64,000 nucleotides of DNA. Source: Methylocystis parvus OBBP. Lineage in GTDB: Bacteria > Pseudomonadota > Alphaproteobacteria > Rhizobiales > Beijerinckiaceae. Within the stretch, counting starts at the first letter, position 1, and every line of letters starts with the position of its first letter. Under the pieces are notes generated by a model. It was given only the letters and a program-made list of their open reading frames with translations, did not search any database and had not been told where the DNA came from. The stretch covers positions 62,001 to 126,000 of the forward strand of contig NZ_CP092969.1 in the NCBI RefSeq assembly GCF_027571405.1, in the 5' to 3' direction. Below are positions 1 to 64,000 of the stretch, piece after piece. Both the position numbers and the translations under genes were made by a program.

Positions 1-17
1 GCGACGCCCTGAAATAA

Positions 18-640
18 TCAGGCGGCGCGCTCGAGAAGCGCCCGGGCCTTGCCTTCCATCTCGAGTCGCGCATCCTGATGCGGCTTGGCGCGGGCGATCG
101 CTGTAATGCCCTGCACGAAGTCGTACAGGCTTTCCGGCGGTCGTCCTTCTTCCCTGAGAACGGCGGCGATCATTTTCGCGGTGTCGGCTTTGCTGAAACC
201 GCGCTTGCGCAGGAATGTCTCCCGCTCCTCGTCCTCGCGGGCGACGATGCGTTCGCGCGCCGCCTTCACGCCGGCGATGAAAGGCGCCGGCGAGGATCGC
301 GCGAAATTCTCGAGCGCCGGCGCCGCCTCATGGGCAAAACGCTGCGCCGCGAATTTGCTATGCCTGATGCTGATTTCCTCGAAACCTTCGACGCCCCAAA
401 GGCTCCGATTCATGCACACGGCGCGAAGATAGAAAGAGGCGACGCCGAGCGTCTTCGATCCGACCTCGCTGTTCCAGCAATAAAAGCCGCGAAAGAACAC
501 ATCAGGATCGCCGTTCGGCAGACGGCCGGCCTCGATCGGATGCGTATCGTCGACGAGAAAAAGAAAGACGTCGCGGTCGCTGGCGTAGAGCGTCGTCGTC
601 TCCTTTGTCACGTCGACAAAGGGATTATGCGTCATGGTCG
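18..640 (-). pseudogene. DUF932 protein, C-terminal fragment
   Basis: The reading frame from about position 635 to the stop at 18 matches the C-terminal two thirds of the DUF932 family (phage/plasmid-type proteins of unknown function). Recognisable blocks are FRGFYCWNSEVG, FYLRAVCMNRSLWGVEGFEE and YDFVQGITAIARA. The N-terminal part is missing. At about 640 the sequence switches abruptly to the 5' part of an IS21 transposase gene on the same strand, so an upstream deletion or IS-mediated fusion removed the native start. An ATG at 635 could in principle start a roughly 205-aa product. Family assignment is fairly secure; function is unknown. Confidence 0.75.
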
Positions 641-885
641 CCCAGCCGCTCCCGCGACGCCTTCGCCTCGTTCTCAGAAAGCAGCCCCTCCAGTTGCTCC
701 CGCCAGGGGCCAATTTTGGGAAGCGGCTGCGTCTCGCGCTCGTAGCGGAACTCCGTTGCGTCCGACCGGATGACCTTGCGCACAACCTTCCGCGACACGC
801 GTAGCTCGCGACAGATCTCCTTGATCGGCTTCTTCTGGGAAAAGTAAGCGCGCCGTATCTTCGCAATCGTTTCCACAACCAGCAT
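641..885 (-). pseudogene. istA: IS21-family transposase IstA, N-terminal fragment
   Basis: The frame starts at the ATG at 885, behind a GAGGGAGG-type ribosome site. It reads as the N-terminal helix-turn-helix of IS21 IstA (IKEICRELRVSRKVVRKVI), then PLPKIGPW and ENEAKASRERL. After RERL the expected IstA sequence stops and the DUF932 fragment begins, so only about 80 of roughly 500 residues remain. No istB is present. The 919-980 stretch next to it contains GGGGTCC-type repeats and may be the IS21 terminus. Confidence 0.8.
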
Positions 886-983
886 GCCAACCCGGCCTCC
901 CTCAGAAAAGGAGGCCAATGTGGACCCTCAGCCCCGGGGTCCCGATTGGACGCCGATCACCCCGAAAACGGGGTCCTTATTCC

Positions 984-1487
984 ATGCCTATTCACAATCG
1001 GGTCACAGCTCTCTTGAAAGAACCTGAACGCGTTGCTGATGAATACCGGCGCCGTCTCGCTCAAGCCGCCGCCGGCGTCGCGCCAGAAGAGGTCGTCCGC
1101 CTGGACAAGCAGATGGCCGCCTTGCGGCGCGGCATTGATCGTCTCATTGACAGCTACGCCGAGGGGTTTGTCGAGAAAGTCGAATTCGAGCCGAGGATCA
1201 CGGGCATGAAACAACGCCTATCGGAGCTCAAGGAGCGTCAGCAAACGGCTGTCCGCGCCGCTGAAAGCGAGCGAGACCTTCGCCTTGTGATCAGTCATTT
1301 AGAGGATTTTGCCGCAAAGGTGTCAGAAGGCCTGGACAAGCTCGATCGGCTCGGACAGCGCGACATTATCCGCGCCCTTGTTAAACGCATCGAAGCGGAC
1401 CGCGACGGGATTGAGATCGTATTCCGCGTTCCTCCCCCCGACACGCCGGTCGGGCCAGCCTCACCCACCGAGGCGCCACCAGATTGA
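984..1487 (+). pseudogene. large serine recombinase, C-terminal fragment
   Basis: About 167 residues resemble the C-terminal coiled-coil tail of large serine recombinases (site-specific DNA recombinases). The frame shows repeated charged heptads (DEYRRRLAQA, IDRLIDSYAEGFVEKVEFEPR, RLSELKERQ) and the typical end LGQRDIIRALVKRIEADRDGIEIVFRVPPP. The N-terminal catalytic resolvase domain with its serine and the zinc-ribbon region are absent. The upstream border coincides with the presumed IS21 end, so the recombinase was probably cut by that element. Confidence 0.7.
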
Positions 1488-1499
1488 CAACAATGTACA

Positions 1500-1656
1500 G
1501 CGGTTCGTCGAACGAACGTTTGGTTGGATCAATCGCGCCCGCCGCCTCGCCAAAGACTTCGAGGCGACCACGAAGTCGTCGCTGGCGTGGCTGCTCGTCG
1601 CTCTCGCCTTTCTGCTCGTGCGCAGGCTGGCGACGCGCGTTCTTCACAACGGATGA
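1500..1656 (+). pseudogene. IS5-family transposase, C-terminal remnant
   Basis: About 50 residues containing VERTFGWINRARRLAKDFE and LLVALAFLLVRRLA match the C-terminus of IS5-type DDE transposases, where VERTF carries the last acidic residue. Nothing upstream belongs to the same gene; it abuts the serine recombinase fragment. Confidence 0.65.
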
Positions 1657-1725
1657 ATTTCGAGTCGGGCTCTTAGCCACACGCGGTGGGACTGCAAATA
1701 TCACATTGCTTTCATTCCCAAATGC

Positions 1726-1980
1726 CGCAGGAATCGTCCCTTTCGGCTGCTTGGCAATGGATGCGTCATAGAATGACCAACAAGCTGGTAGCTGGCGATC
1801 GACCTACCGCCTCTTTGGAGAAAGAGTTTTGTCTCGCCTCGGCGCCCCTTCCTGTTGCTGAAATATCCACTACCTGCCGCGTCACATGGTAGGCGCTGTC
1901 CGCACGCTTCCCGAAATTGGGGTGACTATGGATTTCCGCCATTATTCTCGCGTGGCGTCGTCTGGTGTTCAGGACGCAGG
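1726..1980 (+). repeat. decayed duplicate of the 38.55-38.83 kb segment
   Basis: This non-coding stretch aligns by eye with 38,560-38,820. It begins with the last codons of the secreted Cys-repeat protein (reads ..RPFRLLGNGCVIE then stop) and continues with shared sequence such as GGCGATCGACCTACCGCCTC, TTTGGAGAA and CTGGTGTTCAGGACGCAGGC. It marks the left border of a larger duplicated block that runs on to about 3.2 kb and contains the cold-shock cassette. Confidence 0.75.
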
Positions 1981-2054
1981 CCCGCAGCTCACGCATGAAA
2001 ATCTGTCCAAAGGAGCCATTGTAATTTCGAAATGCTGCTATATCTAGAGGCGTA

Positions 2055-2180
2055 GGGTTTCGGCCAGACGATCCCTCTCCCGCCTTTAGCGCATCCGGCT
2101 TGTGGCTTCCGCTCCAGAATATTGATCTATTGCGGCAGCTGCGCAGTGGCCGCAACCCTGTTCGTGGATAAGGACATCTT
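2055..2180 (+). promoter_or_regulatory. conserved leader of the cold-shock cassette, copy A
   Basis: This leader shares GGTTTCGGCCAGACGATC, a CTCCAGAA block and a hairpin at 2132-2153 (GCGGCA/TGGCCGC arms) with the leaders before the csp copies at 31.7, 35.8 and 38.9 kb. The ribosome site AAGGAC precedes the ATG at 2181. Its downstream gene is broken. Confidence 0.55.
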
Positions 2181-2384
2181 ATGCAAATCGGCGTCGGCAA
2201 ATGGTTCGATGCGAACGAGGGCTTTGGCTTCAGGGACCGGACGTTTTCATGCACGTTAGCGCAATAGGCAATCGAACACGCGGGACTTCCGGCGATCGTC
2301 GAGGGCCAGAAGGTTGGATATGAAATTTTGGTAGACAAGCGCAGCGGCAAGTTCTCCGCAAGCTTAATGCAGCTTCACGACTAA
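2181..2384 (+). pseudogene. cold-shock protein pseudogene, copy A
   Basis: The gene starts like the intact copy at 35.8 kb (MQIGVGKWFDANEGFGF), then loses frame after about 17 codons. It resumes in another frame as [26 protein letters not shown] and ends at a TAA. An internal deletion removes part of the [11 protein letters not shown] motif (RNP2 region). The product cannot be a functional CSD-fold protein. Confidence 0.85.
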
Positions 2385-2509
2385 CATTCCTCTCGCGGTC
2401 TTAGACCGGCCGTGGATGTACCGGTGGCCTAAAGGCGAGCGATTTAAGGCGGCGGCCTCAACTCCGCTGTCGTCCGTATCTCTTTCTCTAACGAAAAGGC
2501 GTGTCAGCG

Positions 2510-2650
2510 ATGGCCAAGGAACAGCGGCGCGGAAACCGTGAGGCGAAAAAGCCGAAGAAAGTGAAATCGGTGAGCGATCCGACTGAGAGGAGTGGTTCAC
2601 CCTTATCGACGGTTGAAAAGCTGAGAACTCAAGATCGCAGCAAGAAATGA
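2510..2650 (+). CDS. 46-aa Lys/Arg-rich small protein, copy A
   Basis: The intact short frame begins MAKEQRRGNREAKKPKK, continues with a Ser/Thr-rich centre and ends VEKLRTQDRSKK. Three related frames lie at 32,100-32,252, 39,146-39,286 and (minus strand, non-standard start) 35,317-35,487. All sit just downstream of a cold-shock gene or its scar. The conserved N-terminus against a variable middle suggests selection on the basic segment, which could bind RNA or the ribosome; that is inference. This copy survives although its neighbours csp, X and Y are all frameshifted. Confidence 0.6.
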   Translation: MAKEQRRGNREAKKPKKVKSVSDPTERSGSPLSTVEKLRTQDRSKK

Positions 2651-2697
2651 CGCGTGTGGACTGGCGTGTTTTATCTTACTTCGGCAAGAGGTAGCAA

Positions 2698-2939
2698 ATG
2701 GTTGACGATTTCGATGCCCGCGAACACTTTAGCATGCTGAAAACCGTGAAGGCTCCCCTTCATAAATTCGAACTTGGCGTTCATGTTACTTGCAAACCCG
2801 GACCTTTCGCCGCGAAGAGTTTTTTCGAGTAACAGGACATCTGCCTGATGGTGGTCATCGTCTGCAATACCGGATTCGGTCCGACCGCGGCGGGCATGAA
2901 CGCGTTGTCGCTGAAAATGCTCTGGTGTGGGCGGCGTAA
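2698..2939 (+). pseudogene. family X small protein, frameshifted copy
   Basis: The ATG at 2698 opens MVDDFDAREHFSMLKTVKAPLHKFELGVHV and CKPGPFAAK, matching the intact 80-aa gene at 39,333. Deletion of bases near 2820 then shifts the frame to a stop. The remaining homology (YRIRSDRGGHERVVAENA) is in another frame and the original TAA at 2937 is preserved. Confidence 0.8.
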
Positions 2940-2967
2940 CACAGGCACATAGGAAACGGAGGTGGCG

Positions 2968-3221
2968 ATGGATGCGAAAGACTATTTTCTCGAGGCGTCG
3001 CTCTTTTATACCAAAAGCGCGGGCCCAAGCGGAAGGCGCTTGTCTTCCGGCGCTTCATCAGAGAGCCGCTGAAGCGATCGGGTTTGCGGTCGAGGAACTC
3101 ACGCCAAAAACTTTTCGATGGCTGCCCGCTCGAAATAAACGAGGCGCATGACTATAGTCGAGAGATTCGACCACTCTAAGCCGATCATATCTTTCTCCTG
3201 CGCCGGCGTTCAAAATAGACT
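2968..3221 (+). pseudogene. family Y small protein, frameshifted copy
   Basis: The ATG at 2968 follows GGAGGTGGCG and reads MDAKDYFLEASLFYTKSAGP, the N-terminus of the 86-aa gene at 39,604. Indels near 3020 and 3070 then break the frame. The central AIGFAVEELTPK block and a degraded C-terminus are recognisable in other frames. Confidence 0.8.
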
Positions 3222-3252
3222 TTGACACGGCGCTTCGACTTCAAGGATCTTC

Positions 3253-3462
3253 GTGAGAGCTTCAATCACTGAACGGGGAATTCACCGACAAGGCCGGCTG
3301 CTAGAAGGTTATCTGCTGAATATGCCGAAGGGCGCTGCGAAAGTCCGGAACATGATAATTATGGATATCGCGCGGCTCTCTGATCTTGGAGCCACGCGTT
3401 ATGCAGCGGACTTATCTGAGGTCTTGGTCTTATTCGACCTGACGCATCCCCACCTTGATTGA
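3253..3462 (+). CDS. family Q small protein, copy 1
   Basis: A 69-aa frame whose core (QGRLLEGYLLNMPKGAAKVR, DIARLSDLGATRYAADLSEV, FDLTHPHLD) is clearly homologous to the 76-aa protein at 34,860-35,090. The helical, charged sequence has no membrane segment or known motif. It is followed by a broken copy of family P, as in the second locus. The N-terminal dozen residues diverge from the paralogue, so the start is uncertain. Function unknown. Confidence 0.5.
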   Translation: MRASITERGIHRQGRLLEGYLLNMPKGAAKVRNMIIMDIARLSDLGATRYAADLSEVLVLFDLTHPHLD

Positions 3463-3503
3463 ACTCAAACGCGCTCGGCTGAGCACTCGGGAGGCCAACC
3501 TCA

Positions 3504-3800
3504 ATGATCGATCAGAACGATGTTAAGTTTGCAGCCACCTCTTGGTGGCGTGATCCCCCTTACCAATCTGGCGCTTGTGCATGCGATACGAATGCTCTCC
3601 GGCGCCGACCGCACGCCTGAAGAAAGTTGGCTCGCGCTGACTTTCGATAAGTGGCGACGAGTAGCGGATCTTGCCGCCCAGTACAGCGACGACGGCGATT
3701 TGGATTTGGGTGACGAGCAAATGCCATAAAAATCCTGTCGATAGTAATCGGCGGAGCCGCGCCATTGGATGCGTCGAGAGTAAGGGTCGGTGCGATGTCT
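3504..3800 (+). pseudogene. family P small protein, frameshifted copy
   Basis: Homology to the intact 93-aa gene at 34,527-34,808 starts at the ATG at 3504 (MIDQNDVKFAATSWWRDPP). It shifts frame near 3555, continues as LTNLALVHAIRMLSGADRTPEESW..EWRRVADLAAQYSDD, then shifts again near 3735 into KILSIVIGGAAPLD. Two indels make it non-functional. Confidence 0.75.
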
Positions 3801-3814
3801 GAAATGAGGATCGG

Positions 3815-4240
3815 ATGAATTGGCATTGGTGGACATGGTTTGGCTACTCGGCAATTTTTCTGCTAATCGGGGTAGCTCACGGCGTCTGGTTCGCCGCCGT
3901 TCGCGAACCTGAGATCGGTTTGCGTTTTGGTGCGGCGGTGATCTGCTTGGGAATTGTGGTCACTGCCAGGCCTTTTTTTCGGACTGGTCTGCGGGAAACT
4001 GTCGACCGTCAGTTGCCGCCCGGTCTACTCGATGCTGTGAGTCCGTCTTTGCCGCAACCTCATTCGGATTATGCGTCTCTCAGGCATCTCAGGTGGCAGA
4101 AAGTCGAACACAAGCGCGTTCGTCCTGGGATTGTGCACGATGTTGTGGCTGAACGAGTCATAGGCGTCGCCTTGATCCTGCTGGGCACGTTCGTTCATGG
4201 TTATGGGGACTTGCCGCTGAGATGGATCGCCGAGGAGTGA
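3815..4240 (+). CDS. hypothetical membrane protein
   Basis: A 141-aa protein, start ATG at 3815 behind GAGGATCG. Hydrophobic segments lie at about residues 8-27 (GYSAIFLLIGVAHGVWFAAV), 35-52 (LRFGAAVICLGIVVTARPFF) and 115-132 (VIGVALILLGTFVHGYGDL), with a charged central loop, so three membrane helices are likely. I do not recognise a family. It lies alone between a decayed cassette and an IS5 remnant, and its intact frame argues that it is still expressed or recently arrived. Confidence 0.55.
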   Translation: MNWHWWTWFGYSAIFLLIGVAHGVWFAAVREPEIGLRFGAAVICLGIVVTARPFFRTGLRETVDRQLPPGLLDAVSPSLPQPHSDYASLRHLRWQKVEHKRVRPGIVHDVVAERVIGVALILLGTFVHGYGDLPLRWIAEE

Positions 4241-4416
4241 CTTTTTCATCGACGCGGCGGACGGCTCCCAAACAGGAATGGATCGACAAATTGACTGGGT
4301 CGGTCCGATCGTCGACGATTTCTGATGCAGGGAGGGCCGCCTGCAAGTGCAGTAGCGGGACGCGCTCCGACGATCGCCTCTGCGTCGAGCCTACAATTCT
4401 TTCGCGCTGCTAGAGG

Positions 4417-4880
4417 GTGTTATGTACTTTAGTGGCTGATTGGCTTAGTGGAATCGGATGGCTCCGATTCGCAAAAGCGTATCCGTCCGATGTCAGCGAC
4501 GAAGAGTGGTTGCTGGTAGCGCCGTATCTGACGCTCATGGACGAAGGCGCGCCGCAGCGTCAACATTCTCTACGCGAGCTGTTCAATGGCCTTCGCTACG
4601 TGCTGCGTTACGGCATCGCATGGCGCGCCATGCCCAACGATCTGCCGTCGTGGTCTGCCGTGTATCAGCAATCGCAGCGCTGACTTTCAGCGGGCGTGTT
4701 CGAGGCGCTTGCGCAGGACCTGCGCGCTCTGTTGCGCGTCGCCTTCGGGCGCGCGGCGGAGCCGACGGCGGCGATCATCGACAGCCGCACCTTGCGCTCG
4801 ACGCCGGAGAACGGCCCGCGGGCAGGCTATGACGGCGCCAAGCGAACGAAGCTACACATGGCGGTCGGTAAGACCGTATG
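4417..4880 (+). pseudogene. IS5-family transposase, N-terminal part with in-frame stop
   Basis: Frame 1 from 4417 reads the IS5 DUF4096 N-terminus (YPSDVSDEEWLLVAPYL, LRYVLRYGIAWRAMPNDLPSW). A TGA at 4681-4683 stands where related transposases have Trp. The same frame then continues [27 protein letters not shown] (first catalytic Asp) and [13 protein letters not shown] before homology ends near 4875. The gene is truncated and nonsense-mutated; its 3' half is missing. Confidence 0.8.
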
Positions 4881-4939
4881 TCCGCTTCTGCGACTGAGGT
4901 GGCTCGCCCTACGCGTAAGCGTGATGCGACGACCGCGGA

Positions 4940-5629
4940 TCAGTTGAGGCCGCAGCATTTCTTGTATTTTTTGCCTGATCCGCATGGACAGGGATCGTTG
5001 CGACCGACTTTGCCGAACGAAGTGGATGTGAGCGGCGACGATACTGGCGTCATGTCGCCGAGATCATGGCTTTCGAGACGCCATTTATTGAGGGCCAAGA
5101 CGAACGGGCCGATCAGTTCCGTCGCGGTTGATGCGAGGGCGTCATGCTCGAGCTTGGAGAAGCGCGCGTCGCCTCGAGCGATATCGGCGAGCGTCAGCAA
5201 GCCCGACATGGCTTTGGCGGTATCCAAGTCCGCATCGAGCAACGGTCGCCATGCAGCGGGGCGAAGCTTCACCGCCTTTTCGAAGCCTTCGATCCACAAC
5301 TCCCAAAGCACATCGCCGTTGCGATCATCGATGGCGAAGTAAGGCGCATAGGTCCCGGGCCTCTCGAAAAGCCGTTTCGCGAGATCATTGTAGTGCGCCA
5401 TGACGAGCGCCAGCACTTCGTTCAGGTGAGCCATCGAGTCGAAGGCGGGCGCCGCCTCCTCGTCCGTCTGCCCCCAGACGACCGGCAGCCATTCGCTCGG
5501 CGGGATCATCTCCGGACAAACGAGCACGCCGGCGACGAGCCCATCGAGTTCTTCCAGCAGCATGGCCTCCTCGCCCATGTCGAGGAGAGCGCTTTTAAGC
5601 TGCCCGAGATGGCGCGGCGGCTTCCGCAT
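4940..5629 (-). CDS. UPF0149 (YecA-like) protein with SEC-C zinc motif, IS66 passenger
   Basis: The protein has about 229 residues from the ATG at 5629; an ATG at 5659 would add ten. The N-terminal part matches UPF0149/YgfB-YecA helical proteins ([44 protein letters not shown]). The C-terminus is a classic SEC-C metal-binding motif ([19 protein letters not shown]). Its start overlaps the end of tnpC by about 35 bp and its stop lies 25 bp inside the IS66 left end, so it is transcribed and mobilised with the IS. It could act on transposase stability or translation; that is inference, as no enzymatic function is known. Confidence 0.85.
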
Positions 5630-7175
5630 GAGGCTTCCATTTCCAGGGAAGGAGATCATCGATCCGGTTGATCGGGTGATCGGCGATGCGAGCGATGACG
5701 TCGGCGAGCCAGGCTTCCGGATCGACGTCGTTGAAGCGCGCGGTTTCGATCAGCGTATACATGATCGCCGCCCTTCGCCCGCCCTCGTCGGAGCCGGCAA
5801 AGAGGTAGTTTTTTCTGCCCAATGTCAGGGGCCTGACGGCACGTTCGGCAGCGTTGTTCGTCATCTCGAGACGTCCGTCGTCGACGTAGCGGATCAAGGC
5901 CATCCAGCGCGAGGTCGCATAACGGATGGCCTTGGCGAAGTCGCTCTTGCCGCTGATTTTGGCCAGCGTCGCGTCAAGGAAGGCGCGGAGTTCGGCAAGG
6001 ACGGGAGCCGATCGTTCCCGGCGCGCGGCGACGCGCTCGGCCGGCGGCTTGCCTTTGACGCCGGCCTCGATGACGAAGAGCCGCGCGATGATGTCGAGCG
6101 CTTCGGCCGCCGCCGGCGATTTCGTTTCGATATGCACGTCGTAGAGCTTGCGCCTCGCATGCGCCCAGCAGGCGACCTCCTTCAGCGGCGCCGGCGCGCC
6201 GGTTTTCGGATCGGCCTCGTAAAGGCCGCCGAAGCCCGTGTAGCCATCGGCATGGAGATGGCCGCGACAGCCCTTCAGCAAGGCATGGGCGTGCTCGGAC
6301 GTGCGGTCCGGCGAGTAGAGGTAGAAGGCGGCCGGCGGCGCCGTCGACCCATAGGGCCTTTCATCGCGCACCGCCGTCCATAATCGGCCAGTCTTCGTTC
6401 TGCCGCGTCCCGGATCGAGCACGGGCACCGTCGTATCGTCAGCATGAACGGCGGGACCGCCGCGCACGTGACGCGCGATGCACTCGGCCAGCGGCTCCAG
6501 CAGCGCCGCCATATGGCCGACCCAGCCGGCCATGACCGAGCGGTCGATCGTCACGCCTTCGCGTGCGTAAATGCCGGACTGGCGATGCAACGGAAGGTGA
6601 TCGCAATATTTGGCGACGATGACATGAGCCAGCAGCGCCGGCCCCGGCCGTCCCTTCTCGATCGGCAGCGTCGGCATGGGCGCCTGAACGATCGTCTCGC
6701 AGGCGCGGCAGCTCATCTTCGGCCGCACATGCGCCACGCGCTTGAAGTGCGAGGCGACATATTCCAGCATCTCGCGCTCGTCGACGCCGACCCGTCCGAA
6801 TTTGCTCCCGCCGCAGGTCGGGCAGACGCAGGGCGCGTCGTGCACGACCGTCTCTAGCGGGAGATGGTCGGGCAGAGGCGCACGAACGGACGGCTTCTTC
6901 GGGGTCGATGACGAAGCGCCGTTTGTGGTCGCTTCGCTTCGCGCCACGCGCCCGGCGTCGCTCTCCTCCATGTCGCCGATCAAGAGTTCGAGCTGTTCGA
7001 TATCGCGGTCGAGCTTTTCCGACGAACGCCCGAAACGCGCGCGCCGCAAAACGGCGAGCTGCATTTTCAGCTTCTCGATCAGCAGGGTCTTGGCGTGAAC
7101 TTCCGCGGCGAGCGCCTCGGCGAACCGTCGCAGTTCGGTGGGGTCTTCGGGCAAATCGGCAGCGGCGCGCGACAT
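5595..7175 (-). CDS. tnpC: IS66-family transposase TnpC
   Basis: DDE transposase of 526 aa when started at the ATG at 7175 ([12 protein letters not shown]). The frame is open further upstream into tnpB, but that start would add an atypical extension. Features in order are the N-terminal coiled coil ([23 protein letters not shown]), a zinc-finger region ([17 protein letters not shown]), the catalytic core with [11 protein letters not shown] (first Asp), [11 protein letters not shown] and the C-terminal [22 protein letters not shown] (catalytic Glu). It appears full length and intact. Confidence 0.95.
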
Positions 7176-7227
7176 GGTTTTGTCTACCACAAGACACGCG
7201 TCGGCGCAGCTCGAGAATGCATGGATT

Positions 7228-7584
7228 CTAAAGGAAGACCGGGCGTTCCGGCGCTTCTGGCGCAACCGTCCGCCGCCAGTCGATCCCCTCGATCAGCAAG
7301 GCCAGTTGCGCCGCCGTCAATTGCAACGCGCCCTCGACGATCGGCGGCCAGACGAACTTTCCCTTCTCCAGCCGCTTGGCGAAAAGACACAGGCCCGACC
7401 CGTCCCAGGTCAAGATCTTCACGTAATCGCCGCGCTTGCTCCGGAACACGAAAGCCGCGCCGGAGAAGGGATCGTTGCGAAGCACCTGCGCCACGTCGGC
7501 GGCGAGTCCGTCGAAACCGCGCCGCATGTCGACGGGCTTCAACGCCAGATAGACCTTCACCCCCGGCGCGAACTGAAGCATCAA
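7228..7584 (-). CDS. tnpB: IS66 accessory protein TnpB
   Basis: A 118-aa protein of the IS66 Orf2 (TnpB) family, with [20 protein letters not shown] and [30 protein letters not shown] as hallmarks. The ATG overlaps the tnpA stop by 4 bp (ATGA type), so translation is probably coupled. TnpB is required for transposition in this family although its biochemical role is unclear. Confidence 0.95.
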
Positions 7585-8096
7585 AGGTCACCCAGCGCCG
7601 ACAACACGCGGCGCAGAGCCTCAGTGTCCACATCTGCGTCGAGCGACAAGCGCGCGCCATTCGGCAGGCTGACTTCCATGGCGCCGCGCCGCACGTTCTT
7701 GCGCGACACCCGCGCCGGCGTGGCGGCAATCTTCGCCACCGGCGCCGACGACGGCGGCAGAGCCGGGCTCATCGGAGCCGGCTTCAACTCCAGCAGCTCG
7801 ACGGGAACGAAAGTCTGTGCGGCTAGCTCCGGCGACATTTTCGCGGGCGCTGTCTCTTTCGCCGGCCCCCGCCGGCGATCCAGCCAGCCTTCGCGCGAAC
7901 GCCGCAGCCACTTGAAAACCAGATTGGCGTTCAATCCGTGCCGTCGCGCGACAGCCGCTACGGACGCGCCAGGCGCCAACGCCTCCGCAACGATCCGCTG
8001 CCGCTCCTCAAGGCTCCACGTGCGCCGCTTGACGCCATCCTTCGCCGCCGACATTGGTGTCCACCTGTTCGATGGTGGACACCTAACCAACTCCAT
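7581..8096 (-). CDS. tnpA: IS66 accessory protein TnpA
   Basis: A 171-aa protein with a helix-turn-helix of the IS3/IS911 type near residues 30-70 (WSLEERQRIVAEALAPG, SVAAVARRHGLNANLVFKWLRR), the DNA-binding part of IS66 elements. It is the first gene of the element, starting about 35 bp inside the right terminal repeat. Confidence 0.93.
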   Translation of the reverse strand: MELVRCPPSNRWTPMSAAKDGVKRRTWSLEERQRIVAEALAPGASVAAVARRHGLNANLVFKWLRRSREGWLDRRRGPAKETAPAKMSPELAAQTFVPVELLELKPAPMSPALPPSSAPVAKIAATPARVSRKNVRRGAMEVSLPNGARLSLDADVDTEALRRVLSALGDL

Positions 8097-8197
8097 ATGC
8101 GTTCCGGTAGGCGGTCGTCAGATCACGCATACCCTACGCTGTGCGAGCGAGGGTTGCTCGGCGATCCGAGCCGATCCTCAGCGCAGGAGGGCGAACC

Positions 8198-9096
8198 ATG
8201 GAGCAGTCTACAGAGATTTTCATCGGCATCGACGTTTCGAAGGCGCGTAACGCGGTTGCAGTCGCTTCCGGCGGGCGAAGCGGCGAGGTGCGTTTTGTCG
8301 GGGAAGTGGATTCATCTGTCGAAAGTATGCGTCGCCTCATCAAGCGCATTACGGCCAAGCATGCGCACGCGCATTTTTGCTATGAAGCCGGACCGACCGG
8401 TTATGGCTTGCACCGGCTCATCGTTTCGATGGGGTTCTCTTGTTCCGTGGTGGCGCCTTCACTTATTCCGCGAAAGGCGGGCGATCGGGTCAAGACCAAT
8501 CGTCGCGACGCGGTTGCGCTTGCGAGGCTGCTTCGGGCTGATGAACTGACAGCCGTGTGGGTTCCGGACGAAAGTCATGAAGCGATGCGTGATCTCGTTC
8601 GCGCGAGAGCCGCCGCGGTCGAAACGCTGTGTGTGCATCGTCAGCAGGTGAGCGCGTTCATGCTCCGGCACGGTCGGATCTTTCCGCGCAAGACCGCATG
8701 GGGCGCTCGTCACCTTCGCTGGCTTCAAGAACAAAAATTCGATCATCCGGCCCATCAGATTGCGTTGCAGGAGATGGTCGAAGGCGTGAGAATCTCGAAG
8801 GAGCGCGTGGAACGGCTCGAGGCGGCGATCAAAGAGTTCATACCCGATTGGTCGCTGGCGCCTGTGGTTCAGGCGCTCCAGGCGTTACGCGGAATTGATC
8901 TCATTGTGGCCGTCACCTGCGCCACGGAGCTTGGAGATTTAAGCCGCTTCCATAATCCGCGTCAGCTCATGGGCTATCTCGGTCTGACGCCGAGTGAGCG
9001 TTCGACGGGCGACACTGTTCGGCGTGGCGGGATCACCAAGGCCGGGAACGGACGTGTTCGGCATCTGCTGATTGAAAGCGCCTGGACCTACCGTCA
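8198..9096 (+). pseudogene. IS110-family transposase, C-terminally truncated
   Basis: ATG at 8198 behind AGGAGG. The N-terminal DEDD domain is intact: IFIGIDVSKARNAVAVA, HFCYEAGPTGYG, VKTNRRDAVALARLLRADE. The Transposase_20 domain follows (ALRGIDLIVAVTCATELGDL, QLMGYLGLTPSE) with the serine region KAGNGRVRHLLIESAW. Homology ends at AWTYRH (about 9096). The rest of the open frame to 9298 is antisense to an IS21 remnant, so about 80 C-terminal residues of the native protein are lost. Confidence 0.85.
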
Positions 9097-9290
9097 TAGG
9101 AGCCCTCATAGCCCAGCGAGACCAAATCCGCGTGTAAATTGCTTGACCGTCCGCTTCTGCTTGCGCGGCTTGCTTGCTTCCGCTTTCAGCCAACGCGCCA
9201 ATTGTTCCGCAAATGCGTCCCGTTCGCTCGGCCGGTCGGGGGCCTTAAACTTCGGCTATAGAAGCAATCCCAAAGCTCAACGCATTCACG
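9097..9290 (-). pseudogene. IS21 IstA remnant, second kind
   Basis: The minus strand reads DRPSERDAFAEQLARWLKAEASKPRKQKRTVKQ. After one extra base it reads LHADLVSLGYEGSY, a segment found in the N-terminal third of IS21-type IstA proteins. It is truncated on both sides, and its border at 9096/9097 is also where the IS110 gene is cut. Confidence 0.55.
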
Positions 9291-9549
9291 ATTTATGACT
9301 CCGCCCTGCACCGTTTCCGTCCTCGCTATCTTCTATGGTTCATGGTATGAATGAAGATGCGGCTTCGAGCAGCGTCGTGCCTTCGGTCGAAGGAGACATA
9401 ATCTGCACCTCTGATCTGGAGCGTGGCGGCCCGCCGCCTTAAGCCATCGGTGAACGCCAAAAGGCGCAGCGCAATGCCCGGCGTTCGAAACCTCTTCCTG
9501 GATTAGGGCTCTTGATCGAGCCGTCCTTTCGCGCGGCGTAGCGACCGCC

Positions 9550-9632
9550 TTTAGATCCAGCCTTCCGCGAACAACACGCCAATTCCTGAACCGGACAAAG
9601 CCGGGCCGGGCGTCCCGCCTTTTTTGTTCGCG
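9550..9632 (-). repeat. left arm of long inverted repeat flanking ndvB
   Basis: The complement of this stretch matches 19,813-19,889 over about 75 bp with roughly four differences (CGCAAAGAGCGCGAACAAAA, GGCGGGACGCCCGGCCCGGC, AGGAATTGGCGTGTTGTTCG). In both arms it encodes a small Lys/Arg-rich segment (KKAGRPARL..ELACCS) read away from the ends; the right copy has a stop in it. Its origin is unknown. The arms bracket ndvB, the transglutaminase and a truncated gene. Confidence 0.7.
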
Positions 9633-9698
9633 CTCTTTGCGCGGTCGCGGCGCGCCCTTGCCCTGGCTCGAATTCGTTTCGCCCCAAGGAGAGTCTGA

Positions 9699-12600
9699 TT
9701 GACCCATTTACGCCTTGAGACGCCGTCGCCCTCCCTTCTCTCGCGTTGGGGTGTCTTCCTGCGTAAGCGGGCGCAATCGCCCTGGGACAGTCTCGCGCCG
9801 ATTCGCGAGGAGTTGTTCAGCGTCGAACGGCTCGAAGAGCATGCGCGCAGTCTGGCGGCCGCTCAGCCCGTTAAGCCCATGCTGACCAAAGGCCGGCCCC
9901 TGGCCGGTCGGCTCGTCGACAACGAAGCGACCCTTCTCGCCGCCTATCGGACGACGACGGAGTGGGTAGGCGAGGGACGCGCCATCACGCCGGCGGCGAA
10001 GTGGCTGACCGACAACTACCACCTCATTGAGAGGCAGATTCGTCAGATTCGCTCGGATATGCCGCCCGATTATTACAGACAATTGCCCAAACTCGCCATT
10101 GGCCCCTTCGCCGGATTTCCAAGAGTGTTCGGTATGGTCTGGGCCTTCGTCGCGCATACCGACAGCTGTTTCGAAGCCGAAATGCTGCGCCGTTACGTGC
10201 ACGCCTATCAGGACGTCCAGCCGCTGACCATCGGCGAATTATGGGCGGTGTCGATCACCTTGCGTTTCGTCATGATCGAGAATCTGAGGCGCCTCGCGGA
10301 ACAGATCCTGCGTACGCGCAGCGCTTGCCAAGCTGCAGATCGGCTTGCCGATCGATTGCTGGGAACGGGCGGCGTGGTCGCGGAGCCGGCGGCGACGGCG
10401 CTCGCGAGCCATGCTCAGACAATGTTTTCCGACGCTTTCGCGGTGCAGCTCGCCCACAGGCTGCGCGACCAGAATCATGAAATGTCGCCGGCACTCGCCT
10501 GGCTCGACAATCGCCTTGCGGCGCGGGACGCCACCGTCGACGAAGTCGTGCATGACATGCACAGGAGGCTGGGCGCTTCGAACGTCTCCGTGCGCAACAT
10601 CATCACCAGTCTGCGCCTGATCGCCGATGTCGACTGGACCGAATTGTTCGAGCGCATCAGCCTCGTTGACGATGTGCTCGGCGTTGACAGCGCGTTCAAA
10701 GACATGGATTTTCCGACGCGCAATCTCTATCGCAGCGCGATCGAAGAGCTGGCGCGCGGCTCCGCCCGCACGGAACCGGAAATCGCGCGCGCCGCAGTCC
10801 TTGCGGCCAAGGCGGAATGCCCCTCATGCGCGCCGGCGACGCGAGAGCGTCGGCAAGATCCCGGCTATCACCTGTTCGGAGGCGGGCGGTGCGCCTTCGA
10901 GAGAACCATCGGGTTTCGCCCGCCGCTGCGCAAGGGGCTGGCGCGGCTCAGCCAGACCTTCGGGGTGAAGGGCTATGCGGCCGCCACCCTGGCGGTCTCC
11001 GCGATCATTCTCGCGGCGCCTTTGCTGATTCTCGCCGGAGAGGGCCTCGGCGGCTGGTTTCTGGCCCTGCTCGGCGCGCTCGGCGCCGTTCCAGCCGTCG
11101 ACGCGGCGGTCGCTCTGGTCAATCGCGGCGTAAGCTTTGGTTTCCGCGCGTCGCCTTTGCCCGGTTTGGAGCTGCGCAACGGAGTGCCGTCGCATCTGCG
11201 CACGCTCGTCGTCGTGCCGACTTTGCTGACGTCGATCGAAGCCATCGAAGAGCAGATCGAACGTCTGGAAATTCACCATCTTGCGAGCCCGGAAGGCGAT
11301 CTTCACTTCGCATTGTTGTCCGACTGGACCGATTCGGAGGCCGAACATCGAGAAGGCGACGACGAACTTTTGGAGGCCGCGTCGAAAGGGGTGGCGCAGC
11401 TCAACGAGCGATACGGGCCGGCGCAAGGCGGCGCCCGGTTTCTGCTCCTTCACCGGCTGCGCGTTTGGAATGAAAGCGAAAGCCGATGGATCGGCTGGGA
11501 GCGCAAGCGCGGCAAGCTTCACGAATTGAACCGGCTGCTGCGCGGCGCGACGGACACCACTTTCACGCCCATAGACGGCGCCGCGGCGCTCGCCCCCGTC
11601 GACGTTCGTTATGTCATCACGCTCGACGCGGACACGCGGCTGCCGCGCGACACGGCGCGCCGACTGATCGGCAAAATGGCGCACCCGCTGAATCGTCCGC
11701 ATTTTGACGCCGTCGCCGGCAGAGTTGTGGAAGGCTACGCGCTGTTGCAGCCGCGCGTGACGCCGTCGCTGCCTGTCGGCCGGGAGGGCTCGCTGTTCCA
11801 GCGGATTTTCTCGAGCCTGAGTGGAATCGACCCCTACGCCTCGGCGGTGTCGGATGTCTATCAGGATCTCTTCGGCGAAGGTTCCTATACCGGCAAGGGG
11901 ATCTATGACGTCGACGCGTTCGAGGCGGCGCTCGCCGGACGCACGCCGGATTCGACAATGCTCAGCCACGATCTGTTCGAAGGCGTGTTCGCCAGAGCCG
12001 GCCTGGCCTCCGATGTCGAGGTCATGGAGGAATTTCCCGCGCGCTACGACGTCGGCGCTCTGCGCCACCATCGCTGGGCGCGCGGCGACTGGCAGCTCCT
12101 GCCATGGATTTTCGGGCGCGCTCCCAGGACCGGGAACATGGATCGGGCCCGGAACGCGCTGCCAGCGATCGGCCGTTGGAAAATGCTGGACAATCTGCGC
12201 CGGACTCTGTCCGCGCCGGTGGGGGTTTTCGCATTGGCGGCGGGATGGACCGCGCCGTTCGACGCTGCGCTCGTCTGGACGATTTTCGTCATCTCGACGA
12301 TTGTCATGCCGACTTTGATTCCGGTCGTCGGCGCGATCCCGCCGCGCCGTCCCGGGATCACCCTCGCGAGTCATATACGCGCACTGGGCGGCGATCTTCG
12401 GCTCGCTTTGAGCCTCTCGGCGCTCATCGTCACATTCCTGGCGCACCAGGCCTGGCTGATGAGTGACGCGATTGCGCGCACCTTGTGGCGTCTCGTCATC
12501 ACGCGTCGCAATCTGCTGGAGTGGACCACCGCCGCTCAGGCGACGGTAGGTCCAAGGCTCGAACTTTCCGGCTTTTACCGGCGTATGGCCGGCGCGCTGG

Positions 12601-15600
12601 TTATCGCAGCCGCCGCGATAATCGTTGCTTGGCTTTCCGACCAGGGCGCGTTGTCGCTGGCCACGCCTTTCGCCGCGCTGTGGTTCGCCTCTCCGGCCGT
12701 GGCGCACTGGGCGAGCCTGCCGCCGCGCGTCGCGGGAAAGCCGCTTACGTCGGACGCCGACACGAGAGATTTGCGGCTGATCGCGCGCCGCACCTGGCGC
12801 TACTTCGAGACATTCGTCACGCCGGCGGACCGGATGCTTCCGCCTGATAACTTCCAGGAAGATCCGCAAGCGCTCGCGCATCGAACCTCGCCGACCAATC
12901 TCGGCCTTTATCTTCTCTCTGTGGCAAGCGCGCGCGATTTTGGTTGGATCGGGACGGACGAAGCGATCGAGCGCCTGGAAGCGACGCTTGCAACCATGAG
13001 CGAAATGGCGCGGTTTCGCGGGCATTTCTATAATTGGTACGACACGCGCGATCTGCGCCCGCTCGACCCCAAATATGTTTCCTCCGTCGACAGCGGCAAC
13101 CTTGCCGGGCATCTGATCGCGCTCGCCAACGCATGTCGTGAATGGCGCAGCGTCCCCGTCGCCTTCTCGACGCGCCTCGCCGGCGTCGGCGACGCCGTCG
13201 GCGTCACACGGGAGGAAGCGTCTCGCCTGTGCGACGGGCGCCGCACGCAGACAGTCACTTTAGGCCAATTAGACGAAGCGCTCGCCGGGCTGGCGTCAAG
13301 AATCCGACAGCCCGACGTCGAGCACGACGATCTCCCTCAACAGCTTGCGGCGCTGGCGGCCGAGGCGAAGGTCATGCTCGACATCGCCAGCGCGCTGGAA
13401 TTCGAGCGGAGCGACGGCGCCGGCGCGGATATGCTGTTCTGGGCGCGCGCCAGTCTGAAGGCCATCGCGGCGCACCAGCGCGAACTCCCGAGCGAAATCG
13501 AGGCTGCCTCGCTGCGCGATGCGCGGCTCGCCGTCCTGGAGGACGCCGCTCGCAAAATGGCTCTGGCGATGGAGTTTGATTTTCTCCTGGACGGCGAGCG
13601 CAGGCTGCTGTCCATCGGCTATCTGGTCCCTGAAGGCGCGCTCGATTCCAACTGTTACGATCTTCTCGCGTCCGAGGCGAGGCTCGCGAGTTTTTTTGCG
13701 ATCGCCAAGGGCGACGTTCCGGCGCGCCACTGGTTCCGCCTCGGCCGAGGCGTTACGCCGGTGGCCCATGGCGCCGCGCTGATTTCCTGGTCGGGATCGA
13801 TGTTCGAATATCTGATGCCCTCGCTCGTCATGCGCGCGCCGGCCGGGAGTCTTCTCGACCAAACGAACCGCCTTATCGTGCGTCGCCAGATAGATTACGC
13901 GGCGACACTGGGCCTGCCTTGGGGCGTCTCCGAATCGGCCTATAACGCCCGCGATCTGGAACTCACCTATCAGTATTCGAATTTTGGCGTTCCGGGCCTT
14001 GGCCTCAAACGCCGGCTCGGAGAAAACCAGGTGGTCGCGCCTTACGCCACGGCGCTCGCGACAATGGTCGATTCGCGTGCGGCGTCCGCCAATCTGGAAC
14101 GACTTGCACAGGCCGGCGCATGCGGACGGTACGGTTTCTACGAAGCGCTCGACTATACGCCGAGCCGTTTGCCGGACGGCGAAAGCGTCGCCATCGTGCG
14201 CGCATTCATGGCGCATCATCAGGGCATGACGATCGTCGCCATCGCCGACGCCTTGTTCGATGGCGCGATGCGGGCGCGATTCCATGCCGAGCCGATCATC
14301 CAGGCCACTGAGCTGTTGTTGCAGGAGCGGATGCCGCGCGACGTGCCGGCCGTTCGGCCTTGGGCGGCGGAAACGAAATCGACCGCCGCTCTGGCCAAGG
14401 ATTTTGAAGGCTCCGGCGTGCGCCGCTTTGCGTCCGCTCATCAGGGGACGCCGGCCACGCACCTGTTGTCGAACGGCTCCTACGCCACGATGCTCACCGC
14501 GGCCGGGTCGGGATATAGCCGCTGGAACGATGTCGCCGTCACGCGTTGGCGCGAGGACGCAGTTTGCGACGATTCCGGCTCCTATGTGTTTTTGAGGGAT
14601 GTGCGCAGCGGCGACGTCTGGTCGGCGGGCTTTCAGCCGAGCGGCGCGGAGCCCGAGGACTATCATGTCGCCTTCCACGAAGATCGCGCCGAGTTCACGC
14701 GTCGAGACGGAACGTTGACGACGACGATGGAGGTTCTGGTCTCCGCCGAGGATAACGCGGAGGTGCGGCGCGTCTCGGTTTCGAATACGGGCGCCGATTT
14801 CCGGGAAATCGAAGTCACGTCCTATGCCGAACTGGCTTTGGCGCCGCAGACGGCGGACGTCACGCATCCCGCGTTTTCAAAGCTTTTTGTTGAAACCGAA
14901 TTCGTCGCCGATGTCGGCGCTATATTGGCGACACGCCGCAGGCGCGCGCCGACAGAGGAGGGAATTTGGGCGGCGCATGTTTCCGTCGTAGAGGGCCTTG
15001 TCGTTGGCAAACCGGAAATCGAAACCGACAGGGCAAGATTTCTTGGCCGCGGACATGGCGTCCGCACGCCGATCGCAGTCATCGACGGCCGCGCGCTATC
15101 GAACACGGTCGGCACGATTCTCGACCCGATTTTCGCCCTGCGGCGACGCATCCGTGTGGCGCCGGGCGAAACCGCTCGCGTCGCCTTCTGGACGATGGTC
15201 GCAGCCACGCGCGAGGTTCTCCTCCACATCGTCGACAAGCATAAGGAAACGACCGCTTTCCCGCGTGCGGTGACGCTCGCCTGGACGCAGGCGCAAGTGC
15301 AACTCCACCATCTCGGCGTCACGGCGGGCGAAGCGACGATGTTTCAGCGTCTGGCCGGCCACGCGATCTACGCCGCGCCGACATTGCGTCCGTCCTCCAA
15401 CGCGATCAAACATGGCGCGGGAGCGCAGTCGAGCCTTTGGGCGCAGGGCGTTTCCGGCGACCTGCCAATCGTGCTGCTTCGAATCTCCGACATCGAGACG
15501 CTCGATGTCGCGCGCGAACTGTTGCGCGCGCATGAATATTGGCGGATGAAGCGACTGGCGGTCGACGTCGTGATCCTGAACGAACGCAAATCCTCTTATG

Positions 15601-18296
15601 TTCAGGATTTACAGGTTGCCCTGGAATCGCTGGTCCGCGCCAATCATTCGCGCCCGAAAATCGGGGCGGCCGAATCGCCCGGCCGAGTCTTTGTGCTGCG
15701 TGCGGATCTGATCCCTCAGGAATCCCATGCGCTCCTGGCGTCCGTAGCGCGTGTCGTTCTCGTCGCGCGACTTGGCGGTCTCTTCGATCAATTGAGATTG
15801 TTGGTCGAAACCAGGATTCCTCTCCAAGGCAGTCAACAGCGCGGGCGCCCAAGGCCCTCGCTGGCGGCGAAGCCCGTTATGCCAAGTCTCGAATGTTTCA
15901 ACGGCCTCGGCGGCTTCGCCGAGGACGGCCGGGAATATGTGACGATCCTCGGACCCGGCCAATCCACGCCGGCGCCCTGGATCAACGTCATCGCCAATCC
16001 ATTCTTCGGCTTCCAGACGTCGAGCGAGGGGAGCGGCTACACCTGGTCCATCAACAGTCGCGAAAATCAGATCTCTCCATGGTCGAACGATCCTGTCTCC
16101 GATCGTCCCGGGGAGGCGTTTTATTTGAGCGACGACGATACCGGGGAATTGTGGAGTCCGACGGCGCTTCCCATTCGCGATGCAGCCTCGACCTATACAG
16201 CGAGACACGGCCGAGGGTACAGCCGCTTTGAACATATGTCGCGAGACGTCAGCAGCGAGCTGACGCAGTTCGTCCCGATCGACGACGCCGTCAAGATTTC
16301 GAGGCTTTTGCTTCGCAATCGATCGAACCGTGTGAAGCGTATCAGCGTGACAGCTTATGTAGAGTGGATTCTCGGCCCGTCTCGCGGAGTTTCGCTTCCT
16401 TTCGTCATTACCGAGATCGACGCGAAAACCGGCGCAATGTTCGCCCGAAACACCTGGAACATCCCGTTCGGATCGCGCGTCGCGTTCTTCGATTTGCGGG
16501 GCGCGCAGACGGATTGGACTGGGGATCGCCGCGAGTTCATCGGTCGGAACGGAACATTGGCGAACCCGGCGGCGCTTATCGGCGCCGCGCCGTTGTCGAA
16601 TACGGTCGGAGCCGGACTCGATCCCTGCGGCGCGCTGCGGACGAAGGTCGAAATCCCGCCAAACGGAACCGTCGAAATCGTGTGCTTTCTCGGGCAAGCC
16701 GAAAGCGCCGACTCGGCGCGGCAGGCGATCATGGATTACCGTGCCGCCGATCTCGACGCCGTCATGTCGGAGGTCGCGCATCATTGGGACGACGTCCTCG
16801 GCGCGGTACAGGTGAAGACGCCGGATCGCACGATGGACATCATGCTCAACGGTTGGCTTCTCTATCAAACGCTCGCCTGTCGCATCTGGGCGCGTTCCGC
16901 CTTCTATCAGGCGAGCGGCGCTTATGGATTCCGCGATCAGCTACAGGACGGCATGGCGCTCACCGGGACGCGTCCCGCAATGACACGCGAACATCTTCTG
17001 CGCGCGGCGGCCCGGCAATTCGTCGAGGGCGACGTTCAGCATTGGTGGTTGCCGCATTCGGGCCAGGGGGTGCGCACCCGCATCTCCGACGATCGTATCT
17101 GGCTCGCCTTCGCGACGGCCCATTATGTCGACACGACGGGAGACGCCAGCGTTCTCGACGAGGTGATTCCCTTCCTATCCGGCCCCTCGCTGACGCCGGA
17201 CGCGCATGAAAACTTCTTCGAACCGTCGATTGCCGAAGAAACTGCGCCGCTGTTCGAACATTGCGTCCGCGCTCTCGACCAGAGCCTCGCCCTTGGCGGG
17301 CACGGGCTGCCGCTGTTCGGCTGCGGCGACTGGAACGATGGCATGAACCGGGTCGGCGAACGCGGCGCCGGAGAAAGCGTTTGGCTGGCGTGGTTGCTGC
17401 ACGCGACGCTCAGCGCCTTCGCGCCGATTGCGGAAGCCCGGGGCGACTTGGCGCATGCAGCCGCCTGGCGCGCGCATACTGAGGCCTTGCGCGCGTCGCT
17501 GGAGCGCGAGGCCTGGGACGGCGACTGGTATCGGCGCGGCTATTTCGACAATGGCGACCCACTGGGTTCCGCCTCCAGCGACGAATGCCGCATCGACTCC
17601 ATCGCGCAATCCTGGGCCGTGCTCTCCGGCGCTGCGGAGCCAGGCCGCGCGGCGCAGGCGATGGCGGCGGTTGAACGCGAGTTGATCCGACATGAGGACA
17701 GGCTGGCGCTGCTTTTTGCACCGCCCTTCGACAAGACGTCGCTCGATCCGGGCTACATCAAGGGTTATCCCCCCGGCATTCGCGAAAATGGCGGTCAATA
17801 CACGCACGCCGCCCTATGGTCGGTGATGGCCTTCGCCGCGCTCGGCGACGGCGACAAGGCCGCCGGATTGTTCTCGCTGCTCAACCCGATCAATCGCGCC
17901 CGCACGCGCGCCGAAGCGCATCGATACAAGGTCGAGCCCTATGTCGTCGCGGCCGATATCTACGCGGCGCCGCCCCATGTCGGGCGCGGCGGATGGACAT
18001 GGTACACCGGATCGGCGGCATGGATGCAGCGCGCCGGCGTGGAGAGCATTCTCGGGTTGCGCCTGCAAGGCGACATCCTGCGTCTGGACCCGTGCATCCC
18101 GAAATCCTGGCGCGGTTTCGAGCTGTCGCTTCGGCACGGCTCGGCTCGATATGAAATCACGGTGGAAAACCCTGATGGCGTCTGCCGCGGCGTCGCCTTC
18201 GCCGCCCTCGACGACGCCGTTGTGACGAATCGGCCGTTGAGGCTCAGACTCCTCGACGACGGCGCCAGGCATCGGCTGCTGGTTCGGCTCGGGTAG
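9699..18296 (+). CDS. ndvB: cyclic beta-1,2-glucan synthase
   Basis: A 2865-aa inner-membrane enzyme that builds, elongates and cyclises beta-1,2-glucan from UDP-glucose. Rhizobial NdvB/ChvB/Cgs proteins are about 2830-2870 aa, so this is full length. The start is a TTG at 9699 with AAGGAGAG 5 nt upstream. Membrane helices lie at about residues 425-475. The glycosyltransferase-84 domain has LDADTRLPRD (about 641) and HHRWARGDWQLLPW (about 790), then helices at 840-990. A glycoamylase-like domain starts near 1026 (FRGHFYNWYDT). The C-terminal GH94 phosphorylase-like domain has LQDGMALTGTRP (about 2413) and GCGDWNDGMNRVGERGAGES (about 2540) and controls chain length. No frameshift was seen. It stands alone in IS-rich DNA between inverted repeats. 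Confidence 0.95.
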   Translation: MTHLRLETPSPSLLSRWGVFLRKRAQSPWDSLAPIREELFSVERLEEHARSLAAAQPVKPMLTKGRPLAGRLVDNEATLLAAYRTTTEWVGEGRAITPAAKWLTDNYHLIERQIRQIRSDMPPDYYRQLPKLAIGPFAGFPRVFGMVWAFVAHTDSCFEAEMLRRYVHAYQDVQPLTIGELWAVSITLRFVMIENLRRLAEQILRTRSACQAADRLADRLLGTGGVVAEPAATALASHAQTMFSDAFAVQLAHRLRDQNHEMSPALAWLDNRLAARDATVDEVVHDMHRRLGASNVSVRNIITSLRLIADVDWTELFERISLVDDVLGVDSAFKDMDFPTRNLYRSAIEELARGSARTEPEIARAAVLAAKAECPSCAPATRERRQDPGYHLFGGGRCAFERTIGFRPPLRKGLARLSQTFGVKGYAAATLAVSAIILAAPLLILAGEGLGGWFLALLGALGAVPAVDAAVALVNRGVSFGFRASPLPGLELRNGVPSHLRTLVVVPTLLTSIEAIEEQIERLEIHHLASPEGDLHFALLSDWTDSEAEHREGDDELLEAASKGVAQLNERYGPAQGGARFLLLHRLRVWNESESRWIGWERKRGKLHELNRLLRGATDTTFTPIDGAAALAPVDVRYVITLDADTRLPRDTARRLIGKMAHPLNRPHFDAVAGRVVEGYALLQPRVTPSLPVGREGSLFQRIFSSLSGIDPYASAVSDVYQDLFGEGSYTGKGIYDVDAFEAALAGRTPDSTMLSHDLFEGVFARAGLASDVEVMEEFPARYDVGALRHHRWARGDWQLLPWIFGRAPRTGNMDRARNALPAIGRWKMLDNLRRTLSAPVGVFALAAGWTAPFDAALVWTIFVISTIVMPTLIPVVGAIPPRRPGITLASHIRALGGDLRLALSLSALIVTFLAHQAWLMSDAIARTLWRLVITRRNLLEWTTAAQATVGPRLELSGFYRRMAGALVIAAAAIIVAWLSDQGALSLATPFAALWFASPAVAHWASLPPRVAGKPLTSDADTRDLRLIARRTWRYFETFVTPADRMLPPDNFQEDPQALAHRTSPTNLGLYLLSVASARDFGWIGTDEAIERLEATLATMSEMARFRGHFYNWYDTRDLRPLDPKYVSSVDSGNLAGHLIALANACREWRSVPVAFSTRLAGVGDAVGVTREEASRLCDGRRTQTVTLGQLDEALAGLASRIRQPDVEHDDLPQQLAALAAEAKVMLDIASALEFERSDGAGADMLFWARASLKAIAAHQRELPSEIEAASLRDARLAVLEDAARKMALAMEFDFLLDGERRLLSIGYLVPEGALDSNCYDLLASEARLASFFAIAKGDVPARHWFRLGRGVTPVAHGAALISWSGSMFEYLMPSLVMRAPAGSLLDQTNRLIVRRQIDYAATLGLPWGVSESAYNARDLELTYQYSNFGVPGLGLKRRLGENQVVAPYATALATMVDSRAASANLERLAQAGACGRYGFYEALDYTPSRLPDGESVAIVRAFMAHHQGMTIVAIADALFDGAMRARFHAEPIIQATELLLQERMPRDVPAVRPWAAETKSTAALAKDFEGSGVRRFASAHQGTPATHLLSNGSYATMLTAAGSGYSRWNDVAVTRWREDAVCDDSGSYVFLRDVRSGDVWSAGFQPSGAEPEDYHVAFHEDRAEFTRRDGTLTTTMEVLVSAEDNAEVRRVSVSNTGADFREIEVTSYAELALAPQTADVTHPAFSKLFVETEFVADVGAILATRRRRAPTEEGIWAAHVSVVEGLVVGKPEIETDRARFLGRGHGVRTPIAVIDGRALSNTVGTILDPIFALRRRIRVAPGETARVAFWTMVAATREVLLHIVDKHKETTAFPRAVTLAWTQAQVQLHHLGVTAGEATMFQRLAGHAIYAAPTLRPSSNAIKHGAGAQSSLWAQGVSGDLPIVLLRISDIETLDVARELLRAHEYWRMKRLAVDVVILNERKSSYVQDLQVALESLVRANHSRPKIGAAESPGRVFVLRADLIPQESHALLASVARVVLVARLGGLFDQLRLLVETRIPLQGSQQRGRPRPSLAAKPVMPSLECFNGLGGFAEDGREYVTILGPGQSTPAPWINVIANPFFGFQTSSEGSGYTWSINSRENQISPWSNDPVSDRPGEAFYLSDDDTGELWSPTALPIRDAASTYTARHGRGYSRFEHMSRDVSSELTQFVPIDDAVKISRLLLRNRSNRVKRISVTAYVEWILGPSRGVSLPFVITEIDAKTGAMFARNTWNIPFGSRVAFFDLRGAQTDWTGDRREFIGRNGTLANPAALIGAAPLSNTVGAGLDPCGALRTKVEIPPNGTVEIVCFLGQAESADSARQAIMDYRAADLDAVMSEVAHHWDDVLGAVQVKTPDRTMDIMLNGWLLYQTLACRIWARSAFYQASGAYGFRDQLQDGMALTGTRPAMTREHLLRAAARQFVEGDVQHWWLPHSGQGVRTRISDDRIWLAFATAHYVDTTGDASVLDEVIPFLSGPSLTPDAHENFFEPSIAEETAPLFEHCVRALDQSLALGGHGLPLFGCGDWNDGMNRVGERGAGESVWLAWLLHATLSAFAPIAEARGDLAHAAAWRAHTEALRASLEREAWDGDWYRRGYFDNGDPLGSASSDECRIDSIAQSWAVLSGAAEPGRAAQAMAAVERELIRHEDRLALLFAPPFDKTSLDPGYIKGYPPGIRENGGQYTHAALWSVMAFAALGDGDKAAGLFSLLNPINRARTRAEAHRYKVEPYVVAADIYAAPPHVGRGGWTWYTGSAAWMQRAGVESILGLRLQGDILRLDPCIPKSWRGFELSLRHGSARYEITVENPDGVCRGVAFAALDDAVVTNRPLRLRLLDDGARHRLLVRLG

Positions 18297-18417
18297 CGTC
18301 AGAATCATGGGCGTCGGCTGGGGGCATTCGTAGGAAATTTCGTAGCCAGCGCGAATCTTCATCGACAGCCTCTTCTGCCCGAGCAAGCGGAGCCGTCGCA
18401 ATCGTCGCGGGCGAACA

Positions 18418-19332
18418 TTATCCTGCTGCGACCATGCAGACCCTGCTGCATTCCGCTTCAGCGTCCGCAGCAGCGGCGACCTTGACCGCGACCTTCATAG
18501 CGAGATGGTCGGACGCCGTTCCGATCGATGTTCCTTGCAGCGGAATCGCTTCCCTCGGCTCGTCCACGATCGCGATGCGCACCAGATTCCGATTCCCGAC
18601 CATGCCGCTTGAGGGATCGAAGTCAACCCAGCCCGGGCCGGCGATATAGGCCTGAATCCAGGCATGGGTGTTGCCGCCGACGTCGCCATCGTCATCTTCC
18701 CCATCGCCAAGATGCAGATAGCCAGAGACGAATCGCGCGCCGAATCCTAGCGAGCGCAGCGCCGCGATCATGAGCATCGCAAGGTCGCGACAACTCCCGC
18801 TGGCGAGTTCCAAAGTTTGTAGCGCGTCTTGAACGCCCTTCTCATGTCGCGCCACATGTTTGAAGGTCCGGTTGATGGTCTGCGTCATATCGACGAGAAG
18901 CTTGTGGGTGTCGGCCGATCCGTCCTCGCGCAGGAACGCGGCGGCCCAGCGAGCAAGCCGGGGATGCTGGGACAGCGGCGTGAGGAAGCACGCGAGATCG
19001 GACCGCTCTTTCTCGCTATAAGCGAACGGATGGCTCCGCGCGAAGTCCTCAATATCCGCCTCTCGGAAGTCGGTCGGCGTGTGGCGCAGACGCATCGTGC
19101 TTTTGAAGCGAAGCTCCGAGGCGCGTTCCGCGAAACGCGCGGTCGCGACATGATTGCCGAAAACATCCCGCGCCCAAAAGATTTGGCTCGGCGTGGGCGA
19201 AATTTCGAGTTCGGACTCGAGCACGATTTGGTCATCATCGTCGCGCGGACGCAGCATCATCCGGTGTTCGCCGAAGGCGACAGGCTGCTTGTAATGGTAA
19301 GTCGTGACGTGCCGGACAGTGAGAATCGGCAT
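18418..19332 (-). CDS. transglutaminase-like cysteine peptidase family protein
   Basis: A 304-aa protein from the ATG at 19332; an in-frame TTG at 19350 is less likely. It has the bacterial transglutaminase N-terminal beta domain (TVRHVTTYHYKQPVAFGEHRM) and then the papain-like core: SGSCRDLAMLMIAALRSLGF supplies the nucleophilic Cys, NTHAWIQAYIAGPGWVDFDPS the His and Asp. No signal peptide is seen. Family members may be proteases or isopeptide-forming enzymes; the substrate is unknown. It is convergent with ndvB (about 120 bp apart) and divergent from a truncated formylglutamate amidohydrolase, an arrangement plausible for an original chromosomal locus. Confidence 0.88.
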   Translation of the reverse strand: MPILTVRHVTTYHYKQPVAFGEHRMMLRPRDDDDQIVLESELEISPTPSQIFWARDVFGNHVATARFAERASELRFKSTMRLRHTPTDFREADIEDFARSHPFAYSEKERSDLACFLTPLSQHPRLARWAAAFLREDGSADTHKLLVDMTQTINRTFKHVARHEKGVQDALQTLELASGSCRDLAMLMIAALRSLGFGARFVSGYLHLGDGEDDDGDVGGNTHAWIQAYIAGPGWVDFDPSSGMVGNRNLVRIAIVDEPREAIPLQGTSIGTASDHLAMKVAVKVAAAADAEAECSRVCMVAAG

Positions 19333-19448
19333 TGCCGTCCCGCGCTGCAAGTTGCAGATACTGCACGTTCAGGTAGAAGGCAATTTCCACGCCAGAAATA
19401 GGACTCAATCGTGGCCCCGCTCCCGCCGCTCCAACGAACCCGAACCCG

Positions 19449-19625
19449 ATGAATGGAACGCCCGACAGCCTGTTGGCGGCCGACGAGCCGGCACCGATCA
19501 CGGCGCTGAATGAAAACGGCCTCTCGCCGTTCCTCATCGTCGTCGATCACGCGAGCAATTCCATCCCGCGCGCCCTCGCCGGGCTCGGCGTTTCTGCAGC
19601 CGAGTTGGAGCGCCGCTCAGAATAA
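19449..19625 (+). pseudogene. N-formylglutamate amidohydrolase family, N-terminal fragment
   Basis: The 58-aa frame MNGTPDSLLAADEPAPITAL, then PFLIVVDHASNSIPRALAGLGVS, matches the first motif of N-formylglutamate amidohydrolases (PFLxxxDHASNxIPR). It ends at ELERRSE and a TAA exactly where the DNA turns AT-rich (19,620-19,680). About 200 C-terminal residues are missing, so a rearrangement boundary lies at about 19,620. Confidence 0.75.
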
Positions 19626-19812
19626 AACTTAGAACACTTATATTATTGAATTTGCACTATAAAAAATCCGACTGATGTTGCGACGCTGAGATAACTCCAC
19701 TCGCTGCGGCGTGAGCGCCGAGGTCGGATCCACCCGATCGTCACGGTTCTCGCTATCCTTGTGCGGCCCATGGTATGAATGATACGGCTTTGACGAGCCT
19801 CAGTGCGCGCCG

Positions 19813-19889
19813 CGCAAAGAGCGCGAACAAAAAGGCGGGACGCCCGGCCCGGCTTTCTCCGGTCTAGGAATTGGCGTGTTGTTCGCCGG
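19813..19889 (+). repeat. right arm of long inverted repeat flanking ndvB
   Basis: Inverted partner of the repeat at 9550-9632. A shared CATGGTATGAATGA also occurs in direct orientation near 9340 and 19,773, so each side combines an inverted and a direct segment. The frame MNDTALTSLSARRAKSANKK, then AGRPARLSPV, ends at a TAG. Confidence 0.7.
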
Positions 19890-19947
19890 CGCGACGCGAC
19901 GGTTGCTGCGGCATGAAGCAAGAACTCAATGAAGCTTTCGCGCGAAC

Positions 19948-20398
19948 TCAGGACGTTAACGTGTCAATGCCGGCGCAATAAAGATCGAGCAGCACGCCGC
20001 CGAGCTTCATGATTTCGCGCAAAGTCGGCGCATTCTCCCAACGCGACATGGTCGGCTGCGAGCACAAATCGTTCCCCGTATCGGGCAAGCGCCCGCAGGC
20101 GATCTTGAAGGCCGAATCCTTGCGTAGATGATCGAGATCATCCGCATCCTCGTTAACCGCGCGCGATGGCGAGAATACGCGCACGAAAGATACTGTCCAG
20201 CGAATGGGTGATCAGCAAGGGATTGCGCGGAACGGCGATGGCGGCGGCGAGTTTGTCCGCCAGTCCCAGCCGGCGCTCGGCTTGCCCCAGCAACATCACC
20301 CCAGCGTCCGAGGTGATGCGTCCACCATCGAATGCGGCGGTGATCTTCTTGCGGCCAACGGCTGTAAACGAAAACGGGAGGGAGGTATCTTCGGTCAT
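19948..20398 (-). pseudogene. IS1380-family transposase, N-terminal fragment, frameshifted
   Basis: From the ATG at 20398 (MTEDTSLPFSFTAVGRKKIT) the frame has the IS1380 N-terminus: AAFDGGRITSDAGVMLLGQA, ERRLGLADKLAAAIAVPR. At about 20,160 the frame shifts. Homology continues as EDADDLDHLRKDSAFKIACGRLP and LCSQPTMSRWEN, then stops at LDLYCAG before the first catalytic Asp motif. Both a frameshift and a 3' truncation are present. Confidence 0.85.
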
Positions 20399-20765
20399 GG
20401 CGCGCGTGGCGTCGATGCAATGGCGTGAATGATCAGCGTAGACAACAAATCCATACACTAAATCAAAGCCTTACGCTACGCTCGCCAGCCCACAATCACT
20501 CCATCGCTGAATAAGGTGGGTTAGCGTATCAATGTCTCCAAAAGCAAGGTAGCCGCCCTCGACGCATCGTCACCGACAAGCTCGGCTCTTATGCTGCGGC
20601 TCGCGGAAAAATCATGCCAAACGTCGAGCATTGCTCGCTCAAGGGATTGGAAACGCCGAGACGGGCACGAACACGCGGCCAGAATACCTCAATGAGCAGA
20701 GCGACTCACGGGCGAAGAGTTGGCAGGAGGGAGCCATTTGCGGAAGTCCGACCGGAGCCTTCCCG

Positions 20766-21557
20766 TCAAGTCGCCGTCAGCGTCAGCAGGATGTCGGCAT
20801 ACCAAGCGCAATTGAGACCGAGCGCCTCGTCGAGGACTTGGTCGCGTGTGCCGACATCGAGCCTCGACGAGTGAACCCCGAGCAGTCGCCACGGTAAAGC
20901 GTCTTGCTTCGAGGTGCCCCCGGTTGCGCGCATTACGACGGGCGCGCCGCTCGTGCCGCGATGCGTACGCGCATCAGTCAAGAAATATCCCTGTCCTTGA
21001 AAACGGAGACCGAAGGACGACGCAAGCACCGCTTGGCGCACGACCGGCATGTGATGCAAAGTGTCGTGAAAGCCGAGCGGAAAGCCGACAATGAGCAGCG
21101 ACGCGCCAATCTCGATGTGCTCGCGCGCGTTCAAGAGGTGGGCGGGATTGAAAGCGTGGTAGGCCGCCGACTCTGGCATGGCGGAGCGGTCAATCTCGAT
21201 TGCCGCGACGTCGATCGCGCCTGCGGAGTCGACGCCTTGGCGCCAGACGGGGTTGCCATGGTGATACAGCGGGATCGAAAAGCCGGTGGACTTGGCCATG
21301 TTCTCGGAGTCATTGTGGAGCTCGATCTCCAGACGGTCCGGGAGATGACGGCTCTGTTCATCCTTCATCACGTGCCGGCTCGTGACCAGGAACAAACGTT
21401 CATCGCGCTCGAAAAAAAAGCCGCTTGCATTCGTTCGCAACCACTGTTGCTCGAAGGTGCAAATCCGCGCTGCAGTGAGCAAGAGAGAGTCTATCGGCGC
21501 ATTCTCCTCTTTAGCCCGGCCTCGGGCCGTCGAAGCGGCGAGGATTGTCGAGCGCAA
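20766..21557 (-). CDS. trypsin-like serine protease family protein, copy 1
   Basis: About 263 aa. The chymotrypsin-fold triad is visible: His in LVTSRHVM, Asp in AIDVAAIEIDRSAM, Ser in HRGTSGAPVVM. No signal peptide or PDZ domain is evident, so it resembles cytoplasmic trypsin-like domain proteins, some of which act in stress or conflict systems. The first in-frame start is a TTG at 21557; true start uncertain. A close paralogue lies at 36,381-37,112, and both are followed upstream by a small gene or its remnant on the other strand. Substrate unknown. Confidence 0.75.
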   Translation of the reverse strand: MRSTILAASTARGRAKEENAPIDSLLLTAARICTFEQQWLRTNASGFFFERDERLFLVTSRHVMKDEQSRHLPDRLEIELHNDSENMAKSTGFSIPLYHHGNPVWRQGVDSAGAIDVAAIEIDRSAMPESAAYHAFNPAHLLNAREHIEIGASLLIVGFPLGFHDTLHHMPVVRQAVLASSFGLRFQGQGYFLTDARTHRGTSGAPVVMRATGGTSKQDALPWRLLGVHSSRLDVGTRDQVLDEALGLNCAWYADILLTLTAT

Positions 21558-21789
21558 TTCATACCATATTCAGGGTTTGAATTTATTCGGGCGCGCCCGA
21601 CGGGAAAGCGCCTTCCCTCCTTTGGGATTTTTGTCTGCCAGCGCAGCACCCGGTGTCACCCCGCGAATAGTCGCCAAACGCGCCAACCCAGGCCGCTTGG
21701 GATCTGACCCAGCGGCCCTATATTAGTCCTGGGCGCCTGTCGACTTGGGCGAGTGTGTCCACTCCAATAAAGCCCATAAGAGGTAACGC

Positions 21790-21999
21790 ATGGCTGGCAT
21801 CCACGTGACGCAAGTCGAACAGCATCCGAACGGAAAATTGGTTTACAGCGTTCGTGTGCAATCCGCCGAAGGCAGGACGGAATTTCCGATCGAGGTGCAG
21901 GACGTAGGAACTACGGCTCAAAATGAAGAGGCTGTTCTTCGATCCATGCTGCGTTTTGCCGAGGAGCTGACCGAATCCGTTCGGAAACGTCTCGGGTGA
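21790..21999 (+). CDS. conserved small hypothetical protein (69 aa)
   Basis: ATG at 21790 with AAGAGGTAACGC upstream. The sequence alternates short beta-like stretches (HVTQVEQHPNGKLVYSVRVQ) with a C-terminal acidic helix (NEEAVLRSMLRFAEELTESV). A degraded copy lies at about 37,150-37,270 beside the second protease, so the pair was duplicated together. I do not recognise the family. Confidence 0.6.
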   Translation: MAGIHVTQVEQHPNGKLVYSVRVQSAEGRTEFPIEVQDVGTTAQNEEAVLRSMLRFAEELTESVRKRLG

Positions 22000-22335
22000 T
22001 GTGCTCCCGGTTCGACGAAGATTTGGAGATCGGTTTCGCAGACCAAGCAGCGTGTCGGTCGCCCCGCTGAAGCCGGCATCCCCCTGTCGACGCGAGAGCT
22101 TGTTCCCCAAGACTGCGAAGCGGTTCTTGGAAAAGAATTTGCTTGATCGAAAAGAGATTGAGCGCGCGTTCCACTCCGGCTTTATAGAACGCTTTAGCGC
22201 TGGGACGTTCGCCCCGCAAAAGCGGTCGACGGTCACGGCCTGCCGCTGGCGGGCCGCGGCCGAATTTTCCGAGCGTCATCGCGGCGCCTGTCCCTACCGT
22301 AAAATCTATCCGGCTGGCGCACCGCGTCGAATTGG
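22000..22335 (+). other. intergenic, no gene seen
   Basis: Open frames here lack ribosome sites and recognisable similarity. The stretch ends at the start of a truncated integrase gene. Confidence 0.5.
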
Positions 22336-22966
22336 TTGATGTTCTCCCTTATGGCGGAGTTGCTCCAACTCATCTGGTCGGCCCTCACCGGGTTGTTCCG
22401 GTCGGGCGCCTCGCGGGAATCCGAGATCGCTGCGCTACGCCGTCGGCTCAATGTGTTGCATAGACAGGCTCGGAATCGAGATCGACCAAACCTCGGTCGC
22501 CAAGTATATGGCGAAACGCAGAAAGCGGCCTTCGCAAGGGTGGAGAACATTTCTGCGCAATTATGCCGATGGCGTCGCGGCGATGGATCTGTTCGTCGTT
22601 CCGACACTCACCTTTAGCTTGCTCTATGGCTTATTGATTATGCGCCACGATCGTCGGAGGATATTGTGGTTGGGCGTGACCGCGTGTCCTACTGCGGAAT
22701 GGATCCCCCGCCAGCTTGACGAGGCATGCGGCTGGGAGGAGACGCCGATATATCTTATCCGCGACCGCGATGGCGCTTATGGCGATGTCTTTAAACGGCG
22801 TCTGCGCGCGATGGGCATTCGCGACAAACCAACCGCTCCCCGCTCGCCTTGGCGGAATGGACACTGTGAACGTCTGATCGGCTCCATCCGACGGGAATGC
22901 CTCGATCACATCGTGATCGTTGGCGAACAACATCTACGCCAGATTCTGCTTTCTTACCTAAACTAA
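22336..22966 (+). pseudogene. rve-type integrase/transposase with internal deletion
   Basis: The start MMFSLMAELLQLIWSALTGL matches a group of DDE (rve) transposases. At RRRLNVLHRQ it jumps, out of frame, to IEIDQTSVAKYMAKRRKRPSQ, so roughly 110-130 residues are lost. The C-terminal core follows: ADGVAAMDLFVVPTLTFSLL (first Asp), IRDRDGAYGDVF (second Asp), APRSPWRNGHCERLIGSIRR (Glu). It stops at LLSYLN, short of the usual end. Confidence 0.82.
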
Positions 22967-23393
22967 CGTAATGACTCTAACTTTTTCTTTAGAGTCAAAG
23001 TCTGTGGAGACAATGCCTCTCTCCGTCGATCCGCAAGAAGCAGATCGATCCTTGCATTCTATTTCACGCGCTTTCACGCGACAAGACACGCTACGACATT
23101 CAACGGCGCCTCTTCGCTGCGCGGTCCTTTCCTTCGTTCATCATCACGTTCCGGCGCGGCGCAAATCTCTGCGAGGAGAGCTCGCTAACGTCCGTGGTCG
23201 ACGACGGGGCCGCCACATTCCGGGATCTGAAGACCGGGCGGTCAGGCTAACAAGCGCCGTGCGTTCATCTCTTGCGGGCGCCGGCAAGAAAAGTTGCGAT
23301 CTCGCCCATGTCCCCGTCTCCTCGAGAGACGCCGCTCCGCCTTGGCGGAACCCTGTAACGCGGAAAGAGGAAGGAACCGTCTCGCTCAGCGCG
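22967..23393 (+). other. intergenic, no gene seen
   Basis: A GC-rich stretch between two IS remnants. The long open frame that crosses it continues as the antisense of the IS110 gene and is not coding. No repeats or RNA structures were recognised. Confidence 0.5.
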
Positions 23394-24454
23394 TCACGCG
23401 TCCTGAGCGATCCTCCGGCCCCGGCCGCGTTTCATGCCGGCGGCATGACGGAACGTCGCGCCATCGACCCAAATCTTGTGCAGCAGCACGGCGAGCGCCC
23501 GCGCCACGGCCGTCGCCGCGCGCTTCAGCCCTTTCTTCTTCATCAACCGCAACCCCCACAGCCGCAGTTTGAAGGCGCGGCGGATGCGCGTGAGAATGGC
23601 GATCGCCGCCTCATAGAGCATGGCGCGCGTCAGCTCGTCGCCGCATTTCGAGATGCGCCCAGAACGATCGGTTTCGCCGGACTGATACCGTCGCGGCGTC
23701 AGACCAAAGTGCGCGCCGACAGTGGCGGATTTCTTGAAGCGCGCCGGATCGTCGACGGTGACGCGGAAGGTCAGCGCGACAATGGCGCCGACGCCGGGCG
23801 TCGTCATCATCCGTCGCACGGCGTCGTCCCGGCGCGCCGCCGCGAGGGCCAGGCGATGCAGTTTCGTAAACTGCAATCGCATGGCGGCGCGGGCGTCAAG
23901 CAACGGCGCGATGATCGCTTCGAGCGCCGGCGCGTCCGCGACGAGTTCGCACACCCGCGCTTCGAACTTGCCGATCGAGACCTGTCCGACCTTCAAGCCG
24001 AACGGCCGCAACAGCCCGCGGATCATATTCTCGAGTTCGATCGCCTGGCCCTGCACCGCCTTGCGGCCGGCGAGCAACATGCGCAGCGCCTGCGCCTCGC
24101 GCGACTTCACATGCACGGCGCGGAACCAGCCCGTTCGCATCACTTGCGCCAGCCCGCGCGCGTCATTGCGGTCGGTCTTGTTCAGCATGGCGCTCATTGC
24201 CGCCTTGGCGTGTCGCGTCTCGACGCACACTACCGGCAGCCCTTTCTCATCGAGCGCGGCGAGAACAGCCAGGCGCTGAAGGAAAACGCCTCCAGCCCGA
24301 CGCGCTTGAGACGCACGCCCCATTCGGCCAGAAACAATTCAAGGGCGCCCGGATCGCTCGGCAGTTTCGCCTCCCGCACGACCGCGCCGTCCCCGTTCAC
24401 CACGCATACGCTCGTCGCCTCCAGCGACACGTCGAGACCTGCATAGAATTCCAT
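23394..24454 (-). pseudogene. IS110-family transposase, frameshifted
   Basis: ATG at 24454 (MEFYAGLDVSLEATSVCVVN) behind GAAGGAGG. The frame is lost at about 24,265 after VGLEAFSFSAWLF. The adjacent frame carries on with ALDEKGLPVVCVETRHAKAA, NKTDRNDARGLAQVM (DEDD acidic residues), TPGVGAIVALTF, FGLTPRRYQSGE and the C-terminal Transposase_20 domain to the stop at 23394. A single indel separates the halves. It is otherwise full length and differs in sequence group from the IS110 at 8.2 kb. Confidence 0.85.
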
Positions 24455-24499
24455 CGCTCGCCTCCTTCGCCGATCGTCGACGCGCTGTTCGCGCGCCAA

Positions 24500-24885
24500 A
24501 ACCGAATCGCCTCACGAAGGCATCATCCCCACAACAACACGGCCGCCGGGCGTCCACACGTCATTCCCCCGGCTATTATAATGGCGCTCGAACGCATCTC
24601 GCCTTGAGCAAGGACGCGCCGATATCGCGCACCGTGCAATCGATTGGAACCATTCGCTCAACGCCAATTCTCGGAGCAATGCATCGTCAATATGCTTGGA
24701 TTTAATTTACGACAGGGACAGCTATGATTTTGGGCGGGGGAATGCTGTTGCTGCAGCGCTGAGGTCATTCGCCATACCTCAGTCGCAGTTCGTTAATATT
24801 GATGCTCGGATCTATCCGGCCAAAGAGAGTGCGAACACAACGATGCACAAAGCGACCGCGACCGCGACACCCAGGAGGGGCAATA
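24500..24885 (+). other. intergenic, no gene seen
   Basis: This holds the presumed IS110 end and non-coding sequence leading to the small membrane protein gene. A ribosome site (GGAGGGG) lies at about 24,873. Confidence 0.45.
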
Positions 24886-25110
24886 ATGAACCACAGAACC
24901 AAGATGGGAATTGCCTTAGGAATTGCGGTTTCTGCCGGGCTCACATCATTTTTGCTTGCCTTGCTCCTCTTGGCGCTAGCGGGGTTTTTAATTGTCTGGG
25001 GTAAGGAACCCAAGCGCACGGAGGAATTTGTTGGGGGGTTGCCCTTTGGCAATTACCTTCTCAAAGCAATGGCTCAATTAGATTCAATTATCTCGTCGCG
25101 GGAAAATTGA
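24886..25110 (+). CDS. small single-pass membrane protein
   Basis: A 74-aa protein from the ATG at 24886 (GGAGGGG 6 nt upstream). One strongly hydrophobic segment covers about residues 7-36 (MGIALGIAVSAGLTSFLLAL), followed by a polar tail ending AMAQLDSIISSREN. No family recognised; lipoprotein signals are absent. It could also be a small regulatory membrane peptide. Confidence 0.5.
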   Translation: MNHRTKMGIALGIAVSAGLTSFLLALLLLALAGFLIVWGKEPKRTEEFVGGLPFGNYLLKAMAQLDSIISSREN

Positions 25111-25199
25111 GCAGCCTAGCGCCTTGTAGGCAGTGGGCGAACCGCTCCGACGTTCTCGATGATGACGCGACGTGATGATGGCTGGGACAATAGCGCCGG

Positions 25200-25397
25200 C
25201 TAATTTGATTTTTCGTCAGCCAAATTCCATAGCCGATCCAGCAGGATTTTCAGATCGGCGTGGCAGCGTTCGATATGATCTCGAATGACGACTCGGTCAT
25301 CATGCGTCAGAGTATCAAGCCGAATGTTGAACCACTCGCGCCGGATAGTCTCACGCAGCGATTCTATTTCTCGGATTAGCGTCTCAGCTTCGGTCAT
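25200..25397 (-). CDS. small coiled-coil hypothetical protein
   Basis: A 65-aa acidic helical protein (MTEAETLIREIESLRETIRR, HIERCHADLKILLDRLWNLA) with heptad-like Leu/Ile spacing. The ATG at 25397 overlaps the end of an upstream frame (25,384-25,764) by 14 bp. No family recognised. Confidence 0.5.
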   Translation of the reverse strand: MTEAETLIREIESLRETIRREWFNIRLDTLTHDDRVVIRDHIERCHADLKILLDRLWNLADEKSN

Positions 25398-25764
25398 CAG
25401 ATGGGTCCTTGTGCGCTCGGGCTGCCCAGCTTGCCTCGGCGCGCTTCAGAGCTCGTGGGCCGACGGCTTGCAGAGCGACGATTGTTCGCGCCCTTGCCCA
25501 TGGTTCACAGCAGCGGTGCTTTTTCAGTTTCACTCCAGGCTCGTCGCGGTGTTCATCGGTTAAAACCGACGCGGCGGTCGTGCGGCCTTGTGTACCGGCC
25601 ACGGGATACCCATATAGGGCTTTATCGGTTTTCCGCATCATTTTCCTGTTGCCTTCGCGCCACGCGCGGAGCCGCCGTGCTGACGCGCGGTAAGCCGACA
25701 TAGCGGCGACGGCCAATGCCCGGCGCCCACTGGCGTCGTCGAAAGCCCTGCCAGCGCCACGCAC
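25384..25764 (-). CDS. doubtful open frame upstream of the coiled-coil gene
   Basis: A 126-aa Arg/Ala-rich frame whose stop overlaps the next gene's ATG, which favours coding. The composition is typical of chance frames in GC-rich DNA, and I see no domain, no clear ribosome site and no paralogue. Kept at low confidence. Confidence 0.25.
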   Translation of the reverse strand: MRGAGRAFDDASGRRALAVAAMSAYRASARRLRAWREGNRKMMRKTDKALYGYPVAGTQGRTTAASVLTDEHRDEPGVKLKKHRCCEPWARARTIVALQAVGPRALKRAEASWAARAHKDPSDDRS

Positions 25765-25819
25765 GACTCATCGCTGCACCGAAAGTCTGCCGGGCCCAAA
25801 CTTTGAAGGACAGATACTC

Positions 25820-26089
25820 ATGGCCAAAGCCGAACTTGGCGCGAAGCGCCGCTGCCTGACGTGTGGAGCTCCCTTTTACGATCTCAATCGCATGCCAATC
25901 GTCTGCCCCAAGTGCGCCGCCGCCTTTCAGGTGGTCGAGATCGTTCGTTCGGCACCGAAGCGCGCACCGTTGTCTCGGGCCGCGTATGCGCGGCCGACAC
26001 CCGTCGCGCCGGCGATCGTCGACGCCGACTTATTGAAGGAACAGGCGGAAGACGATGAAATGGAAGACGGGGAAGCGCCCGCGATCTGA
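25820..26089 (+). CDS. FYDLN acid domain protein (TIGR02300 type)
   Basis: An 89-aa protein starting MAKAELGAKRRCLTCGAPFYDLNRMP, followed by IVCPKCAAAF and an acidic tail ending DDEMEDGEAPAI. The CxxC..FYDLN..CPKC zinc-ribbon head and acidic tail define this alphaproteobacterial family. Role unknown. Members usually run to 100-130 aa, so the acidic tail is short here. No co-transcribed partner is seen. Confidence 0.85.
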   Translation: MAKAELGAKRRCLTCGAPFYDLNRMPIVCPKCAAAFQVVEIVRSAPKRAPLSRAAYARPTPVAPAIVDADLLKEQAEDDEMEDGEAPAI

Positions 26090-26508
26090 ACCGCTCGCCA
26101 AGACGCCGTCAGGCGCGAAGCAGCCTCTTCGCATTGAGCTAGCCCAACCCGTCAGCGAACCTCTGCATCGATCGTCGCATAGGGAAGTTCTCCGCGGATA
26201 GGATTCAAGCTCGTCGCGTAATTCGAACCTGTGCATGACGCCTTTCGCGTGGCTTATGTGTGCGGGCCGGCGTGTTCGGCCCGCAAACCAGATTGGACAA
26301 AAGACGGGGAGATCGCGCAGATGCGATCCATTCGAGAGCGACGATTCTCCGTTGACACCTATTTCGACCAAGGGCGGCGGAGAAACGCGCGCTTCGCCGC
26401 GCCATTCCTTGGTGCGGCGATTGCATAGGAATAAGCTGCGATCTCTTTTTTCCGCATGTCGTGGCTTGCAGACGAGCGCATGAGACGGTTTGCCGTCGGA
26501 AAGGCGTG
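26090..26508 (+). other. intergenic, no gene seen
   Basis: The region before the first GT41 gene contains overlapping short frames only. Its last about 60 bp resemble the sequence before the second GT41 gene at 41.6 kb. Confidence 0.45.
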
Positions 26509-27864
26509 ATGCGCTCGTTCATTCGAGCTCGCCGAATGTGCGAATGGCATGAGTTCGCCGGCCGTCGAAGCTTTGTGCGCGCCCGATTAGCGGAGCCGAG
26601 CGCGGCGCTTCTCCCACCTTTCGTGCTGCTCGCGGAGCCCGGCGTTTCGGCCGCGGAACAACGCATCTGTTCTGAAATCTGGATGCGCGCGCGGCTGGCG
26701 GCGGCCGCCCTGGAGCGCGAGCGGCTCGATTTTCGCTTTAACGCGACACGCCAAGGCTCGGCAAAATTAAAGCTCGGCTATCTCTCGAGCGACTTTCAGG
26801 ATCATGCGACCGCGCATCTGCTGGTTGAAACTCTCGAAGCGCAGGACCGCGCGCGTTTCGAGCTTCATGCCTTTTCCTATGGCGGCAGCGATGGCGGCGA
26901 CATGCGCGCACGGCTGTCTCGCGCCTTCGATAGTTTCAATGACATCACGCCGCTTTCCGACACTGAGGCGGCGCAGGCGATTTATCGGAAAGAGATCGAC
27001 ATTCTCATCGACCTCGAAGGCTTCACTCAGGCGACGAGAACGTCAATCCTCGCGCTGCGCCCGGCGCCGATACAGGTAAATTTCCTGGGCTATCCCGGCA
27101 CGCTGGGCCCGGGCCTATGCGATTACATCATCACCGATGTTTTTTGCACGCCACCCGGGAGCGCCACAGATTATGCGGAATCCTTCGCCTATCTGCCCCA
27201 TTCCTATTAGCCACATGGACGCCACGATGCTGTGGACATTGCGCCGCATCGCGTCGTCGCAGGTCTGCCGGAAGAAGGATTCGTCTTCTGCTGTTTCAAT
27301 CAGACCTTCAAATTCACTCCAGCAATTTTCGACATTTGGTGCCGTCTGCTGCGCAGCGTGCCGGAGAGCATTCTGTGGCTTCCTGCGGCCCGTGAGGCGG
27401 AAGGCAATCTTCGCAACGAGGCGTGGGAGCGCGGCGTCCATGGTTCGCGGCTGATTTTCGCGCAGGATCTACCGCATGGCGAACACCTCAGACGTCTCCA
27501 ACTCGCTGACCTCGTACTGGACACGGCGCCCTATGGCGCTCATACGACCGCGAGCGACGCTCTTTGGGCTGGCGTCCCGATCGTGACGCGGCCGGGCGCG
27601 ACATTTCCATCGCGCGTCGCCGGCAGCCTCTTGCACGCGATCGGACTTCCCGAACTGATCGTCGAAGATCAAGACGATTACTTCGACTTGGCCCTCGCTC
27701 TTGCAACGGATAAGGAAAGGCTGACCGGGTTGCGTCTCAGGCTCGCCGGCAACCGGCTGAGCGCGCCCTTGTTCAACGTCAAACGCTATACAGTCGCGCT
27801 GGAAGCGCTCTACCAAAGGATGTGGGCGCGACATAAATCTGGACTGCCTCCAGCCGCAGTCTGA
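26509..27864 (+). pseudogene. GT41 (SPINDLY/OGT-like) glycosyltransferase with in-frame amber codon
   Basis: Paralogue of the intact 451-aa gene at 41,657. ATG at 26509 (MRSFIRARRMCEW); no TPR repeats precede the catalytic region. GT41 motifs present include LKLGYLSSDFQDHATAHLL, DILIDLEGFTQATRTSILAL, QVNFLGYPGTLG, FVFCCFNQTFKFTP and LDTAPYGAHTTASDALWAGV. A TAG at 27208-27210 replaces the CAG (Gln) of the paralogue (PHSY-Q-PHGR); the frame reopens at once and stays intact to the TGA at 27862. No other lesion is visible, so the mutation is young or the codon is read through. Confidence 0.85.
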
Positions 27865-28111
27865 GCTACTGTCGATGAATCGTCTCCTGTAGAACGATTC
27901 CGCCAACGCTCGACGCGCGTTCCTATCGCGCTCCGATGATCGAGCGGAGCAACCTTGGTAGAATAGTCGATCCGAGGCGCGCGCAGTCGCGCATGAAGCA
28001 GAAAAGGCTTTTGAGCAGCTCATTGACTTGCGGGCGCCCGCCCCCACATGTAGCTACAGTGGATGGCGCTCCCTTCGGAAGTCGATCAACCGCTTCGAGG
28101 GGAGAAATGAT

Positions 28112-28516
28112 ATGTCAAAGCTTCTGCTGCCGACCATCGTAGCACTTTGCGGTCTGGCGGGACCAGCCTCTGCTGCAAGCCAAAACTGGAACGTCACAGA
28201 AGAAAGCTCATCTGGCGTCAAGGCTGGCTAGGGCGTCTGGTCGATGAATACCGATCCCGAGGGCAAGATCGTCGGCACCGCCAATTTGCAGTTGGACAAC
28301 GGCAAACTGCTTACCTACACGATTTGGGGCTACGTGAAAGACGCGCTCTATAAGATTGAAATGTCCGACCGCAGCAACGGAAAAACGGTTGTGTCTGGGA
28401 TGGGCACGTTCCCGTTGGCGGAGACAAATCCCACGGGCTCATCGGCACAGCCGTCTGCGACGGCGGCGTCAAACTCATCGTACGCGCTGGATTTTAATTG
28501 CGGCAAGGCGTTCTGA
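28112..28516 (+). pseudogene. secreted small protein with in-frame amber codon
   Basis: ATG at 28112 behind GAGGGGAGA. The signal peptide is MSKLLLPTIVALCGLAGPAS, cleaved at AASQ. The mature part reads NWNVTEESSSGVKAG, a TAG at 28229-28231, then GVWSMNTDPEGKIVGTANLQ, ALYKIEMSDRSNGKTVVSG and NSSYALDFNCGKAF in the same frame. The residue lost could be Gln (CAG to TAG), but I have no paralogue to prove it. This is the second such lesion within 1.1 kb. Family unknown; periplasmic or secreted by signal peptide. Confidence 0.6.
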
Positions 28517-28751
28517 AGCGCAGAGTTGAATGACAATAACGCTAAAATCCCGCTGGACAGCGAAACTTATCGTCCAACGAGAAGCGCCACCTTCGCTGCC
28601 AATGCCACCCAGGGTTCTTGAAGCCGAGCTAAGCTGACTCCACTGCTTGTACGTTTCTGTGCGGCGGGAATGAAGTGGCCTACATAAACGCGGCAGTGAA
28701 CGCTTCCAATATCGGCGGAAATGTCGCGGCTTTTCCCTGGAGGGCCGTTAA

Positions 28752-28952
28752 ATGACGCCGCAATCAAGACGTAGGGTGAAGCGCGAACTGGATGGCGAGT
28801 GCCACCTGACGCATATCGCTGAGCAGCTGAAGAAAACTTTTGCCTCTATCGTTGCAGAACCGCTCCCCCCAGCCATGGTCGACTTGTTAGACGCGCTCGA
28901 TCAGAAACCTGCGGGCTCCATTGCGCTTCGGCGACCTCCAAATTCAGAGTGA
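28752..28952 (+). CDS. NepR-like anti-sigma factor
   Basis: A 66-aa protein, ATG at 28752 with GGAGGGCC upstream. The core HIAEQLKKTFASIVAEPLPPAMVDLLDALD matches NepR proteins, which have an IGxxLRxxYxxVxxEPxPxxxxxLLxxLD pattern. In the alphaproteobacterial general stress response NepR sequesters the ECF sigma factor EcfG until phosphorylated PhyR binds NepR. No phyR, ecfG or histidine kinase is adjacent, so this is an orphan copy. Confidence 0.72.
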   Translation: MTPQSRRRVKRELDGECHLTHIAEQLKKTFASIVAEPLPPAMVDLLDALDQKPAGSIALRRPPNSE

Positions 28953-29045
28953 TGTGTCCTCCGCTTCAATCCGAGCGATTCCATGCCGCAATGCTACCAC
29001 GGAACGTTGAAACCGCTGGCGAGGTCGCGAAACAAGGCAACTATT

Positions 29046-29357
29046 ATGTTTGCGAACAAAACCGCGATCGAGCACGCCTTTGATTTGGCTCGTTCAGGAG
29101 AGTGCAGTTGCATCTCGGATCTTACGCAACGCTTGGACCGTGAAGGCTACCACAGCAAGCAAATTTATGGACCGCTTCTCAAGAAGCAGCTCACGAGCTT
29201 AATTGACGAGGCAAAGAATGCTCATATTGAAGATGCAGCGGATTTTTCTTTAGATTGCGACGATGGCGAACTGCGCCGCAATCGTCGCGTTACACCCGGA
29301 AAACGCGACCGACTTTTTCCTCAGACGGAACGACACGGCCCCTGTCGAAAAAAGTGA
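29046..29357 (+). CDS. hypothetical protein (about 103 aa)
   Basis: Start chosen at the ATG at 29046 (MFANKTAIEHAFDLARSGEC), giving a helical N-terminal half with DLTQRLDREGYHSKQI and LLKKQLTSLIDEAKN, a pattern seen in short conserved proteins of Hyphomicrobiales that I cannot name. The Arg-rich C-terminus after DCDDGELRRN differs in character and could reflect a frame change. It converges on nhaA. Confidence 0.45.
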   Translation: MFANKTAIEHAFDLARSGECSCISDLTQRLDREGYHSKQIYGPLLKKQLTSLIDEAKNAHIEDAADFSLDCDDGELRRNRRVTPGKRDRLFPQTERHGPCRKK

Positions 29358-29373
29358 CCCGCTTTAGCGCGTT

Positions 29374-30684
29374 TCATCTGCGAGAGGATGTTATCCAAGC
29401 CAACGCCAGAAATCCGGCCGCCGCCGAGGTGACTGACGCGCTAAGCACGCCAATCTTGACGGAGTCCAAAAAGATGGGCTCGAACGCCAGTCCGGCGATG
29501 AAGAGCGCCATGGTGAAACCGATGCCGGTCAAGAGGCCGCCGGCCGCCAACAGTCCCCACGAGAGCTCGATGGGACGGGTTGCTATGTTCAGCATTACGG
29601 CCAGCAAACTGAAAAACACAACTCCGGCAGGCTTTCCCACCACGAAGGCGGCAAAAACTGAGATTGTCAGAGTTTGGTCGATGCTGGCCGACGACAAGGA
29701 CACGCCTGCATTCGCCAGGGCGAAGAGCGGCAGGATCATGAACGCGACCCAAGGGTGAAGGGCGAACTCAAGGCGCTCGATCGGCGACACGGCCTCGCGG
29801 GCGGCAACGCCGGCCTGACGGAGGTCGAGCTGCGCCGCATTGTCACTGCTCCAGTGATCGCCTGGAGGATATGCGATCACACGGTCAAGTATAGCGTGAA
29901 GGCGCCGATCACTCACCCAGCTCCGCGCCGGAGTCATCAATCCGAGGATGATGCCTGTGAGCGTCGCGTGGACGCCCGAGGCGTCGAGCGCCAACCAGAT
30001 GCCGCCGCCTATCGCGAAATAGACGACAACGCTGCGTATGCCCAGACGTGCAATCACGGCCACGATGGCGAGCCCGAATCCCGCGTAGCCAATCGCGATC
30101 CAGTTCAATGCTTCCACGTAACCGATCGCAACGACCAGTATGGCGCCGATGTCGTCAAAGATCGCCAGAGAGAGCAAAAAAAGCCGCAAGCTTTGTGGAA
30201 TGCGTGAACCGAGCGCCGCAAGACATCCGATGACGAACGCGGTGTCTGTCGAGATGACGGCGCCCCAACCGCTCGCGCCTGGCCCGCCGCGGGCCAACAG
30301 CAGATAGAGCCCGACCGGAGCCACCATGCCCCCAAAAGCCGCCGCGAGGGGAAGCGCCGCCATTCGCCGGTCGCGCAGCTCTCCCAGGACCAGTTCGCGC
30401 TTCAGCTCAAGTGCAATGACGAAGAAGAAAAGCGTCATCAGCGCGTCGTTTATCCAACTCCTCAATGAACGAGAGAATTCTATGTCTCCCAACCTGAATC
30501 CTGCGTGGATTTCCCACATCGCGATAAATTGCGAGGACCACGCCGCGTTGGAGAGCACCAGCGCGAGGAGCGTGCTGAGCAACAGGACTGCGCCGGCCAT
30601 AGACTCGATGCGTAGGAACCGCATCAATGGTCTCGTAATCCAATTTACCGGCACCTCGGGAAGCCGCGTGCGGCCGTCGCCCAT
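29374..30684 (-). CDS. nhaA: Na+/H+ antiporter NhaA
   Basis: A 436-aa inner-membrane antiporter with about 12 predicted helices, which exports Na+ in exchange for H+. Essential residues are present: ISTDTAFVIGCLA holds the Asp equivalent to E. coli D133, and LAIFDDIGAILVVA the D163/D164 pair. FFFVIALELKRELVLGEL (helix II) and the C-terminal GIGFTMALFIAGLAF are also typical. E. coli NhaA is 388 aa; the surplus is a longer inter-helix loop (YPPGDHWSSDNAAQLDLRQA) and a longer N-terminus. ATG at 30684. Confidence 0.95.
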   Translation of the reverse strand: MGDGRTRLPEVPVNWITRPLMRFLRIESMAGAVLLLSTLLALVLSNAAWSSQFIAMWEIHAGFRLGDIEFSRSLRSWINDALMTLFFFVIALELKRELVLGELRDRRMAALPLAAAFGGMVAPVGLYLLLARGGPGASGWGAVISTDTAFVIGCLAALGSRIPQSLRLFLLSLAIFDDIGAILVVAIGYVEALNWIAIGYAGFGLAIVAVIARLGIRSVVVYFAIGGGIWLALDASGVHATLTGIILGLMTPARSWVSDRRLHAILDRVIAYPPGDHWSSDNAAQLDLRQAGVAAREAVSPIERLEFALHPWVAFMILPLFALANAGVSLSSASIDQTLTISVFAAFVVGKPAGVVFFSLLAVMLNIATRPIELSWGLLAAGGLLTGIGFTMALFIAGLAFEPIFLDSVKIGVLSASVTSAAAGFLALAWITSSRR

Positions 30685-30689
30685 TTGTT

Positions 30690-31189
30690 AGACCTTCAGT
30701 TCTGCCTTTGAGGCAATGGCGGGTGACGCGTTAGCGCGCGCGTCGTTTGTCAGCTTCCACCGGAGCCAGCTTGCATGAATGACCTAAGTTCTTCCATCCA
30801 AAGGCGGCGCTTCGATCCCGAGATTTCGTTGGTCCGCAACGTTCACTGATACCACAACGGCCACGGCGTTCCCGGTCCGCCTTGCTTAAAAATTATGCGG
30901 GAGCCGCGACCTTTTTTTTCCAACTTTGCGGCTTCCGCCACACACATCGCGCGCGGCTGTCGTGTAGGCCGTTTCGTCGGCCACCTCTTAGGTTAACATC
31001 TCGACTGGTCTGAATGTCGCCAATGCGACGATGTCCATCGGCATCAATTCACCGTCGTCAGCGCCGTAACGAATGGCGCCGATCCGATCGCTCGGCGCGA
31101 CTTTGTAAAGCGGGCAGAGATTGTGTGGCGGGGCGATCGGATCGGCGCGGACTCGGCGCAAGTCGTGATTGCAACCACCTCAAGCCGAC
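30690..31189 (+). other. intergenic, no gene seen
   Basis: About 500 bp without a supported frame. Short frames here are Arg-rich shadows. A run of Ts lies at about 30,912. The stretch adjoins a family P remnant. Confidence 0.5.
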
Positions 31190-31275
31190 AAAGCGGGGGC
31201 ATCTCCTCGAAATGTTCTCGACAGGATGCGCCAAGACATCTGATTGCCGGTCAACATGAGATCATCGTCCGCGGC
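31190..31275 (-). pseudogene. family P remnant
   Basis: The minus strand reads DDLMLTGNQMSWRILSRTFR, then GDAPALSA and a stop. This aligns with the C-terminus of the intact family P protein at 34,527 (SEQMTWQILSRVVRGDAPLI). Only about 25 codons survive; no N-terminal part is found upstream. Confidence 0.6.
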
Positions 31276-31589
31276 AATGCGAAGCGAGGATATTCTTTTT
31301 TTCCATCACCCTTGCTCCTTGGCCTGTAGCGGCGCGTTGTCGCGAAGTGGGCTTGTTTGGCAGATGGCGCTCCAACGCCCAACGCAAGTTATTTCTGAAT
31401 ATTTTTCTCGAATTTGCGTTTAGTCGTACTTTTGAATCATAGAACAATCGGAGTGTCGGCCGAAATATTGCGCGCGGGTCAAGCGTCAAAAGTTGGTTGC
31501 ATACTGTTATTCGGCGCAGTTGTTCGGTTTTAGCGCTGCAATGCGAAGCTTGTAATTTTGCAAATATGCGCTAAGTAATACATTATCGA

Positions 31590-31718
31590 AATTTGGCCGA
31601 ACGATCTTGCTTTCGCTCTCTCTTGCGCGTCGGCTCCTGACTTCCTCTCCAGAACTTCGATCCACAGGCGCTTTGCAATGGGCAAAGCGCAATCAGCTTG
31701 TTCTTGAAAGGACATGTC
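31590..31718 (+). promoter_or_regulatory. conserved csp leader with hairpin, copy B
   Basis: This leader shares GGCC(A/G)AACGATCTT-type, CTCTCTC, CTTCCTCTCCAGAAC and GATC blocks with the other csp leaders. A perfect 9-bp hairpin, GCGCTTTGC-AATGG-GCAAAGCGC, lies at 31,668-31,690, 28 nt before the csp ATG; AAAGGA is the ribosome site. CspA-type mRNAs are known for structured, temperature-responsive leaders; a similar role here is inference. Confidence 0.6.
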
Positions 31719-31931
31719 ATGCAGACCGGCACAGTAAAATGGTTCAACGGTCAAAAAGGGTTTGGCTTCATTCAGCCGGAGTCGGGCGGCCCAGACGTCT
31801 TCGTCCACATCAGCGCGGTTGAGCGCGCGGGGCTGTTCGGCCTCGCAGAAGGCCAGAAGGTCACCTACGAAATTGCCGTCGACGGACGTAGCGGCAAATC
31901 TTCGGCGGACCAGTTGCAAATCGCGGCCTAG
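31719..31931 (+). CDS. CspA-family cold-shock protein, copy B
   Basis: A 70-aa cold-shock-domain protein that binds single-stranded RNA/DNA. The RNP1 motif reads KGFGFIQP and RNP2 reads VFVHISAV, within a complete five-strand pattern ([12 protein letters not shown] ... DQLQIAA). The start is the ATG at 31719, 9 nt after AAAGGA; an upstream in-frame TTG at 31698 would overlap the leader. First gene of a cassette with the 50-aa basic protein, X and Y. Confidence 0.93.
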
Positions 31932-32015
31932 CAGAGCTTCGCCCCTGGCGGTTGATCCCGCATAGCGTTCCCCCGTCAGGGCGCGAATTATACTCCTGCC
32001 AAAGCTCGGGCATCG

Positions 32016-32081
32016 CTGCCCGAGCGACCATGAAGTCATTCAGACGCTTGAGCGTCTCTGCCCGAGCGACCATGAGGTCAT
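32016..32081 (+). repeat. tandem 24-bp direct repeat
   Basis: CTGCCCGAGCGACCATGA begins two near-identical units at 32,016 and 32,058 (42 bp apart), between csp and the small basic gene. Confidence 0.6.
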
Positions 32082-32099
32082 CGATACGAGGGGCAAGAC

Positions 32100-32252
32100 A
32101 TGGCTAAAGGTCAACGACGCGGGAATCGCGAAGTGAAAAAGCCCAAGAAAGATAAACCTCGTGATGGGAGCGCGGTTGCGGGCAAGGAATCGTCTTGGCT
32201 GACCGTTGAGAAGCTCCAAGCGCGCGAAGCCGAAGCAAAACGCCGACGCTGA
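32100..32252 (+). CDS. 50-aa Lys/Arg-rich small protein, copy B
   Basis: ATG at 32100 after GAGGGGCAAGAC. It reads MAKGQRRGNREVKKPKKDKP, then a Gly/Ala/Ser linker and WLTVEKLQAREAEAKRRR. Homologous to the 46-aa frames at 2510 and 39,146. Conserved in order after the cold-shock gene. Function unknown; nucleic-acid binding is a guess from charge. Confidence 0.65.
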   Translation: MAKGQRRGNREVKKPKKDKPRDGSAVAGKESSWLTVEKLQAREAEAKRRR

Positions 32253-32319
32253 ACAGAGCGCGCGAGCGGCGGCCTTCCCATTACGTCGGATATAATCTAG
32301 GAGTGCTTTTAGATGTCGA

Positions 32320-32577
32320 ATGACAACGAAAATGACGCGCGCGCGCCATCGAGCACATCGCATCATCTCCCGCCCATCGCATAAGTTTCCGATTGGCGTC
32401 CGGGTGATCCAAAGGTTCGGGGCGCCGATTAACATGGATTCATTTCAAGTTACTCGTCATCTTCCCGATGATGGCGCGGGGTTGCAATATCGGATGAAGA
32501 GAGATCGCGATGGGCAGGAAAGGGTCGCTATCGAATCCTCTCTCGAACTCGTCCGGAGGGAGGACAATTTAATCTAA
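32320..32577 (+). CDS. family X small protein, copy B
   Basis: An 85-aa frame whose residues from HKFPIGVRVIQRFGAPINMD to ERVAIESSLELVR match the family X core (HKFELGVHV..FRVTRHLPDGGYGLQYRI). The beta-rich core resembles a small SH3-like barrel, by inference. The best ribosome site (AGGAG at 32,299) suits an ATG at 32313 in another frame that reads MSNDNENDAR, so an early frameshift may have replaced the native N-terminus. Confidence 0.55.
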   Translation: MTTKMTRARHRAHRIISRPSHKFPIGVRVIQRFGAPINMDSFQVTRHLPDDGAGLQYRMKRDRDGQERVAIESSLELVRREDNLI

Positions 32578-32594
32578 AGCTTCTGGAGGCGAAT

Positions 32595-32864
32595 GTGGAC
32601 GTGAAGGACTACAGAGCCGAAGCCGCCGTCTTTTTTTGCAAGGCAACAAATGCGAATTGCAAATCGCTTAGTTTCCGGCGGTTCGCGCGCGCGTCAGAGG
32701 CCATCCGCTTTGCGGTAGAGGAGCTTGCGCCAAGGGCCTTGGCCAGTTGTTCACTGGAAGTGGATGAACAGCACTTTTTCGGCCGCGAGATTCGCCCGCT
32801 TTACGACAGCCCCGACTATCCCTTACGGCGCCGACCGGCGAAATTGCATTCGCGTCGCGCCTAA
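32595..32864 (+). CDS. family Y small protein, copy B
   Basis: An 89-aa protein, GTG start at 32595 behind GGAGG. The family pattern is DYxxEAxxxxxK, then FRRFARASEAIRFAVEELAP, a variable LxxCxLEVxE segment, FFGREIRPLYDSPDYPLRRR and a basic tail. Homologues here are at 39,604 and 40,419 (intact) and 2968 (broken). Function unknown. It follows X closely in every copy, so the two are probably co-transcribed. Confidence 0.7.
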   Translation: MDVKDYRAEAAVFFCKATNANCKSLSFRRFARASEAIRFAVEELAPRALASCSLEVDEQHFFGREIRPLYDSPDYPLRRRPAKLHSRRA

Positions 32865-33163
32865 AAGTGTGACTTGCTGGGCGCAGGGATGGCCCGGGGC
32901 GCTCGCTCTGCCGATCGCGCGGGCGTTGCGCGGCTTTGAGACACCTTCTCTGCGTCGCCTCGACATAGTTCGCCCCAGCCAACAAAGTCGCGGCCGGGAT
33001 GGCCGCTCCGCCTCGCGTGAATGATCGAAGCCCGAAGGGGTGGCGGAGACGCGGCGCGGCTCCGTTCATGAGAGCCGGCCCAAAGGGCAACGCCAAAATC
33101 ATTGGATTTTAGACAATTCAACGCATCATGAACGACATCAACATATTATATGCACTTGAAACC

Positions 33164-33183
33164 ATATGGATTGGAATCCATAT
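33164..33183 (+). promoter_or_regulatory. palindrome before toxin gene
   Basis: ATATGGATT-GG-AATCCATAT, 9-bp perfect arms, lies 1 bp before the toxin ATG at 33185. Such palindromes commonly bind the antitoxin in autoregulated toxin-antitoxin operons. Confidence 0.6.
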
Positions 33184-33184
33184 T

Positions 33185-33562
33185 ATGCCTGTGAAGTGGT
33201 CCGTTGAGTTTCATCCCGCGTTCGAGCCTGAATTCGACGAGCTCGACCGACGCGGATGTGCAGGACGAACGGCTCGCCCAGGCCAACCTTCTGGTGGAAT
33301 TTGGACCGCACTTGGGACGACCCCGCGTCGACACCCTGAACGGCTCCGAACATGCCAACATGAAGAAACTGCGCTTTGACGCGGCGGATGGCGTCTGCGC
33401 GTGGCCTTCGCCTTTGACCCGGAAAAGCAGGCCATTCTGCTGGTGGCGGGGGATAAAAGCGGCACAAATGAGAAGCGCTTTTACAAGCGGCTGATCGCCA
33501 AGGCGGACGAGCGGTTTGATGGCCACCTCGCGACTCTGAAGAAGGAAAGGAAACGCAAATGA
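33185..33562 (+). pseudogene. RelE/HigB-like toxin (Gp49 type), double frameshift
   Basis: The N-terminus MPVKWSVEFHPAFEPEFDEL is in frame 2. A 4-bp duplication (CGAC) near 33,245 moves the homology DVQDERLAQANLLVEFGPHL and MKKLRFDAADGV to frame 3. A 1-bp loss near 33,398 returns it to frame 2 for RVAFAFDPEKQAILLVAGDK and FYKRLIAKADERF. A stop at 33379 ends translation early. The toxin is therefore dead although its antitoxin gene is intact; the toxin stop overlaps the antitoxin ATG. Confidence 0.82.
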
Positions 33563-33933
33563 CCACGCTGCAAGAGAAAATCGCTGGGCTCCCGGCGCCG
33601 CGGCGTGCACGCATTGCCGAGAGAACAACGGAACTGATCGCGGAAGAGAACGCGCTTAAGCAGCTGCGCGAGGCGCACAAGAAAACCCAGGTCAGGGTCG
33701 CCAAAGTGCTCGGCATCGGCCAGGACAGCGTATCCCGCCTTGAAAAGCGCAGTGACATGCTGATTTCGACGCTTCGCGACTACGTCGCCGCGGTCGGTGG
33801 CAAGATGCGGCTTGTTGTGGAATTCGAGGATCATCCGCCGATCGAACTGGAAGCTCTCGGGGTTCTTAAGAAGCCCGCGAAAATCCGCCGACGCAGGCTC
33901 GCGCATGGCAAACGCGCGCCTAAGGCCGCGTAA
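33559..33933 (+). CDS. XRE-family antitoxin
   Basis: A 124-aa protein with a helix-turn-helix at about residues 45-75 (KTQVRVAKVLGIGQDSVSRL, EKRSDMLISTLRDYV) and a basic C-terminal tail. It resembles HigA/Gp49-partner antitoxins. The ATG overlaps the toxin stop (ATGA). It is intact although the partner toxin is frameshifted, so it may act only as a repressor or neutralise related toxins elsewhere. Confidence 0.85.
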   Translation: MTTLQEKIAGLPAPRRARIAERTTELIAEENALKQLREAHKKTQVRVAKVLGIGQDSVSRLEKRSDMLISTLRDYVAAVGGKMRLVVEFEDHPPIELEALGVLKKPAKIRRRRLAHGKRAPKAA

Positions 33934-34034
33934 GTCAGAGGATCAAGAATCATGCGCTTGAAGGGCGCAGCCTTGGGTGACGCGTCCAGTCTGGCTTGAA
34001 GACGATCTGCGGAACCTTGCGATTGTCGGCCCAG

Positions 34035-34130
34035 CAGGCGGCGATGCGCTCGGCGCCGCGCGGGCTGCCGCCATGCAACTGATCCGCCGCCGACTTCCCG
34101 CTTCGGCCGTCTATGACAATTTCGCAATTG
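34035..34130 (-). pseudogene. cold-shock protein C-terminal remnant
   Basis: The minus strand reads KLNCEIVIDGRSGKSAADQL, matching the last 20 residues of CspA copy B ([17 protein letters not shown]), and then diverges. The N-terminal two thirds are absent. Confidence 0.6.
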
Positions 34131-34139
34131 AGCTTCTCT

Positions 34140-34526
34140 CGACGATGGCGAGACGCTCCAGTCCGGCTCGATCGGGCGGGTAATATCGACATGAGCCCCT
34201 GCGGCTTGGTAGATTGTCTCGCCTATTCGAGGCGATGGTCTCGACCTGACCGCTATCCGCTCCACAGGGGCAGAAGATCATCCCTCAATCCGCCCCGTCG
34301 CGCAATTACGCCGCCGCCTGCTTTCGTTCCGCCGTGAAGCGGTCAATGGCTTCCCGCGAAGGCTGGCGCGAGGACGAGCGTGCCGGGAATGAAAATCGGG
34401 CGACTTCGCCGCGTTATAACATCTTCCCCCGCGTCGGAGCTGCGTCCTCGTCTGGTCGCGGTAGGGAAAGTTGTTCGCTCCCGCGGCGATGATCACGGCA
34501 ACCACCAAGCCGGTCAGTGAACCGAT
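34140..34526 (+). other. intergenic, no gene seen
   Basis: No supported frame or repeat was found between the csp remnant and family P. Confidence 0.45.
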
Positions 34527-34808
34527 TCAGTTGAGTTCAATCAGCGGCGCATCTCCTCGGACAACTCTGGATAGAATCTGCCATGTCATTTGTTCGCTTG
34601 CTATTGCGGAATCGTCGTAGTCGCTATACTCAGCGGCAAGTTCAGCAACTTGTCGCCATTCGTTGATGGTGGGCGTGAGCCATATTTCTTCTGGCGTCCG
34701 GTCGTCCGTCGAGAGCGCAAGAATCGCATGAACGACGACAAGACTGGTTAGTGGATGTTCATCCCACCATTCCGCGGATGCAAATTTTGAAGGGGCTTGA
34801 GTGATCAT
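34527..34808 (-). CDS. family P small protein (intact)
   Basis: A 93-aa protein, ATG at 34808 after AAGG. The sequence (MITQAPSKFASAEWWDEHPL, LSTDDRTPEEIWLTPTINEW, QVAELAAEYSDYDDSAIASE, MTWQILSRVVRGDAPLIELN) is mostly helical and acidic, without known motifs. A frameshifted copy is at 3504 and a remnant at 31,190. It lies 51 bp after family Q, so the two are likely one transcript. Confidence 0.6.
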   Translation of the reverse strand: MITQAPSKFASAEWWDEHPLTSLVVVHAILALSTDDRTPEEIWLTPTINEWRQVAELAAEYSDYDDSAIASEQMTWQILSRVVRGDAPLIELN

Positions 34809-34859
34809 TGCCTTCTACTCGTCGCAATATCGGGTAAGCGGCTCGGAGCGCTAGCTGCT

Positions 34860-35090
34860 TCACGCGAGTTCCGGCCGCGAATGCGTAATGTCGAATTGCT
34901 CCAGGACTTCAGATAAGTCCGATGCATACCGGTTGGCCCCGAGATCGGAAAAGCGGCTGATATCCTTTAGGATCATGTCTCTGACTTTCGCTTCGCCCCG
35001 TCGCAGATTCAAGCGATAGCCCTCAAGCAAGCGGGCTTGTCGAAAGATGCTCTGTTCGGTGGTGAGAGCGGCGCTTTGGGGGGAGTTCAC
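34860..35090 (-). CDS. family Q small protein, copy 2
   Basis: A 76-aa protein, GTG start at 35090 with AAAGGATT upstream. The core ARLLEGYRLNLRRGEAKVRD, MILKDISRFSDLGANRYASD, LSEVLEQFDITHS is shared with 3253-3462. Helical and charged; function unknown. Upstream on the same strand lie a degraded family X stretch, a small basic frame and the csp of this locus. Confidence 0.6.
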   Translation of the reverse strand: MNSPQSAALTTEQSIFRQARLLEGYRLNLRRGEAKVRDMILKDISRFSDLGANRYASDLSEVLEQFDITHSRPELA

Positions 35091-35316
35091 GCGGAATCCT
35101 TTCTAAGGCGGGAAAATTTTCGATTTCGGCCGTAAGAGGCATCCCGCCCATAATCGCAAGCAGAGGGCCGCTACGATGGCTGTTCGATATCGCAGGCCCT
35201 CGCCTGCGTTAGGGAAGCGCCGCGTCGAGGCCTACGTCGAATTCATGGCTAGGCGTCGACGCAATTTTTGCTCGGTGAAACCGCGCACGCGCGTCGATAT
35301 AGTCAACCTCTCGGCG

Positions 35317-35487
35317 TCACATGTGAAGGAACGCGCCTGCGGGCGCATCATTCTTGTTGCGATCCGCAGATTTCAGCTTTTCAACCGTTAGCCAAGCTGC
35401 GCCGCTTGCCGACTCGGAGGCGCTCGCCGATCTCGCTTTCTTCGGCTTTCTCGCCTCGCGGTTTCCGCGTCGCTGTTCCTTGGCCGT
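35317..35487 (-). CDS. Lys/Arg-rich small protein, copy C (ACG start or decayed)
   Basis: The frame AKEQRRGNREAKKPKKARSA, then ..AAWLTVEKLKSADRNKND matches the 46-50-aa family. The codon at the homologous start is ACG instead of ATG or GTG, so either initiation is unusual or the copy is inactive. About 56 codons. It sits downstream of the csp at 35.8 kb as in the other copies. At 35,130-35,240 a faint family X remnant (HEFDVG.., EGLRYRT) follows. Confidence 0.4.
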   Translation of the reverse strand, partial: TAKEQRRGNREARKPKKARSASASESASGAAWLTVEKLKSADRNKNDAPAGAFLHM

Positions 35488-35615
35488 CCGCCGTCACGCC
35501 CCTTCGTTCGAGAGGACGATTTGGACAACGGCGGCCTCGGGGCCGCCGCCTCCAGAAATCTCTCCCGTCGGATCGCCAGTACACCCGCGATCAGTCCAAG
35601 GACGTAAGTGGAATA

Positions 35616-35828
35616 TTAGTTCTGAAGCTGCAGCATATCCGCGGAGAGCTTGCCGCTGCGCTTGTCGACCAAAAGCTCGTATCCGACCTTCTGGCCCTCG
35701 ACGAGCGCCGGAAGCCCAGCGCGCTCGATTGCGCTAACGTGTACGAAGACGTCCGGACCGCCAGCATCCGGCTGAATGAAGCCAAAGCCCTTGTTCGCAT
35801 TGAACCATTTGACGACGCCAATTTGCAT
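35616..35828 (-). CDS. CspA-family cold-shock protein, copy C
   Basis: A 70-aa protein with start at 35828 ([20 protein letters not shown]), RNP1 KGFGFI, RNP2 VFVHVSAI, ending [20 protein letters not shown] precedes the ATG exactly as in copy B. The long upstream open extension is the leader and is not translated. It differs from copy B at about a third of positions, so the duplication is not recent. Confidence 0.93.
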
Positions 35829-35958
35829 GAGATGTCCTTTCCAGGAGCAGCGTTGCGGCCACTCCGTAGCGACCGCGATAGATCGATGTTCTGGAGAGGA
35901 AGTCACAAGCCGACGCGCCAAAGGCGAGAGAGAGCGTAAGATCGTCTGGCCGAAACCC
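35829..35958 (-). promoter_or_regulatory. conserved csp leader with hairpin, copy C
   Basis: On the minus strand it begins GGGTTTCGGCCAGACGATCT and contains the pyrimidine block, CTTCCTCTCCAGAACATCGA and a hairpin at 35,855-35,876 (arms GCGGTC and GGCCGC). It keeps pairing through a G-U where copy E has a different base pair. Confidence 0.6.
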
Positions 35959-35959
35959 G

Positions 35960-36380
35960 ATACAACCAACATAGTGCAGTTTCAGAGAATAACAATGGCA
36001 ATCCCAGACTGATTGTTTCGAGCGTCACGTTCTACGCCGGCTTTCTTGGCATCCCCAAATCCGGAGCGGCGCAGTCGACGGGCGACGTCTAAGCCCCACC
36101 TCTCAGCGTCGTGGCGGGAATCCGGCAAGAGTGCGAGACCACATCTTGAGATACCGCTTTCTCAGCGCCGCCATACACTCCAGGTGTTTAGTCCCGGCAT
36201 TTTCTGGAGCGGGTCGAGTTTGAATCGTTCGGGCTCGGAAGTCAGTATTTACAGATGAACTCGTATAGAAAGGGCAGTGTCTCTCGAAGGAGGTCGTGTT
36301 CGACCCTGCTTGTGAGACTAACGACGTTGCGCAATCGTCTTCCATGCGCCAAAGGCAAAAGTCCGACGAAAGCCGTGCCG
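35960..36380 (+). other. intergenic, no gene seen
   Basis: No supported gene. The last part (about 36,300-36,380) is weakly similar to 20,690-20,770, the corresponding flank of the first protease copy. Confidence 0.45.
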
Positions 36381-37112
36381 TCAGGTCGCCGTCAGCGTCA
36401 ATAAGATGTCGGCGTACCAGGCGCAATTGAGACCGAGCGCCTCGTCCAAAGTCAGGTCGCGCGTGCCGACGTCCAGCCGAGACGAGTGAACCCCGAGCAG
36501 TCGCCACGGTAAAGCACCTGTATTCGAGGCGCTTTCAGATAGACGCATCACGACGGGCGCTCCGCTCGTGCCGCGATGCGTGCGAGCATCGGTCAAAAAA
36601 TATCCGTGTCCCTGAAAGCGGAGATCAAACGAAGACGCGATCACCGCTTGCCGTACGACCGGCATGTGATGCAATGTGTCGTGAAATCCGAGTGGAAAGC
36701 CGACAATTAGCAGCGACGCTCCAATCTCGATATGCTCATGTGGGGTCGACAGGTTGGTGGGGTTGAAAGCGCGATAAACCGTCGACTCCGGCAATGCGGA
36801 ACGGTCGATTTCGATGGCGGCAACGTCGACCTCTCCGCCGGAGTCGAGGCCTTGGCGCCAGACGGCCTTGCCATGGTGATACAGCGGGATAGAAAACCCT
36901 AAGGACTTCGCCATATTCTCGGGGTCGGTGTGAAGTTCGATCTCAACGCGGTCCGGGAGATGATGGCTTTGTTCGTCGATTACTACGTGTCGGCTCGTCA
37001 CCAGGAACAGACGTTCGTCGCGCTCAAAGAAAAAGCTGCTTGCATTCGTCAGCAACTTTTGTTGCTCAAACGTGCAAATCCGTGCCGTAGTGAGTAAAAG
37101 AGAGTCGATCAG
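36381..37112 (-). CDS. trypsin-like serine protease family protein, copy 2
   Basis: Paralogue of the protease at 20,766 with the triad conserved: LVTSRHVV, EVDVAAIEIDRSAL, HRGTSGAPVVM. The C-terminal half is almost identical. Homology runs upstream of the first ordinary start (TTG at 37055) to a CTG at 37112 that follows GGAGAGGAG by 6 nt, so that CTG (LIDSLLLTTARICTFEQQ) may be the true start. About 243 aa. No signal peptide. Confidence 0.7.
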   Translation of the reverse strand: MIDSLLLTTARICTFEQQKLLTNASSFFFERDERLFLVTSRHVVIDEQSHHLPDRVEIELHTDPENMAKSLGFSIPLYHHGKAVWRQGLDSGGEVDVAAIEIDRSALPESTVYRAFNPTNLSTPHEHIEIGASLLIVGFPLGFHDTLHHMPVVRQAVIASSFDLRFQGHGYFLTDARTHRGTSGAPVVMRLSESASNTGALPWRLLGVHSSRLDVGTRDLTLDEALGLNCAWYADILLTLTAT

Positions 37113-37129
37113 TGTGTTCTCCTCTCCAG

Positions 37130-37290
37130 TCGAATATCGACTGATGCGCCGTTACCCCGACGGGAGAACGGGATTTCCGGCCCAGGCGCAGGATGAAGGA
37201 ATTGCGGCTCGAACAAGGTGGTCGTCCTTCGATCGACGTTTCGTTTCGCGGAGGGTTTGGCTGAAAGTGGTCGGCTACGTCTCGATTGCG
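37130..37290 (+). pseudogene. remnant of the 69-aa gene beside protease copy 2
   Basis: The stretch GGGAGAACGGGATTTCCGGC ..GCGCAGGATGAAGG aligns with the middle of the gene at 21,790 (GRTEFPIEVQDVG). The frame is lost afterwards and no start codon remains. Confidence 0.5.
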
Positions 37291-37299
37291 AGACTCAGA

Positions 37300-37829
37300 A
37301 TGGACGAACGGCATTTAATGCCATCACAGGCGAGCGCGCAACCGACGTCCGTTGATTGCCGATTTTCCATCGCGAACTGCGCAGGGCGCATCATCGACTG
37401 CGCGGACCAGCGGCGAGATCATCGTAATCTTTGCCCACCGTCTCAGACGTTCGATCGGAGAACACCCAATCATCGGACGACGACCGGATCGGGGAGGGGC
37501 TGAAATAAAACACATTGGTCGCGCACAGGTGTACTGGCTTCAACCCGTTGGCCGCCGTCATTCCCGCCGAGCCGAAAGCGTCGTCCAAGACAATGCGCTG
37601 GGCTATAATTCCAACCTTCTCAATTAGCTGACAGCTAACTGACTGACTTAGCATTGGCACGCTTAGGTGATTAACGTCCAACCTTGGCGGACCCGCCTTG
37701 TTGGCGGGGCTCCCTAAAGGGCAAAGTCCTGCTGGCTTTTAGCGGCAAGAGCGTTGATCTGTCCGCAATCCTTTAGTCGCCGGCCGTCAGCTCGGAGATG
37801 GCAGGCTCAAGCTTACTGGAGACCAGCTT
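37300..37829 (+). other. intergenic, no gene seen
   Basis: About 500 bp without a supported frame. A GC-rich imperfect hairpin (GCGGACCCGCC..GGCGGGGC) lies near 37,686. Confidence 0.45.
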
Positions 37830-38603
37830 ATGCATGGACAATTTCGTAAGACGCTCAAGCTGACGATAAACATGCTCGTCATGCTTACGGCGGCGCTCAG
37901 CTCTGAGGCGATTGGTCAATCCACGAGGCCGTTGCCAGAAAATGCAGAGGCAGGTCGATATGGCTCCCACTGGGAGTGCAAGCGCGGCTTTCGACGGCAG
38001 GATGACATTTGTCTCAAGGTAAAGCTGCCGGACCACGCGTTTCTGGCGAACACTATCTATGGCAAGGGCTGGAATTGCCATTATGGCTTTGCTGAAAAAG
38101 GCGATGAGTGTATCGCCGTCCAAGTTCCGGCGAGCGCCTATCTCGATCCGTATTTCGGCGATAGCTGGAAATGCTTGACGGGATATCGCCGAAGCAATGT
38201 TGGCTGTGATTTAATCAAAGTGCCAGAGAACGCGTTCTTATCGGAAACCGCCGAACCGCGCGGCTGGGAGTGTGAAAGGGGCTATCGCGCGAGTGAACGG
38301 GCTTGCGTCAAGATCGAAGTTCCTGCCCATGCCTATCTGACAACCTCTGGAGGTGAGTGGAAATGTGACCGAGGCTTTGAGGAGAAGGGTCAGGCGTGTG
38401 TTAGCGTGCAGGTGCCGGATCATGCCGTCTTGGTAGGAGACGCTTATGGGCAGAAGTGGAAATGCAACCGCGGCTTCGAGATGAAGGGAAGCGGATGCGA
38501 ACCGATCAAGCTTCCAGCCAACGCCCATCTCACCTATTCCGGCAACGCATGGGAGTGCAATCGTCCCTTTCGGCTGCTCGGCAATGGATGTGTCATAGAA
38601 TGA
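37830..38603 (+). CDS. secreted Cys-repeat protein with six tandem repeats
   Basis: A 257-aa protein, ATG at 37830 with GGAGA upstream. An N-terminal signal peptide (LTINMLVMLTAALSSEAIG) leads to about six imperfect 34-38-aa repeats of the form W-x-C-x-x-G-[FY]-x(5-6)-C-x-x-[IV]-x-[VL]-P-x-x-A-[FHY]-L. Examples are WECKRGFRRQDDICLKVKLP and WKCDRGFEEKGQACVSVQVP. Each repeat has one Cys pair, likely a disulphide in the periplasm or outside. The last repeat ends NRPFRLLGNGCVIE. Function unknown. Its tail and downstream DNA are duplicated at 1.73-1.98 kb. Confidence 0.75.
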   Translation: MHGQFRKTLKLTINMLVMLTAALSSEAIGQSTRPLPENAEAGRYGSHWECKRGFRRQDDICLKVKLPDHAFLANTIYGKGWNCHYGFAEKGDECIAVQVPASAYLDPYFGDSWKCLTGYRRSNVGCDLIKVPENAFLSETAEPRGWECERGYRASERACVKIEVPAHAYLTTSGGEWKCDRGFEEKGQACVSVQVPDHAVLVGDAYGQKWKCNRGFEMKGSGCEPIKLPANAHLTYSGNAWECNRPFRLLGNGCVIE

Positions 38604-38879
38604 CTAACCAAGCTGGCAGCGGGCGATCGACCTACCGCCTCTTTGGAGAAGAGTTTTGTCGCGCCCCGGCGGCCCCCTTCCTGTCGTGGACATCCACGAC
38701 CTGCCGCGTCAGACCATAAACGCTTTCCGCGCGCTTGCCAAAATTGATGTGATTATGGATCGCCGCCGGGCATTCTTGCGTGGCGGCGTCTGGTGTTCAG
38801 GACGCAGGCCCGCCGCTCATATACAAAAGTCCGTTTCAAGCGCCATTGTAATTTCGAAATACTGCTCTATCTTAGGACC

Positions 38880-39020
38880 ATCGGGTTTCGGCCAGACGAT
38901 CTTACACTCTCTCTCGCCTTTGGCGCGTCGGCTTGTGACTCCCTCTCCAGAACATCGATCTATCGCGGCCGCTACGGAGTCGCCGCAACGCGGATATGCT
39001 GCAGCTTCAGAATTAATATT
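38880..39020 (+). pseudogene. csp leader joined to csp 3' end: cold-shock gene deleted (copy E)
   Basis: The full leader (GGTTTCGGCCAGACGATCTT ... hairpin 38,965-38,986 with GCGGC/GCCGC arms) runs to GCCGCAACG. It then jumps straight to CGGATATGCTGCAGCTTCAG and AATTAA, the last codons of a csp like copy C (ADMLQLQN). About 200 bp covering the ribosome site and most of the coding region are missing; a short GCG/CGC overlap at the joint suggests microhomology deletion. Confidence 0.75.
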
Positions 39021-39145
39021 CCACTTACGTCCTTGGACTGACCGCGGATGTACCGGCGGCCCGACGGCGAGGGATTTTGGGTGGCGGCGGCCTCGAGGCC
39101 GCTGCTGTCTGAATCTCATTCTCGAAGGAAAAGGCGTGACGGCGG

Positions 39146-39286
39146 GTGGCCAAGGAACAGCGACGCGGAAACCGCGAGGCGAAAAAGCCGAAGAAAGCGA
39201 AATCGGCGAGCGTCCCCACTGAAGGGAGAGGTTCGCCATGGCCGAAGCTTGAAAAGGCGGAAGCTCAAGATCGCAACAAGAAATGA
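39146..39286 (+). CDS. 46-aa Lys/Arg-rich small protein, copy E
   Basis: The GTG at 39146 opens AKEQRRGNREAKKPKKAKSA, then SVPTEGRGSPWPKLEKAEAQ and DRNKK. It differs from copy A mostly in the middle. It is retained although the preceding csp has been deleted. Confidence 0.55.
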   Translation: MAKEQRRGNREAKKPKKAKSASVPTEGRGSPWPKLEKAEAQDRNKK

Positions 39287-39332
39287 CGCGCGTGGTCTGG
39301 TGCGTTTATCGTACGTCGGCAAGAGGCGGTAA

Positions 39333-39575
39333 ATGGGTAATGATATCGATTCGCGCGAACGCTTTCGCACGCTGAAAATCGTGGAGGCTCCCACTCATAA
39401 ATTCGAGCTCGGCGTCCATGTCGTTTGCAAACCCGGACCTTTCGCGGCGAACGGCTACTTTCGAGTAACGCGACATCTGCCTGATGGCGGATATGGTTTG
39501 CAATATCGGATTCGGTCCGATCGCGATGGGCATGAACGTGTTGTTGCTGAAAATGCGCTGGAGCGGGCGACGTAA
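39333..39575 (+). CDS. family X small protein, copy E (reference copy)
   Basis: An 80-aa protein (MGNDIDSRERFRTLKIVEAP, THKFELGVHVVCKPGPFAAN, GYFRVTRHLPDGGYGLQYRI, RSDRDGHERVVAENALERAT). The C-terminal 55 residues look like a compact beta barrel with a conserved YRI-S-D-D-H-RVV-E-L ending. Function unknown. It is followed 28 bp later by family Y. Confidence 0.7.
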   Translation: MGNDIDSRERFRTLKIVEAPTHKFELGVHVVCKPGPFAANGYFRVTRHLPDGGYGLQYRIRSDRDGHERVVAENALERAT

Positions 39576-39603
39576 CGCAAGCGCGTAAGCGACGCAGGGC
39601 GCC

Positions 39604-39864
39604 ATGAATGCGAATGACTACTTCCTCGAAGCGTCGCTCTATTACGCCAAAAGCGCGGACCCAAAGCGAAAGGCGCTCGTCTTTCGACGCTTCATCAGAG
39701 CCGCTGAAGCGATCCGCTTTGCGGTAGAAGAACTCGCGCCGAAACTACTCGATGGCTGCACCCTCGAAGTCAACGAGGCACATTACTTCGGCCGTGAGAT
39801 TCGACCGCTCTATGACGATACTGTCTTTCCCCTGCGCCGGCGTCGAATGGGCCTTGCACGCTAA
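39604..39864 (+). CDS. family Y small protein, copy E (reference copy)
   Basis: An 86-aa protein, ATG at 39604 (MNANDYFLEASLYYAKSADP, KRKALVFRRFIRAAEAIRFA, VEELAPKLLDGCTLEVNEAH, YFGREIRPLYDDTVFPLRRR). The central FRRF-AAEAIRFAVEEL helix and the YFGREIRPLYD motif are invariant among the copies. Soluble; function unknown. Confidence 0.72.
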   Translation: MNANDYFLEASLYYAKSADPKRKALVFRRFIRAAEAIRFAVEELAPKLLDGCTLEVNEAHYFGREIRPLYDDTVFPLRRRRMGLAR

Positions 39865-39918
39865 ATCAGGGATTGATCCGAGAAAAAGTCGGGGCCTCGA
39901 AGGACTGGTGACAATGTT

Positions 39919-40218
39919 ATGAGGGCGGTTGCGTTTTTTGATGGCGTCCATGGCCGCCTTGCGGTCTACGATGAGGTCAGGGGCGCGACTGAGCTCATAA
40001 CCACCCATGCGTATCCGGGTCAAAGTATCCGAATAGACGACGGGCGAACCTATCCACAATTATGCGAGGGCGGCGGAAAGACCGGGCGCCCTCTTGAATG
40101 GTCACTGGCAACAAAGCATATGGGCCGCAATTTCGCTCGCGACTGTGGCGCGAGGCTACACAAAAAGCGCGAGGGATACGAAGGCGCGGTCGAGCGAATG
40201 AGAGCCGACGCGGACTGA
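39919..40218 (+). CDS. hypothetical protein (99 aa), tentative
   Basis: MRAVAFFDGVHGRLAVYDEV begins a plausible globular sequence, with a basic second half. No good ribosome site lies close to the ATG and I know no homologue, so the call rests on frame length and composition only. Confidence 0.35.
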   Translation: MRAVAFFDGVHGRLAVYDEVRGATELITTHAYPGQSIRIDDGRTYPQLCEGGGKTGRPLEWSLATKHMGRNFARDCGARLHKKREGYEGAVERMRADAD

Positions 40219-40269
40219 GCATAAAGCCGTCTTCTCTAAAACGGTCGTTAAGAGAGATGCAGGTGCACG

Positions 40270-40404
40270 GCCGTGACTTTGATCGATGCGCTAAATCAAG
40301 ACTTTTGCGCTGAATGGCGTGGCCAAGGGATCCAATATCGCATCTGCTCCGAGCGAGATGGACACGATCGCGTCGTGCCGGAATCGAATCTTGAACGAGC
40401 GTAA
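40270..40404 (+). pseudogene. family X C-terminal remnant
   Basis: The frame ending QGIQYRICSERDGHDRVVPE, then SNLERA and TAA matches the last 30 residues of family X. The upstream half is degraded. It directly precedes a family Y gene, as in the intact cassettes. Confidence 0.65.
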
Positions 40405-40418
40405 CGCGGGAGGCGCGA

Positions 40419-40691
40419 ATGGAAGAGAAAGATTATTTCGTTGAAGCCGCTTTATACTATGGCAAGAGCGAAAATCGAGGCCGGACCCTGGCTTTTCGTC
40501 GCTTCGGGCAAGCCGCTGAGGCGATCCGCTTCGCGGTCGAGGAGTTAACTCCCTCGATCCTTAACGGTTGCAAGCTCGAAATCGGAGAAGCGGAGTATTT
40601 TGGTCGTGCAATCCGTCCGCTATACGACGATAGCGCATTTCCCCTTTCTCGGCGCAAGCGGGCTTCAAGGAGAAATAACGACACGCAGTAA
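40419..40691 (+). CDS. family Y small protein, copy F
   Basis: A 90-aa protein, ATG at 40419 after GGGAGGCGCGA. The family motifs are intact (MEEKDYFVEAALYYGKSENR, FRRFGQAAEAIRFAVEELTP, CKLEIGEAEYFGRAIRPLYD). It is a clearly diverged member, not a recent duplicate. Its X partner is broken. Confidence 0.7.
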   Translation: MEEKDYFVEAALYYGKSENRGRTLAFRRFGQAAEAIRFAVEELTPSILNGCKLEIGEAEYFGRAIRPLYDDSAFPLSRRKRASRRNNDTQ

Positions 40692-40729
40692 GCCGAGGCA
40701 GCCGCGCCACGGCCGTCGCCGTCCAATGT

Positions 40730-40948
40730 TCAAGACGACCGTCGCACCGCCTTGATTGCGGACATCGGTCGACCTGAACGTTCGGCGATTTCTCGATCCT
40801 GTGCTTCGATAATTGCACGCGCGGGCTTGTCTCCGTCGATCCCGCCGAGAATATCCTTCGGTACGCGGCGATTGGAGCGTTGGCTGCCGTCATCGTAGAT
40901 GACGTCGAAAAGGACGTATTCGCTTTTCGAGCCAGGTTTGCGAGCCAT
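40730..40948 (-). CDS. small conserved hypothetical protein
   Basis: About 72 aa from the ATG at 40948, with GGAGGGATG upstream (MARKPGSKSEYVLFDVIYDD). The beta-rich N-terminus and helical C-terminus (KPARAIIEAQDREIAERSGR) resemble short conserved alphaproteobacterial proteins I cannot name. It lies about 70 bp downstream of rpsU on the same strand, so the two could share a transcript. Confidence 0.55.
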   Translation of the reverse strand: MARKPGSKSEYVLFDVIYDDGSQRSNRRVPKDILGGIDGDKPARAIIEAQDREIAERSGRPMSAIKAVRRSS

Positions 40949-41020
40949 CGTCATCCCTCCATATCCGCTTCGGACGCTTTCGATTCAACGGCTGGCCAGA
41001 ACGCGTGGCTGGCTATGGCG

Positions 41021-41299
41021 TCAACTCGTAAGGGTCGACACAGAAGGCGCCGGAGAGCGTGGCTTCTCGGGACGGGACTTGCGCTTCGGCGTCGGGGCGA
41101 GCCCCTCTCGCTGTGCCTGCTTGCGGGCAAGCTTGCGCGCACGCCGAATGGCTTCCGCCTTCTCTCTCGTACGCCTCTCCGAGGGCTTCTCATAAGCGCG
41201 GCGTTGCTTCATTTCCCGAAAAACGCCTTCGCGCTGCATTTTCTTCTTTAACACGCGAAGCGCCTGATCGACATTGTTGTCGCGAACCAAAACCTGCAC
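41021..41299 (-). CDS. rpsU: 30S ribosomal protein bS21
   Basis: A 92-aa protein beginning [20 protein letters not shown] with the family signature [20 protein letters not shown] ..[20 protein letters not shown] and a basic tail. bS21 assists mRNA binding on the small subunit. Alphaproteobacteria often carry several rpsU copies, some next to cold-shock genes. This copy lies in the paralogue-rich region between cold-shock cassettes, so it is probably an additional, non-essential copy. Confidence 0.92.
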
Positions 41300-41656
41300 G
41301 AGTTTTCCGATCTGAAAAAGAGTTGCATGGCTCGGCGTGACGCATTCCGCGCCGCCGCTCGAAGATGTATCGGACGCTCCGACTTCGAAGCCAGAGCCGC
41401 GAGAATTCGGATATCTGGAGAATATCTAGGGCGGGGAGGCATACCGCGTTCGACTGTCGAACGCGCCCGCCTCATTCCTTAGGATAAGACGCAGACAAGC
41501 GCCAGCCGATAATCGCGCCTGTAATGGAACAATTGGTCGGCCCGTGTCCGGCGGAGGTGGCGCGGCGCTTGCGTGGCGGATGATGGCGGTCGCCAATAGC
41601 CGACATCTTGCGGCTTGTATCCGAGCGCATAGGCGGATCACCGTCAGAAAGAGACG

Positions 41657-43012
41657 ATGCGTTCCTTCATCCGCACCCGTAGAATGTGCGATTGGCAGGA
41701 TTTCGACCATCGGGCCGCGTTCGCCCGCTCTCGCTTGGTCGAACTGGAAGGCGCACCTCTCCCACCGTTCGTACTCCTTGCAGAACCCGGGCTTTCTGCT
41801 ACGGAGCAACGCGCCTGCTCGGAAACGTGGATGCGTGGGCGGCTGGCGACGGCTGCGGACGCACGGGCCAGACTGGCCTTTCAATTTTCGCCTCGGGACG
41901 AGGGCCGGCAGAAAATCAGGCTTGGCTATCTGTCCAACGACTTTCAGGACCACGCTACGGCGCTGTTGCTTGTCGAAACGCTCGAGGCATATGACGGGGC
42001 GCGTTTCGAGCTTCATGCCTATTCCTATGGCAGAGATGACGGCAAAGGAATGCGTGCAAGGTTACGCCGCGCATTCGATCGCTTCAACGACATCAGTCAG
42101 TTCTCCGACGAAGAGGCGGCGAAAACCATCAACAACGATGGAATTGACATTCTCGTCGACCTGAAGGGTTTTACCGAAGGAACGCGAACATCCATCCTGG
42201 CATTGCGGCCGGCGCCGATCCAAGTGAACTATCTCGGCTACCCGGGAACGCTCGGGCCAAACCTTTGCGACTACATCGTCACCGACAGGTTTTGCACGCC
42301 GGCGGGAAGCGCCGGCGATTTTGCCGAATCCTTCGCCATGCTTCCGCATTCCTATCAGCCGCACGGACGTCGTGACACAGTCGCTCTCGCGCCGAATCGG
42401 ACGGTGACTGGTCTCCCCGAACAGGGTTTCGTTTTCTGCTGTTTCAATCAGGCTTATAAATTCACGCCCGCCGTTTTCGATGTTTGGTGCCGTCTGCTCC
42501 GCTACGTGCCAGGAAGCGTTCTCTGGCTTCTTGCGACTCGCGAAGCCGAGGGAAATCTGCGCGGCGAGGCCTGGAAGCGAGGCGTCGATGGGTCCCGGCT
42601 CATTTTTGCGGGGGATCTGCCACACGCCCAACACCTTGCGCGCCTTCAACTGGCTGACCTGGTGCTCGACACCTCACCCTACGGCGCCCACACGACTGCA
42701 AGCGACGCTCTTTGGGTCGGCGTCCCGGTCATCACCCGGCCGGGCGCGACATTCCCGTCGCGCGTCGCCGGCAGCCTCCTCTATGCAGTCGGGCTCCCTG
42801 AGCTGGTGGTGGAGGATCAAGACGATTATTTCGACTTGGCCTACGCGCTCGCGACCGATGCGGCGAGGCTGAGAAATCTACGTCGAACGCTCGCATGCAA
42901 CCGCCCGAGCGCGCCCTTGTTCGATGTCAAAGCCTATACATTGGCGCTGGAATCGCTCTACGCGAGGATGTGGGAACGATATCGACTAGGATTGCCCCCT
43001 GCCGCAGTCTGA
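41657..43012 (+). CDS. GT41 (SPINDLY/OGT-like) glycosyltransferase, TPR-less
   Basis: A 451-aa protein, ATG at 41657. The motifs LGYLSNDFQDHATALLLVET, DILVDLKGFTEGTRTSILAL, QVNYLGYPGTLGPNLCDYIV, LPHSYQPHGRRD, GLPEQGFVFCCFNQAYKFTP and LDTSPYGAHTTASDALWVGV identify a Glyco_transf_41 domain, which transfers GlcNAc or another sugar to Ser/Thr of proteins. The TPR array that normally recognises substrate is missing: only a short N-terminal helix region precedes the catalytic fold. The paralogue at 26,509 has an amber codon. Acceptor unknown. Confidence 0.88.
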   Translation: MRSFIRTRRMCDWQDFDHRAAFARSRLVELEGAPLPPFVLLAEPGLSATEQRACSETWMRGRLATAADARARLAFQFSPRDEGRQKIRLGYLSNDFQDHATALLLVETLEAYDGARFELHAYSYGRDDGKGMRARLRRAFDRFNDISQFSDEEAAKTINNDGIDILVDLKGFTEGTRTSILALRPAPIQVNYLGYPGTLGPNLCDYIVTDRFCTPAGSAGDFAESFAMLPHSYQPHGRRDTVALAPNRTVTGLPEQGFVFCCFNQAYKFTPAVFDVWCRLLRYVPGSVLWLLATREAEGNLRGEAWKRGVDGSRLIFAGDLPHAQHLARLQLADLVLDTSPYGAHTTASDALWVGVPVITRPGATFPSRVAGSLLYAVGLPELVVEDQDDYFDLAYALATDAARLRNLRRTLACNRPSAPLFDVKAYTLALESLYARMWERYRLGLPPAAV

Positions 43013-43013
43013 G

Positions 43014-43124
43014 TGTGAACCGGAGCCGAAGTGGGCCCCCGACGCCGTGGGCATGGACCGATTAGTTAATTCAAAACATTGGAGAGATAAGCCGGAGAGG
43101 GGCCCACTTCGGCCCCGGTTCACA
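43014..43124 (+). repeat. 111-bp element with 25-bp inverted ends (MITE-like)
   Basis: The 25-bp ends at 43,014-43,038 (TGTGAACCGGAGCCGAAGTG..) and 43,100-43,124 are inverted copies with one mismatch, separated by 61 bp. It starts 1 bp after the GT41 stop codon. No target duplication is obvious. It could be a miniature inverted-repeat element or a large bidirectional terminator. Confidence 0.6.
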
Positions 43125-43335
43125 GCCAGAACATCGCTAAGGTCGCGGCGACGAGGGCGGGGATCAAGCTGGGAAGAACAATGCCAACGCCTCGCCTCGG
43201 CCATGTGGTCAGGTAGCAGACGACAATGGCGACGCGGTGCCGCCGCCCGCCTCCCACAGGGCAGACCGGTAGACAAGGGGACGGGTCGGTTCGTAGACCG
43301 CGAAAGTTTCCGCCTATGATTTTGCCATTGCCACT
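43125..43335 (+). other. no supported gene
   Basis: The minus strand holds a hydrophobic frame (HRVAIVVCYL..GVGIVLPSLIPALVAATLAM) that could be a remnant of a small membrane protein. No start or ribosome site was identified. Confidence 0.35.
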
Positions 43336-43354
43336 TGCTCCCATTTTGGGAGCA
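43336..43354 (+). promoter_or_regulatory. higBA operator palindrome
   Basis: TGCTCCCA-TTT-TGGGAGCA, perfect 8-bp arms, lies 14 nt before the higB ATG. This position fits autoregulation by HigA or HigBA. Confidence 0.7.
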
Positions 43355-43368
43355 TGATAGCTTGCAAC

Positions 43369-43698
43369 ATGCGAATCATCGCCCGGCGCACCCTGCGCGA
43401 GTTCGTCGAGAAGCGCGCCGGACACAAGGATCAACCTGCGCTGAAGGCTGCGCTCGACGCCTGGTTCGACGAAGTGCGCAAAGCGCACTGGACGAGCGCC
43501 GCCGATGTGAAAGGATTATACCGCACTGCAAGCGTCGTGACCGCCGAGCGCGTGGTTTTCAACATCAAAGGCAATGACTATCGCCTTGTCGTGGCGATCG
43601 ACTACGAAAAGAGCATCGTCTGGATCAAATGGATCGGCTCGCACGCGGACTACGACCGCATCGACGTGAAAGAGGTGGAGCATGACGGCCGAACTTAA
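43369..43698 (+). CDS. higB: HigB-family toxin
   Basis: A 109-aa ribosome-dependent mRNA interferase of the HigB family, ATG at 43369 (MRIIARRTLREFVEKRAGHK). Characteristic blocks are LKAALDAWFDEVRKAHWTSA, VVFNIKGNDYRLVVAIDYEK and VWIKWIGSHADYDRIDVKEV. It is intact and overlaps higA by 17 bp. The operator palindrome sits just upstream. Confidence 0.92.
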   Translation: MRIIARRTLREFVEKRAGHKDQPALKAALDAWFDEVRKAHWTSAADVKGLYRTASVVTAERVVFNIKGNDYRLVVAIDYEKSIVWIKWIGSHADYDRIDVKEVEHDGRT

Positions 43699-44059
43699 AC
43701 CCATCCGTTCAAACGCGGATTACGAGACCGCGTTAGCCGAGATTGAACGCCTATGGGGGGCAAAGGCTGGAACGCGCGAGGGCGACCGGCTTGATGTGCT
43801 TGCCACGCTCATTGACTCCTATGAGAGCGAACACTATCCGATCGATCCGCCTGACCCGATTGAAGCGATCAAATTTCGTATGGAGCAGCAGGGGCTGACA
43901 CGGCGCGACCTGGAGACGATGCTCGGCACTCGCGCGCGCGTCGCCGAAGTCCTGAACCGCAAGCGCGATCTCTCCATCGGCATGATCCGGAGATTGCACG
44001 AGCGGCTTGGCATTTCGGCGGAAGTGTTGATCCGCCCGGTCCGCAAGACCGCTGCTTGA
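43682..44059 (+). CDS. higA: HigA-family antitoxin
   Basis: A 125-aa protein with an N-terminal acidic, toxin-wrapping region (IERLWGAKAGTREGDRLDVL, PDPIEAIKFRMEQQ) and a C-terminal XRE helix-turn-helix (LTRRDLETMLGTRARVAEVL, NRKRDLSIGMIRRLHERLGI). It pairs with higB in the usual toxin-first order. Intact. Confidence 0.92.
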   Translation: MTAELKPIRSNADYETALAEIERLWGAKAGTREGDRLDVLATLIDSYESEHYPIDPPDPIEAIKFRMEQQGLTRRDLETMLGTRARVAEVLNRKRDLSIGMIRRLHERLGISAEVLIRPVRKTAA

Positions 44060-44318
44060 GAATGCGGCCCAAAAAAGTGGGTTGGCTGAGGCAGTCACGC
44101 CGCTTCCCGCCAGTAGCAGAACAAAGCGTTCTCCATAGTGGGTCTCGCGCTGTATCGGACCTCCGCTTCCACGCGCTATGGCGCGATATTATACGCCAGT
44201 CTACGCCCCCGAGGACGGTTCTCCAGATTATGGCAAGCTCGAAGCAAGCGGCGAATTACGGTCGGAGAATCCTATGCTTATGCGCGCAGTACTCGGTTAT
44301 CGGGCAATTCGAAATTGC

Positions 44319-44334
44319 ATGCATATAAATGCAT
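44319..44334 (+). promoter_or_regulatory. palindromic operator candidate, site 1
   Basis: ATGCATATAAATGCAT (ATGCAT arms) touches the stop codon of the XRE gene. An identical 16-mer lies at 44,636-44,651. Confidence 0.6.
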
Positions 44335-44609
44335 TATTTTACAATCTTCAGTGCAGCCTCAATCATGGCCCTGAAATGCGACGACTTGAGCGCCGCCTGC
44401 TCGACCCTTGAGGCAAGCTCGCCTGGGGATATTCTACCGCCGTAAGTCTCCAGAAGTCTGTCTATTTTCGCCTGTAGTTCCGGCCTTGGCGTGGATTTCG
44501 AGCGCAAGACCTTCGACAGATGTCCTTGGCTGATGCCAAGTTTTTTGGCGACCTCAGCCTGTGTCCAGTTTTCGCGCCGAATGATGCGCTTGATCTTTGA
44601 AATCGTCAT
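44334..44609 (-). CDS. XRE-family regulator of the defence island
   Basis: A 91-aa protein from the ATG at 44609 (MTISKIKRIIRRENWTQAEV). The helix-turn-helix is WTQAEVAKKLGISQGHLSKV, followed by LRSKSTPRPELQAKIDRLLE and a C-terminal helix pair. It is divergent from the OGG-like glycosylase gene; the shared 74-bp region contains the 16-bp palindrome, its likely operator. It probably represses itself and the glycosylase gene. Confidence 0.8.
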   Translation of the reverse strand: MTISKIKRIIRRENWTQAEVAKKLGISQGHLSKVLRSKSTPRPELQAKIDRLLETYGGRISPGELASRVEQAALKSSHFRAMIEAALKIVK

Positions 44610-44635
44610 TTTCGGGTTTGCATCCGGTCGGATTA

Positions 44636-44651
44636 ATGCATATAAATGCAT
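44636..44651 (+). promoter_or_regulatory. palindromic operator candidate, site 2
   Basis: The identical 16-mer ATGCATATAAATGCAT lies in the divergent control region, 26 bp before the XRE start and 32 bp before the chosen glycosylase start, followed by a third partial TATAAA repeat. Its presence argues against a start codon at 44636 for the glycosylase. Confidence 0.65.
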
Positions 44652-44683
44652 ATAAACGCAAGCAGATATCTCGACCGGTCGCC

Positions 44684-45493
44684 ATGCAGGAAATGCTCGC
44701 TCTCATCCATTCGAAGCTCGAGCGATTGATTTTGCCCGGCCCAACCCACCAAGTCATGCCTGGCGTGAAGTGGGGCGGGTTCGACGAGCTCTTCACCCCC
44801 GCGTACTGGCGCGGTCAGGTTTGGCAGGCATTGTTGGCCGACCGTTATCAAAGCTTGCGGCTTGGGCGAAACCTCATCGAAGAGGTCGCGGCATGTCTGC
44901 TCGGTGGATACGGGATGCCCGCAGAGCTCGGGCTCGCGGCGTTCGACCGGCTACGCGAGCGTGGAAGGCTCGATCAGCCAACGTCGAACCAGGTCCTCGA
45001 GGCGGACCTGTCCGAGCCGCTGATCATCAGCGGGTGCGCGGTCCGGTATCGCTTTCCCCGTCAAAAAGCCCGGCATCTCTCAGCCTGTCTCGCCGCGCTC
45101 CTTGAATTCGACGAGCCTGAGCGCGACGCCGATCTGCGCAACCAGTTGATGAGGCTGCCAGGCGTCGGACCGAAGACGGCCTCATGGATCGTACGGAACC
45201 ATCGGCAATCGAACGACGTCGCCATTCTCGACGTTCACATTGTTCGCGCCGGCGCTCTCATGGGGATCATGCGGCCCGACGCTTCGCCTGCTCGGGACTA
45301 CTTCGGTCTCGAAAACAAATTCCTGGAATTCGCAAACGCGATCGACGTTCCGGCCGGAATCCTCGACGGTCTGATGTGGCAACACATGCGACTGTTGTCG
45401 TCGGTCGCGAGAAGCGAGATGCCTGCGTTGTCGCAAGGCTACCCGAGCCTGTGCGTCAGTTTGCCTCGGGCGGACGATAGACCCATGCAATAG
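44684..45493 (+). CDS. OGG-like DNA N-glycosylase/lyase (HhH-GPD)
   Basis: A 269-aa protein from the ATG at 44684 (MQEMLALIHSKLERL). The C-terminal half contains the helix-hairpin-helix and GPD motif RLPGVGPKTASWIV..VAILDVHIVRAG, with Lys164 (Schiff-base nucleophile in OGG1-type enzymes) and Asp183 (catalytic). It probably removes an oxidised or otherwise modified purine and nicks the strand. OGG-type proteins also occur in type IV CBASS loci beside QueC homologues. Its 3' end overlaps the convergent nuclease gene by 38 bp, tying it to that operon. Confidence 0.85.
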   Translation: MQEMLALIHSKLERLILPGPTHQVMPGVKWGGFDELFTPAYWRGQVWQALLADRYQSLRLGRNLIEEVAACLLGGYGMPAELGLAAFDRLRERGRLDQPTSNQVLEADLSEPLIISGCAVRYRFPRQKARHLSACLAALLEFDEPERDADLRNQLMRLPGVGPKTASWIVRNHRQSNDVAILDVHIVRAGALMGIMRPDASPARDYFGLENKFLEFANAIDVPAGILDGLMWQHMRLLSSVARSEMPALSQGYPSLCVSLPRADDRPMQ

Positions 45494-46538
45494 AGGAGGT
45501 TTTAGCGGCCTCCGACAGGCGCGCGCTGGCGGTACGAGCCCCTACTCTGACTTTCACCCATTGGTCTTGCGTACGCCCGGGCGCCCCAAGCCAAAGGTAC
45601 AGTCCATCCACCAGCTCCCGCACCAGCTCCCGCGCGGCGTTACGAACCGACTTCATCGGCGTTTCGCGGAGGTCGTCAGCCTTTCTGCCAATCGAGCGCA
45701 TCGCGCCCGTCGCAGTGCGCAGCAGGACGAGTTCAGCGCTCTCGTCGCCGACGCCGCGAGCGAGCGTCTCTCCCAAACTCAAGAGTTCGTCGAGCTTCCC
45801 GAGCATCTCGTGAGCGTTGCGAGACGCCGATCGCTCGGCCCCGATTCTGGCTGACTTGACGGATTGAAATTTGATCGCGAGCAGATCCGCCTCGCGCTCG
45901 ACTTCGTCTGCATAGGTTTTCAGATCGTCAGCCCATTTCGGTTCGGACGAAGACAAGGGCTGCGGACAGCGCAGCGGGAATTGCTTGGCCAGCGCTTTCG
46001 TGACGCTTAAGGATATGTCGAGACATGCCCCGAGAAGTTCGACGGTTTCGTCGTTCCGGAGCAATGTTTGAGCATCGGGGGTTAGTTCGAAGAGCATGCT
46101 ATGCAGATCGTGCTCGATCGCCTTTGTCGTCGCGAGTACCGTCTTGACCGTCGCCTCTGCAACGGCATCAGCGACGAGAGCCTCCAGTTCCCCGATGCTG
46201 GCAAGCGTTACATTGGTCTGTCGAACCGCCGCGATGGCGCCGGCCTGAAAGCCCGCCTCGCAGAGCAGAAAGGCGCGGTCGGCGCCCAAATCCTGCGCGA
46301 TCTGATACAACGTCAACACATGAGCCTTTGAAACGGGCACCTTCCAGTCCTTGCACTCGACAATCCATAGTATGGGAATGCTACCAAGGCTCGTACGAAC
46401 GAGGACGTCGATCTCGTGGCGCCCACGAGCTCCATCGAGACATGGCTCGATAGCCGCGTCGAATCCCATTCGTTTGAAAACCGCGGCCGCTCTTTCCTGA
46501 TACTGGCGCCATGAAATGCTGGCTCGTGTTTCTTCCAT
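45456..46538 (-). CDS. Mrr-like PD-(D/E)XK endonuclease
   Basis: A 360-aa protein from the ATG at 46538, with GAGAGG 5 nt upstream. The N-terminal domain has the restriction-endonuclease-like core: HEIDVLVR (Asp44), then WIVECKDWKVPVS (Glu61-x-Lys63), and QIAQDLGADRAFLLCEAGFQ. The remainder is a long helical region (about 120-330) without known motifs, which may bind DNA or partners. It is last in the operon, 44 nt after the nitroreductase-like gene. Likely the DNA-cutting effector; a VRR or Holliday-junction-type nuclease is the alternative. Confidence 0.8.
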   Translation of the reverse strand: MEETRASISWRQYQERAAAVFKRMGFDAAIEPCLDGARGRHEIDVLVRTSLGSIPILWIVECKDWKVPVSKAHVLTLYQIAQDLGADRAFLLCEAGFQAGAIAAVRQTNVTLASIGELEALVADAVAEATVKTVLATTKAIEHDLHSMLFELTPDAQTLLRNDETVELLGACLDISLSVTKALAKQFPLRCPQPLSSSEPKWADDLKTYADEVEREADLLAIKFQSVKSARIGAERSASRNAHEMLGKLDELLSLGETLARGVGDESAELVLLRTATGAMRSIGRKADDLRETPMKSVRNAARELVRELVDGLYLWLGAPGRTQDQWVKVRVGARTASARLSEAAKTSSIAWVYRPPEAN

Positions 46539-46582
46539 CAGCACCTCTCAAGATCCAAGTCTCGCCGGCCGAGGGCGCTACT

Positions 46583-47266
46583 CTATGGGCGCCGCCCGAC
46601 GACGGCGACGCCAACCGCAAATACGGTGTGATCTCCTGCTGGCCGCAACGCTTCGACCACCTCGTTCCCATGGATCCCCAGCGCGCAAAAAGCCAACCGA
46701 TAAGCCGCAGCGCACATATGGAGCGCTTGCAGCAAAGCTCCAGCATCGCGCCAAATCAGAGAAAGCGAATTCTCATAGGCTGCGTCGTAAATTGAGGGAT
46801 TTGCGAGAAGCACGAGGGAATATGCCCGTGCCAGCGGCTTCATCTCCCGAATACGCTCATTCAGTCGAACGATCGGCGCCGCCGCGCCAACGCGCAACAG
46901 CATGACTCTGCTCGAGGAAGGCGAGTAGGCGACCAACTGCGGGCGCGCTCCTGGCGAGATCAGGACAAGATCGATGCCGTGCAACGCTCCTGCGGCCATC
47001 GTCGGGCGTGCAAACCGTGGTATTCCATCTTTCGACCACGCGGCATAGTTTTGAGTAGCATAAGCGACGCAATTTACGAGTTCACGCAACGACGTAGGCG
47101 CAAGGGCATTCGCCGAACGACGATTCTCGACGACCTCATCAAATATAGTCGGAATTGGCGGGACGATCGCCGGAATCCGCGCACCAAAGCGAACCGGCCA
47201 GGCCGCTCGTGCCGCCGATCCCACTCTGCGGCGAGGCTTCGGTTCGAGATCAATAGGGCAATTCAC
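46583..47266 (-). CDS. SagB/nitroreductase-like protein
   Basis: A 227-aa protein. The frame is open upstream but overlaps queC, so I chose the GTG at 47266, which lies 14 bp before the end of queC (VNCPIDLEPKP). Signs of the nitroreductase/SagB fold are RRSANALAPTSLRELVNCVA near residue 50, RPTMAAGALHGIDLVLIS, and SLSLIWRDAGALLQALHMCA near the C-terminus, where such proteins bind FMN. SagB-type members oxidise heterocycles on peptides; others reduce nitro compounds or flavins. The substrate here is unknown. Confidence 0.65.
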   Translation of the reverse strand: MNCPIDLEPKPRRRVGSAARAAWPVRFGARIPAIVPPIPTIFDEVVENRRSANALAPTSLRELVNCVAYATQNYAAWSKDGIPRFARPTMAAGALHGIDLVLISPGARPQLVAYSPSSSRVMLLRVGAAAPIVRLNERIREMKPLARAYSLVLLANPSIYDAAYENSLSLIWRDAGALLQALHMCAAAYRLAFCALGIHGNEVVEALRPAGDHTVFAVGVAVVGRRP

Positions 47267-47846
47267 CGAGCGCCTCGAAAGTCCGATAATGCTTGCGGCA
47301 TCCTCCACATTCGCCACAGGCGTGCTCGGCCTTATGGCAGGAGTGCGACCAAGCAAGCAACGACATCGGGATCTGCGACTTGCGAATGAGCTCGACGCCG
47401 TCGAGGTCGATCGCAGGCGCGTCAAGCGACATATTTCCCTCCTGCATCTGAAGAACGCAGCTCAATGCCTCGACGAACTCCCGCCTGCCATCCACGTGAT
47501 GGCCGTCGGTTCGCAGCGCCCCAATCAGCAGTTTTCTTGCGCCAAGCGGTAGAACGGCGCCCGCCGCGACCGTCACCAGCAGCTGATTTCGAAACGGCCA
47601 CCATTCCGGTTTAGGCGCAATGTCGAGCTTCGGCGCGCCGGCGAGATCGCCGCTACCGAGGAGGCCGAGCTGGTCCAATCGCAGAACCAGATGCCGAATG
47701 CCGAGCTCGCCCGCGACCACCGAGGCTGCCCTGATCTCACCCGCAGCCGGCCTTTGGCCGTAGTCGATCGTGACCGCCACCTCGGGCCGCTGCCAGTAGG
47801 CGATGGCAACCGAATCCATGCCGCCAGACAGCAGCAACGCCCTCAT
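47250..47846 (-). CDS. QueC-like 7-cyano-7-deazaguanine synthase homologue
   Basis: A 198-aa protein from the ATG at 47846, which overlaps the preceding stop (ATGA). The PP-loop SGGMDS is at residues 6-11. FRNQLLVTVAAGAVLPLGAR matches the QueC RN motif, and the C-terminal SHSCHKAEHACGECGGCRKH supplies four zinc-binding Cys. QueC turns carboxy-deazaguanine into preQ0 via an amide intermediate. No queD, queE or queF lies nearby, so this is not a queuosine operon. QueC homologues recur in defence loci (QatC of Qat, type IV CBASS). Confidence 0.88.
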   Translation of the reverse strand: MRALLLSGGMDSVAIAYWQRPEVAVTIDYGQRPAAGEIRAASVVAGELGIRHLVLRLDQLGLLGSGDLAGAPKLDIAPKPEWWPFRNQLLVTVAAGAVLPLGARKLLIGALRTDGHHVDGRREFVEALSCVLQMQEGNMSLDAPAIDLDGVELIRKSQIPMSLLAWSHSCHKAEHACGECGGCRKHYRTFEALGELPY

Positions 47847-49039
47847 ACGCGCCACGCCAGATGATGCAGGAGCGAGACAAGATCGCCCCCGATCCGACAA
47901 CCGGACCCCTCGAGCATTTTCAAGTCCTCATCCGAGACATTCTGCGCAAAGGCGTAAACGGGCTTGCCCTTGGCCCTTGCGTAGCCCACCTCGAACAAGG
48001 TGCCGCTGTCTATGCCATCGACGATCGCAAAGACGACCTCGCAGCCGTCGAGCCCCGCGAGATCTGCGGAAGCAACGATGTCGGCTGGGCCAGGGCCGAC
48101 CTGGTGCACCGGCGAAAATACCGAAAGGCCCATCGACTCCAGGCAGCGCTTGATCTCGTCGACAAGCCAGCGCTGGGCAAGGGTGAAAAACGGGCCCGCG
48201 AGGTACACTCGGCCAGGATGGAAAGCGCACTCCCGGAATTGGAGTGCCGCGAGAGCAGCTCGCGGCCTGATCGGGAGGGCCCTGGTCAGCGAATAATCAG
48301 CGACCGCCTTGGAGGCTAAGAGAGCTGCCTCGTGCGGGTCAGCTTGCTCCACCCCCCAATACAAGGCGAAGGCGGCCGCAAAGACGTCGCCTGAGCCGAT
48401 CGTCCACACCGAATCCGATTGGAACGCCGGAACAAATTTCGGCGCGCTCGCCCCCTGCACGACATAGGCGCCTTCGGCACCCGCTTTGACGACGACAACC
48501 TTAGCGCCCTCCTGAACAAGCACGCGTGCGGCATCCACAGGGTCGGCTTTCCGGCCCAGTTCCACCGCTTCGCGTCGGTTTGCGACAATCGCCAAATGCT
48601 CGGTCGATGATCCGTTATCGCCAAAAGGCTCGGGCGCGAAAGCCGACTGCGGATCGTAGACCGTGCGACGGGCCTTCGATTTGACTGTCGATTCCAGCAT
48701 GCCGAACCGCAAGACAATGTCGCCCTCGGCTTCGATCGGCGACGTCGGCTTGATCCGCCCCAATCCCGGCCGAATGGTCGGGACCGCCATCGGATGCACA
48801 TAGTCGAACTCGATCGATTGCTCGCCCTTCTCCGGACGAAACGAGATGCCATAGACGTTTGCTTGCGCGGTCATACGAAGCGCAAGTTCGTCGGACGTCC
48901 TCGTGCGAAGCACGACATCCGCGCCACCGCCGGTCAATGCGCAGGCTGCCCGCCCTGCAGAGCCGAACACCTGTTCCCAGTCCGGCCATAGGCAGCGCTC
49001 TGCGTACACCCCACCCGCTACGACGATCGTGGAGGTCAT
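47843..49039 (-). CDS. PfkB-type kinase fused to nucleoside 2-deoxyribosyltransferase
   Basis: A 398-aa fusion. Residues 1-265 are a ribokinase/PfkB-like domain ending in the signature SVWTIGSGDVFAAAFALYWG, where Asp218 is the expected catalytic base. Residues about 277-398 are a nucleoside 2-deoxyribosyltransferase domain: RVYLAGPFFTLAQRWLVDEI, Asp341/Asp344 in FAIVDGIDSGTLFE, nucleophile Glu350 in LFEVGYARAKGKPVYAF. The expected chemistry is cleavage or transfer of a nucleoside's sugar plus phosphorylation of a sugar or nucleoside. It overlaps both neighbours by 4 bp, so it is translationally coupled to the 127-aa gene and queC. Confidence 0.88.
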   Translation of the reverse strand: MTSTIVVAGGVYAERCLWPDWEQVFGSAGRAACALTGGGADVVLRTRTSDELALRMTAQANVYGISFRPEKGEQSIEFDYVHPMAVPTIRPGLGRIKPTSPIEAEGDIVLRFGMLESTVKSKARRTVYDPQSAFAPEPFGDNGSSTEHLAIVANRREAVELGRKADPVDAARVLVQEGAKVVVVKAGAEGAYVVQGASAPKFVPAFQSDSVWTIGSGDVFAAAFALYWGVEQADPHEAALLASKAVADYSLTRALPIRPRAALAALQFRECAFHPGRVYLAGPFFTLAQRWLVDEIKRCLESMGLSVFSPVHQVGPGPADIVASADLAGLDGCEVVFAIVDGIDSGTLFEVGYARAKGKPVYAFAQNVSDEDLKMLEGSGCRIGGDLVSLLHHLAWRV

Positions 49040-49419
49040 ACGGGCTGAACCTGCACATCGACGCGCCCACCCTGAATTCCAAGAACGACCGCCTCGTAAT
49101 TGACGCCCTGAGCGGTAATGCAGGCGATAAGCTGCGCCATCGATGGCGGCGTCAGCGAGCCAAGAATCGCGTTGCCGCCGGTCACAACGATCAACTGTTT
49201 CGGCGGTCCCGGAACGTAACGAACCTCCAGGACATCGTTGACCCTGATCGTCGTCACGACCGTGCGGTCTGGCGAGTTGACCACTGTAAGTTCAACGACA
49301 TTGCACGGCGAATCGGGCGGCAACGGTTGCCCGCCACCCGCTCCTTTTGCGCCCAACGGCTTGATCGGCTTAGGGGCGGGTCGTGGCGAAGTGTCCGGAT
49401 ATTTATCGCCGCTCGACAT
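49036..49419 (-). CDS. 127-aa first gene of the QueC operon
   Basis: ATG at 49419 (MSSGDKYPDTSPRPAPKPIK). The N-terminal 45 residues are low-complexity, Pro/Gly-rich and likely disordered. The C-terminal 80 residues form a beta-rich domain (VVELTVVNSPDRTVVTTIRV, NDVLEVRYVPGPPKQLIVVT, ILGSLTPPSMAQLIACITAQ, YEAVVLGIQGGRVDVQVQPV) that vaguely recalls HIRAN-like barrels. It ends in an ATGA overlap with the kinase-NDT gene. The disordered head could be a modification target for the downstream enzymes; that is speculation. Confidence 0.7.
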   Translation of the reverse strand: MSSGDKYPDTSPRPAPKPIKPLGAKGAGGGQPLPPDSPCNVVELTVVNSPDRTVVTTIRVNDVLEVRYVPGPPKQLIVVTGGNAILGSLTPPSMAQLIACITAQGVNYEAVVLGIQGGRVDVQVQPV

Positions 49420-49644
49420 GTCTACTCCGGTTGCCTTTGTGAGGCGCAATTCTTCGATTCAAACCCGGTGACAATCAAGCCGCCGCCATTCATCGTCGAA
49501 GCTCAGACGGTCAAACTGGCCTCTGTCGTTTGCGAGGTGGAAGCGGTCAACGCTGCGCCTAGTCGACACATGATGTGAATGTCTCTATCCAATGTCACAA
49601 AAAAGGGCAGCGGACGACCGAGAGCACAAGTCACCACGCGATGT

Positions 49645-50106
49645 CTAGCGAAATCGGAGTCCGCGCAAGGCTGCGATCTTTGCGCCGGCGAGCGGTAAAT
49701 CCAATTGAGCTTCACGGGAACTCCGCGCTTCGATGTTTGTACGAATTTCCACGAGAAGGCGCTCCAAGTGCACGATCACCATACAATCGTGAAAGGGAAC
49801 GCTGTCGAGCGGCGCAAACAGAACGTCGTCGCGCGTGATGCAGACGACTTGAGCGACGTGAGGCGGCTGCAAATGCCGCCCGACTTCATTGAACATTTTT
49901 TCTGCAACGTGCGTGAAATGGGATACGGGCACTGCGAAATCGCGTACTGCCCGCGCAATAACCGCAAGCGCAACAACTTCTTCGAACGAGTATCGGCTTG
50001 AGCGCGCATCCCGCCCAAAAATCGGCGGAAGTGCCTTCTTCCAGTGCCGCAACATCTCCTTGGAGATTCCGACAAGGTCCAGTACCTCGGCCGCTTCGAA
50101 ACGCAT
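49645..50106 (-). CDS. MerR-like helix-turn-helix regulator
   Basis: A 153-aa protein from the ATG at 50106 (MRFEAAEVLDLVGISKEMLR), with the MerR recognition pattern HWKKALPPIFGRDARSSRYS. The C-terminal part is helical and beta (VHLERLLVEIRTNIEARSSR) with no Cys cluster, so a metal-sensing role is unlikely. It is upstream of the QueC operon on the same strand (225 bp gap) and divergent from the 138-aa/HD gene pair. It probably regulates one or both. Confidence 0.72.
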   Translation of the reverse strand: MRFEAAEVLDLVGISKEMLRHWKKALPPIFGRDARSSRYSFEEVVALAVIARAVRDFAVPVSHFTHVAEKMFNEVGRHLQPPHVAQVVCITRDDVLFAPLDSVPFHDCMVIVHLERLLVEIRTNIEARSSREAQLDLPLAGAKIAALRGLRFR

Positions 50107-50150
50107 GATTCGACTCCAGGAGGGTACCAGCGCAAAATGTTTGAGCGCGC

Positions 50151-50185
50151 TAGAAATGGGGTTGATCCCACCTAGAAATGGGGTT
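50151..50185 (+). promoter_or_regulatory. paired direct repeats in the merR divergent region
   Basis: TAGAAATGGGGTT occurs at 50,151-50,163 and 50,173-50,185, 22 bp apart (two helical turns), within the 132-bp gap between the MerR-like gene and the 138-aa gene. A likely binding site for the regulator or overlapping promoters. Confidence 0.6.
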
Positions 50186-50238
50186 AACCACATTTTAATA
50201 TCCGATTCGAAGAATTCGGGAAAGCGCGGGAGAGTGCC

Positions 50239-50655
50239 ATGACGAGCAATTTCGAACAGGCGGAGTTGCTGACGGCCCTTTGGAAGCTGGGCGCGGACAC
50301 GGCGCGTTTGCCGACGTCGCACGGCATCCTCGACCGGGCGCTCAAGGAGTGCCTGAACGAACTGCCTCCAGACCTTGCCAAAAATCTGTCATTCGGCGTC
50401 ACGGGAGTCGGGCTCAGATGCTACGAATTGCCAGCAATTCTGCTGGCGGCTCAGGAAGCGCTGATTACGAGCGAGCCGAACCCAACATACTTCTCGAGCT
50501 TGGTTACGCTTGATGACGACACCGCGCGCCAGATTGTCGTCGGCTTTGGCCTTTCGACCCAAAAGGCGACCGAGATCGGAAAGCGATTGAAGCAAACAGT
50601 CGACCAAATCCGGGCTCAGACAGCAACGATTTCAGACCAACTCTCAGCGGCCTGA
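50239..50655 (+). CDS. hypothetical protein upstream of HD phosphohydrolase
   Basis: A 138-aa protein, ATG at 50239 after GGGAGAG. Mostly helical (FEQAELLTALWKLGADTARL, LAKNLSFGVTGVGLRCYELP, ALITSEPNPTYFSSLVTLDD, ATEIGKRLKQTVDQIRAQTA). It ends 10 bp before the HD-domain gene, so the two form an operon and may interact. No recognised domain. Confidence 0.65.
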   Translation: MTSNFEQAELLTALWKLGADTARLPTSHGILDRALKECLNELPPDLAKNLSFGVTGVGLRCYELPAILLAAQEALITSEPNPTYFSSLVTLDDDTARQIVVGFGLSTQKATEIGKRLKQTVDQIRAQTATISDQLSAA

Positions 50656-50665
50656 GGCCGTCGTT

Positions 50666-51901
50666 TTGCAAGCTAAAGAACTCAAGAGCCGAGTTCGGGC
50701 AAGCACGTCGGCGCTGAGCGAGCGTATCGACGCCTTAGTCGCAGATTGGCTTAAGCCCCTTCTTGCCAATATTGATCGCGGCTGTCTTCCGGAATTCAGG
50801 CCAAAGCAGGTCAACGACCCGATCTGGGGCACAATTGAGCTGCTCCCCTGGGAAGTCGCGTTGCTCGATACGAATCTGTTGCAGCGAATGCGCGGCGTCC
50901 GTCAACTCGGCTTAGCCCAGCTCGTGTTTCCGAGTGCAAGCTACGACCGCCTCGAACACATCATCGGAACCGTCGGCGCCGTCGAAGAAACCCTGCGCGC
51001 GCTCTCAAGACAGATTGAGCGCTGGAACCGGGACACGCGCGACAGTCCCTTGCCGTCAGTCAGCGACAAAGACCGTTACGCCATCAGGCTCGCAGCGTTG
51101 CTGCACGACATCGGTCACGGGCCGTTCAGCCATGCCATTGAACCGGTCATGCAGACCGACGCTGCCTTGCCTTCGTCAGAATCCGATTCACCGGCGCCAG
51201 ATTGGCGCGACGAGCTGAACACCCTGCAATTTCTCCTGAAGGATCTCTACCAGCTCAACGCCTCGCCATCGGTCTCCGAAGCCATCGCCGTCATGATGGT
51301 GCTTTCACCGTCGCTGACCAAAGTCTTAGCGAGCGATGCTATCTTCACCGAACGAGGCCGACCAGCCGAGGAGTTGCAGGTCATCATCGTCGCCGCAATA
51401 ATCGGCGCTGTGGACGGTCCAGGCGCCAGCCACTTGTCGGCCCTAATCAGCAGCCAAATAGACGCCGACAAATTAGATTACCTTGCGCGCGACGCATACC
51501 ACGCAGGGCTCGAGATCGGGTTTGACACCAGCAGGCTGCTGGCGCGTCTTGAGCTGCTCGCTGTGCGAGCGGACAATCTTGACGACGGCTTGGTCGACCT
51601 GCGCAAGCGGGCCTCTGAATCGCCCGATGGTCGCTTCTATCAAATAGGAATTGCTGCGGCAGGATTCGGTTCATTCGAACAAATGCTGATTGGACGCACG
51701 TTCCTATATGACCGGCTCTACCATCATCACAAGGTACGTGCTGCCGAGGCTACGGCGCAGCGCCTTATTCTGGTCGCTCAACGGGATAGAAAGCGCCGGT
51801 TCGAGCTGGACGAAATCTTTCTTGGCGTCGCCGACGACACCTTCTTGGGTTGTGGTGCAATCTTTGCGGATAGCGACGCGATGTGGCTGGCATTTCGTTA
51901 C
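50666..51901 (+). pseudogene. HD-domain phosphohydrolase (dNTPase/SAMHD1-like), 3' end replaced by IS6
   Basis: About 412 native residues. The HD metal site is visible: His98 in YDRLEHIIGTV, HD at 147-148 in ALLHDIGHGPFSH, and Asp in SSQIDADKLDYLARDAYHAG, the pattern of dGTPase/SAMHD1-like enzymes that hydrolyse dNTPs. The only in-frame start near the upstream gene is a TTG at 50666. From 51,902 the frame runs into the IS6 terminal repeat and continues to 51979 as antisense of the IS transposase, so about 26 foreign residues replace the true C-terminus. Catalytic residues are retained, so activity is possible. Confidence 0.82.
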
Positions 51902-52714
51902 GATCAGGCAGCGAGCACCGCACTCCAGATTTCGGGCGCGGTTGTCCCCACGGCTCTAAATTTGCTCAGTGCGAATTGACCCTTCCTGATGCGATGCATG
52001 AGTTCGACGCCGGCGATCGTGATCGCCGCATGTCGGAATCGCTTGAACCCGAGCATAGGCCCCAAACGAAGCTTGATGGATCGGTGGTCCTGTTCAATGA
52101 GATTATTCAGGTATTTCGAAGATCGAATTCGAGTCCGTACGCCGCCGGCTCGATGCTGTGTGAGAAGTTCGCGCGCCGCCCGATGTGACGCCTGATATCC
52201 GTCGAGCGTGATTTTGCCCGGCGGCCGTCCGTGGCGCGCGAACGCACGACGGAAAAACGCTTTGGCGGCGGCGACGTCTCGCTTGGCGCGCAGCAAAAAA
52301 TCCACCGTTTTCCCCGCCTTGTCGACGGCGCGGTAGAGATAGACCCAGCGTCCCTTGATCTTGACGTAGGTCTCATCGACGCGCCACGATCCGCCGACTT
52401 GGCGCGCGAAACGGTTCCACCGCTTTTCGAACTCCGGAACGTAGCGCTGAACCCAGCGCATGATGGTCGTGTGGGCCAGGGACAAGCCGCGCTCCGCCAT
52501 CATTTCCACGAGATCTCGGAAGCTGAGCTTGTATCGCAGATACCAGCGCACGCAGAGAACTATGATTTCGCGGTCGAAATGGCGTCCTTTGAAAAGATCG
52601 TCCACGCTCGGCATCGCCCATTGCCCCAACGTCCTTTGCCACCATGCAGGGATTATGTCCCGCTCACGCCGTTCGCGCCAGAACCATCTGGAACGCGGTG
52701 CTCGCTGCCTGATC
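51902..52714 (-). mobile_element. IS6-family element with 20-bp perfect inverted ends
   Basis: GATCAGGCAGCGAGCACCGC at 51,902-51,921 and its exact complement at 52,695-52,714 bound an 813-bp element with one transposase gene. The outside 8-mers differ (TTCGTTAC left, CCAGCGCT right), so there is no target duplication. The flanking gene fragments are unrelated, which implies a deletion or recombination at insertion. Confidence 0.88.
51904..52614 (-). CDS. IS6-family transposase
   Basis: A 236-aa DDE transposase from the ATG at 52614 (MPSVDDLFKGRHFDREIIVL). Catalytic motifs are WRVDETYVKIKGRWVYLYRA, KITLDGYQ and LIEQDHRSIKLRLGPMLGFK. The C-terminus ends TAPEIWSAVLAA inside the terminal repeat. 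It appears intact. IS6 elements move by replicative transposition or targeted conservative recombination. Confidence 0.92.
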   Translation of the reverse strand: MPSVDDLFKGRHFDREIIVLCVRWYLRYKLSFRDLVEMMAERGLSLAHTTIMRWVQRYVPEFEKRWNRFARQVGGSWRVDETYVKIKGRWVYLYRAVDKAGKTVDFLLRAKRDVAAAKAFFRRAFARHGRPPGKITLDGYQASHRAARELLTQHRAGGVRTRIRSSKYLNNLIEQDHRSIKLRLGPMLGFKRFRHAAITIAGVELMHRIRKGQFALSKFRAVGTTAPEIWSAVLAA

Positions 52715-53027
52715 CCAGCGCTATGACGAATCCTACATCGCATCGCCGTCTCTACAGTTTGCACCAGAGCCCCCGGAGGCAGATTTTTACGATGAAGCCG
52801 CAACGGAAGCGCAGACGGTATGCGGCACACTTGCCGCAGGCCCAGTCGAAGACTTGCTCTCGTTCCATGGCCGAGACTTTATCGATAGGTTCGAAAGCGA
52901 AGCGCGCCAGGATCGGCGAATGGCTTGGGTCCTCGGTGGTGCATGGCAATTCGAGATGAGCGATGAGATTTGGAATCGCGTTCGGCTTGCGGCGGACGAC
53001 ACCTATTGGAAGCGCAAAACTTCCTAG
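52715..53027 (+). pseudogene. DUF6869-like protein, C-terminal fragment
   Basis: The frame entering from the IS6 end reads YDESYIASPSLQFAPEPPEA, then GPVEDLLSFHGRDFIDRFES, RMAWVLGGAWQFEMSDEIWN, RVRLAADDTYWKRKTS and TAG. The GP-EDLL--HG--FID and LGG-WQ--M-DEIW--V patterns resemble DUF6869 proteins, often found next to toxin or RHS genes. About 103 codons with no start; the N-terminus was lost at the IS6 junction. Confidence 0.55.
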
Positions 53028-53104
53028 CGGCAGCTACGCCCCATCTCGATCATTCGATTTTATGGGTTCACGGCCTAGATGTGCCTCGGGGTCTCATCCC
53101 GTAA

Positions 53105-53461
53105 TCAGGACGAGATATAAGATGCAAAGGTAAGCTGTGCCCCAAGCATCGACAGGCAGTTGAAAATACGGGGTGGCAATTCCGAACATGATACCTGTGA
53201 ACCCGCACTATGATAAATCGCAATCTCGGCGACTAGCTTATACGGGGCCAATTCGCTGATTAAACCCCGCAACTCCATCTGGCGCTTTTTGGAAAAAACA
53301 TTCCTTTCCAACTTTAGAGCCAGATGCAGCGTAGCATGATCGCCATTATGGCTGATCGATTGTCTGTATGGCTTGATGGCCTGCAAGTGTCGCTCGGAAA
53401 TCTCGGTGCGACCTGGCAGGTGAAGCCACAGAACTATGTCCGCCGAAGTTATTTTCGTCAT
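53105..53461 (-). CDS. putative immunity protein for the RHS toxin
   Basis: A 118-aa protein from the ATG at 53461 (MTKITSADIVLWLHLPGRTE), GAGG 4 nt upstream; earlier in-frame ATGs at 53476 and 53497 would overlap the RHS gene. The C-terminal part (LSMLGAQLTFASYISS) recalls DUF4279-type immunity proteins, which is a weak match. It lies 11 bp after the RHS stop on the same strand, the standard position of an immunity gene. Confidence 0.55.
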   Translation of the reverse strand: MTKITSADIVLWLHLPGRTEISERHLQAIKPYRQSISHNGDHATLHLALKLERNVFSKKRQMELRGLISELAPYKLVAEIAIYHSAGSQVSCSELPPRIFNCLSMLGAQLTFASYISS

Positions 53462-53472
53462 AGGCCTCGGCT

Positions 53473-56400
53473 TCATGGTTTGCCCAGGCGACACCATTCA
53501 TCATGCAACTCGCATGCCTCTTCGTAACACAGATCCGCATCTCCAGGCAGTTTAACTTCCCGATGGTACCATCGCCAAAATAGCTTGGGGAGTCCGAATC
53601 TTTGATCCTTCGGCTGCAAGCCATTGAGATCTATTACACTCAGTGGCTTTTGTGTTGCATATCCAAACAAGGTTGGGCCATCAGCGAAGACAGAGCGCAG
53701 AGGGGATGATGCAGCTATTATTCCCGCGCCCACACCGAAGAGCCGCACGGGGGATTTCTCTAAAATTTCCTGGACCAGAGAGGCTCGCGGTTGCAACTCT
53801 AGCGGAATGACGCCGCCTACCGTTTTCCCCTCCTTCTCATCCGCTCGCAACGGATCCGGCTGGATATACCGGCCGAGCGTCGCGTCGTAATGGCGATGCC
53901 AATTATAGGCGAGGCCAGACTCAAGCTGGAACCATTGCCCCGGGAACCGCATGTCGAGCTTGGACGTCGAGTCCCAAATCGACGATACGCCACCAAACGG
54001 CGAATAGATCACGTCCCACACCCAGCTCCAATTCTGCGCCAGCATGCGCGCCGGGCGGCCGAGATGGTCCGTGTGCACGTAATAAAGGGTCGGCGTCGCC
54101 GTGTTGACATTGTCGACCACGGCGATCGGCAGGTCGTTCAGCCAGATATATTCCCGCCGCGTAACGCCGGCCGTGTCGGTCTCGGCGATGATGTGATCGT
54201 TGATGTCGTGCACATAAAGCGTGGTCGTCGTGGTCGATCCGCTCGTAAATGTGCGCGAGGCGAGCCGGTCCTGAGCGTCGTAAGCATAGGTTCCGCCCTG
54301 GGCCGGCGCGCCGGTCTGATAGGCCTTCGACAGGCGGCCTTCCACGTCATATTGGAAGGTCATGCCCAGAGCGCCCGTGCGGCTATCCGTGAGGATGTCG
54401 CCGGAAGCGTCATAAGTGAAAGCGCGCGCCGTTCCGCCGGCGGGCGTCACTGAGGTTAGACGGTTCGACCCCGCAGGATAGGCATAGGTGGATGTCGCGC
54501 CATTCGCCGTCTCGCTCGCGCGATTGCCGTTGGCGTCATAAGTCCAGGACAAGGCCCCGTAATAGCCGCTGGCCGAGGCGAGACGCCGCGTCGGCGTATA
54601 GGTGAAACTTTGCGACTGCGCCGTATAGGTGAAGGGCGGCGTTGTGCCGGGGTTCACATTGTCGACAATCGAATTGACGATATCGCCCGTCCAGGACAGC
54701 GATCGGTCGATCGTCCCGCCGAGATTGCCGGTCGCGCCGGTCTGCACCCGCGTAATGCGATAATCCGTGTCCGTGGTGAATGTCGAAACGCCGCCATAGC
54801 CGAAGCTCATGCTCGCCAGCGGGCCATACGGATTCCAAACCAGGTTCCAGACGACTGTCTGCGTGACTGCCGCGGAGTTCTGCTGCGTCGTGACGCTCGA
54901 GACGCGTCCCATAGCGTCGCGGACATAGTTCACGATGCGGCCGGAGGGATACATTATTCCGGAGATATTGCCCGCATTGTCGTAGCGATACTGCGTGTTC
55001 ACAACGGGAGCGGGATTGTTGGTGCGATAATCGATCCAGATGCGGCCCTTGGCGTCGAAAGCGCGCCAGTTCGTGCCCGCTTCGCTGTAAATCCCGACGA
55101 GATGCCCCACTCCCTTATTATCCGGGGCGGTCGCATCCCAGTTGAAGCTTTGCCAATAGGCGGACTGACCCGCATAGCTCTTATTGGTTAGACGCCCGGA
55201 ATTGTCATAGGCGTAATTCGTTGTCACCCCACGCGCATCGGTGCGCTGCGTGACCAGACCGCGAGCATCACGCCAATAAGTGATGGTGCCGCGGTCGGGC
55301 GAAACCTCCTGGATGACGTCGTCAAAGCCGTTGCGGACATAAGTCGTCGTGAGACTGCGCGCGTCCTGATAGGCGGTCACGGCGTTTGTCCCGTCGCGCG
55401 TCAGCGCAACGGTTTTGCTCTCCTCATCGGTCTCGCTGATCAGCCGGTTTAGTGGGTCGAAGCCGTAGGAGAACGCATTGGACCGCGGGTCCGTGACCGT
55501 TTTGAGATTGTCCGTCTTGTCATAGGCAAATTGATAGGTCTGCGATCCCGCGCCGATCGACCGAATGATGCGGCCCAGCTCGTCGAAGGCGCGGGTGCGG
55601 CTATAGGCGGTTGTCGCGTTAGCGCGATTCACCGTGACGGAGGTGGCGTCTCCATTGGCATTGCGGGTATAATTGATTGTCTCGCCCGCAGAATTGGTGA
55701 TTGTCGTTAAGCGCCGGGCATTGTCATAGGCGTACGTCTCGTACGCGCCGTTCGGCAGGGTGATCTGAATGACCTGGCCTATCGCGTCATAAGCGATATT
55801 CGTGGTCACCGGCGTTCCCGTCGCATCGACAACCACTTGCGACAACAAGCTTCGGGTATAAGCGAGCGTCGTGACGTTTCCGTTGGGATCGGTGATCGAG
55901 GTTGGCTGCCCCCATTGGTTCCAGGCGGTGACGGTCGTCACCTTGCCCATCTCGTTGGTAATCGACTGAATATTGCCTGCGGCGTTATAGGCGTAGGCGA
56001 CCGTGTCGGCGGTCCCCGCGAGAGGACCGTCAACCGACGTCAACCGCCCGGAAGCGTTGTAGCCATAGGTCGTCGTCCGGGTCTGGCCGTTTGTGGAATA
56101 AGGGGTGCTTTGCGTGGTCGTATCGACCTTTTGAATCTGCGTGATGCGTCCGCTCGTGTCGACCGTGACGTTTGTGGTCCGGCCCGGCTCAACGATTTGA
56201 GTGGCGACATTCAGGGTGGGATGCCAGGTCAGCGTTGTCGTGACCGCCTGCGCGGTCCCTGAGCCGCGGGTGATCGAAATCGGACGATTGTTGGCGTCGC
56301 GCACATAGGCGGTGACTCGCCCCTCCTCATCCGTCTCCGTCGCAACCCAGCCATTAGCGTCATAAGTGTAGCCACGCGTACTGCCGATGCAATTGGCGCT

Positions 56401-57936
56401 TGCCTGACCGTCTACTTGTTTGAGGGAGGTTTTGTTGACGTTGCCAGGGTGCTGGAAGGTGTAGGTCGCGACCTTGCCAAGCGGATTGGTGACGGTGCGC
56501 ACCAGGTCGCCGTTTGCAGCCTGGCTATATGCGACGGTGGTTTTGTCCTGTCCGCCGCTGTGCTCGGAGGCTATTGCATGCCCTTCCGTGTCATAGGTGA
56601 AGGTCGCATACCGTACGCCGCGCGCATCGGTTATCCCAGTCAGGAAGTCTGGATAAAGCGTATTCTCGTATTGATAGCTGACCGTCTCGATGATGGTCCC
56701 TGACGAATTGTACTGGTCCGCCTTCACCAGACGGCGCACCAACATTTCCGAGGATCCGTCCGATTTCAAAGGCGGGTCATAGGTGTATTGCAGTTTGCCG
56801 CCGGTCGGCAGCGAAATCGATTGGATTGTGACCGGTAGCGGCGTCGCGTTGGCGGTCACCGGATAAACGAACTTGTTCCAGGTGAAACCGAGACTGCGGC
56901 CGAAACTATCTGTGAGCGTTTGCAGATAGCCATTTGCGTCGTAGGCCAGGGTCCAGGCATAGCCGCCCTTGTTCATCGAGACCGGGCGCGCAACCTGATA
57001 TTCGACGGGGCTCGTGCCCGGCTCGGGGAACGACTTTAAGACCCACACCCGGTTCTCTACGGTGTCGGTGACCTGCCAGGTGGATTGACCGGCCCAGATG
57101 ACGCTCCAGTTGAGCGGCAGCGCGCCCAGATAATCGACCTTGTAGCGCCCCTGTTGCACGCCGCCGCTCCAGGGGGTGAAGGATGTCCCCGAACCGGAAT
57201 AGATGAATTCGTACGGGACGCCGTTGGGCAGATAGAGCGTGACGGAATTGGCGGTCGCCCAGGGGCTGTTGATTTGAACGCGCAATTCCATCTGGAAGTT
57301 AAATTGCCAGCCGCCAACCGCCCCATGCGTGGGCGATTTGATGTTCAGAACCCCTAATGGTCCCGCCCAAAGACGGCTGATCGTATCTTCCAGAACGAGG
57401 CTGCGATATTCACGGGATATGACAAGCTCTCCATCGCCCGTCTTGAAATCAATGACAGACTCAACTTTCGCCCCGTCTCCCAATTCGATCGGGTTGGAGA
57501 CTCCCGGCCAGGGATTGCCGTTGCTTTTGCAGGAATTCGAGGGAGAGGCCTGGGCCGACGTGTAGCAGGATGAATAGCCGCGCGTGCTGTAATTGCCGCC
57601 GCAATCCGAGGTGATCAGCGGCGGGAGGATCGTGCCGCAATCGCCCCCCTGCTTGCAGCCCCATTGATAAGTGGTCCAAACGCAAGCGGCCCGTCGCGGG
57701 CCAAGCAATTGTGCGCCAAGAAATTGGCTATCGGGCCCAAGCTTCGAACCAAGCGGGCCGCAGCCGACCTTGCATTGCTGCCAATAATCAGCACAGGCCG
57801 CGACTGGGTCGGCGAAATTCCCGTTCCACCCTGTCCAACCGAGGAAGCCATCGCGAAGCGCCCATGACGGCGACGCGCCCGCCAGAATGAAAACAACACA
57901 AAAAATCGTCGCACGAAGCGCTGAAAATACTCGCAT
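53473..57936 (-). CDS. secreted RHS/YD-repeat protein with variable C-terminal tip
   Basis: 1487 aa from the ATG at 57936 (GGAG upstream). A signal peptide (MRVFSALRATIFCVVFILAG) is followed by a Cys-rich N-terminal region, then about 1000 residues of YD repeats (many YxYDxxGN/R variants). The RHS core box has HTDHLGRPARMLAQ and YSPFGGV..RFPGQWFQLESG LAYNWHRHYDATLGRYIQPD. After IDLNGL come about 45 residues (RFGLPKLFWRWYHREVKLPG ..EEACELHDEWC) that are the candidate toxin tip. RHS shells encapsulate and deliver such tips. No VgrG/PAAR gene is adjacent; export would be by Sec. Confidence 0.9.
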   Translation of the reverse strand: MRVFSALRATIFCVVFILAGASPSWALRDGFLGWTGWNGNFADPVAACADYWQQCKVGCGPLGSKLGPDSQFLGAQLLGPRRAACVWTTYQWGCKQGGDCGTILPPLITSDCGGNYSTRGYSSCYTSAQASPSNSCKSNGNPWPGVSNPIELGDGAKVESVIDFKTGDGELVISREYRSLVLEDTISRLWAGPLGVLNIKSPTHGAVGGWQFNFQMELRVQINSPWATANSVTLYLPNGVPYEFIYSGSGTSFTPWSGGVQQGRYKVDYLGALPLNWSVIWAGQSTWQVTDTVENRVWVLKSFPEPGTSPVEYQVARPVSMNKGGYAWTLAYDANGYLQTLTDSFGRSLGFTWNKFVYPVTANATPLPVTIQSISLPTGGKLQYTYDPPLKSDGSSEMLVRRLVKADQYNSSGTIIETVSYQYENTLYPDFLTGITDARGVRYATFTYDTEGHAIASEHSGGQDKTTVAYSQAANGDLVRTVTNPLGKVATYTFQHPGNVNKTSLKQVDGQASANCIGSTRGYTYDANGWVATETDEEGRVTAYVRDANNRPISITRGSGTAQAVTTTLTWHPTLNVATQIVEPGRTTNVTVDTSGRITQIQKVDTTTQSTPYSTNGQTRTTTYGYNASGRLTSVDGPLAGTADTVAYAYNAAGNIQSITNEMGKVTTVTAWNQWGQPTSITDPNGNVTTLAYTRSLLSQVVVDATGTPVTTNIAYDAIGQVIQITLPNGAYETYAYDNARRLTTITNSAGETINYTRNANGDATSVTVNRANATTAYSRTRAFDELGRIIRSIGAGSQTYQFAYDKTDNLKTVTDPRSNAFSYGFDPLNRLISETDEESKTVALTRDGTNAVTAYQDARSLTTTYVRNGFDDVIQEVSPDRGTITYWRDARGLVTQRTDARGVTTNYAYDNSGRLTNKSYAGQSAYWQSFNWDATAPDNKGVGHLVGIYSEAGTNWRAFDAKGRIWIDYRTNNPAPVVNTQYRYDNAGNISGIMYPSGRIVNYVRDAMGRVSSVTTQQNSAAVTQTVVWNLVWNPYGPLASMSFGYGGVSTFTTDTDYRITRVQTGATGNLGGTIDRSLSWTGDIVNSIVDNVNPGTTPPFTYTAQSQSFTYTPTRRLASASGYYGALSWTYDANGNRASETANGATSTYAYPAGSNRLTSVTPAGGTARAFTYDASGDILTDSRTGALGMTFQYDVEGRLSKAYQTGAPAQGGTYAYDAQDRLASRTFTSGSTTTTTLYVHDINDHIIAETDTAGVTRREYIWLNDLPIAVVDNVNTATPTLYYVHTDHLGRPARMLAQNWSWVWDVIYSPFGGVSSIWDSTSKLDMRFPGQWFQLESGLAYNWHRHYDATLGRYIQPDPLRADEKEGKTVGGVIPLELQPRASLVQEILEKSPVRLFGVGAGIIAASSPLRSVFADGPTLFGYATQKPLSVIDLNGLQPKDQRFGLPKLFWRWYHREVKLPGDADLCYEEACELHDEWCRLGKP

Positions 57937-58102
57937 CAAATTTCTCCAAAGGAGCCATTGCGTAATGGTCGGCAGCAAATCTTCCTCTCAAGCCCCAGTC
58001 AATCCCTGCGACAGCATTTCGACGCAAAAATGCTGCGGCGCGAACAGGAAAATTCGCAAATCGATCTGAAGACAATTTGCATTAAAATGCGCGCGCTGGT
58101 TA

Positions 58103-58564
58103 TCAGACACCTGCTCGCCCGTTCGTCTTTCGACTACGCTTTGCCGTTTCCTGCTTGCGCGCCTGCCCGAGCCCCATCTTCAGCGCCAGCTGCGAGCGTT
58201 GTGCCGCATAGTTCGGCGCAACCATGGGATAGCTCTCCGGCAGACCCCATTTGGCGCGATACGCGTCCGGCGTCATGCCCAGAGCCGCCAAATGTCGCTT
58301 GAGCGATTTGAACTGCTTCCCGTCGTCAAGGCAGATGAGATAGTCGGGCGTGATGGATTTCTTGATCGGCACCGCCGGTTCGCGCTTTTCGATCGCCGCC
58401 GCCGCGGGCGCGCCACTCCCAAGCCCACGCAACGCCGAATCAACGGCGTGGATCAGCCCCGGCAACTCGGTGATGGGCAGCGAATTATGCGCGACGAAAG
58501 CCGCCACGATCTCCGCCGCCAGTTCCGTGGCGTTGACCCCATCCGCATCTTCAATTGCGGTCAT
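58103..58564 (-). CDS. MucR/Ros-family transcriptional regulator
   Basis: A 153-aa protein with an N-terminal helical oligomerisation region (ELAAEIVAAFVAHNSLPITE) and a C-terminal zinc-finger domain (DYLICLDDGKQFKSLKRHLA, MTPDAYRAKWGLPESYPMVA, PNYAAQRSQLALKMGLG), the signature of Ros/MucR. These proteins silence AT-rich and horizontally acquired promoters and control surface polysaccharides. It lies between the RHS gene and the transposon and may silence this island; that is inference. Confidence 0.92.
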   Translation of the reverse strand: MTAIEDADGVNATELAAEIVAAFVAHNSLPITELPGLIHAVDSALRGLGSGAPAAAAIEKREPAVPIKKSITPDYLICLDDGKQFKSLKRHLAALGMTPDAYRAKWGLPESYPMVAPNYAAQRSQLALKMGLGQARKQETAKRSRKTNGRAGV

Positions 58565-58756
58565 TCCCAGCTCCCCGAATCGCGCTTTTATTTTTGATAC
58601 GCGTCAATTCGCGAAGCGTCGAGGGCGTCAACGAATTTTGCAGGAAAGCCGGCCAGGGCCGGAAGAGCGCTTCCCCATTGGCGCTCGGCCCCAGTGTCAC
58701 GCTGCATTTAAACGGCAGAATCTGCATTCATATATATCAATAGCTTAGCCTTGCGC

Positions 58757-58826
58757 TTAATTTGATAATTTGTATGATATTTGATAATAAGACGGCGCTT
58801 GCTGCACCTTATTTGATAATTGGGCA
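58757..58826 (+). repeat. three ATTTGATAAT repeats upstream of tniA
   Basis: ATTTGATAAT or close variants occur near 58,760, 58,779 and 58,811 in direct orientation, in AT-rich DNA ending 30 bp before tniA. A related ATTTGATAAA lies at about 62,230, overlapping the end of tniQ. Transposons of this class carry multiple transposase-binding repeats at their ends, so these may be such sites; regulator sites are the alternative. Confidence 0.5.
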
Positions 58827-58856
58827 GCCACACATGCGCCGGTTTGGTAAGGCTCA

Positions 58857-60473
58857 ATGTCTGATCCGTTCCCCGACGATGTGAACCCGGAGGACTGGGA
58901 AGAAGCGCGCCGCCGCGCGGACGCGATACGCGAATTTGTGCGCCGGCGACCAAATCGATCGACCGTCGAAGAGATTTTGGAGCTTGCGACCGTACTCGGC
59001 GTGAGCCAGGCCACGGCTTATCGATTGGTCCGGCTCTTTCGAAAGGGAGGAGCCGTCTCCGCACTAGTCGATCGTAAGCGCGGACGGCGGAAGGATCATC
59101 ACACGCTGGACAAGGAGCGGGATGGAATTATCCGCGCGACAATTTCGCGCTTCTATCTCAAGCCAACACGACCGCCCTTCTCGCGACTGGTTCGCGAAGT
59201 GCAGACCAAATGCTTGGCTGCCGGTTTTAAGGCGCCGAATTGGCGCACGATCAAAAATCGTTTAGAAAGTATCGACCTTCAACGGCGAGCGAAGCGACGT
59301 GGAGAAACGTCGATCGTCAAGGCGACAACGCCGACGCCCGGAGAGCTGGGCGCGTCTCAGCCTTTGGAACTTGTCCAGGTTGATCACACCAGAGCGGACA
59401 TCATCGTCGTCGATGAAGAAACGCGCGAGCCAATCGGCCGTCCGTGGCTGACGCTCGCGATTGACGTGTTCAGTCGCATGGTGACGGGCTTCTATCTGAC
59501 AATGGACGCTCCCTCTCGTTTGTCCGTGAGTCTTTGTCTGCTTCATTCGGTTTTCGACAAATCGGCATGGCTGAAGGATCGGGAGATCGACGAACTATGG
59601 CCGGTTGCGGGGCTGCCGGCAGTGCTGCATGTCGATAACGGCCCCGAATTTCGCAGCCGCGCCTTTATCCGCGGCTGTGAAGACGCCGGAATGAATATTC
59701 AGTGGAGGCCATGCCGCACGCCGCACTATGGCGGACATATCGAACGCCTAATCGGAACGCAGATGGGCGCCGTTCACCTCCTGCCCGGCTCGACATCCAG
59801 CAATATCGCAGAGCGTGGCGAGTATGATCCGAAGCTAAACGCGGCCCTGACCCTGCGTGAAGTCGAGCGGTACATTGCCCTCGAAATCGTCGGTTCGTAC
59901 CATCAATCGATTCATAGCAGTTTGTGTCGTCCGCCAATCGCTGTATGGCGAGAACGCGAGGGAGACATTCCGCTCCGCTTACCTCACGATCGGATGCGCT
60001 TCTGGTTGACCTTTTTGCCTGAAGAGGAACGCACATTGCGCCCGGACGGGATCCATCTGTTCAATTTGCGTTACTGGTCCTCGGCGCTCAGCGCCGATGT
60101 CGGCAGAACCAAGCGACGGCTCCTGGTAAAATATGATCCCCGCGACATGTCGCGAATCTTCATTCGGCGACCCTCCGGCAATTTTATCGAGGCTCGCTAT
60201 GCCGATGTAACCTTGCCGTCAGTGACGCTGCGCGAGGCGTTGACGGCGCGGCGCGCCCTACTGGCGCAAGGACGCCGCGAAGTCGATATGCGCTCGATTA
60301 TCCGCACCGCGATGGCTCAGCGAGAACTTGTTGACGACGCGAAAAGGAAGACGAATGCGTCTCGACGCGGAAAGGCCGCCGGTTCAAAATCCAAGGGAGA
60401 TCGCAACGGCTGGGGCTCGCTGCGCGGCGTCGATTCCAGACAGCCAGTGCCCTTTGTTGAAGACTCGGACTGA
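58857..60473 (+). CDS. tniA: TniA/TnsB-like DDE transposase
   Basis: A 538-aa protein, ATG at 58857. An N-terminal helix-turn-helix (LATVLGVSQATAYRLVRLFR) leads to the rve catalytic core: VQVDHTRADIIVVDE (Asp176), VLHVDNGPEFRS (Asp260), YGGHIERLIGTQ (Glu296, a D-x35-E spacing). A Mu-type beta barrel and basic tail (RGKAAGSKSKGDRNGW) follow. Catalyses strand transfer together with TniB and TniQ. tniB starts 12 bp downstream. Confidence 0.92.
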   Translation: MSDPFPDDVNPEDWEEARRRADAIREFVRRRPNRSTVEEILELATVLGVSQATAYRLVRLFRKGGAVSALVDRKRGRRKDHHTLDKERDGIIRATISRFYLKPTRPPFSRLVREVQTKCLAAGFKAPNWRTIKNRLESIDLQRRAKRRGETSIVKATTPTPGELGASQPLELVQVDHTRADIIVVDEETREPIGRPWLTLAIDVFSRMVTGFYLTMDAPSRLSVSLCLLHSVFDKSAWLKDREIDELWPVAGLPAVLHVDNGPEFRSRAFIRGCEDAGMNIQWRPCRTPHYGGHIERLIGTQMGAVHLLPGSTSSNIAERGEYDPKLNAALTLREVERYIALEIVGSYHQSIHSSLCRPPIAVWREREGDIPLRLPHDRMRFWLTFLPEEERTLRPDGIHLFNLRYWSSALSADVGRTKRRLLVKYDPRDMSRIFIRRPSGNFIEARYADVTLPSVTLREALTARRALLAQGRREVDMRSIIRTAMAQRELVDDAKRKTNASRRGKAAGSKSKGDRNGWGSLRGVDSRQPVPFVEDSD

Positions 60474-60485
60474 ACGGATGCTGAC

Positions 60486-61367
60486 ATGAACGATGTAAGC
60501 TCCCATCTGACGCCTGCCGCCGCCGCACTTCTCTCGGAATCCGATGAACGTCGCATCCGCGCAATAAAGTCGCGCCGTTGGGTTCTGTATCCGCGGGCCA
60601 AACAGGCCCTCGACCGTTTGGGGCTCCTGCTCAACCATCCTCGGGGAACGAGGATGCCATCCGTTGCGATTTATGGCGACAGCGGCATGGGCAAAACCAT
60701 GATCATGAAGCGATTCCGTGACGAACACCCGCCGGGTTTCAATGCGGTCACGGGCGCGCTCCGAACGCCTGTACTCGCGATGGAGATGACCAGTCGACCG
60801 GGAGAACGCCGCTTCTATGCTGAACTGCTCACGCTCCTCGGCGCGCCACAGCGCCCCCGTGCAGACATTGCGCAGATGGAGCAGTCTGCATTGCGGATCA
60901 TGGAGGCGATCGGCGTTCAGGTGCTCGTTATCGACGAAGTCCATAATATTCTCGCGGGCTCCTATCGGGAACAGAGGGTCGTGCTCAACACCCTTCGATT
61001 CCTGAGCAATCGCCTCCAAATCTCGCTCGTCTGCTTTGGCGTCAACGAAGCGCGTGAAGCGATCAGCGGGGATGTTCAACTCGCCCGCCGTTTTGAACAG
61101 TTCACGTTGAACCGTTGGGCGGCGGATGAACAATTTGAAGCGCTCGTCGCGTCCATTCTGCGCAACACGCCCTTACGCAATCCTTCCGTGCTCAGCCCGA
61201 AATCATTGCGTTGGATGCTTCAAGTGACCGAGGGCATCACGGCAAACATCTTCCATCTGATCAACAATCTCGCCGTGGAGGCGGTTGAAACTGGAAGAGA
61301 GCAAATCTGCGACGAAGCCATCGAGAGTTGGCAGCCAGAACTCGATATGGAAGCGGCGTTCGCGTGA
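60486..61367 (+). CDS. tniB: TniB/TnsC-like AAA+ ATPase
   Basis: A 293-aa AAA+ regulator. Walker A is YGDSGMGKTMIM (about residues 60-71), Walker B VLVIDEVHNIL (about 147-157), with sensor and arginine-finger region SLVCFGVNEAREAISGDVQL. It selects target DNA and activates the transposase. Its stop overlaps the tniQ GTG (GTGA). Confidence 0.92.
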   Translation: MNDVSSHLTPAAAALLSESDERRIRAIKSRRWVLYPRAKQALDRLGLLLNHPRGTRMPSVAIYGDSGMGKTMIMKRFRDEHPPGFNAVTGALRTPVLAMEMTSRPGERRFYAELLTLLGAPQRPRADIAQMEQSALRIMEAIGVQVLVIDEVHNILAGSYREQRVVLNTLRFLSNRLQISLVCFGVNEAREAISGDVQLARRFEQFTLNRWAADEQFEALVASILRNTPLRNPSVLSPKSLRWMLQVTEGITANIFHLINNLAVEAVETGREQICDEAIESWQPELDMEAAFA

Positions 61368-62236
61368 CGCCCAAGCTTCCTCATTGCGACCAGCTGCCGG
61401 TCGTGCTTCCACCGCTGACATATGAGCTTTTGTCGTCATGGATCTGTCGGCATGCGGTATTTTATGGCGTTCAGCCTGTCACCATGCTTCGGCATTGTCT
61501 GTCTGATGCGTCGTCGATGCGCGAGATCGATTTCCGACGGACGACCAAACAAGCCGCGTGCATAGCTCACGTGTTCAGAACGGACGCGACCGTTGTTCGG
61601 CAAATGAGTTTTGCAAATTTATGCCCAGATTCGCATCGATGGATCGCCGCGAAGCCAATGCAGTTCTGTGCGAATTGCCGGCACCAAGCAAATTCGAAGG
61701 GTCCAGAGCCTGTAAGCCGAAGCCAACTTCTCGGATGGCGCATCACGTGCTCGCAATGCGGTTCTCCACTCAGCGACAATGAAGGTAATGCGGTCGCGTC
61801 TCCTATCAACTCCAATTGGAACGAAGCGCTCAATGGCCAACGTCTGATTGACGACGAAGCGCAGCATGGCGTTCAAAGCTGGGCGCCGCCAATGGAATTG
61901 GCGCGTCTCCTGCTGATGCGACGCGACCCAAGAACAAGTAATGCCGCGCCCAATGGCAATCCCAGACTTCTTGGAGCCGTTCTTCCGGAAATCGACGCCG
62001 TTCTCGCAAATAGCCGGATCGTTCTTCCCTCCCCCGCCAAACCAATCCTGCCGCTTATGCTGCGCCCGGCGCTGCTTGCCGCTGTCGCGATCCTTGAACG
62101 TCAGGGCCCATTCATGCTGGCGCGGCTCGAAGAGAGAATGATCGACCAGAACCGCTCCCGCTTTCGCGAACTGGCCGCGACCATGCTCTGCATTCCACCC
62201 GAGCCCGTGGAATTATCATACTTGCAGCATATTTGA
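61364..62236 (+). CDS. tniQ: TniQ-family transposition protein
   Basis: About 290 aa from the GTG at 61364, which overlaps tniB. The TniQ domain starts PPLTYELLSSWICRHAVFYG, and two CxxC pairs form a zinc site (FCANCRHQ, CSQCGSPLSD). TniQ/TnsD proteins direct target choice. This one is short, as in Tn5053-type or TniQ-only systems. No resolvase (tniR) follows. Confidence 0.88.
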   Translation: MTPKLPHCDQLPVVLPPLTYELLSSWICRHAVFYGVQPVTMLRHCLSDASSMREIDFRRTTKQAACIAHVFRTDATVVRQMSFANLCPDSHRWIAAKPMQFCANCRHQANSKGPEPVSRSQLLGWRITCSQCGSPLSDNEGNAVASPINSNWNEALNGQRLIDDEAQHGVQSWAPPMELARLLLMRRDPRTSNAAPNGNPRLLGAVLPEIDAVLANSRIVLPSPAKPILPLMLRPALLAAVAILERQGPFMLARLEERMIDQNRSRFRELAATMLCIPPEPVELSYLQHI

Positions 62237-62306
62237 TAAATTTGGTCCAGGAGATTCTCACATTTGCTGCAGCAACGGGCGTGAACCGGCGCATTATTGC
62301 AATTAA

Positions 62307-62450
62307 GTGCAACGTGACAAGCTCCATGAAGCGCGCCTCGCTTTGAAGGTCACGAAAGACGAGGATGCGGCTACGAAGCTGAGAACAAAAATTGCCGGTA
62401 TCGTAGGCCAGCTCCGTCAGATCGAAAATGTTCAAAACCGCGTAAAATAG
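62307..62450 (+). CDS. 47-aa coiled-coil frame, tentative
   Basis: The GTG at 62307 opens VQRDKLHEARLALKVTKDED, then AATKLRTKIAGIVGQLRQIE, an ideal amphipathic helix. No good ribosome site; a TAA immediately precedes it, so it could also be a decayed C-terminus. Low confidence. Confidence 0.3.
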   Translation: MQRDKLHEARLALKVTKDEDAATKLRTKIAGIVGQLRQIENVQNRVK

Positions 62451-62511
62451 AACGGTTTATGTCTGTATTTTCGATGTCGCTACCCTTGCAGAAGGTAGAC
62501 CCTTTGCAAGC

Positions 62512-62949
62512 TCATTCTGTGCGCGGCACCGCTTTCAGGCGGCGTTGCAAATGCGCCTGTAAGACCTTGTCGCGGACATGCGCGAAGAAGCGGGGCGGCA
62601 GCATCCCGTATTCGAAGCGCGCGGGCGACATGCTCGACACGGGGCGCAGGTCTGCCCCCGGCCAGAGGAAGTCATTCGTTTCCGTGACGACTATCCATGA
62701 GCGCAAATCGTCCAAGCCAAGGTGCCTTTTGACGAGCGGCGGAATCTCGACCGCATCCTCAGGATTGGCAGGCGGCGAATGCGTGATCGGCAGCACCGTC
62801 ACCACTTCCCGCCCCTCGATAATCTGGCGCGCCGCGACAATCGCGCAGGGGCGGTCTTTGTTGCCTTCTTCCGTCCCTTGGCTGTGTTCACGCGCCCAGA
62901 GATACGAATAGCCAATCACAAGCCCCGGCCTCGGGGTCGGTAGGCTCAT
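62512..62949 (-). CDS. PemK/MazF-like toxin
   Basis: A 145-aa protein from the ATG at 62949 (MSLPTPRPGLVIGYSYLW). It has the MazF/PemK-type barrel pattern: an N-terminal PGLVIGYSYLW, KDRPCAIVAAR, VVTVLPITHSPP and DLRSWIVVTETNDFLWPGAD. These are mRNA interferases. The ATG overlaps the antitoxin stop (ATGA), so the pair is coupled. Appears intact; longer than typical MazF (about 110 aa) because of an extended C-terminus. Confidence 0.82.
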   Translation of the reverse strand: MSLPTPRPGLVIGYSYLWAREHSQGTEEGNKDRPCAIVAARQIIEGREVVTVLPITHSPPANPEDAVEIPPLVKRHLGLDDLRSWIVVTETNDFLWPGADLRPVSSMSPARFEYGMLPPRFFAHVRDKVLQAHLQRRLKAVPRTE

Positions 62950-63206
62950 GGCGTCCAATCTTTGAGGAGATTATCGAGCGGCGCATGTTCGGCAGAGACT
63001 TCACTCCGCGCAATCGCTTTCAGCGTGTCGTCGTCGAGGTCTTCGATCGGACGCGCCACGCGCCCTTTCATGACCATCTCGAAAAACGCCGCCGACATCA
63101 GCACCGTGTGCGCGCGCGAATTCTTCGTAATGACGACCGGCGCTTGCTGTGCCGCGTCCTGATAGCGGCCAACATTCTGCTGGAACTCCGTTGACGTGAC
63201 TTTCAT
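62946..63206 (-). CDS. Phd/YefM-family antitoxin
   Basis: An 86-aa protein (MKVTSTEFQQNVGRYQDAAQ, APVVITKNSRAHTVLMSAAF) with the Phd/YefM N-terminal DNA-binding fold and an acidic C-terminal tail (EDLDDDTLKAIARSEVSAEH) that would wrap the toxin. It lies 18 bp after a perfect palindrome. Confidence 0.9.
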   Translation of the reverse strand: MKVTSTEFQQNVGRYQDAAQQAPVVITKNSRAHTVLMSAAFFEMVMKGRVARPIEDLDDDTLKAIARSEVSAEHAPLDNLLKDWTP

Positions 63207-63224
63207 GGCAAAGCCCTCCCCATC

Positions 63225-63239
63225 TATCTATAATAGATA
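63225..63239 (-). promoter_or_regulatory. toxin-antitoxin operator palindrome
   Basis: TATCTAT-A-ATAGATA, perfect 7-bp arms, lies directly upstream of the antitoxin gene, with a further ATAGATA next to it. The expected autoregulatory site. Confidence 0.75.
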
Positions 63240-63358
63240 AAATAGATAACTTTTGCAAGAACAAAGTGATAGCGTCCCCACGCGCTTTTTCAGGGGGCGC
63301 GAGGGGGCTTGTCGCAAACCAGTGGCGAGGTCGCGGCCCCCTTGGGAGCGGCCAACTT

Positions 63359-64000
63359 TCAGGGATTATTAACCGTTTGAAGTCCGAAGCAGAAGGCGAG
63401 CAATTCATTCTGGCGGCGAACGGTCCATTCCCCAGCGAAGCCAAAACCCTTTTTGAGCCAAAGCATGGCCTCGAAGCCCGCGATCGTGCGCTTCGCCGTG
63501 GCGAATGACTGGAAGCCGCCGATCTTCGGCATGTTCTTCTTCACGTGAAAGTGATCGCTTTCAATCCCTTGCTGCAAATGCTTGGAGACGCGGTGCAGCA
63601 CGCCGGACGACGTCAGGCCGTCCTTGGCCGCGTCGTCGATGGCTTTGTGGGATAGACGCTCGCGCCGTCCGTCCCGATTTTACCCGGAGCCAGCAGGGGC
63701 TGGTCCTTCAGGGCCTTACGAAAGAACCGTTTGGCGGCGGCGAGATCGCGTTTGGCGGTCAGCAGAAAATCGACAGGAACGCCGCGCTTGTCGACGGCGC
63801 GGTAGAGATAGCGCCACTCCCCGCGGATTTTCACATAAGTTTCGTCGACACGGATCGAGCCGCAATGCGGACGCCGAAATTGGCGCAGGCGCTTCTCGAT
63901 CTCGGGCGCATAAGCGAGAACCCAGCGGTTGATCGTGCTGTGGTCGACATCGAAACCGCGCTCAGCGAACAAGCTCTCGACGTCGCGGCAACTCAGGGGA
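63359..64000 (-). pseudogene. IS6-family transposase, frameshifted, cut by window end
   Basis: The minus strand enters at 64000 with the middle of an IS6 transposase (CRDVESLFAERGFDVDHSTI, IRVDETYVKIRGEWRYLYRA, KIGTDGASVYP). It shifts frame near 63,650 and continues KAIDDAAKDGLTSSGVLHRV, HLQQGIESDHFHVKKNMPKI and ELLAFCFGLQTVNN to the stop at 63359. The presumed terminal repeat lies near 63,302-63,320 (GGGGCTTGTCGCAAACC). The 5' part lies beyond the window. Different subgroup from the IS6 at 51.9 kb. Confidence 0.85.

What the first reader, a model, noticed from the sequence alone, without database searches (positions are those of the whole stretch)
44319..50106. Candidate undescribed QueC-centred defence system: 127-aa protein, PfkB-NDT, QueC, SagB-like, Mrr-like nuclease, with OGG-like glycosylase
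Five minus-strand genes from 49,419 to 45,456 are joined by 4-bp stop/start overlaps, a 17-bp overlap and a 44-bp gap, and converge with an OGG-like glycosylase whose end overlaps the last gene by 38 bp. The content combines a deazaguanine-type PP-loop enzyme, a kinase/deoxyribosyltransferase fusion, a flavin-type oxidoreductase, a PD-(D/E)XK nuclease and a base-excision glycosylase. QueC and OGG homologues are known from type IV CBASS and QueC from Qat, but no CD-NTase, TGT, TatD or Qat ATPase is visible here. I infer a system that makes or senses a modified nucleobase and cuts DNA. It is bordered by toxin-antitoxin genes, an RHS locus and transposons.
Basis: partly seen in the sequence, partly recalled or inferred. 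Interest (0 to 1): 0.92.

Follow-up and report, generated by a model that had tools for sequence, protein, structure and literature searches.

The report
QueC-based protein-capping defence operon
A mobile bacterial gene cluster, found in scattered bacteria and archaea, probably attaches a modified nucleobase to the front end of a small DNA-binding-type protein as part of an anti-virus system, a trick known so far from only two other immune systems.

Summary
In detail: genes, overlaps and the OGG convergence are confirmed. The locus lies on a 248-kb Methylocystis parvus plasmid. The set recurs: in 66 type A loci (mostly Proteobacteria; also an Acidobacteria MAG, a cyanobacterium, three haloarchaea) the 127-aa protein, PfkB-NDT and QueC genes occur in 66 of 66, OGG in 61, SagB-like in 54. 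The Mrr nuclease is in 4 of 86 loci, so it is accessory.

The key is the 127-aa protein: a HIRAN-fold domain behind a flexible tail with an almost invariant start, M-S-G-(S/G). This resembles MGGS and MGTS, the N-termini of the protein partners of QueC enzymes in type IV CBASS and Qat. A sister architecture (20 loci) has instead a TIR-like protein starting MGG in 20 of 20, beside a TIR fused to a Cap10-like TGT domain.

I infer N-terminal nucleobase-protein conjugation. The SagB-like protein resembles azoline oxidases, suggesting an oxazole cap on Ser2. The QueC-PfkB pair is published as 'cluster 4, purine salvage'; I found no paper on the partner, sister system or mechanism. Defence activity is untested.

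The parts
49036..49419 (-). p127: tail MSSGDKYPD... (residues 1-38) plus HIRAN-fold domain (about 39-127); proposed N-terminally modified partner of the QueC-like enzyme
47843..49039 (-). PfkB-NDT fusion: ribokinase-like part with GSGD at 215-218; nucleoside deoxyribosyltransferase domain with GTLFE at 346-350 (E350)
   Evidence: Pfam; PDB ribokinase 1e-7 and NDT 4.3e-7; motif positions.
47250..47846 (-). QueC-like PP-loop enzyme: SGGMDS 7-12, YGQ 29-31, PFRN 84-87, HVDG 117-120 where canonical QueC has YPDC, CHx5CxxCxGCxK from C170
   Evidence: Pfam 2.7e-25; NCBIfam QueC 77.6 bits against a cut-off of 150.3; PDB QueC 3.3e-8, Cap9 8.8e-7; motif positions.
46583..47266 (-). SagB-type FMN dehydrogenase-like protein (TTG start; NCBI uses GTG at 47317)
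   Evidence: TIGR03605 2.1e-5, below cut-off; profile of six relatives: best PDB match CyaGox/ThcOx 1.8e-13; model pLDDT 94.5, Foldseek ThcOx 2.6e-11.
45456..46544 (-). Mrr-like PD-(D/E)XK nuclease, E44xD46...E63-C-K65 in numbering from GTG; accessory
   Evidence: Mrr_cat 9.1e-12; motif positions. Relatives only in L034, L109, L111 among 86 loci; in L109 and L111 it follows QueC with a 4-bp overlap, in the SagB position.
44684..45493 (+). OGG-like HhH glycosylase with catalytic-type Lys (GVGPKTA from 160) and Asp (ILDVH from 181)
   Evidence: Ogg-HhH 3.7e-10; PDB 8-oxoguanine glycosylase 3.4e-5; both motifs in the first OGG hit of 81 of 81 loci that carry one.
44334..44651 (-). XRE-type regulator divergent from OGG (NCBI start at 44609)
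   Evidence: HTH_3 5.2e-9; a relative is present in 37 of 66 type A loci.
49645..50106 (-). MerR-like small protein upstream of the operon; membership unsure
   Evidence: MerR_1 E 0.04 only; no relative in the other loci.
50666..51979 (+). HD-domain protein, possible accessory
   Evidence: HD 4e-6; relatives beside duplicated cores in L074 (6.5e-27) and L065 (1.9e-8).

Best explanation
The locus is a mobile accessory (most likely anti-phage) system built on N-terminal modification of a protein by a repurposed QueC enzyme. Proposed steps: (1) the initiator Met of p127 is removed, exposing Ser2-Gly3 (Ser2-Ser3 in the window) on a flexible tail; (2) the QueC-like enzyme, using ATP, joins a 7-deazaguanine carboxylate (CDG from the host queuosine pathway, or a relative of it) to that N-terminal amine, as Cap9 does for the CD-NTase of type IV CBASS; (3) in loci with the SagB-like flavoenzyme, the new amide is activated a second time (QueC's normal amide-to-nitrile step), the Ser2/Thr2 oxygen closes an oxazoline, and the SagB-like enzyme oxidises it to an oxazole; (4) the PfkB-NDT enzyme acts on the base (adds or removes a deoxyribose-phosphate) to switch the cap; (5) the HIRAN domain of p127 engages DNA ends or gapped DNA of the invader, and DNA-acting partners (OGG; here also the Mrr nuclease; elsewhere dGTPase or TIR proteins) carry out the attack. 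Shown here: gene set, recurrence, conserved N-terminus, predicted folds. Inferred: all chemistry and the defence role. Step 2 is the best supported; steps 3 to 5 are hypotheses.
For: p127 co-occurs with the QueC-like gene in 66 of 66 type A loci (loci were found through PfkB-NDT, so this is conditional on it). N-terminus: of 56 p127 genes examined, 41 have a single ATG ahead of the domain; residue 2 is S 36, T 2, G 2, A 1 and residue 3 is G 38, S 3. In the 30 non-redundant single-ATG sequences, S2-G3 occurs in 22 against a mean of 1.7 and a maximum of 7 in 5000 tail shuffles. Of 27 protein clusters from a large protein database (it includes some of the same genes), 23 start MSG, 2 MSS, 1 MGG and 1 MGC (a short start). 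Control: 168 conserved non-core ORFs whose first start is ATG give SG in 1 and [SGTA]G in 7. In type B the TIR-like gene beside QueC starts MGG in 20 of 20 (one with a GTG or TTG start), and the TIR-TGT partner's best PDB match is Cap10 (1.5e-9) and its PADLOC match the TGT model (2.5e-22). Cap10 binds a 7-deazaguanine-capped N-terminus (PMC11996544, abstract). Cap9 and QatB precedents: PMC13279940. SagB-like family: best matches are azoline oxidases by sequence and by fold. SagB-positive loci have Ser or Thr at residue 2 in 55 of 55 p127 genes, SagB-negative ones in 9 of 15 after one start is corrected. A queuosine-precursor-type transporter (Vut_1, 1e-9) lies 3' of SagB in L115, with relatives in L056 and L060. 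Canonical QueC is present in 34 of 36 host genomes tested (24 of 26 type A, 10 of 10 type B). Flanks include Gabija genes in L042, L051, L060, L105, ThsB-like TIR genes and dGTPase genes.
Against: No experiment. Type A QueC has HxDG where canonical QueC has YPDC, so its base may not be CDG. Two of 36 host genomes (G409, G410) lack a canonical QueC; no convincing QueE was seen in five (G398, G404, G409, G410, G421) and no PTPS/QueD in 4 of 12 (G401, G402, G404, G409). These models miss divergent members, so this is weak either way. The SagB/Ser2 association rests on few independent events (3-4 changes on the QueC tree), and nine SagB-negative genes also have Ser2. The Lys-Tyr pair that I recall as important in azoline oxidases is KY in only 19 of 54 (AY 14, CY 10, others 5, no match 6), and AY in the window itself. 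Generic nitroreductases score close to the azoline oxidases. p127's N-terminal residue is mostly Ser, whereas CBASS and Qat use Gly; the window has S3, not G3. No TGT-type reader is present in type A. HIRAN similarity is by predicted fold only. No formal enrichment of defence genes was computed.
Confidence: 0.55

Rival explanations
1. Purine or deazapurine salvage: QueC-like and PfkB-NDT make or recycle a nucleoside, as suggested in print for QueC cluster 4.
For: PMC13329287 names this pairing (about 89% of cluster 4 neighbourhoods hold PF00294-PF05014) and calls it likely purine salvage. The NDT signature is found in 57 of 66 type A loci and the kinase GSGD-type motif in 64 of 66. A Vut_1 transporter is next to the operon in L115.
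Against: Does not explain p127 in 66 of 66 type A loci, its fixed N-terminus and HIRAN-like fold, OGG in 61 of 66, the SagB-like enzyme, or the TIR/TGT/SLATT sister system. Long PfkB-NDT relatives are sporadic: 6 of 397 other genomes of the phylum (5 full-length, one over residues 6-312), and not in the one congener drawn. Eighteen of the loci are from plasmid records other than the window's and two from viral contigs.
Confidence: 0.12
2. Modified-nucleotide or DNA-base restriction: QueC makes a base analogue, NDT and PfkB turn it into a deoxynucleotide that poisons or marks DNA, and OGG and Mrr act on DNA that carries or lacks it.
For: NDT plus kinase plus OGG plus nuclease is a coherent set; a dGTPase occurs in 14 of 66 type A loci and directly follows QueC in L104.
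Against: No TGT-type enzyme in type A and no other DNA-base-making partner noticed among the recurrent clusters (by eye; a D12 adenine methylase is in 14 of 66); Mrr in 4 of 86 loci; leaves p127's N-terminus and SagB unexplained; the NDT signature GTxxExGYA was found in 0 of 20 type B loci although the PfkB-NDT gene is kept.
Confidence: 0.15
3. RiPP-like biosynthesis: p127 is a precursor or carrier on whose N-terminus a small molecule (deazaguanine-azole) is built and released.
For: SagB-like and ATP-dependent enzymes beside a small protein with a fixed modification-prone end; azoline-oxidase similarity.
Against: The folded domain is conserved at the C-terminal end and the variable tail lies behind the fixed N-terminus, the opposite of leader-core layout; no exporter or peptidase gene was noticed among the recurrent clusters (by eye); OGG is conserved in 61 of 66.
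Confidence: 0.08
4. p127 is not a substrate: its MSG start only helps translation or complex formation, and QueC plays a structural or unrelated catalytic role.
For: Small residues after Met are favoured in general (recalled); no QatC reaction could be reconstituted in vitro (PMC13279940).
Against: S2-G3 in 22 of 30 against 1 of 168 control ORFs, and the same placement (MGG beside QueC) in the unrelated type B partner.
Confidence: 0.1

Closest known systems
Type IV CBASS (Cap9 QueC-like, Cap10 TGT-like, CD-NTase)
   Same: QueC-family enzyme next to a partner with a small-residue N-terminus (MGGS there, MSG here); OGG-like gene (its presence in type IV CBASS is recalled, from no call). Type B carries a Cap10-like TGT domain.
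   Different: No CD-NTase in the ten window proteins scanned; HIRAN-like partner; PfkB-NDT; SagB-like azoline-oxidase homologue; no TGT in type A.
Qat (QatA-QatD)
   Same: QueC-family enzyme plus a partner with a disordered tail and fixed N-terminus (MGTS in QatB).
   Different: No QatA ATPase or TatD; QatB is helical, p127 is HIRAN-like; QueC here is short (198 aa), about half of QatC's length.
QueC family cluster 4 (Libby et al. 2026, PMC13329287)
   Same: Same signature CHx5CxxCxGCxK, YGQ...E, PfkB-NDT neighbour, HTH neighbour. Type A QueC is very probably this cluster.
   Different: Published as likely purine salvage, with no partner protein named in the main text I read (supplements not seen). 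Here a p127 partner, OGG, SagB-like enzyme and a sister TIR system are added and another role is proposed. The YGQ-E spacing in the window is 5 residues, printed as 6.
Azole-modified peptide systems (SagB, McbC, cyanobactin oxidase ThcOx)
   Same: SagB-like protein shares fold and best sequence match with azoline oxidases.
   Different: No YcaO cyclodehydratase hit in the window proteins and none noticed among the recurrent clusters (by eye); if the proposed chemistry is right, QueC supplies the cyclodehydration.

Membership tests
[quoted passage not shown]
   77.6 bits; the genome's other QueC scores 230.9 bits on PF06508 against 88.7.
[quoted passage not shown]
   HVDG at 117-120; HxDG in 66 of 66 type A.
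QueC cluster 4 of PMC13329287 | SGGxDS and CHx5CxxCxGCxK | tested here: met
   Window motifs; both by regular expression in 63 of 66 type A loci, the Cys motif alone in 64.
QueC cluster 4 of PMC13329287 | Adjacent PF00294-PF05014 protein | tested here: met
   Pfam hits, 4-bp overlap. Membership in the published network itself was not tested.
Type IV CBASS | CD-NTase gene in the operon | tested here: not met
   None among ten proteins scanned, 44.3-52.0 kb.
Type IV CBASS | Cap10/TGT gene | tested here: not met
   None among the ten window proteins; TIR-TGT profile in 0 of 66 type A and 20 of 20 type B loci.
Type IV CBASS | Partner protein conjugated with 7-deazaguanine at its N-terminus | not testable with these tools
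   Only the sequence prerequisite (fixed small-residue N-terminus) was met.
Qat | QatA KAP ATPase and QatD TatD nuclease | tested here: not met
   No such Pfam hit among ten proteins.
SagB-type azoline oxidase | Curated cut-off of TIGR03605 (78.4 bits) | tested here: not met
   24.1 bits for the window protein.
SagB-type azoline oxidase | Closest solved relatives are azoline oxidases | tested here: met
   CyaGox/ThcOx 1.8e-13 (profile) and 2.6e-11 (fold); generic nitroreductases follow closely (3.7e-10).
SagB-type azoline oxidase | Lys-Tyr pair (recalled as important, from no call) | tested here: inconclusive
   KY 19, AY 14, CY 10, others 5, no match 6 of 54; AY in the window.
HIRAN domain | HIRAN fold | tested here: met
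Anti-phage defence system | Protects a host against phage | not testable with these tools
   No assay; among p127, PfkB-NDT, QueC, SagB-like, Mrr and OGG only QueC has a PADLOC hit below 0.01 (2.9e-13).

The most novel reading that the evidence does not exclude
Two unrecognised immune architectures (type A with a HIRAN protein, type B with TIR and TIR-TGT proteins) use QueC enzymes to put a nucleobase on the N-terminus of a partner. In type A the same ATP-dependent enzyme and a SagB-type flavoenzyme then build a deazaguanine-oxazole cap from the N-terminal Ser or Thr: an azole protein cap made without a YcaO cyclodehydratase.
Probability: 0.25. Interest if true: 0.95.

Novelty: new variant of a known kind. 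Interest (0 to 1): 0.8.

Why it matters
Nucleobase-protein conjugation by QueC enzymes was shown in type IV CBASS and is suspected in Qat. The present data point to two more architectures with unrelated protein partners, one spread across bacteria and haloarchaea, which would make the fixed small-residue N-terminus beside a QueC gene a general signature. It makes an open question in print (what QueC-family proteins do in other defence operons, PMC13279940; what cluster 4 is for) directly testable by mass spectrometry of a 127-aa protein.

Tried and rejected
Rejected: Mrr as the core nuclease (4 of 86 loci). Type IV CBASS or Qat membership (no CD-NTase, TGT, KAP ATPase or TatD among ten proteins). 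Housekeeping queuosine gene. The 127-aa protein as an unconserved ORF (66 of 66).

Counting notes: 86 loci = window, 65 of genome contigs, 18 of plasmids, 2 viral; L102, the window's own plasmid record, was left out. Of 72 plasmid records with a match (36 covering 80% or more of the query) I fetched 19 regions, L102 included. Several loci are near-copies (for example L086, L088 and L107 have identical QueC). In one search the p127 start was chosen by eye in 13 loci (L038, L045, L046, L047, L048, L052, L070, L073, L075, L079, L103, L114, L119); without them SagB-positive genes have Ser/Thr2 in 45 of 45 and SagB-negative in 6 of 10 (Fisher 6e-4). The 'N' at residue 2 in one L106 gene comes from the last-ATG rule; with the upstream ATG (MSGM) the Fisher value is 3.8e-5 instead of 5.4e-6. 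Motif counts use the first hit of each locus (SagB: all hits). The host-genome searches used 36 genomes (26 with type A, 10 with type B; PTPS 12), not all.


Full report
What was checked. The window is part of the 248-kb plasmid of Methylocystis parvus BRCS2 (NZ_CP044332.1, 100% identity over PfkB-NDT and over 44200-50300). Profile searches agree with its names, with one weak case: the SagB model hits at E 2.1e-5, below its cut-off.

It is not the housekeeping queuosine gene. The same genome has a canonical QueC on its largest contig (230.9 bits on PF06508 against 88.7 here). The window QueC fails the NCBIfam QueC cut-off (77.6 against 150.3) and has HxDG where canonical QueC has YPDC (for the motif, for the window). 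Its C-terminal signature CHx5CxxCxGCxK is that of cluster 4 of Libby et al. 2026 (PMC13329287; parts 1-3 of 5 and passages read), which is paired with a PfkB-NDT protein in about 89% of neighbourhoods and labelled likely purine salvage.

Recurrence. An alignment of PfkB-NDT (A1) found 65 loci in one genome per species and two in viral contigs; a protein search found 72 plasmid records with a match, 36 of them over at least 80% of the query, of which I fetched 19 regions, one being the window's own record. With the window this gives 86 distinct loci. Using profiles built from the clustered neighbours they fall into two architectures. Type A (66): p127 66, PfkB-NDT 66, QueC 66, OGG 61, SagB-like 54, small XRE regulator 37, dGTPase 14, D12 adenine methylase 14. 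Gene order p127 - PfkB-NDT - QueC (- SagB) on one strand holds in 66 of 66 (in two loci with duplicated cores the SagB counted belongs to the other copy). OGG is upstream on the same strand in 35 and downstream convergent in 26. Type B (20): PfkB-NDT, TIR-TGT fusion, OGG, QueC, ThsB-like TIR 20 each, TPR-S protein 19, SLATT protein 16 (domains of one representative each). QueC of types A and B form two groups separated by long branches (support 100). The loci are sporadic: in 397 other genomes of the phylum, 6 have a long PfkB-NDT relative. Hosts of type A are mostly Proteobacteria and include one cyanobacterial and three haloarchaeal plasmids and one 4-kb contig of an Acidobacteria MAG; L067 and L106 have no named phylum.

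The Mrr nuclease is accessory. Relatives occur in L034 (about 5 kb from QueC) and right after QueC in the Agrobacterium and Rhizobium loci L109 and L111, where it takes the place of SagB with a 4-bp overlap. In Moraxella (L104) a dGTPase takes that place. So the position after QueC looks like a slot for exchangeable DNA- or nucleotide-acting enzymes.

The N-terminus. The tail is variable, but its first residues are not. Of 56 genes, 41 have only one ATG ahead of the domain: residue 2 is S 36, T 2, G 2, A 1; residue 3 is G 38, S 3; with the later loci, 52 of 70 genes have one ATG, and residue 3 is G 49, S 3. After redundancy removal, 22 of 30 have S2-G3 against a shuffle mean of 1.7 (maximum 7 in 5000). 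A large protein database gave 27 clusters, some of them the same genes: 23 MSG, 2 MSS, 1 MGG, 1 MGC. Among 168 conserved non-core ORFs whose first start is ATG, one starts MSG. In type B the gene directly after QueC encodes a ThsB-like TIR protein that starts MGG[SGD] in 20 of 20 loci. In type IV CBASS, Cap9 attaches 7-deazaguanine to the Gly exposed by MGGS, and a G2D change in the MGTS start of QatB abolishes Qat defence (PMC13279940, parts 1-3 of 6 read). Cap10 is a TGT-like protein that binds the capped N-terminus (PMC11996544, abstract only), and the TGT half of the type B TIR-TGT protein is closest to Cap10 (PDB E 1.5e-9, next best archaeosine TGT 0.0071; PADLOC TGT 2.5e-22). The same rule, a QueC enzyme beside a partner with a small-residue N-terminus on a flexible lead, thus holds for four partners of different fold: CD-NTase, QatB, TIR-like, HIRAN-like.

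SagB and a chemical idea. The SagB-like family's best solved relatives are the cyanobactin oxidase ThcOx/CyaGox (1.8e-13 by profile; 2.6e-11 by fold, TM 0.70), followed by general nitroreductases, BmdC and McbC. Cyanobactin oxidases turn thiazolines into thiazoles and some also oxazolines into oxazoles (PMC5108345, passages). QueC itself uses ATP in two consecutive reactions, first to make an amide, then the nitrile (PMC13329287). If the first step joins the base to Ser2, the second activation could let the Ser oxygen close an oxazoline, which a SagB-type enzyme could oxidise. In agreement, all 55 p127 genes of SagB-positive loci have Ser (53) or Thr (2) at residue 2, while the 15 in SagB-negative loci have Ser 9, Gly 4, Ala 1, Cys 1 (one start corrected). 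The Fisher value (3.8e-5; 6e-4 without the loci whose start was chosen by eye) is inflated by kinship: SagB changes only 3-4 times on the QueC tree. The Tyr of the expected Lys-Tyr pair is kept (invariant Y164 in A7), the Lys is not (19 of 54 KY, AY in the window). This step is a hypothesis.

Other members. OGG keeps the catalytic-type Lys and Asp in 81 of 81 loci that carry it. The NDT signature GTxxExGYA was found in 57 of 66 type A loci and in 0 of 20 type B (a strict pattern, so some misses may be variants). A Vut_1 transporter, tied to queuosine salvage by the record's GO line and with a Pfam match, follows SagB in the Roseivivax plasmid L115 and has relatives in L056 and L060, which fits a deazaguanine substrate. 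Of 36 host genomes 34 have a canonical QueC; the two without it (G409, G410, both type A) speak against an absolute need for the host's own pathway, and QueE or PTPS models fail in further genomes.

Defence. Content (TIR, TGT, SLATT, Mrr, OGG), plasmid and viral-contig homes, sporadic spread, and flanking Gabija genes in four loci (L042, L051, L060: with one representative of each gene scored; L105) favour defence. There was no matched control for flanks, and no assay.

Verdict. The main claim that can be tested at once is a covalent nucleobase on Ser2 of p127.

Noticed in passing
L080-L097, L107, L117 (20 loci): Type B: PfkB-NDT without the NDT signature, TIR fused to a Cap10-like TGT domain, OGG, QueC and an MGG-starting ThsB-like TIR protein, with TPR-S and SLATT proteins. 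PADLOC hit only single proteins of it; probably an undescribed TIR system read out through an N-terminal nucleobase.
   Followed up: partly
L060:4569-8312, L034, L054, L055, L056, L057; L111:8713-11880 by eye: A dGTPase gene next to a conserved 470-500-aa protein without Pfam hit (cluster c30; PADLOC also none for the L060 copy), in L056 and L060 also a Vut_1 transporter. Could be a separate deazaguanine-linked system.
   Followed up: no
window 50239-51979: Two-gene unit with an HD-domain protein; relatives of the HD protein lie beside duplicated cores in L074 and L065; the L074 ORF also carries a PRTase-CE domain.
   Followed up: partly
window 43354-44059: HigB-like toxin and helix-turn-helix antitoxin pair (annotated in NZ_CP044332.1); relatives of both also lie near the type A loci L076 and L077.
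   Followed up: no
window 41021-41299: The plasmid carries a 30S ribosomal protein S21 gene (rpsU) as annotated in NZ_CP044332.1.
   Followed up: no
L073, L106, L119, L065, L074: Duplicated cores: two p127 or two PfkB-NDT genes in one locus, some with differing N-termini.
   Followed up: no
L100, L101, L113: Haloarchaeal p127 proteins with, by eye, two repeats of the domain behind Gly/Ser-rich or long acidic tails starting MGGG or MCGG; no OGG or SagB profile hit in the stretches fetched; L101 has ThsB-like TIR genes nearby.
   Followed up: partly
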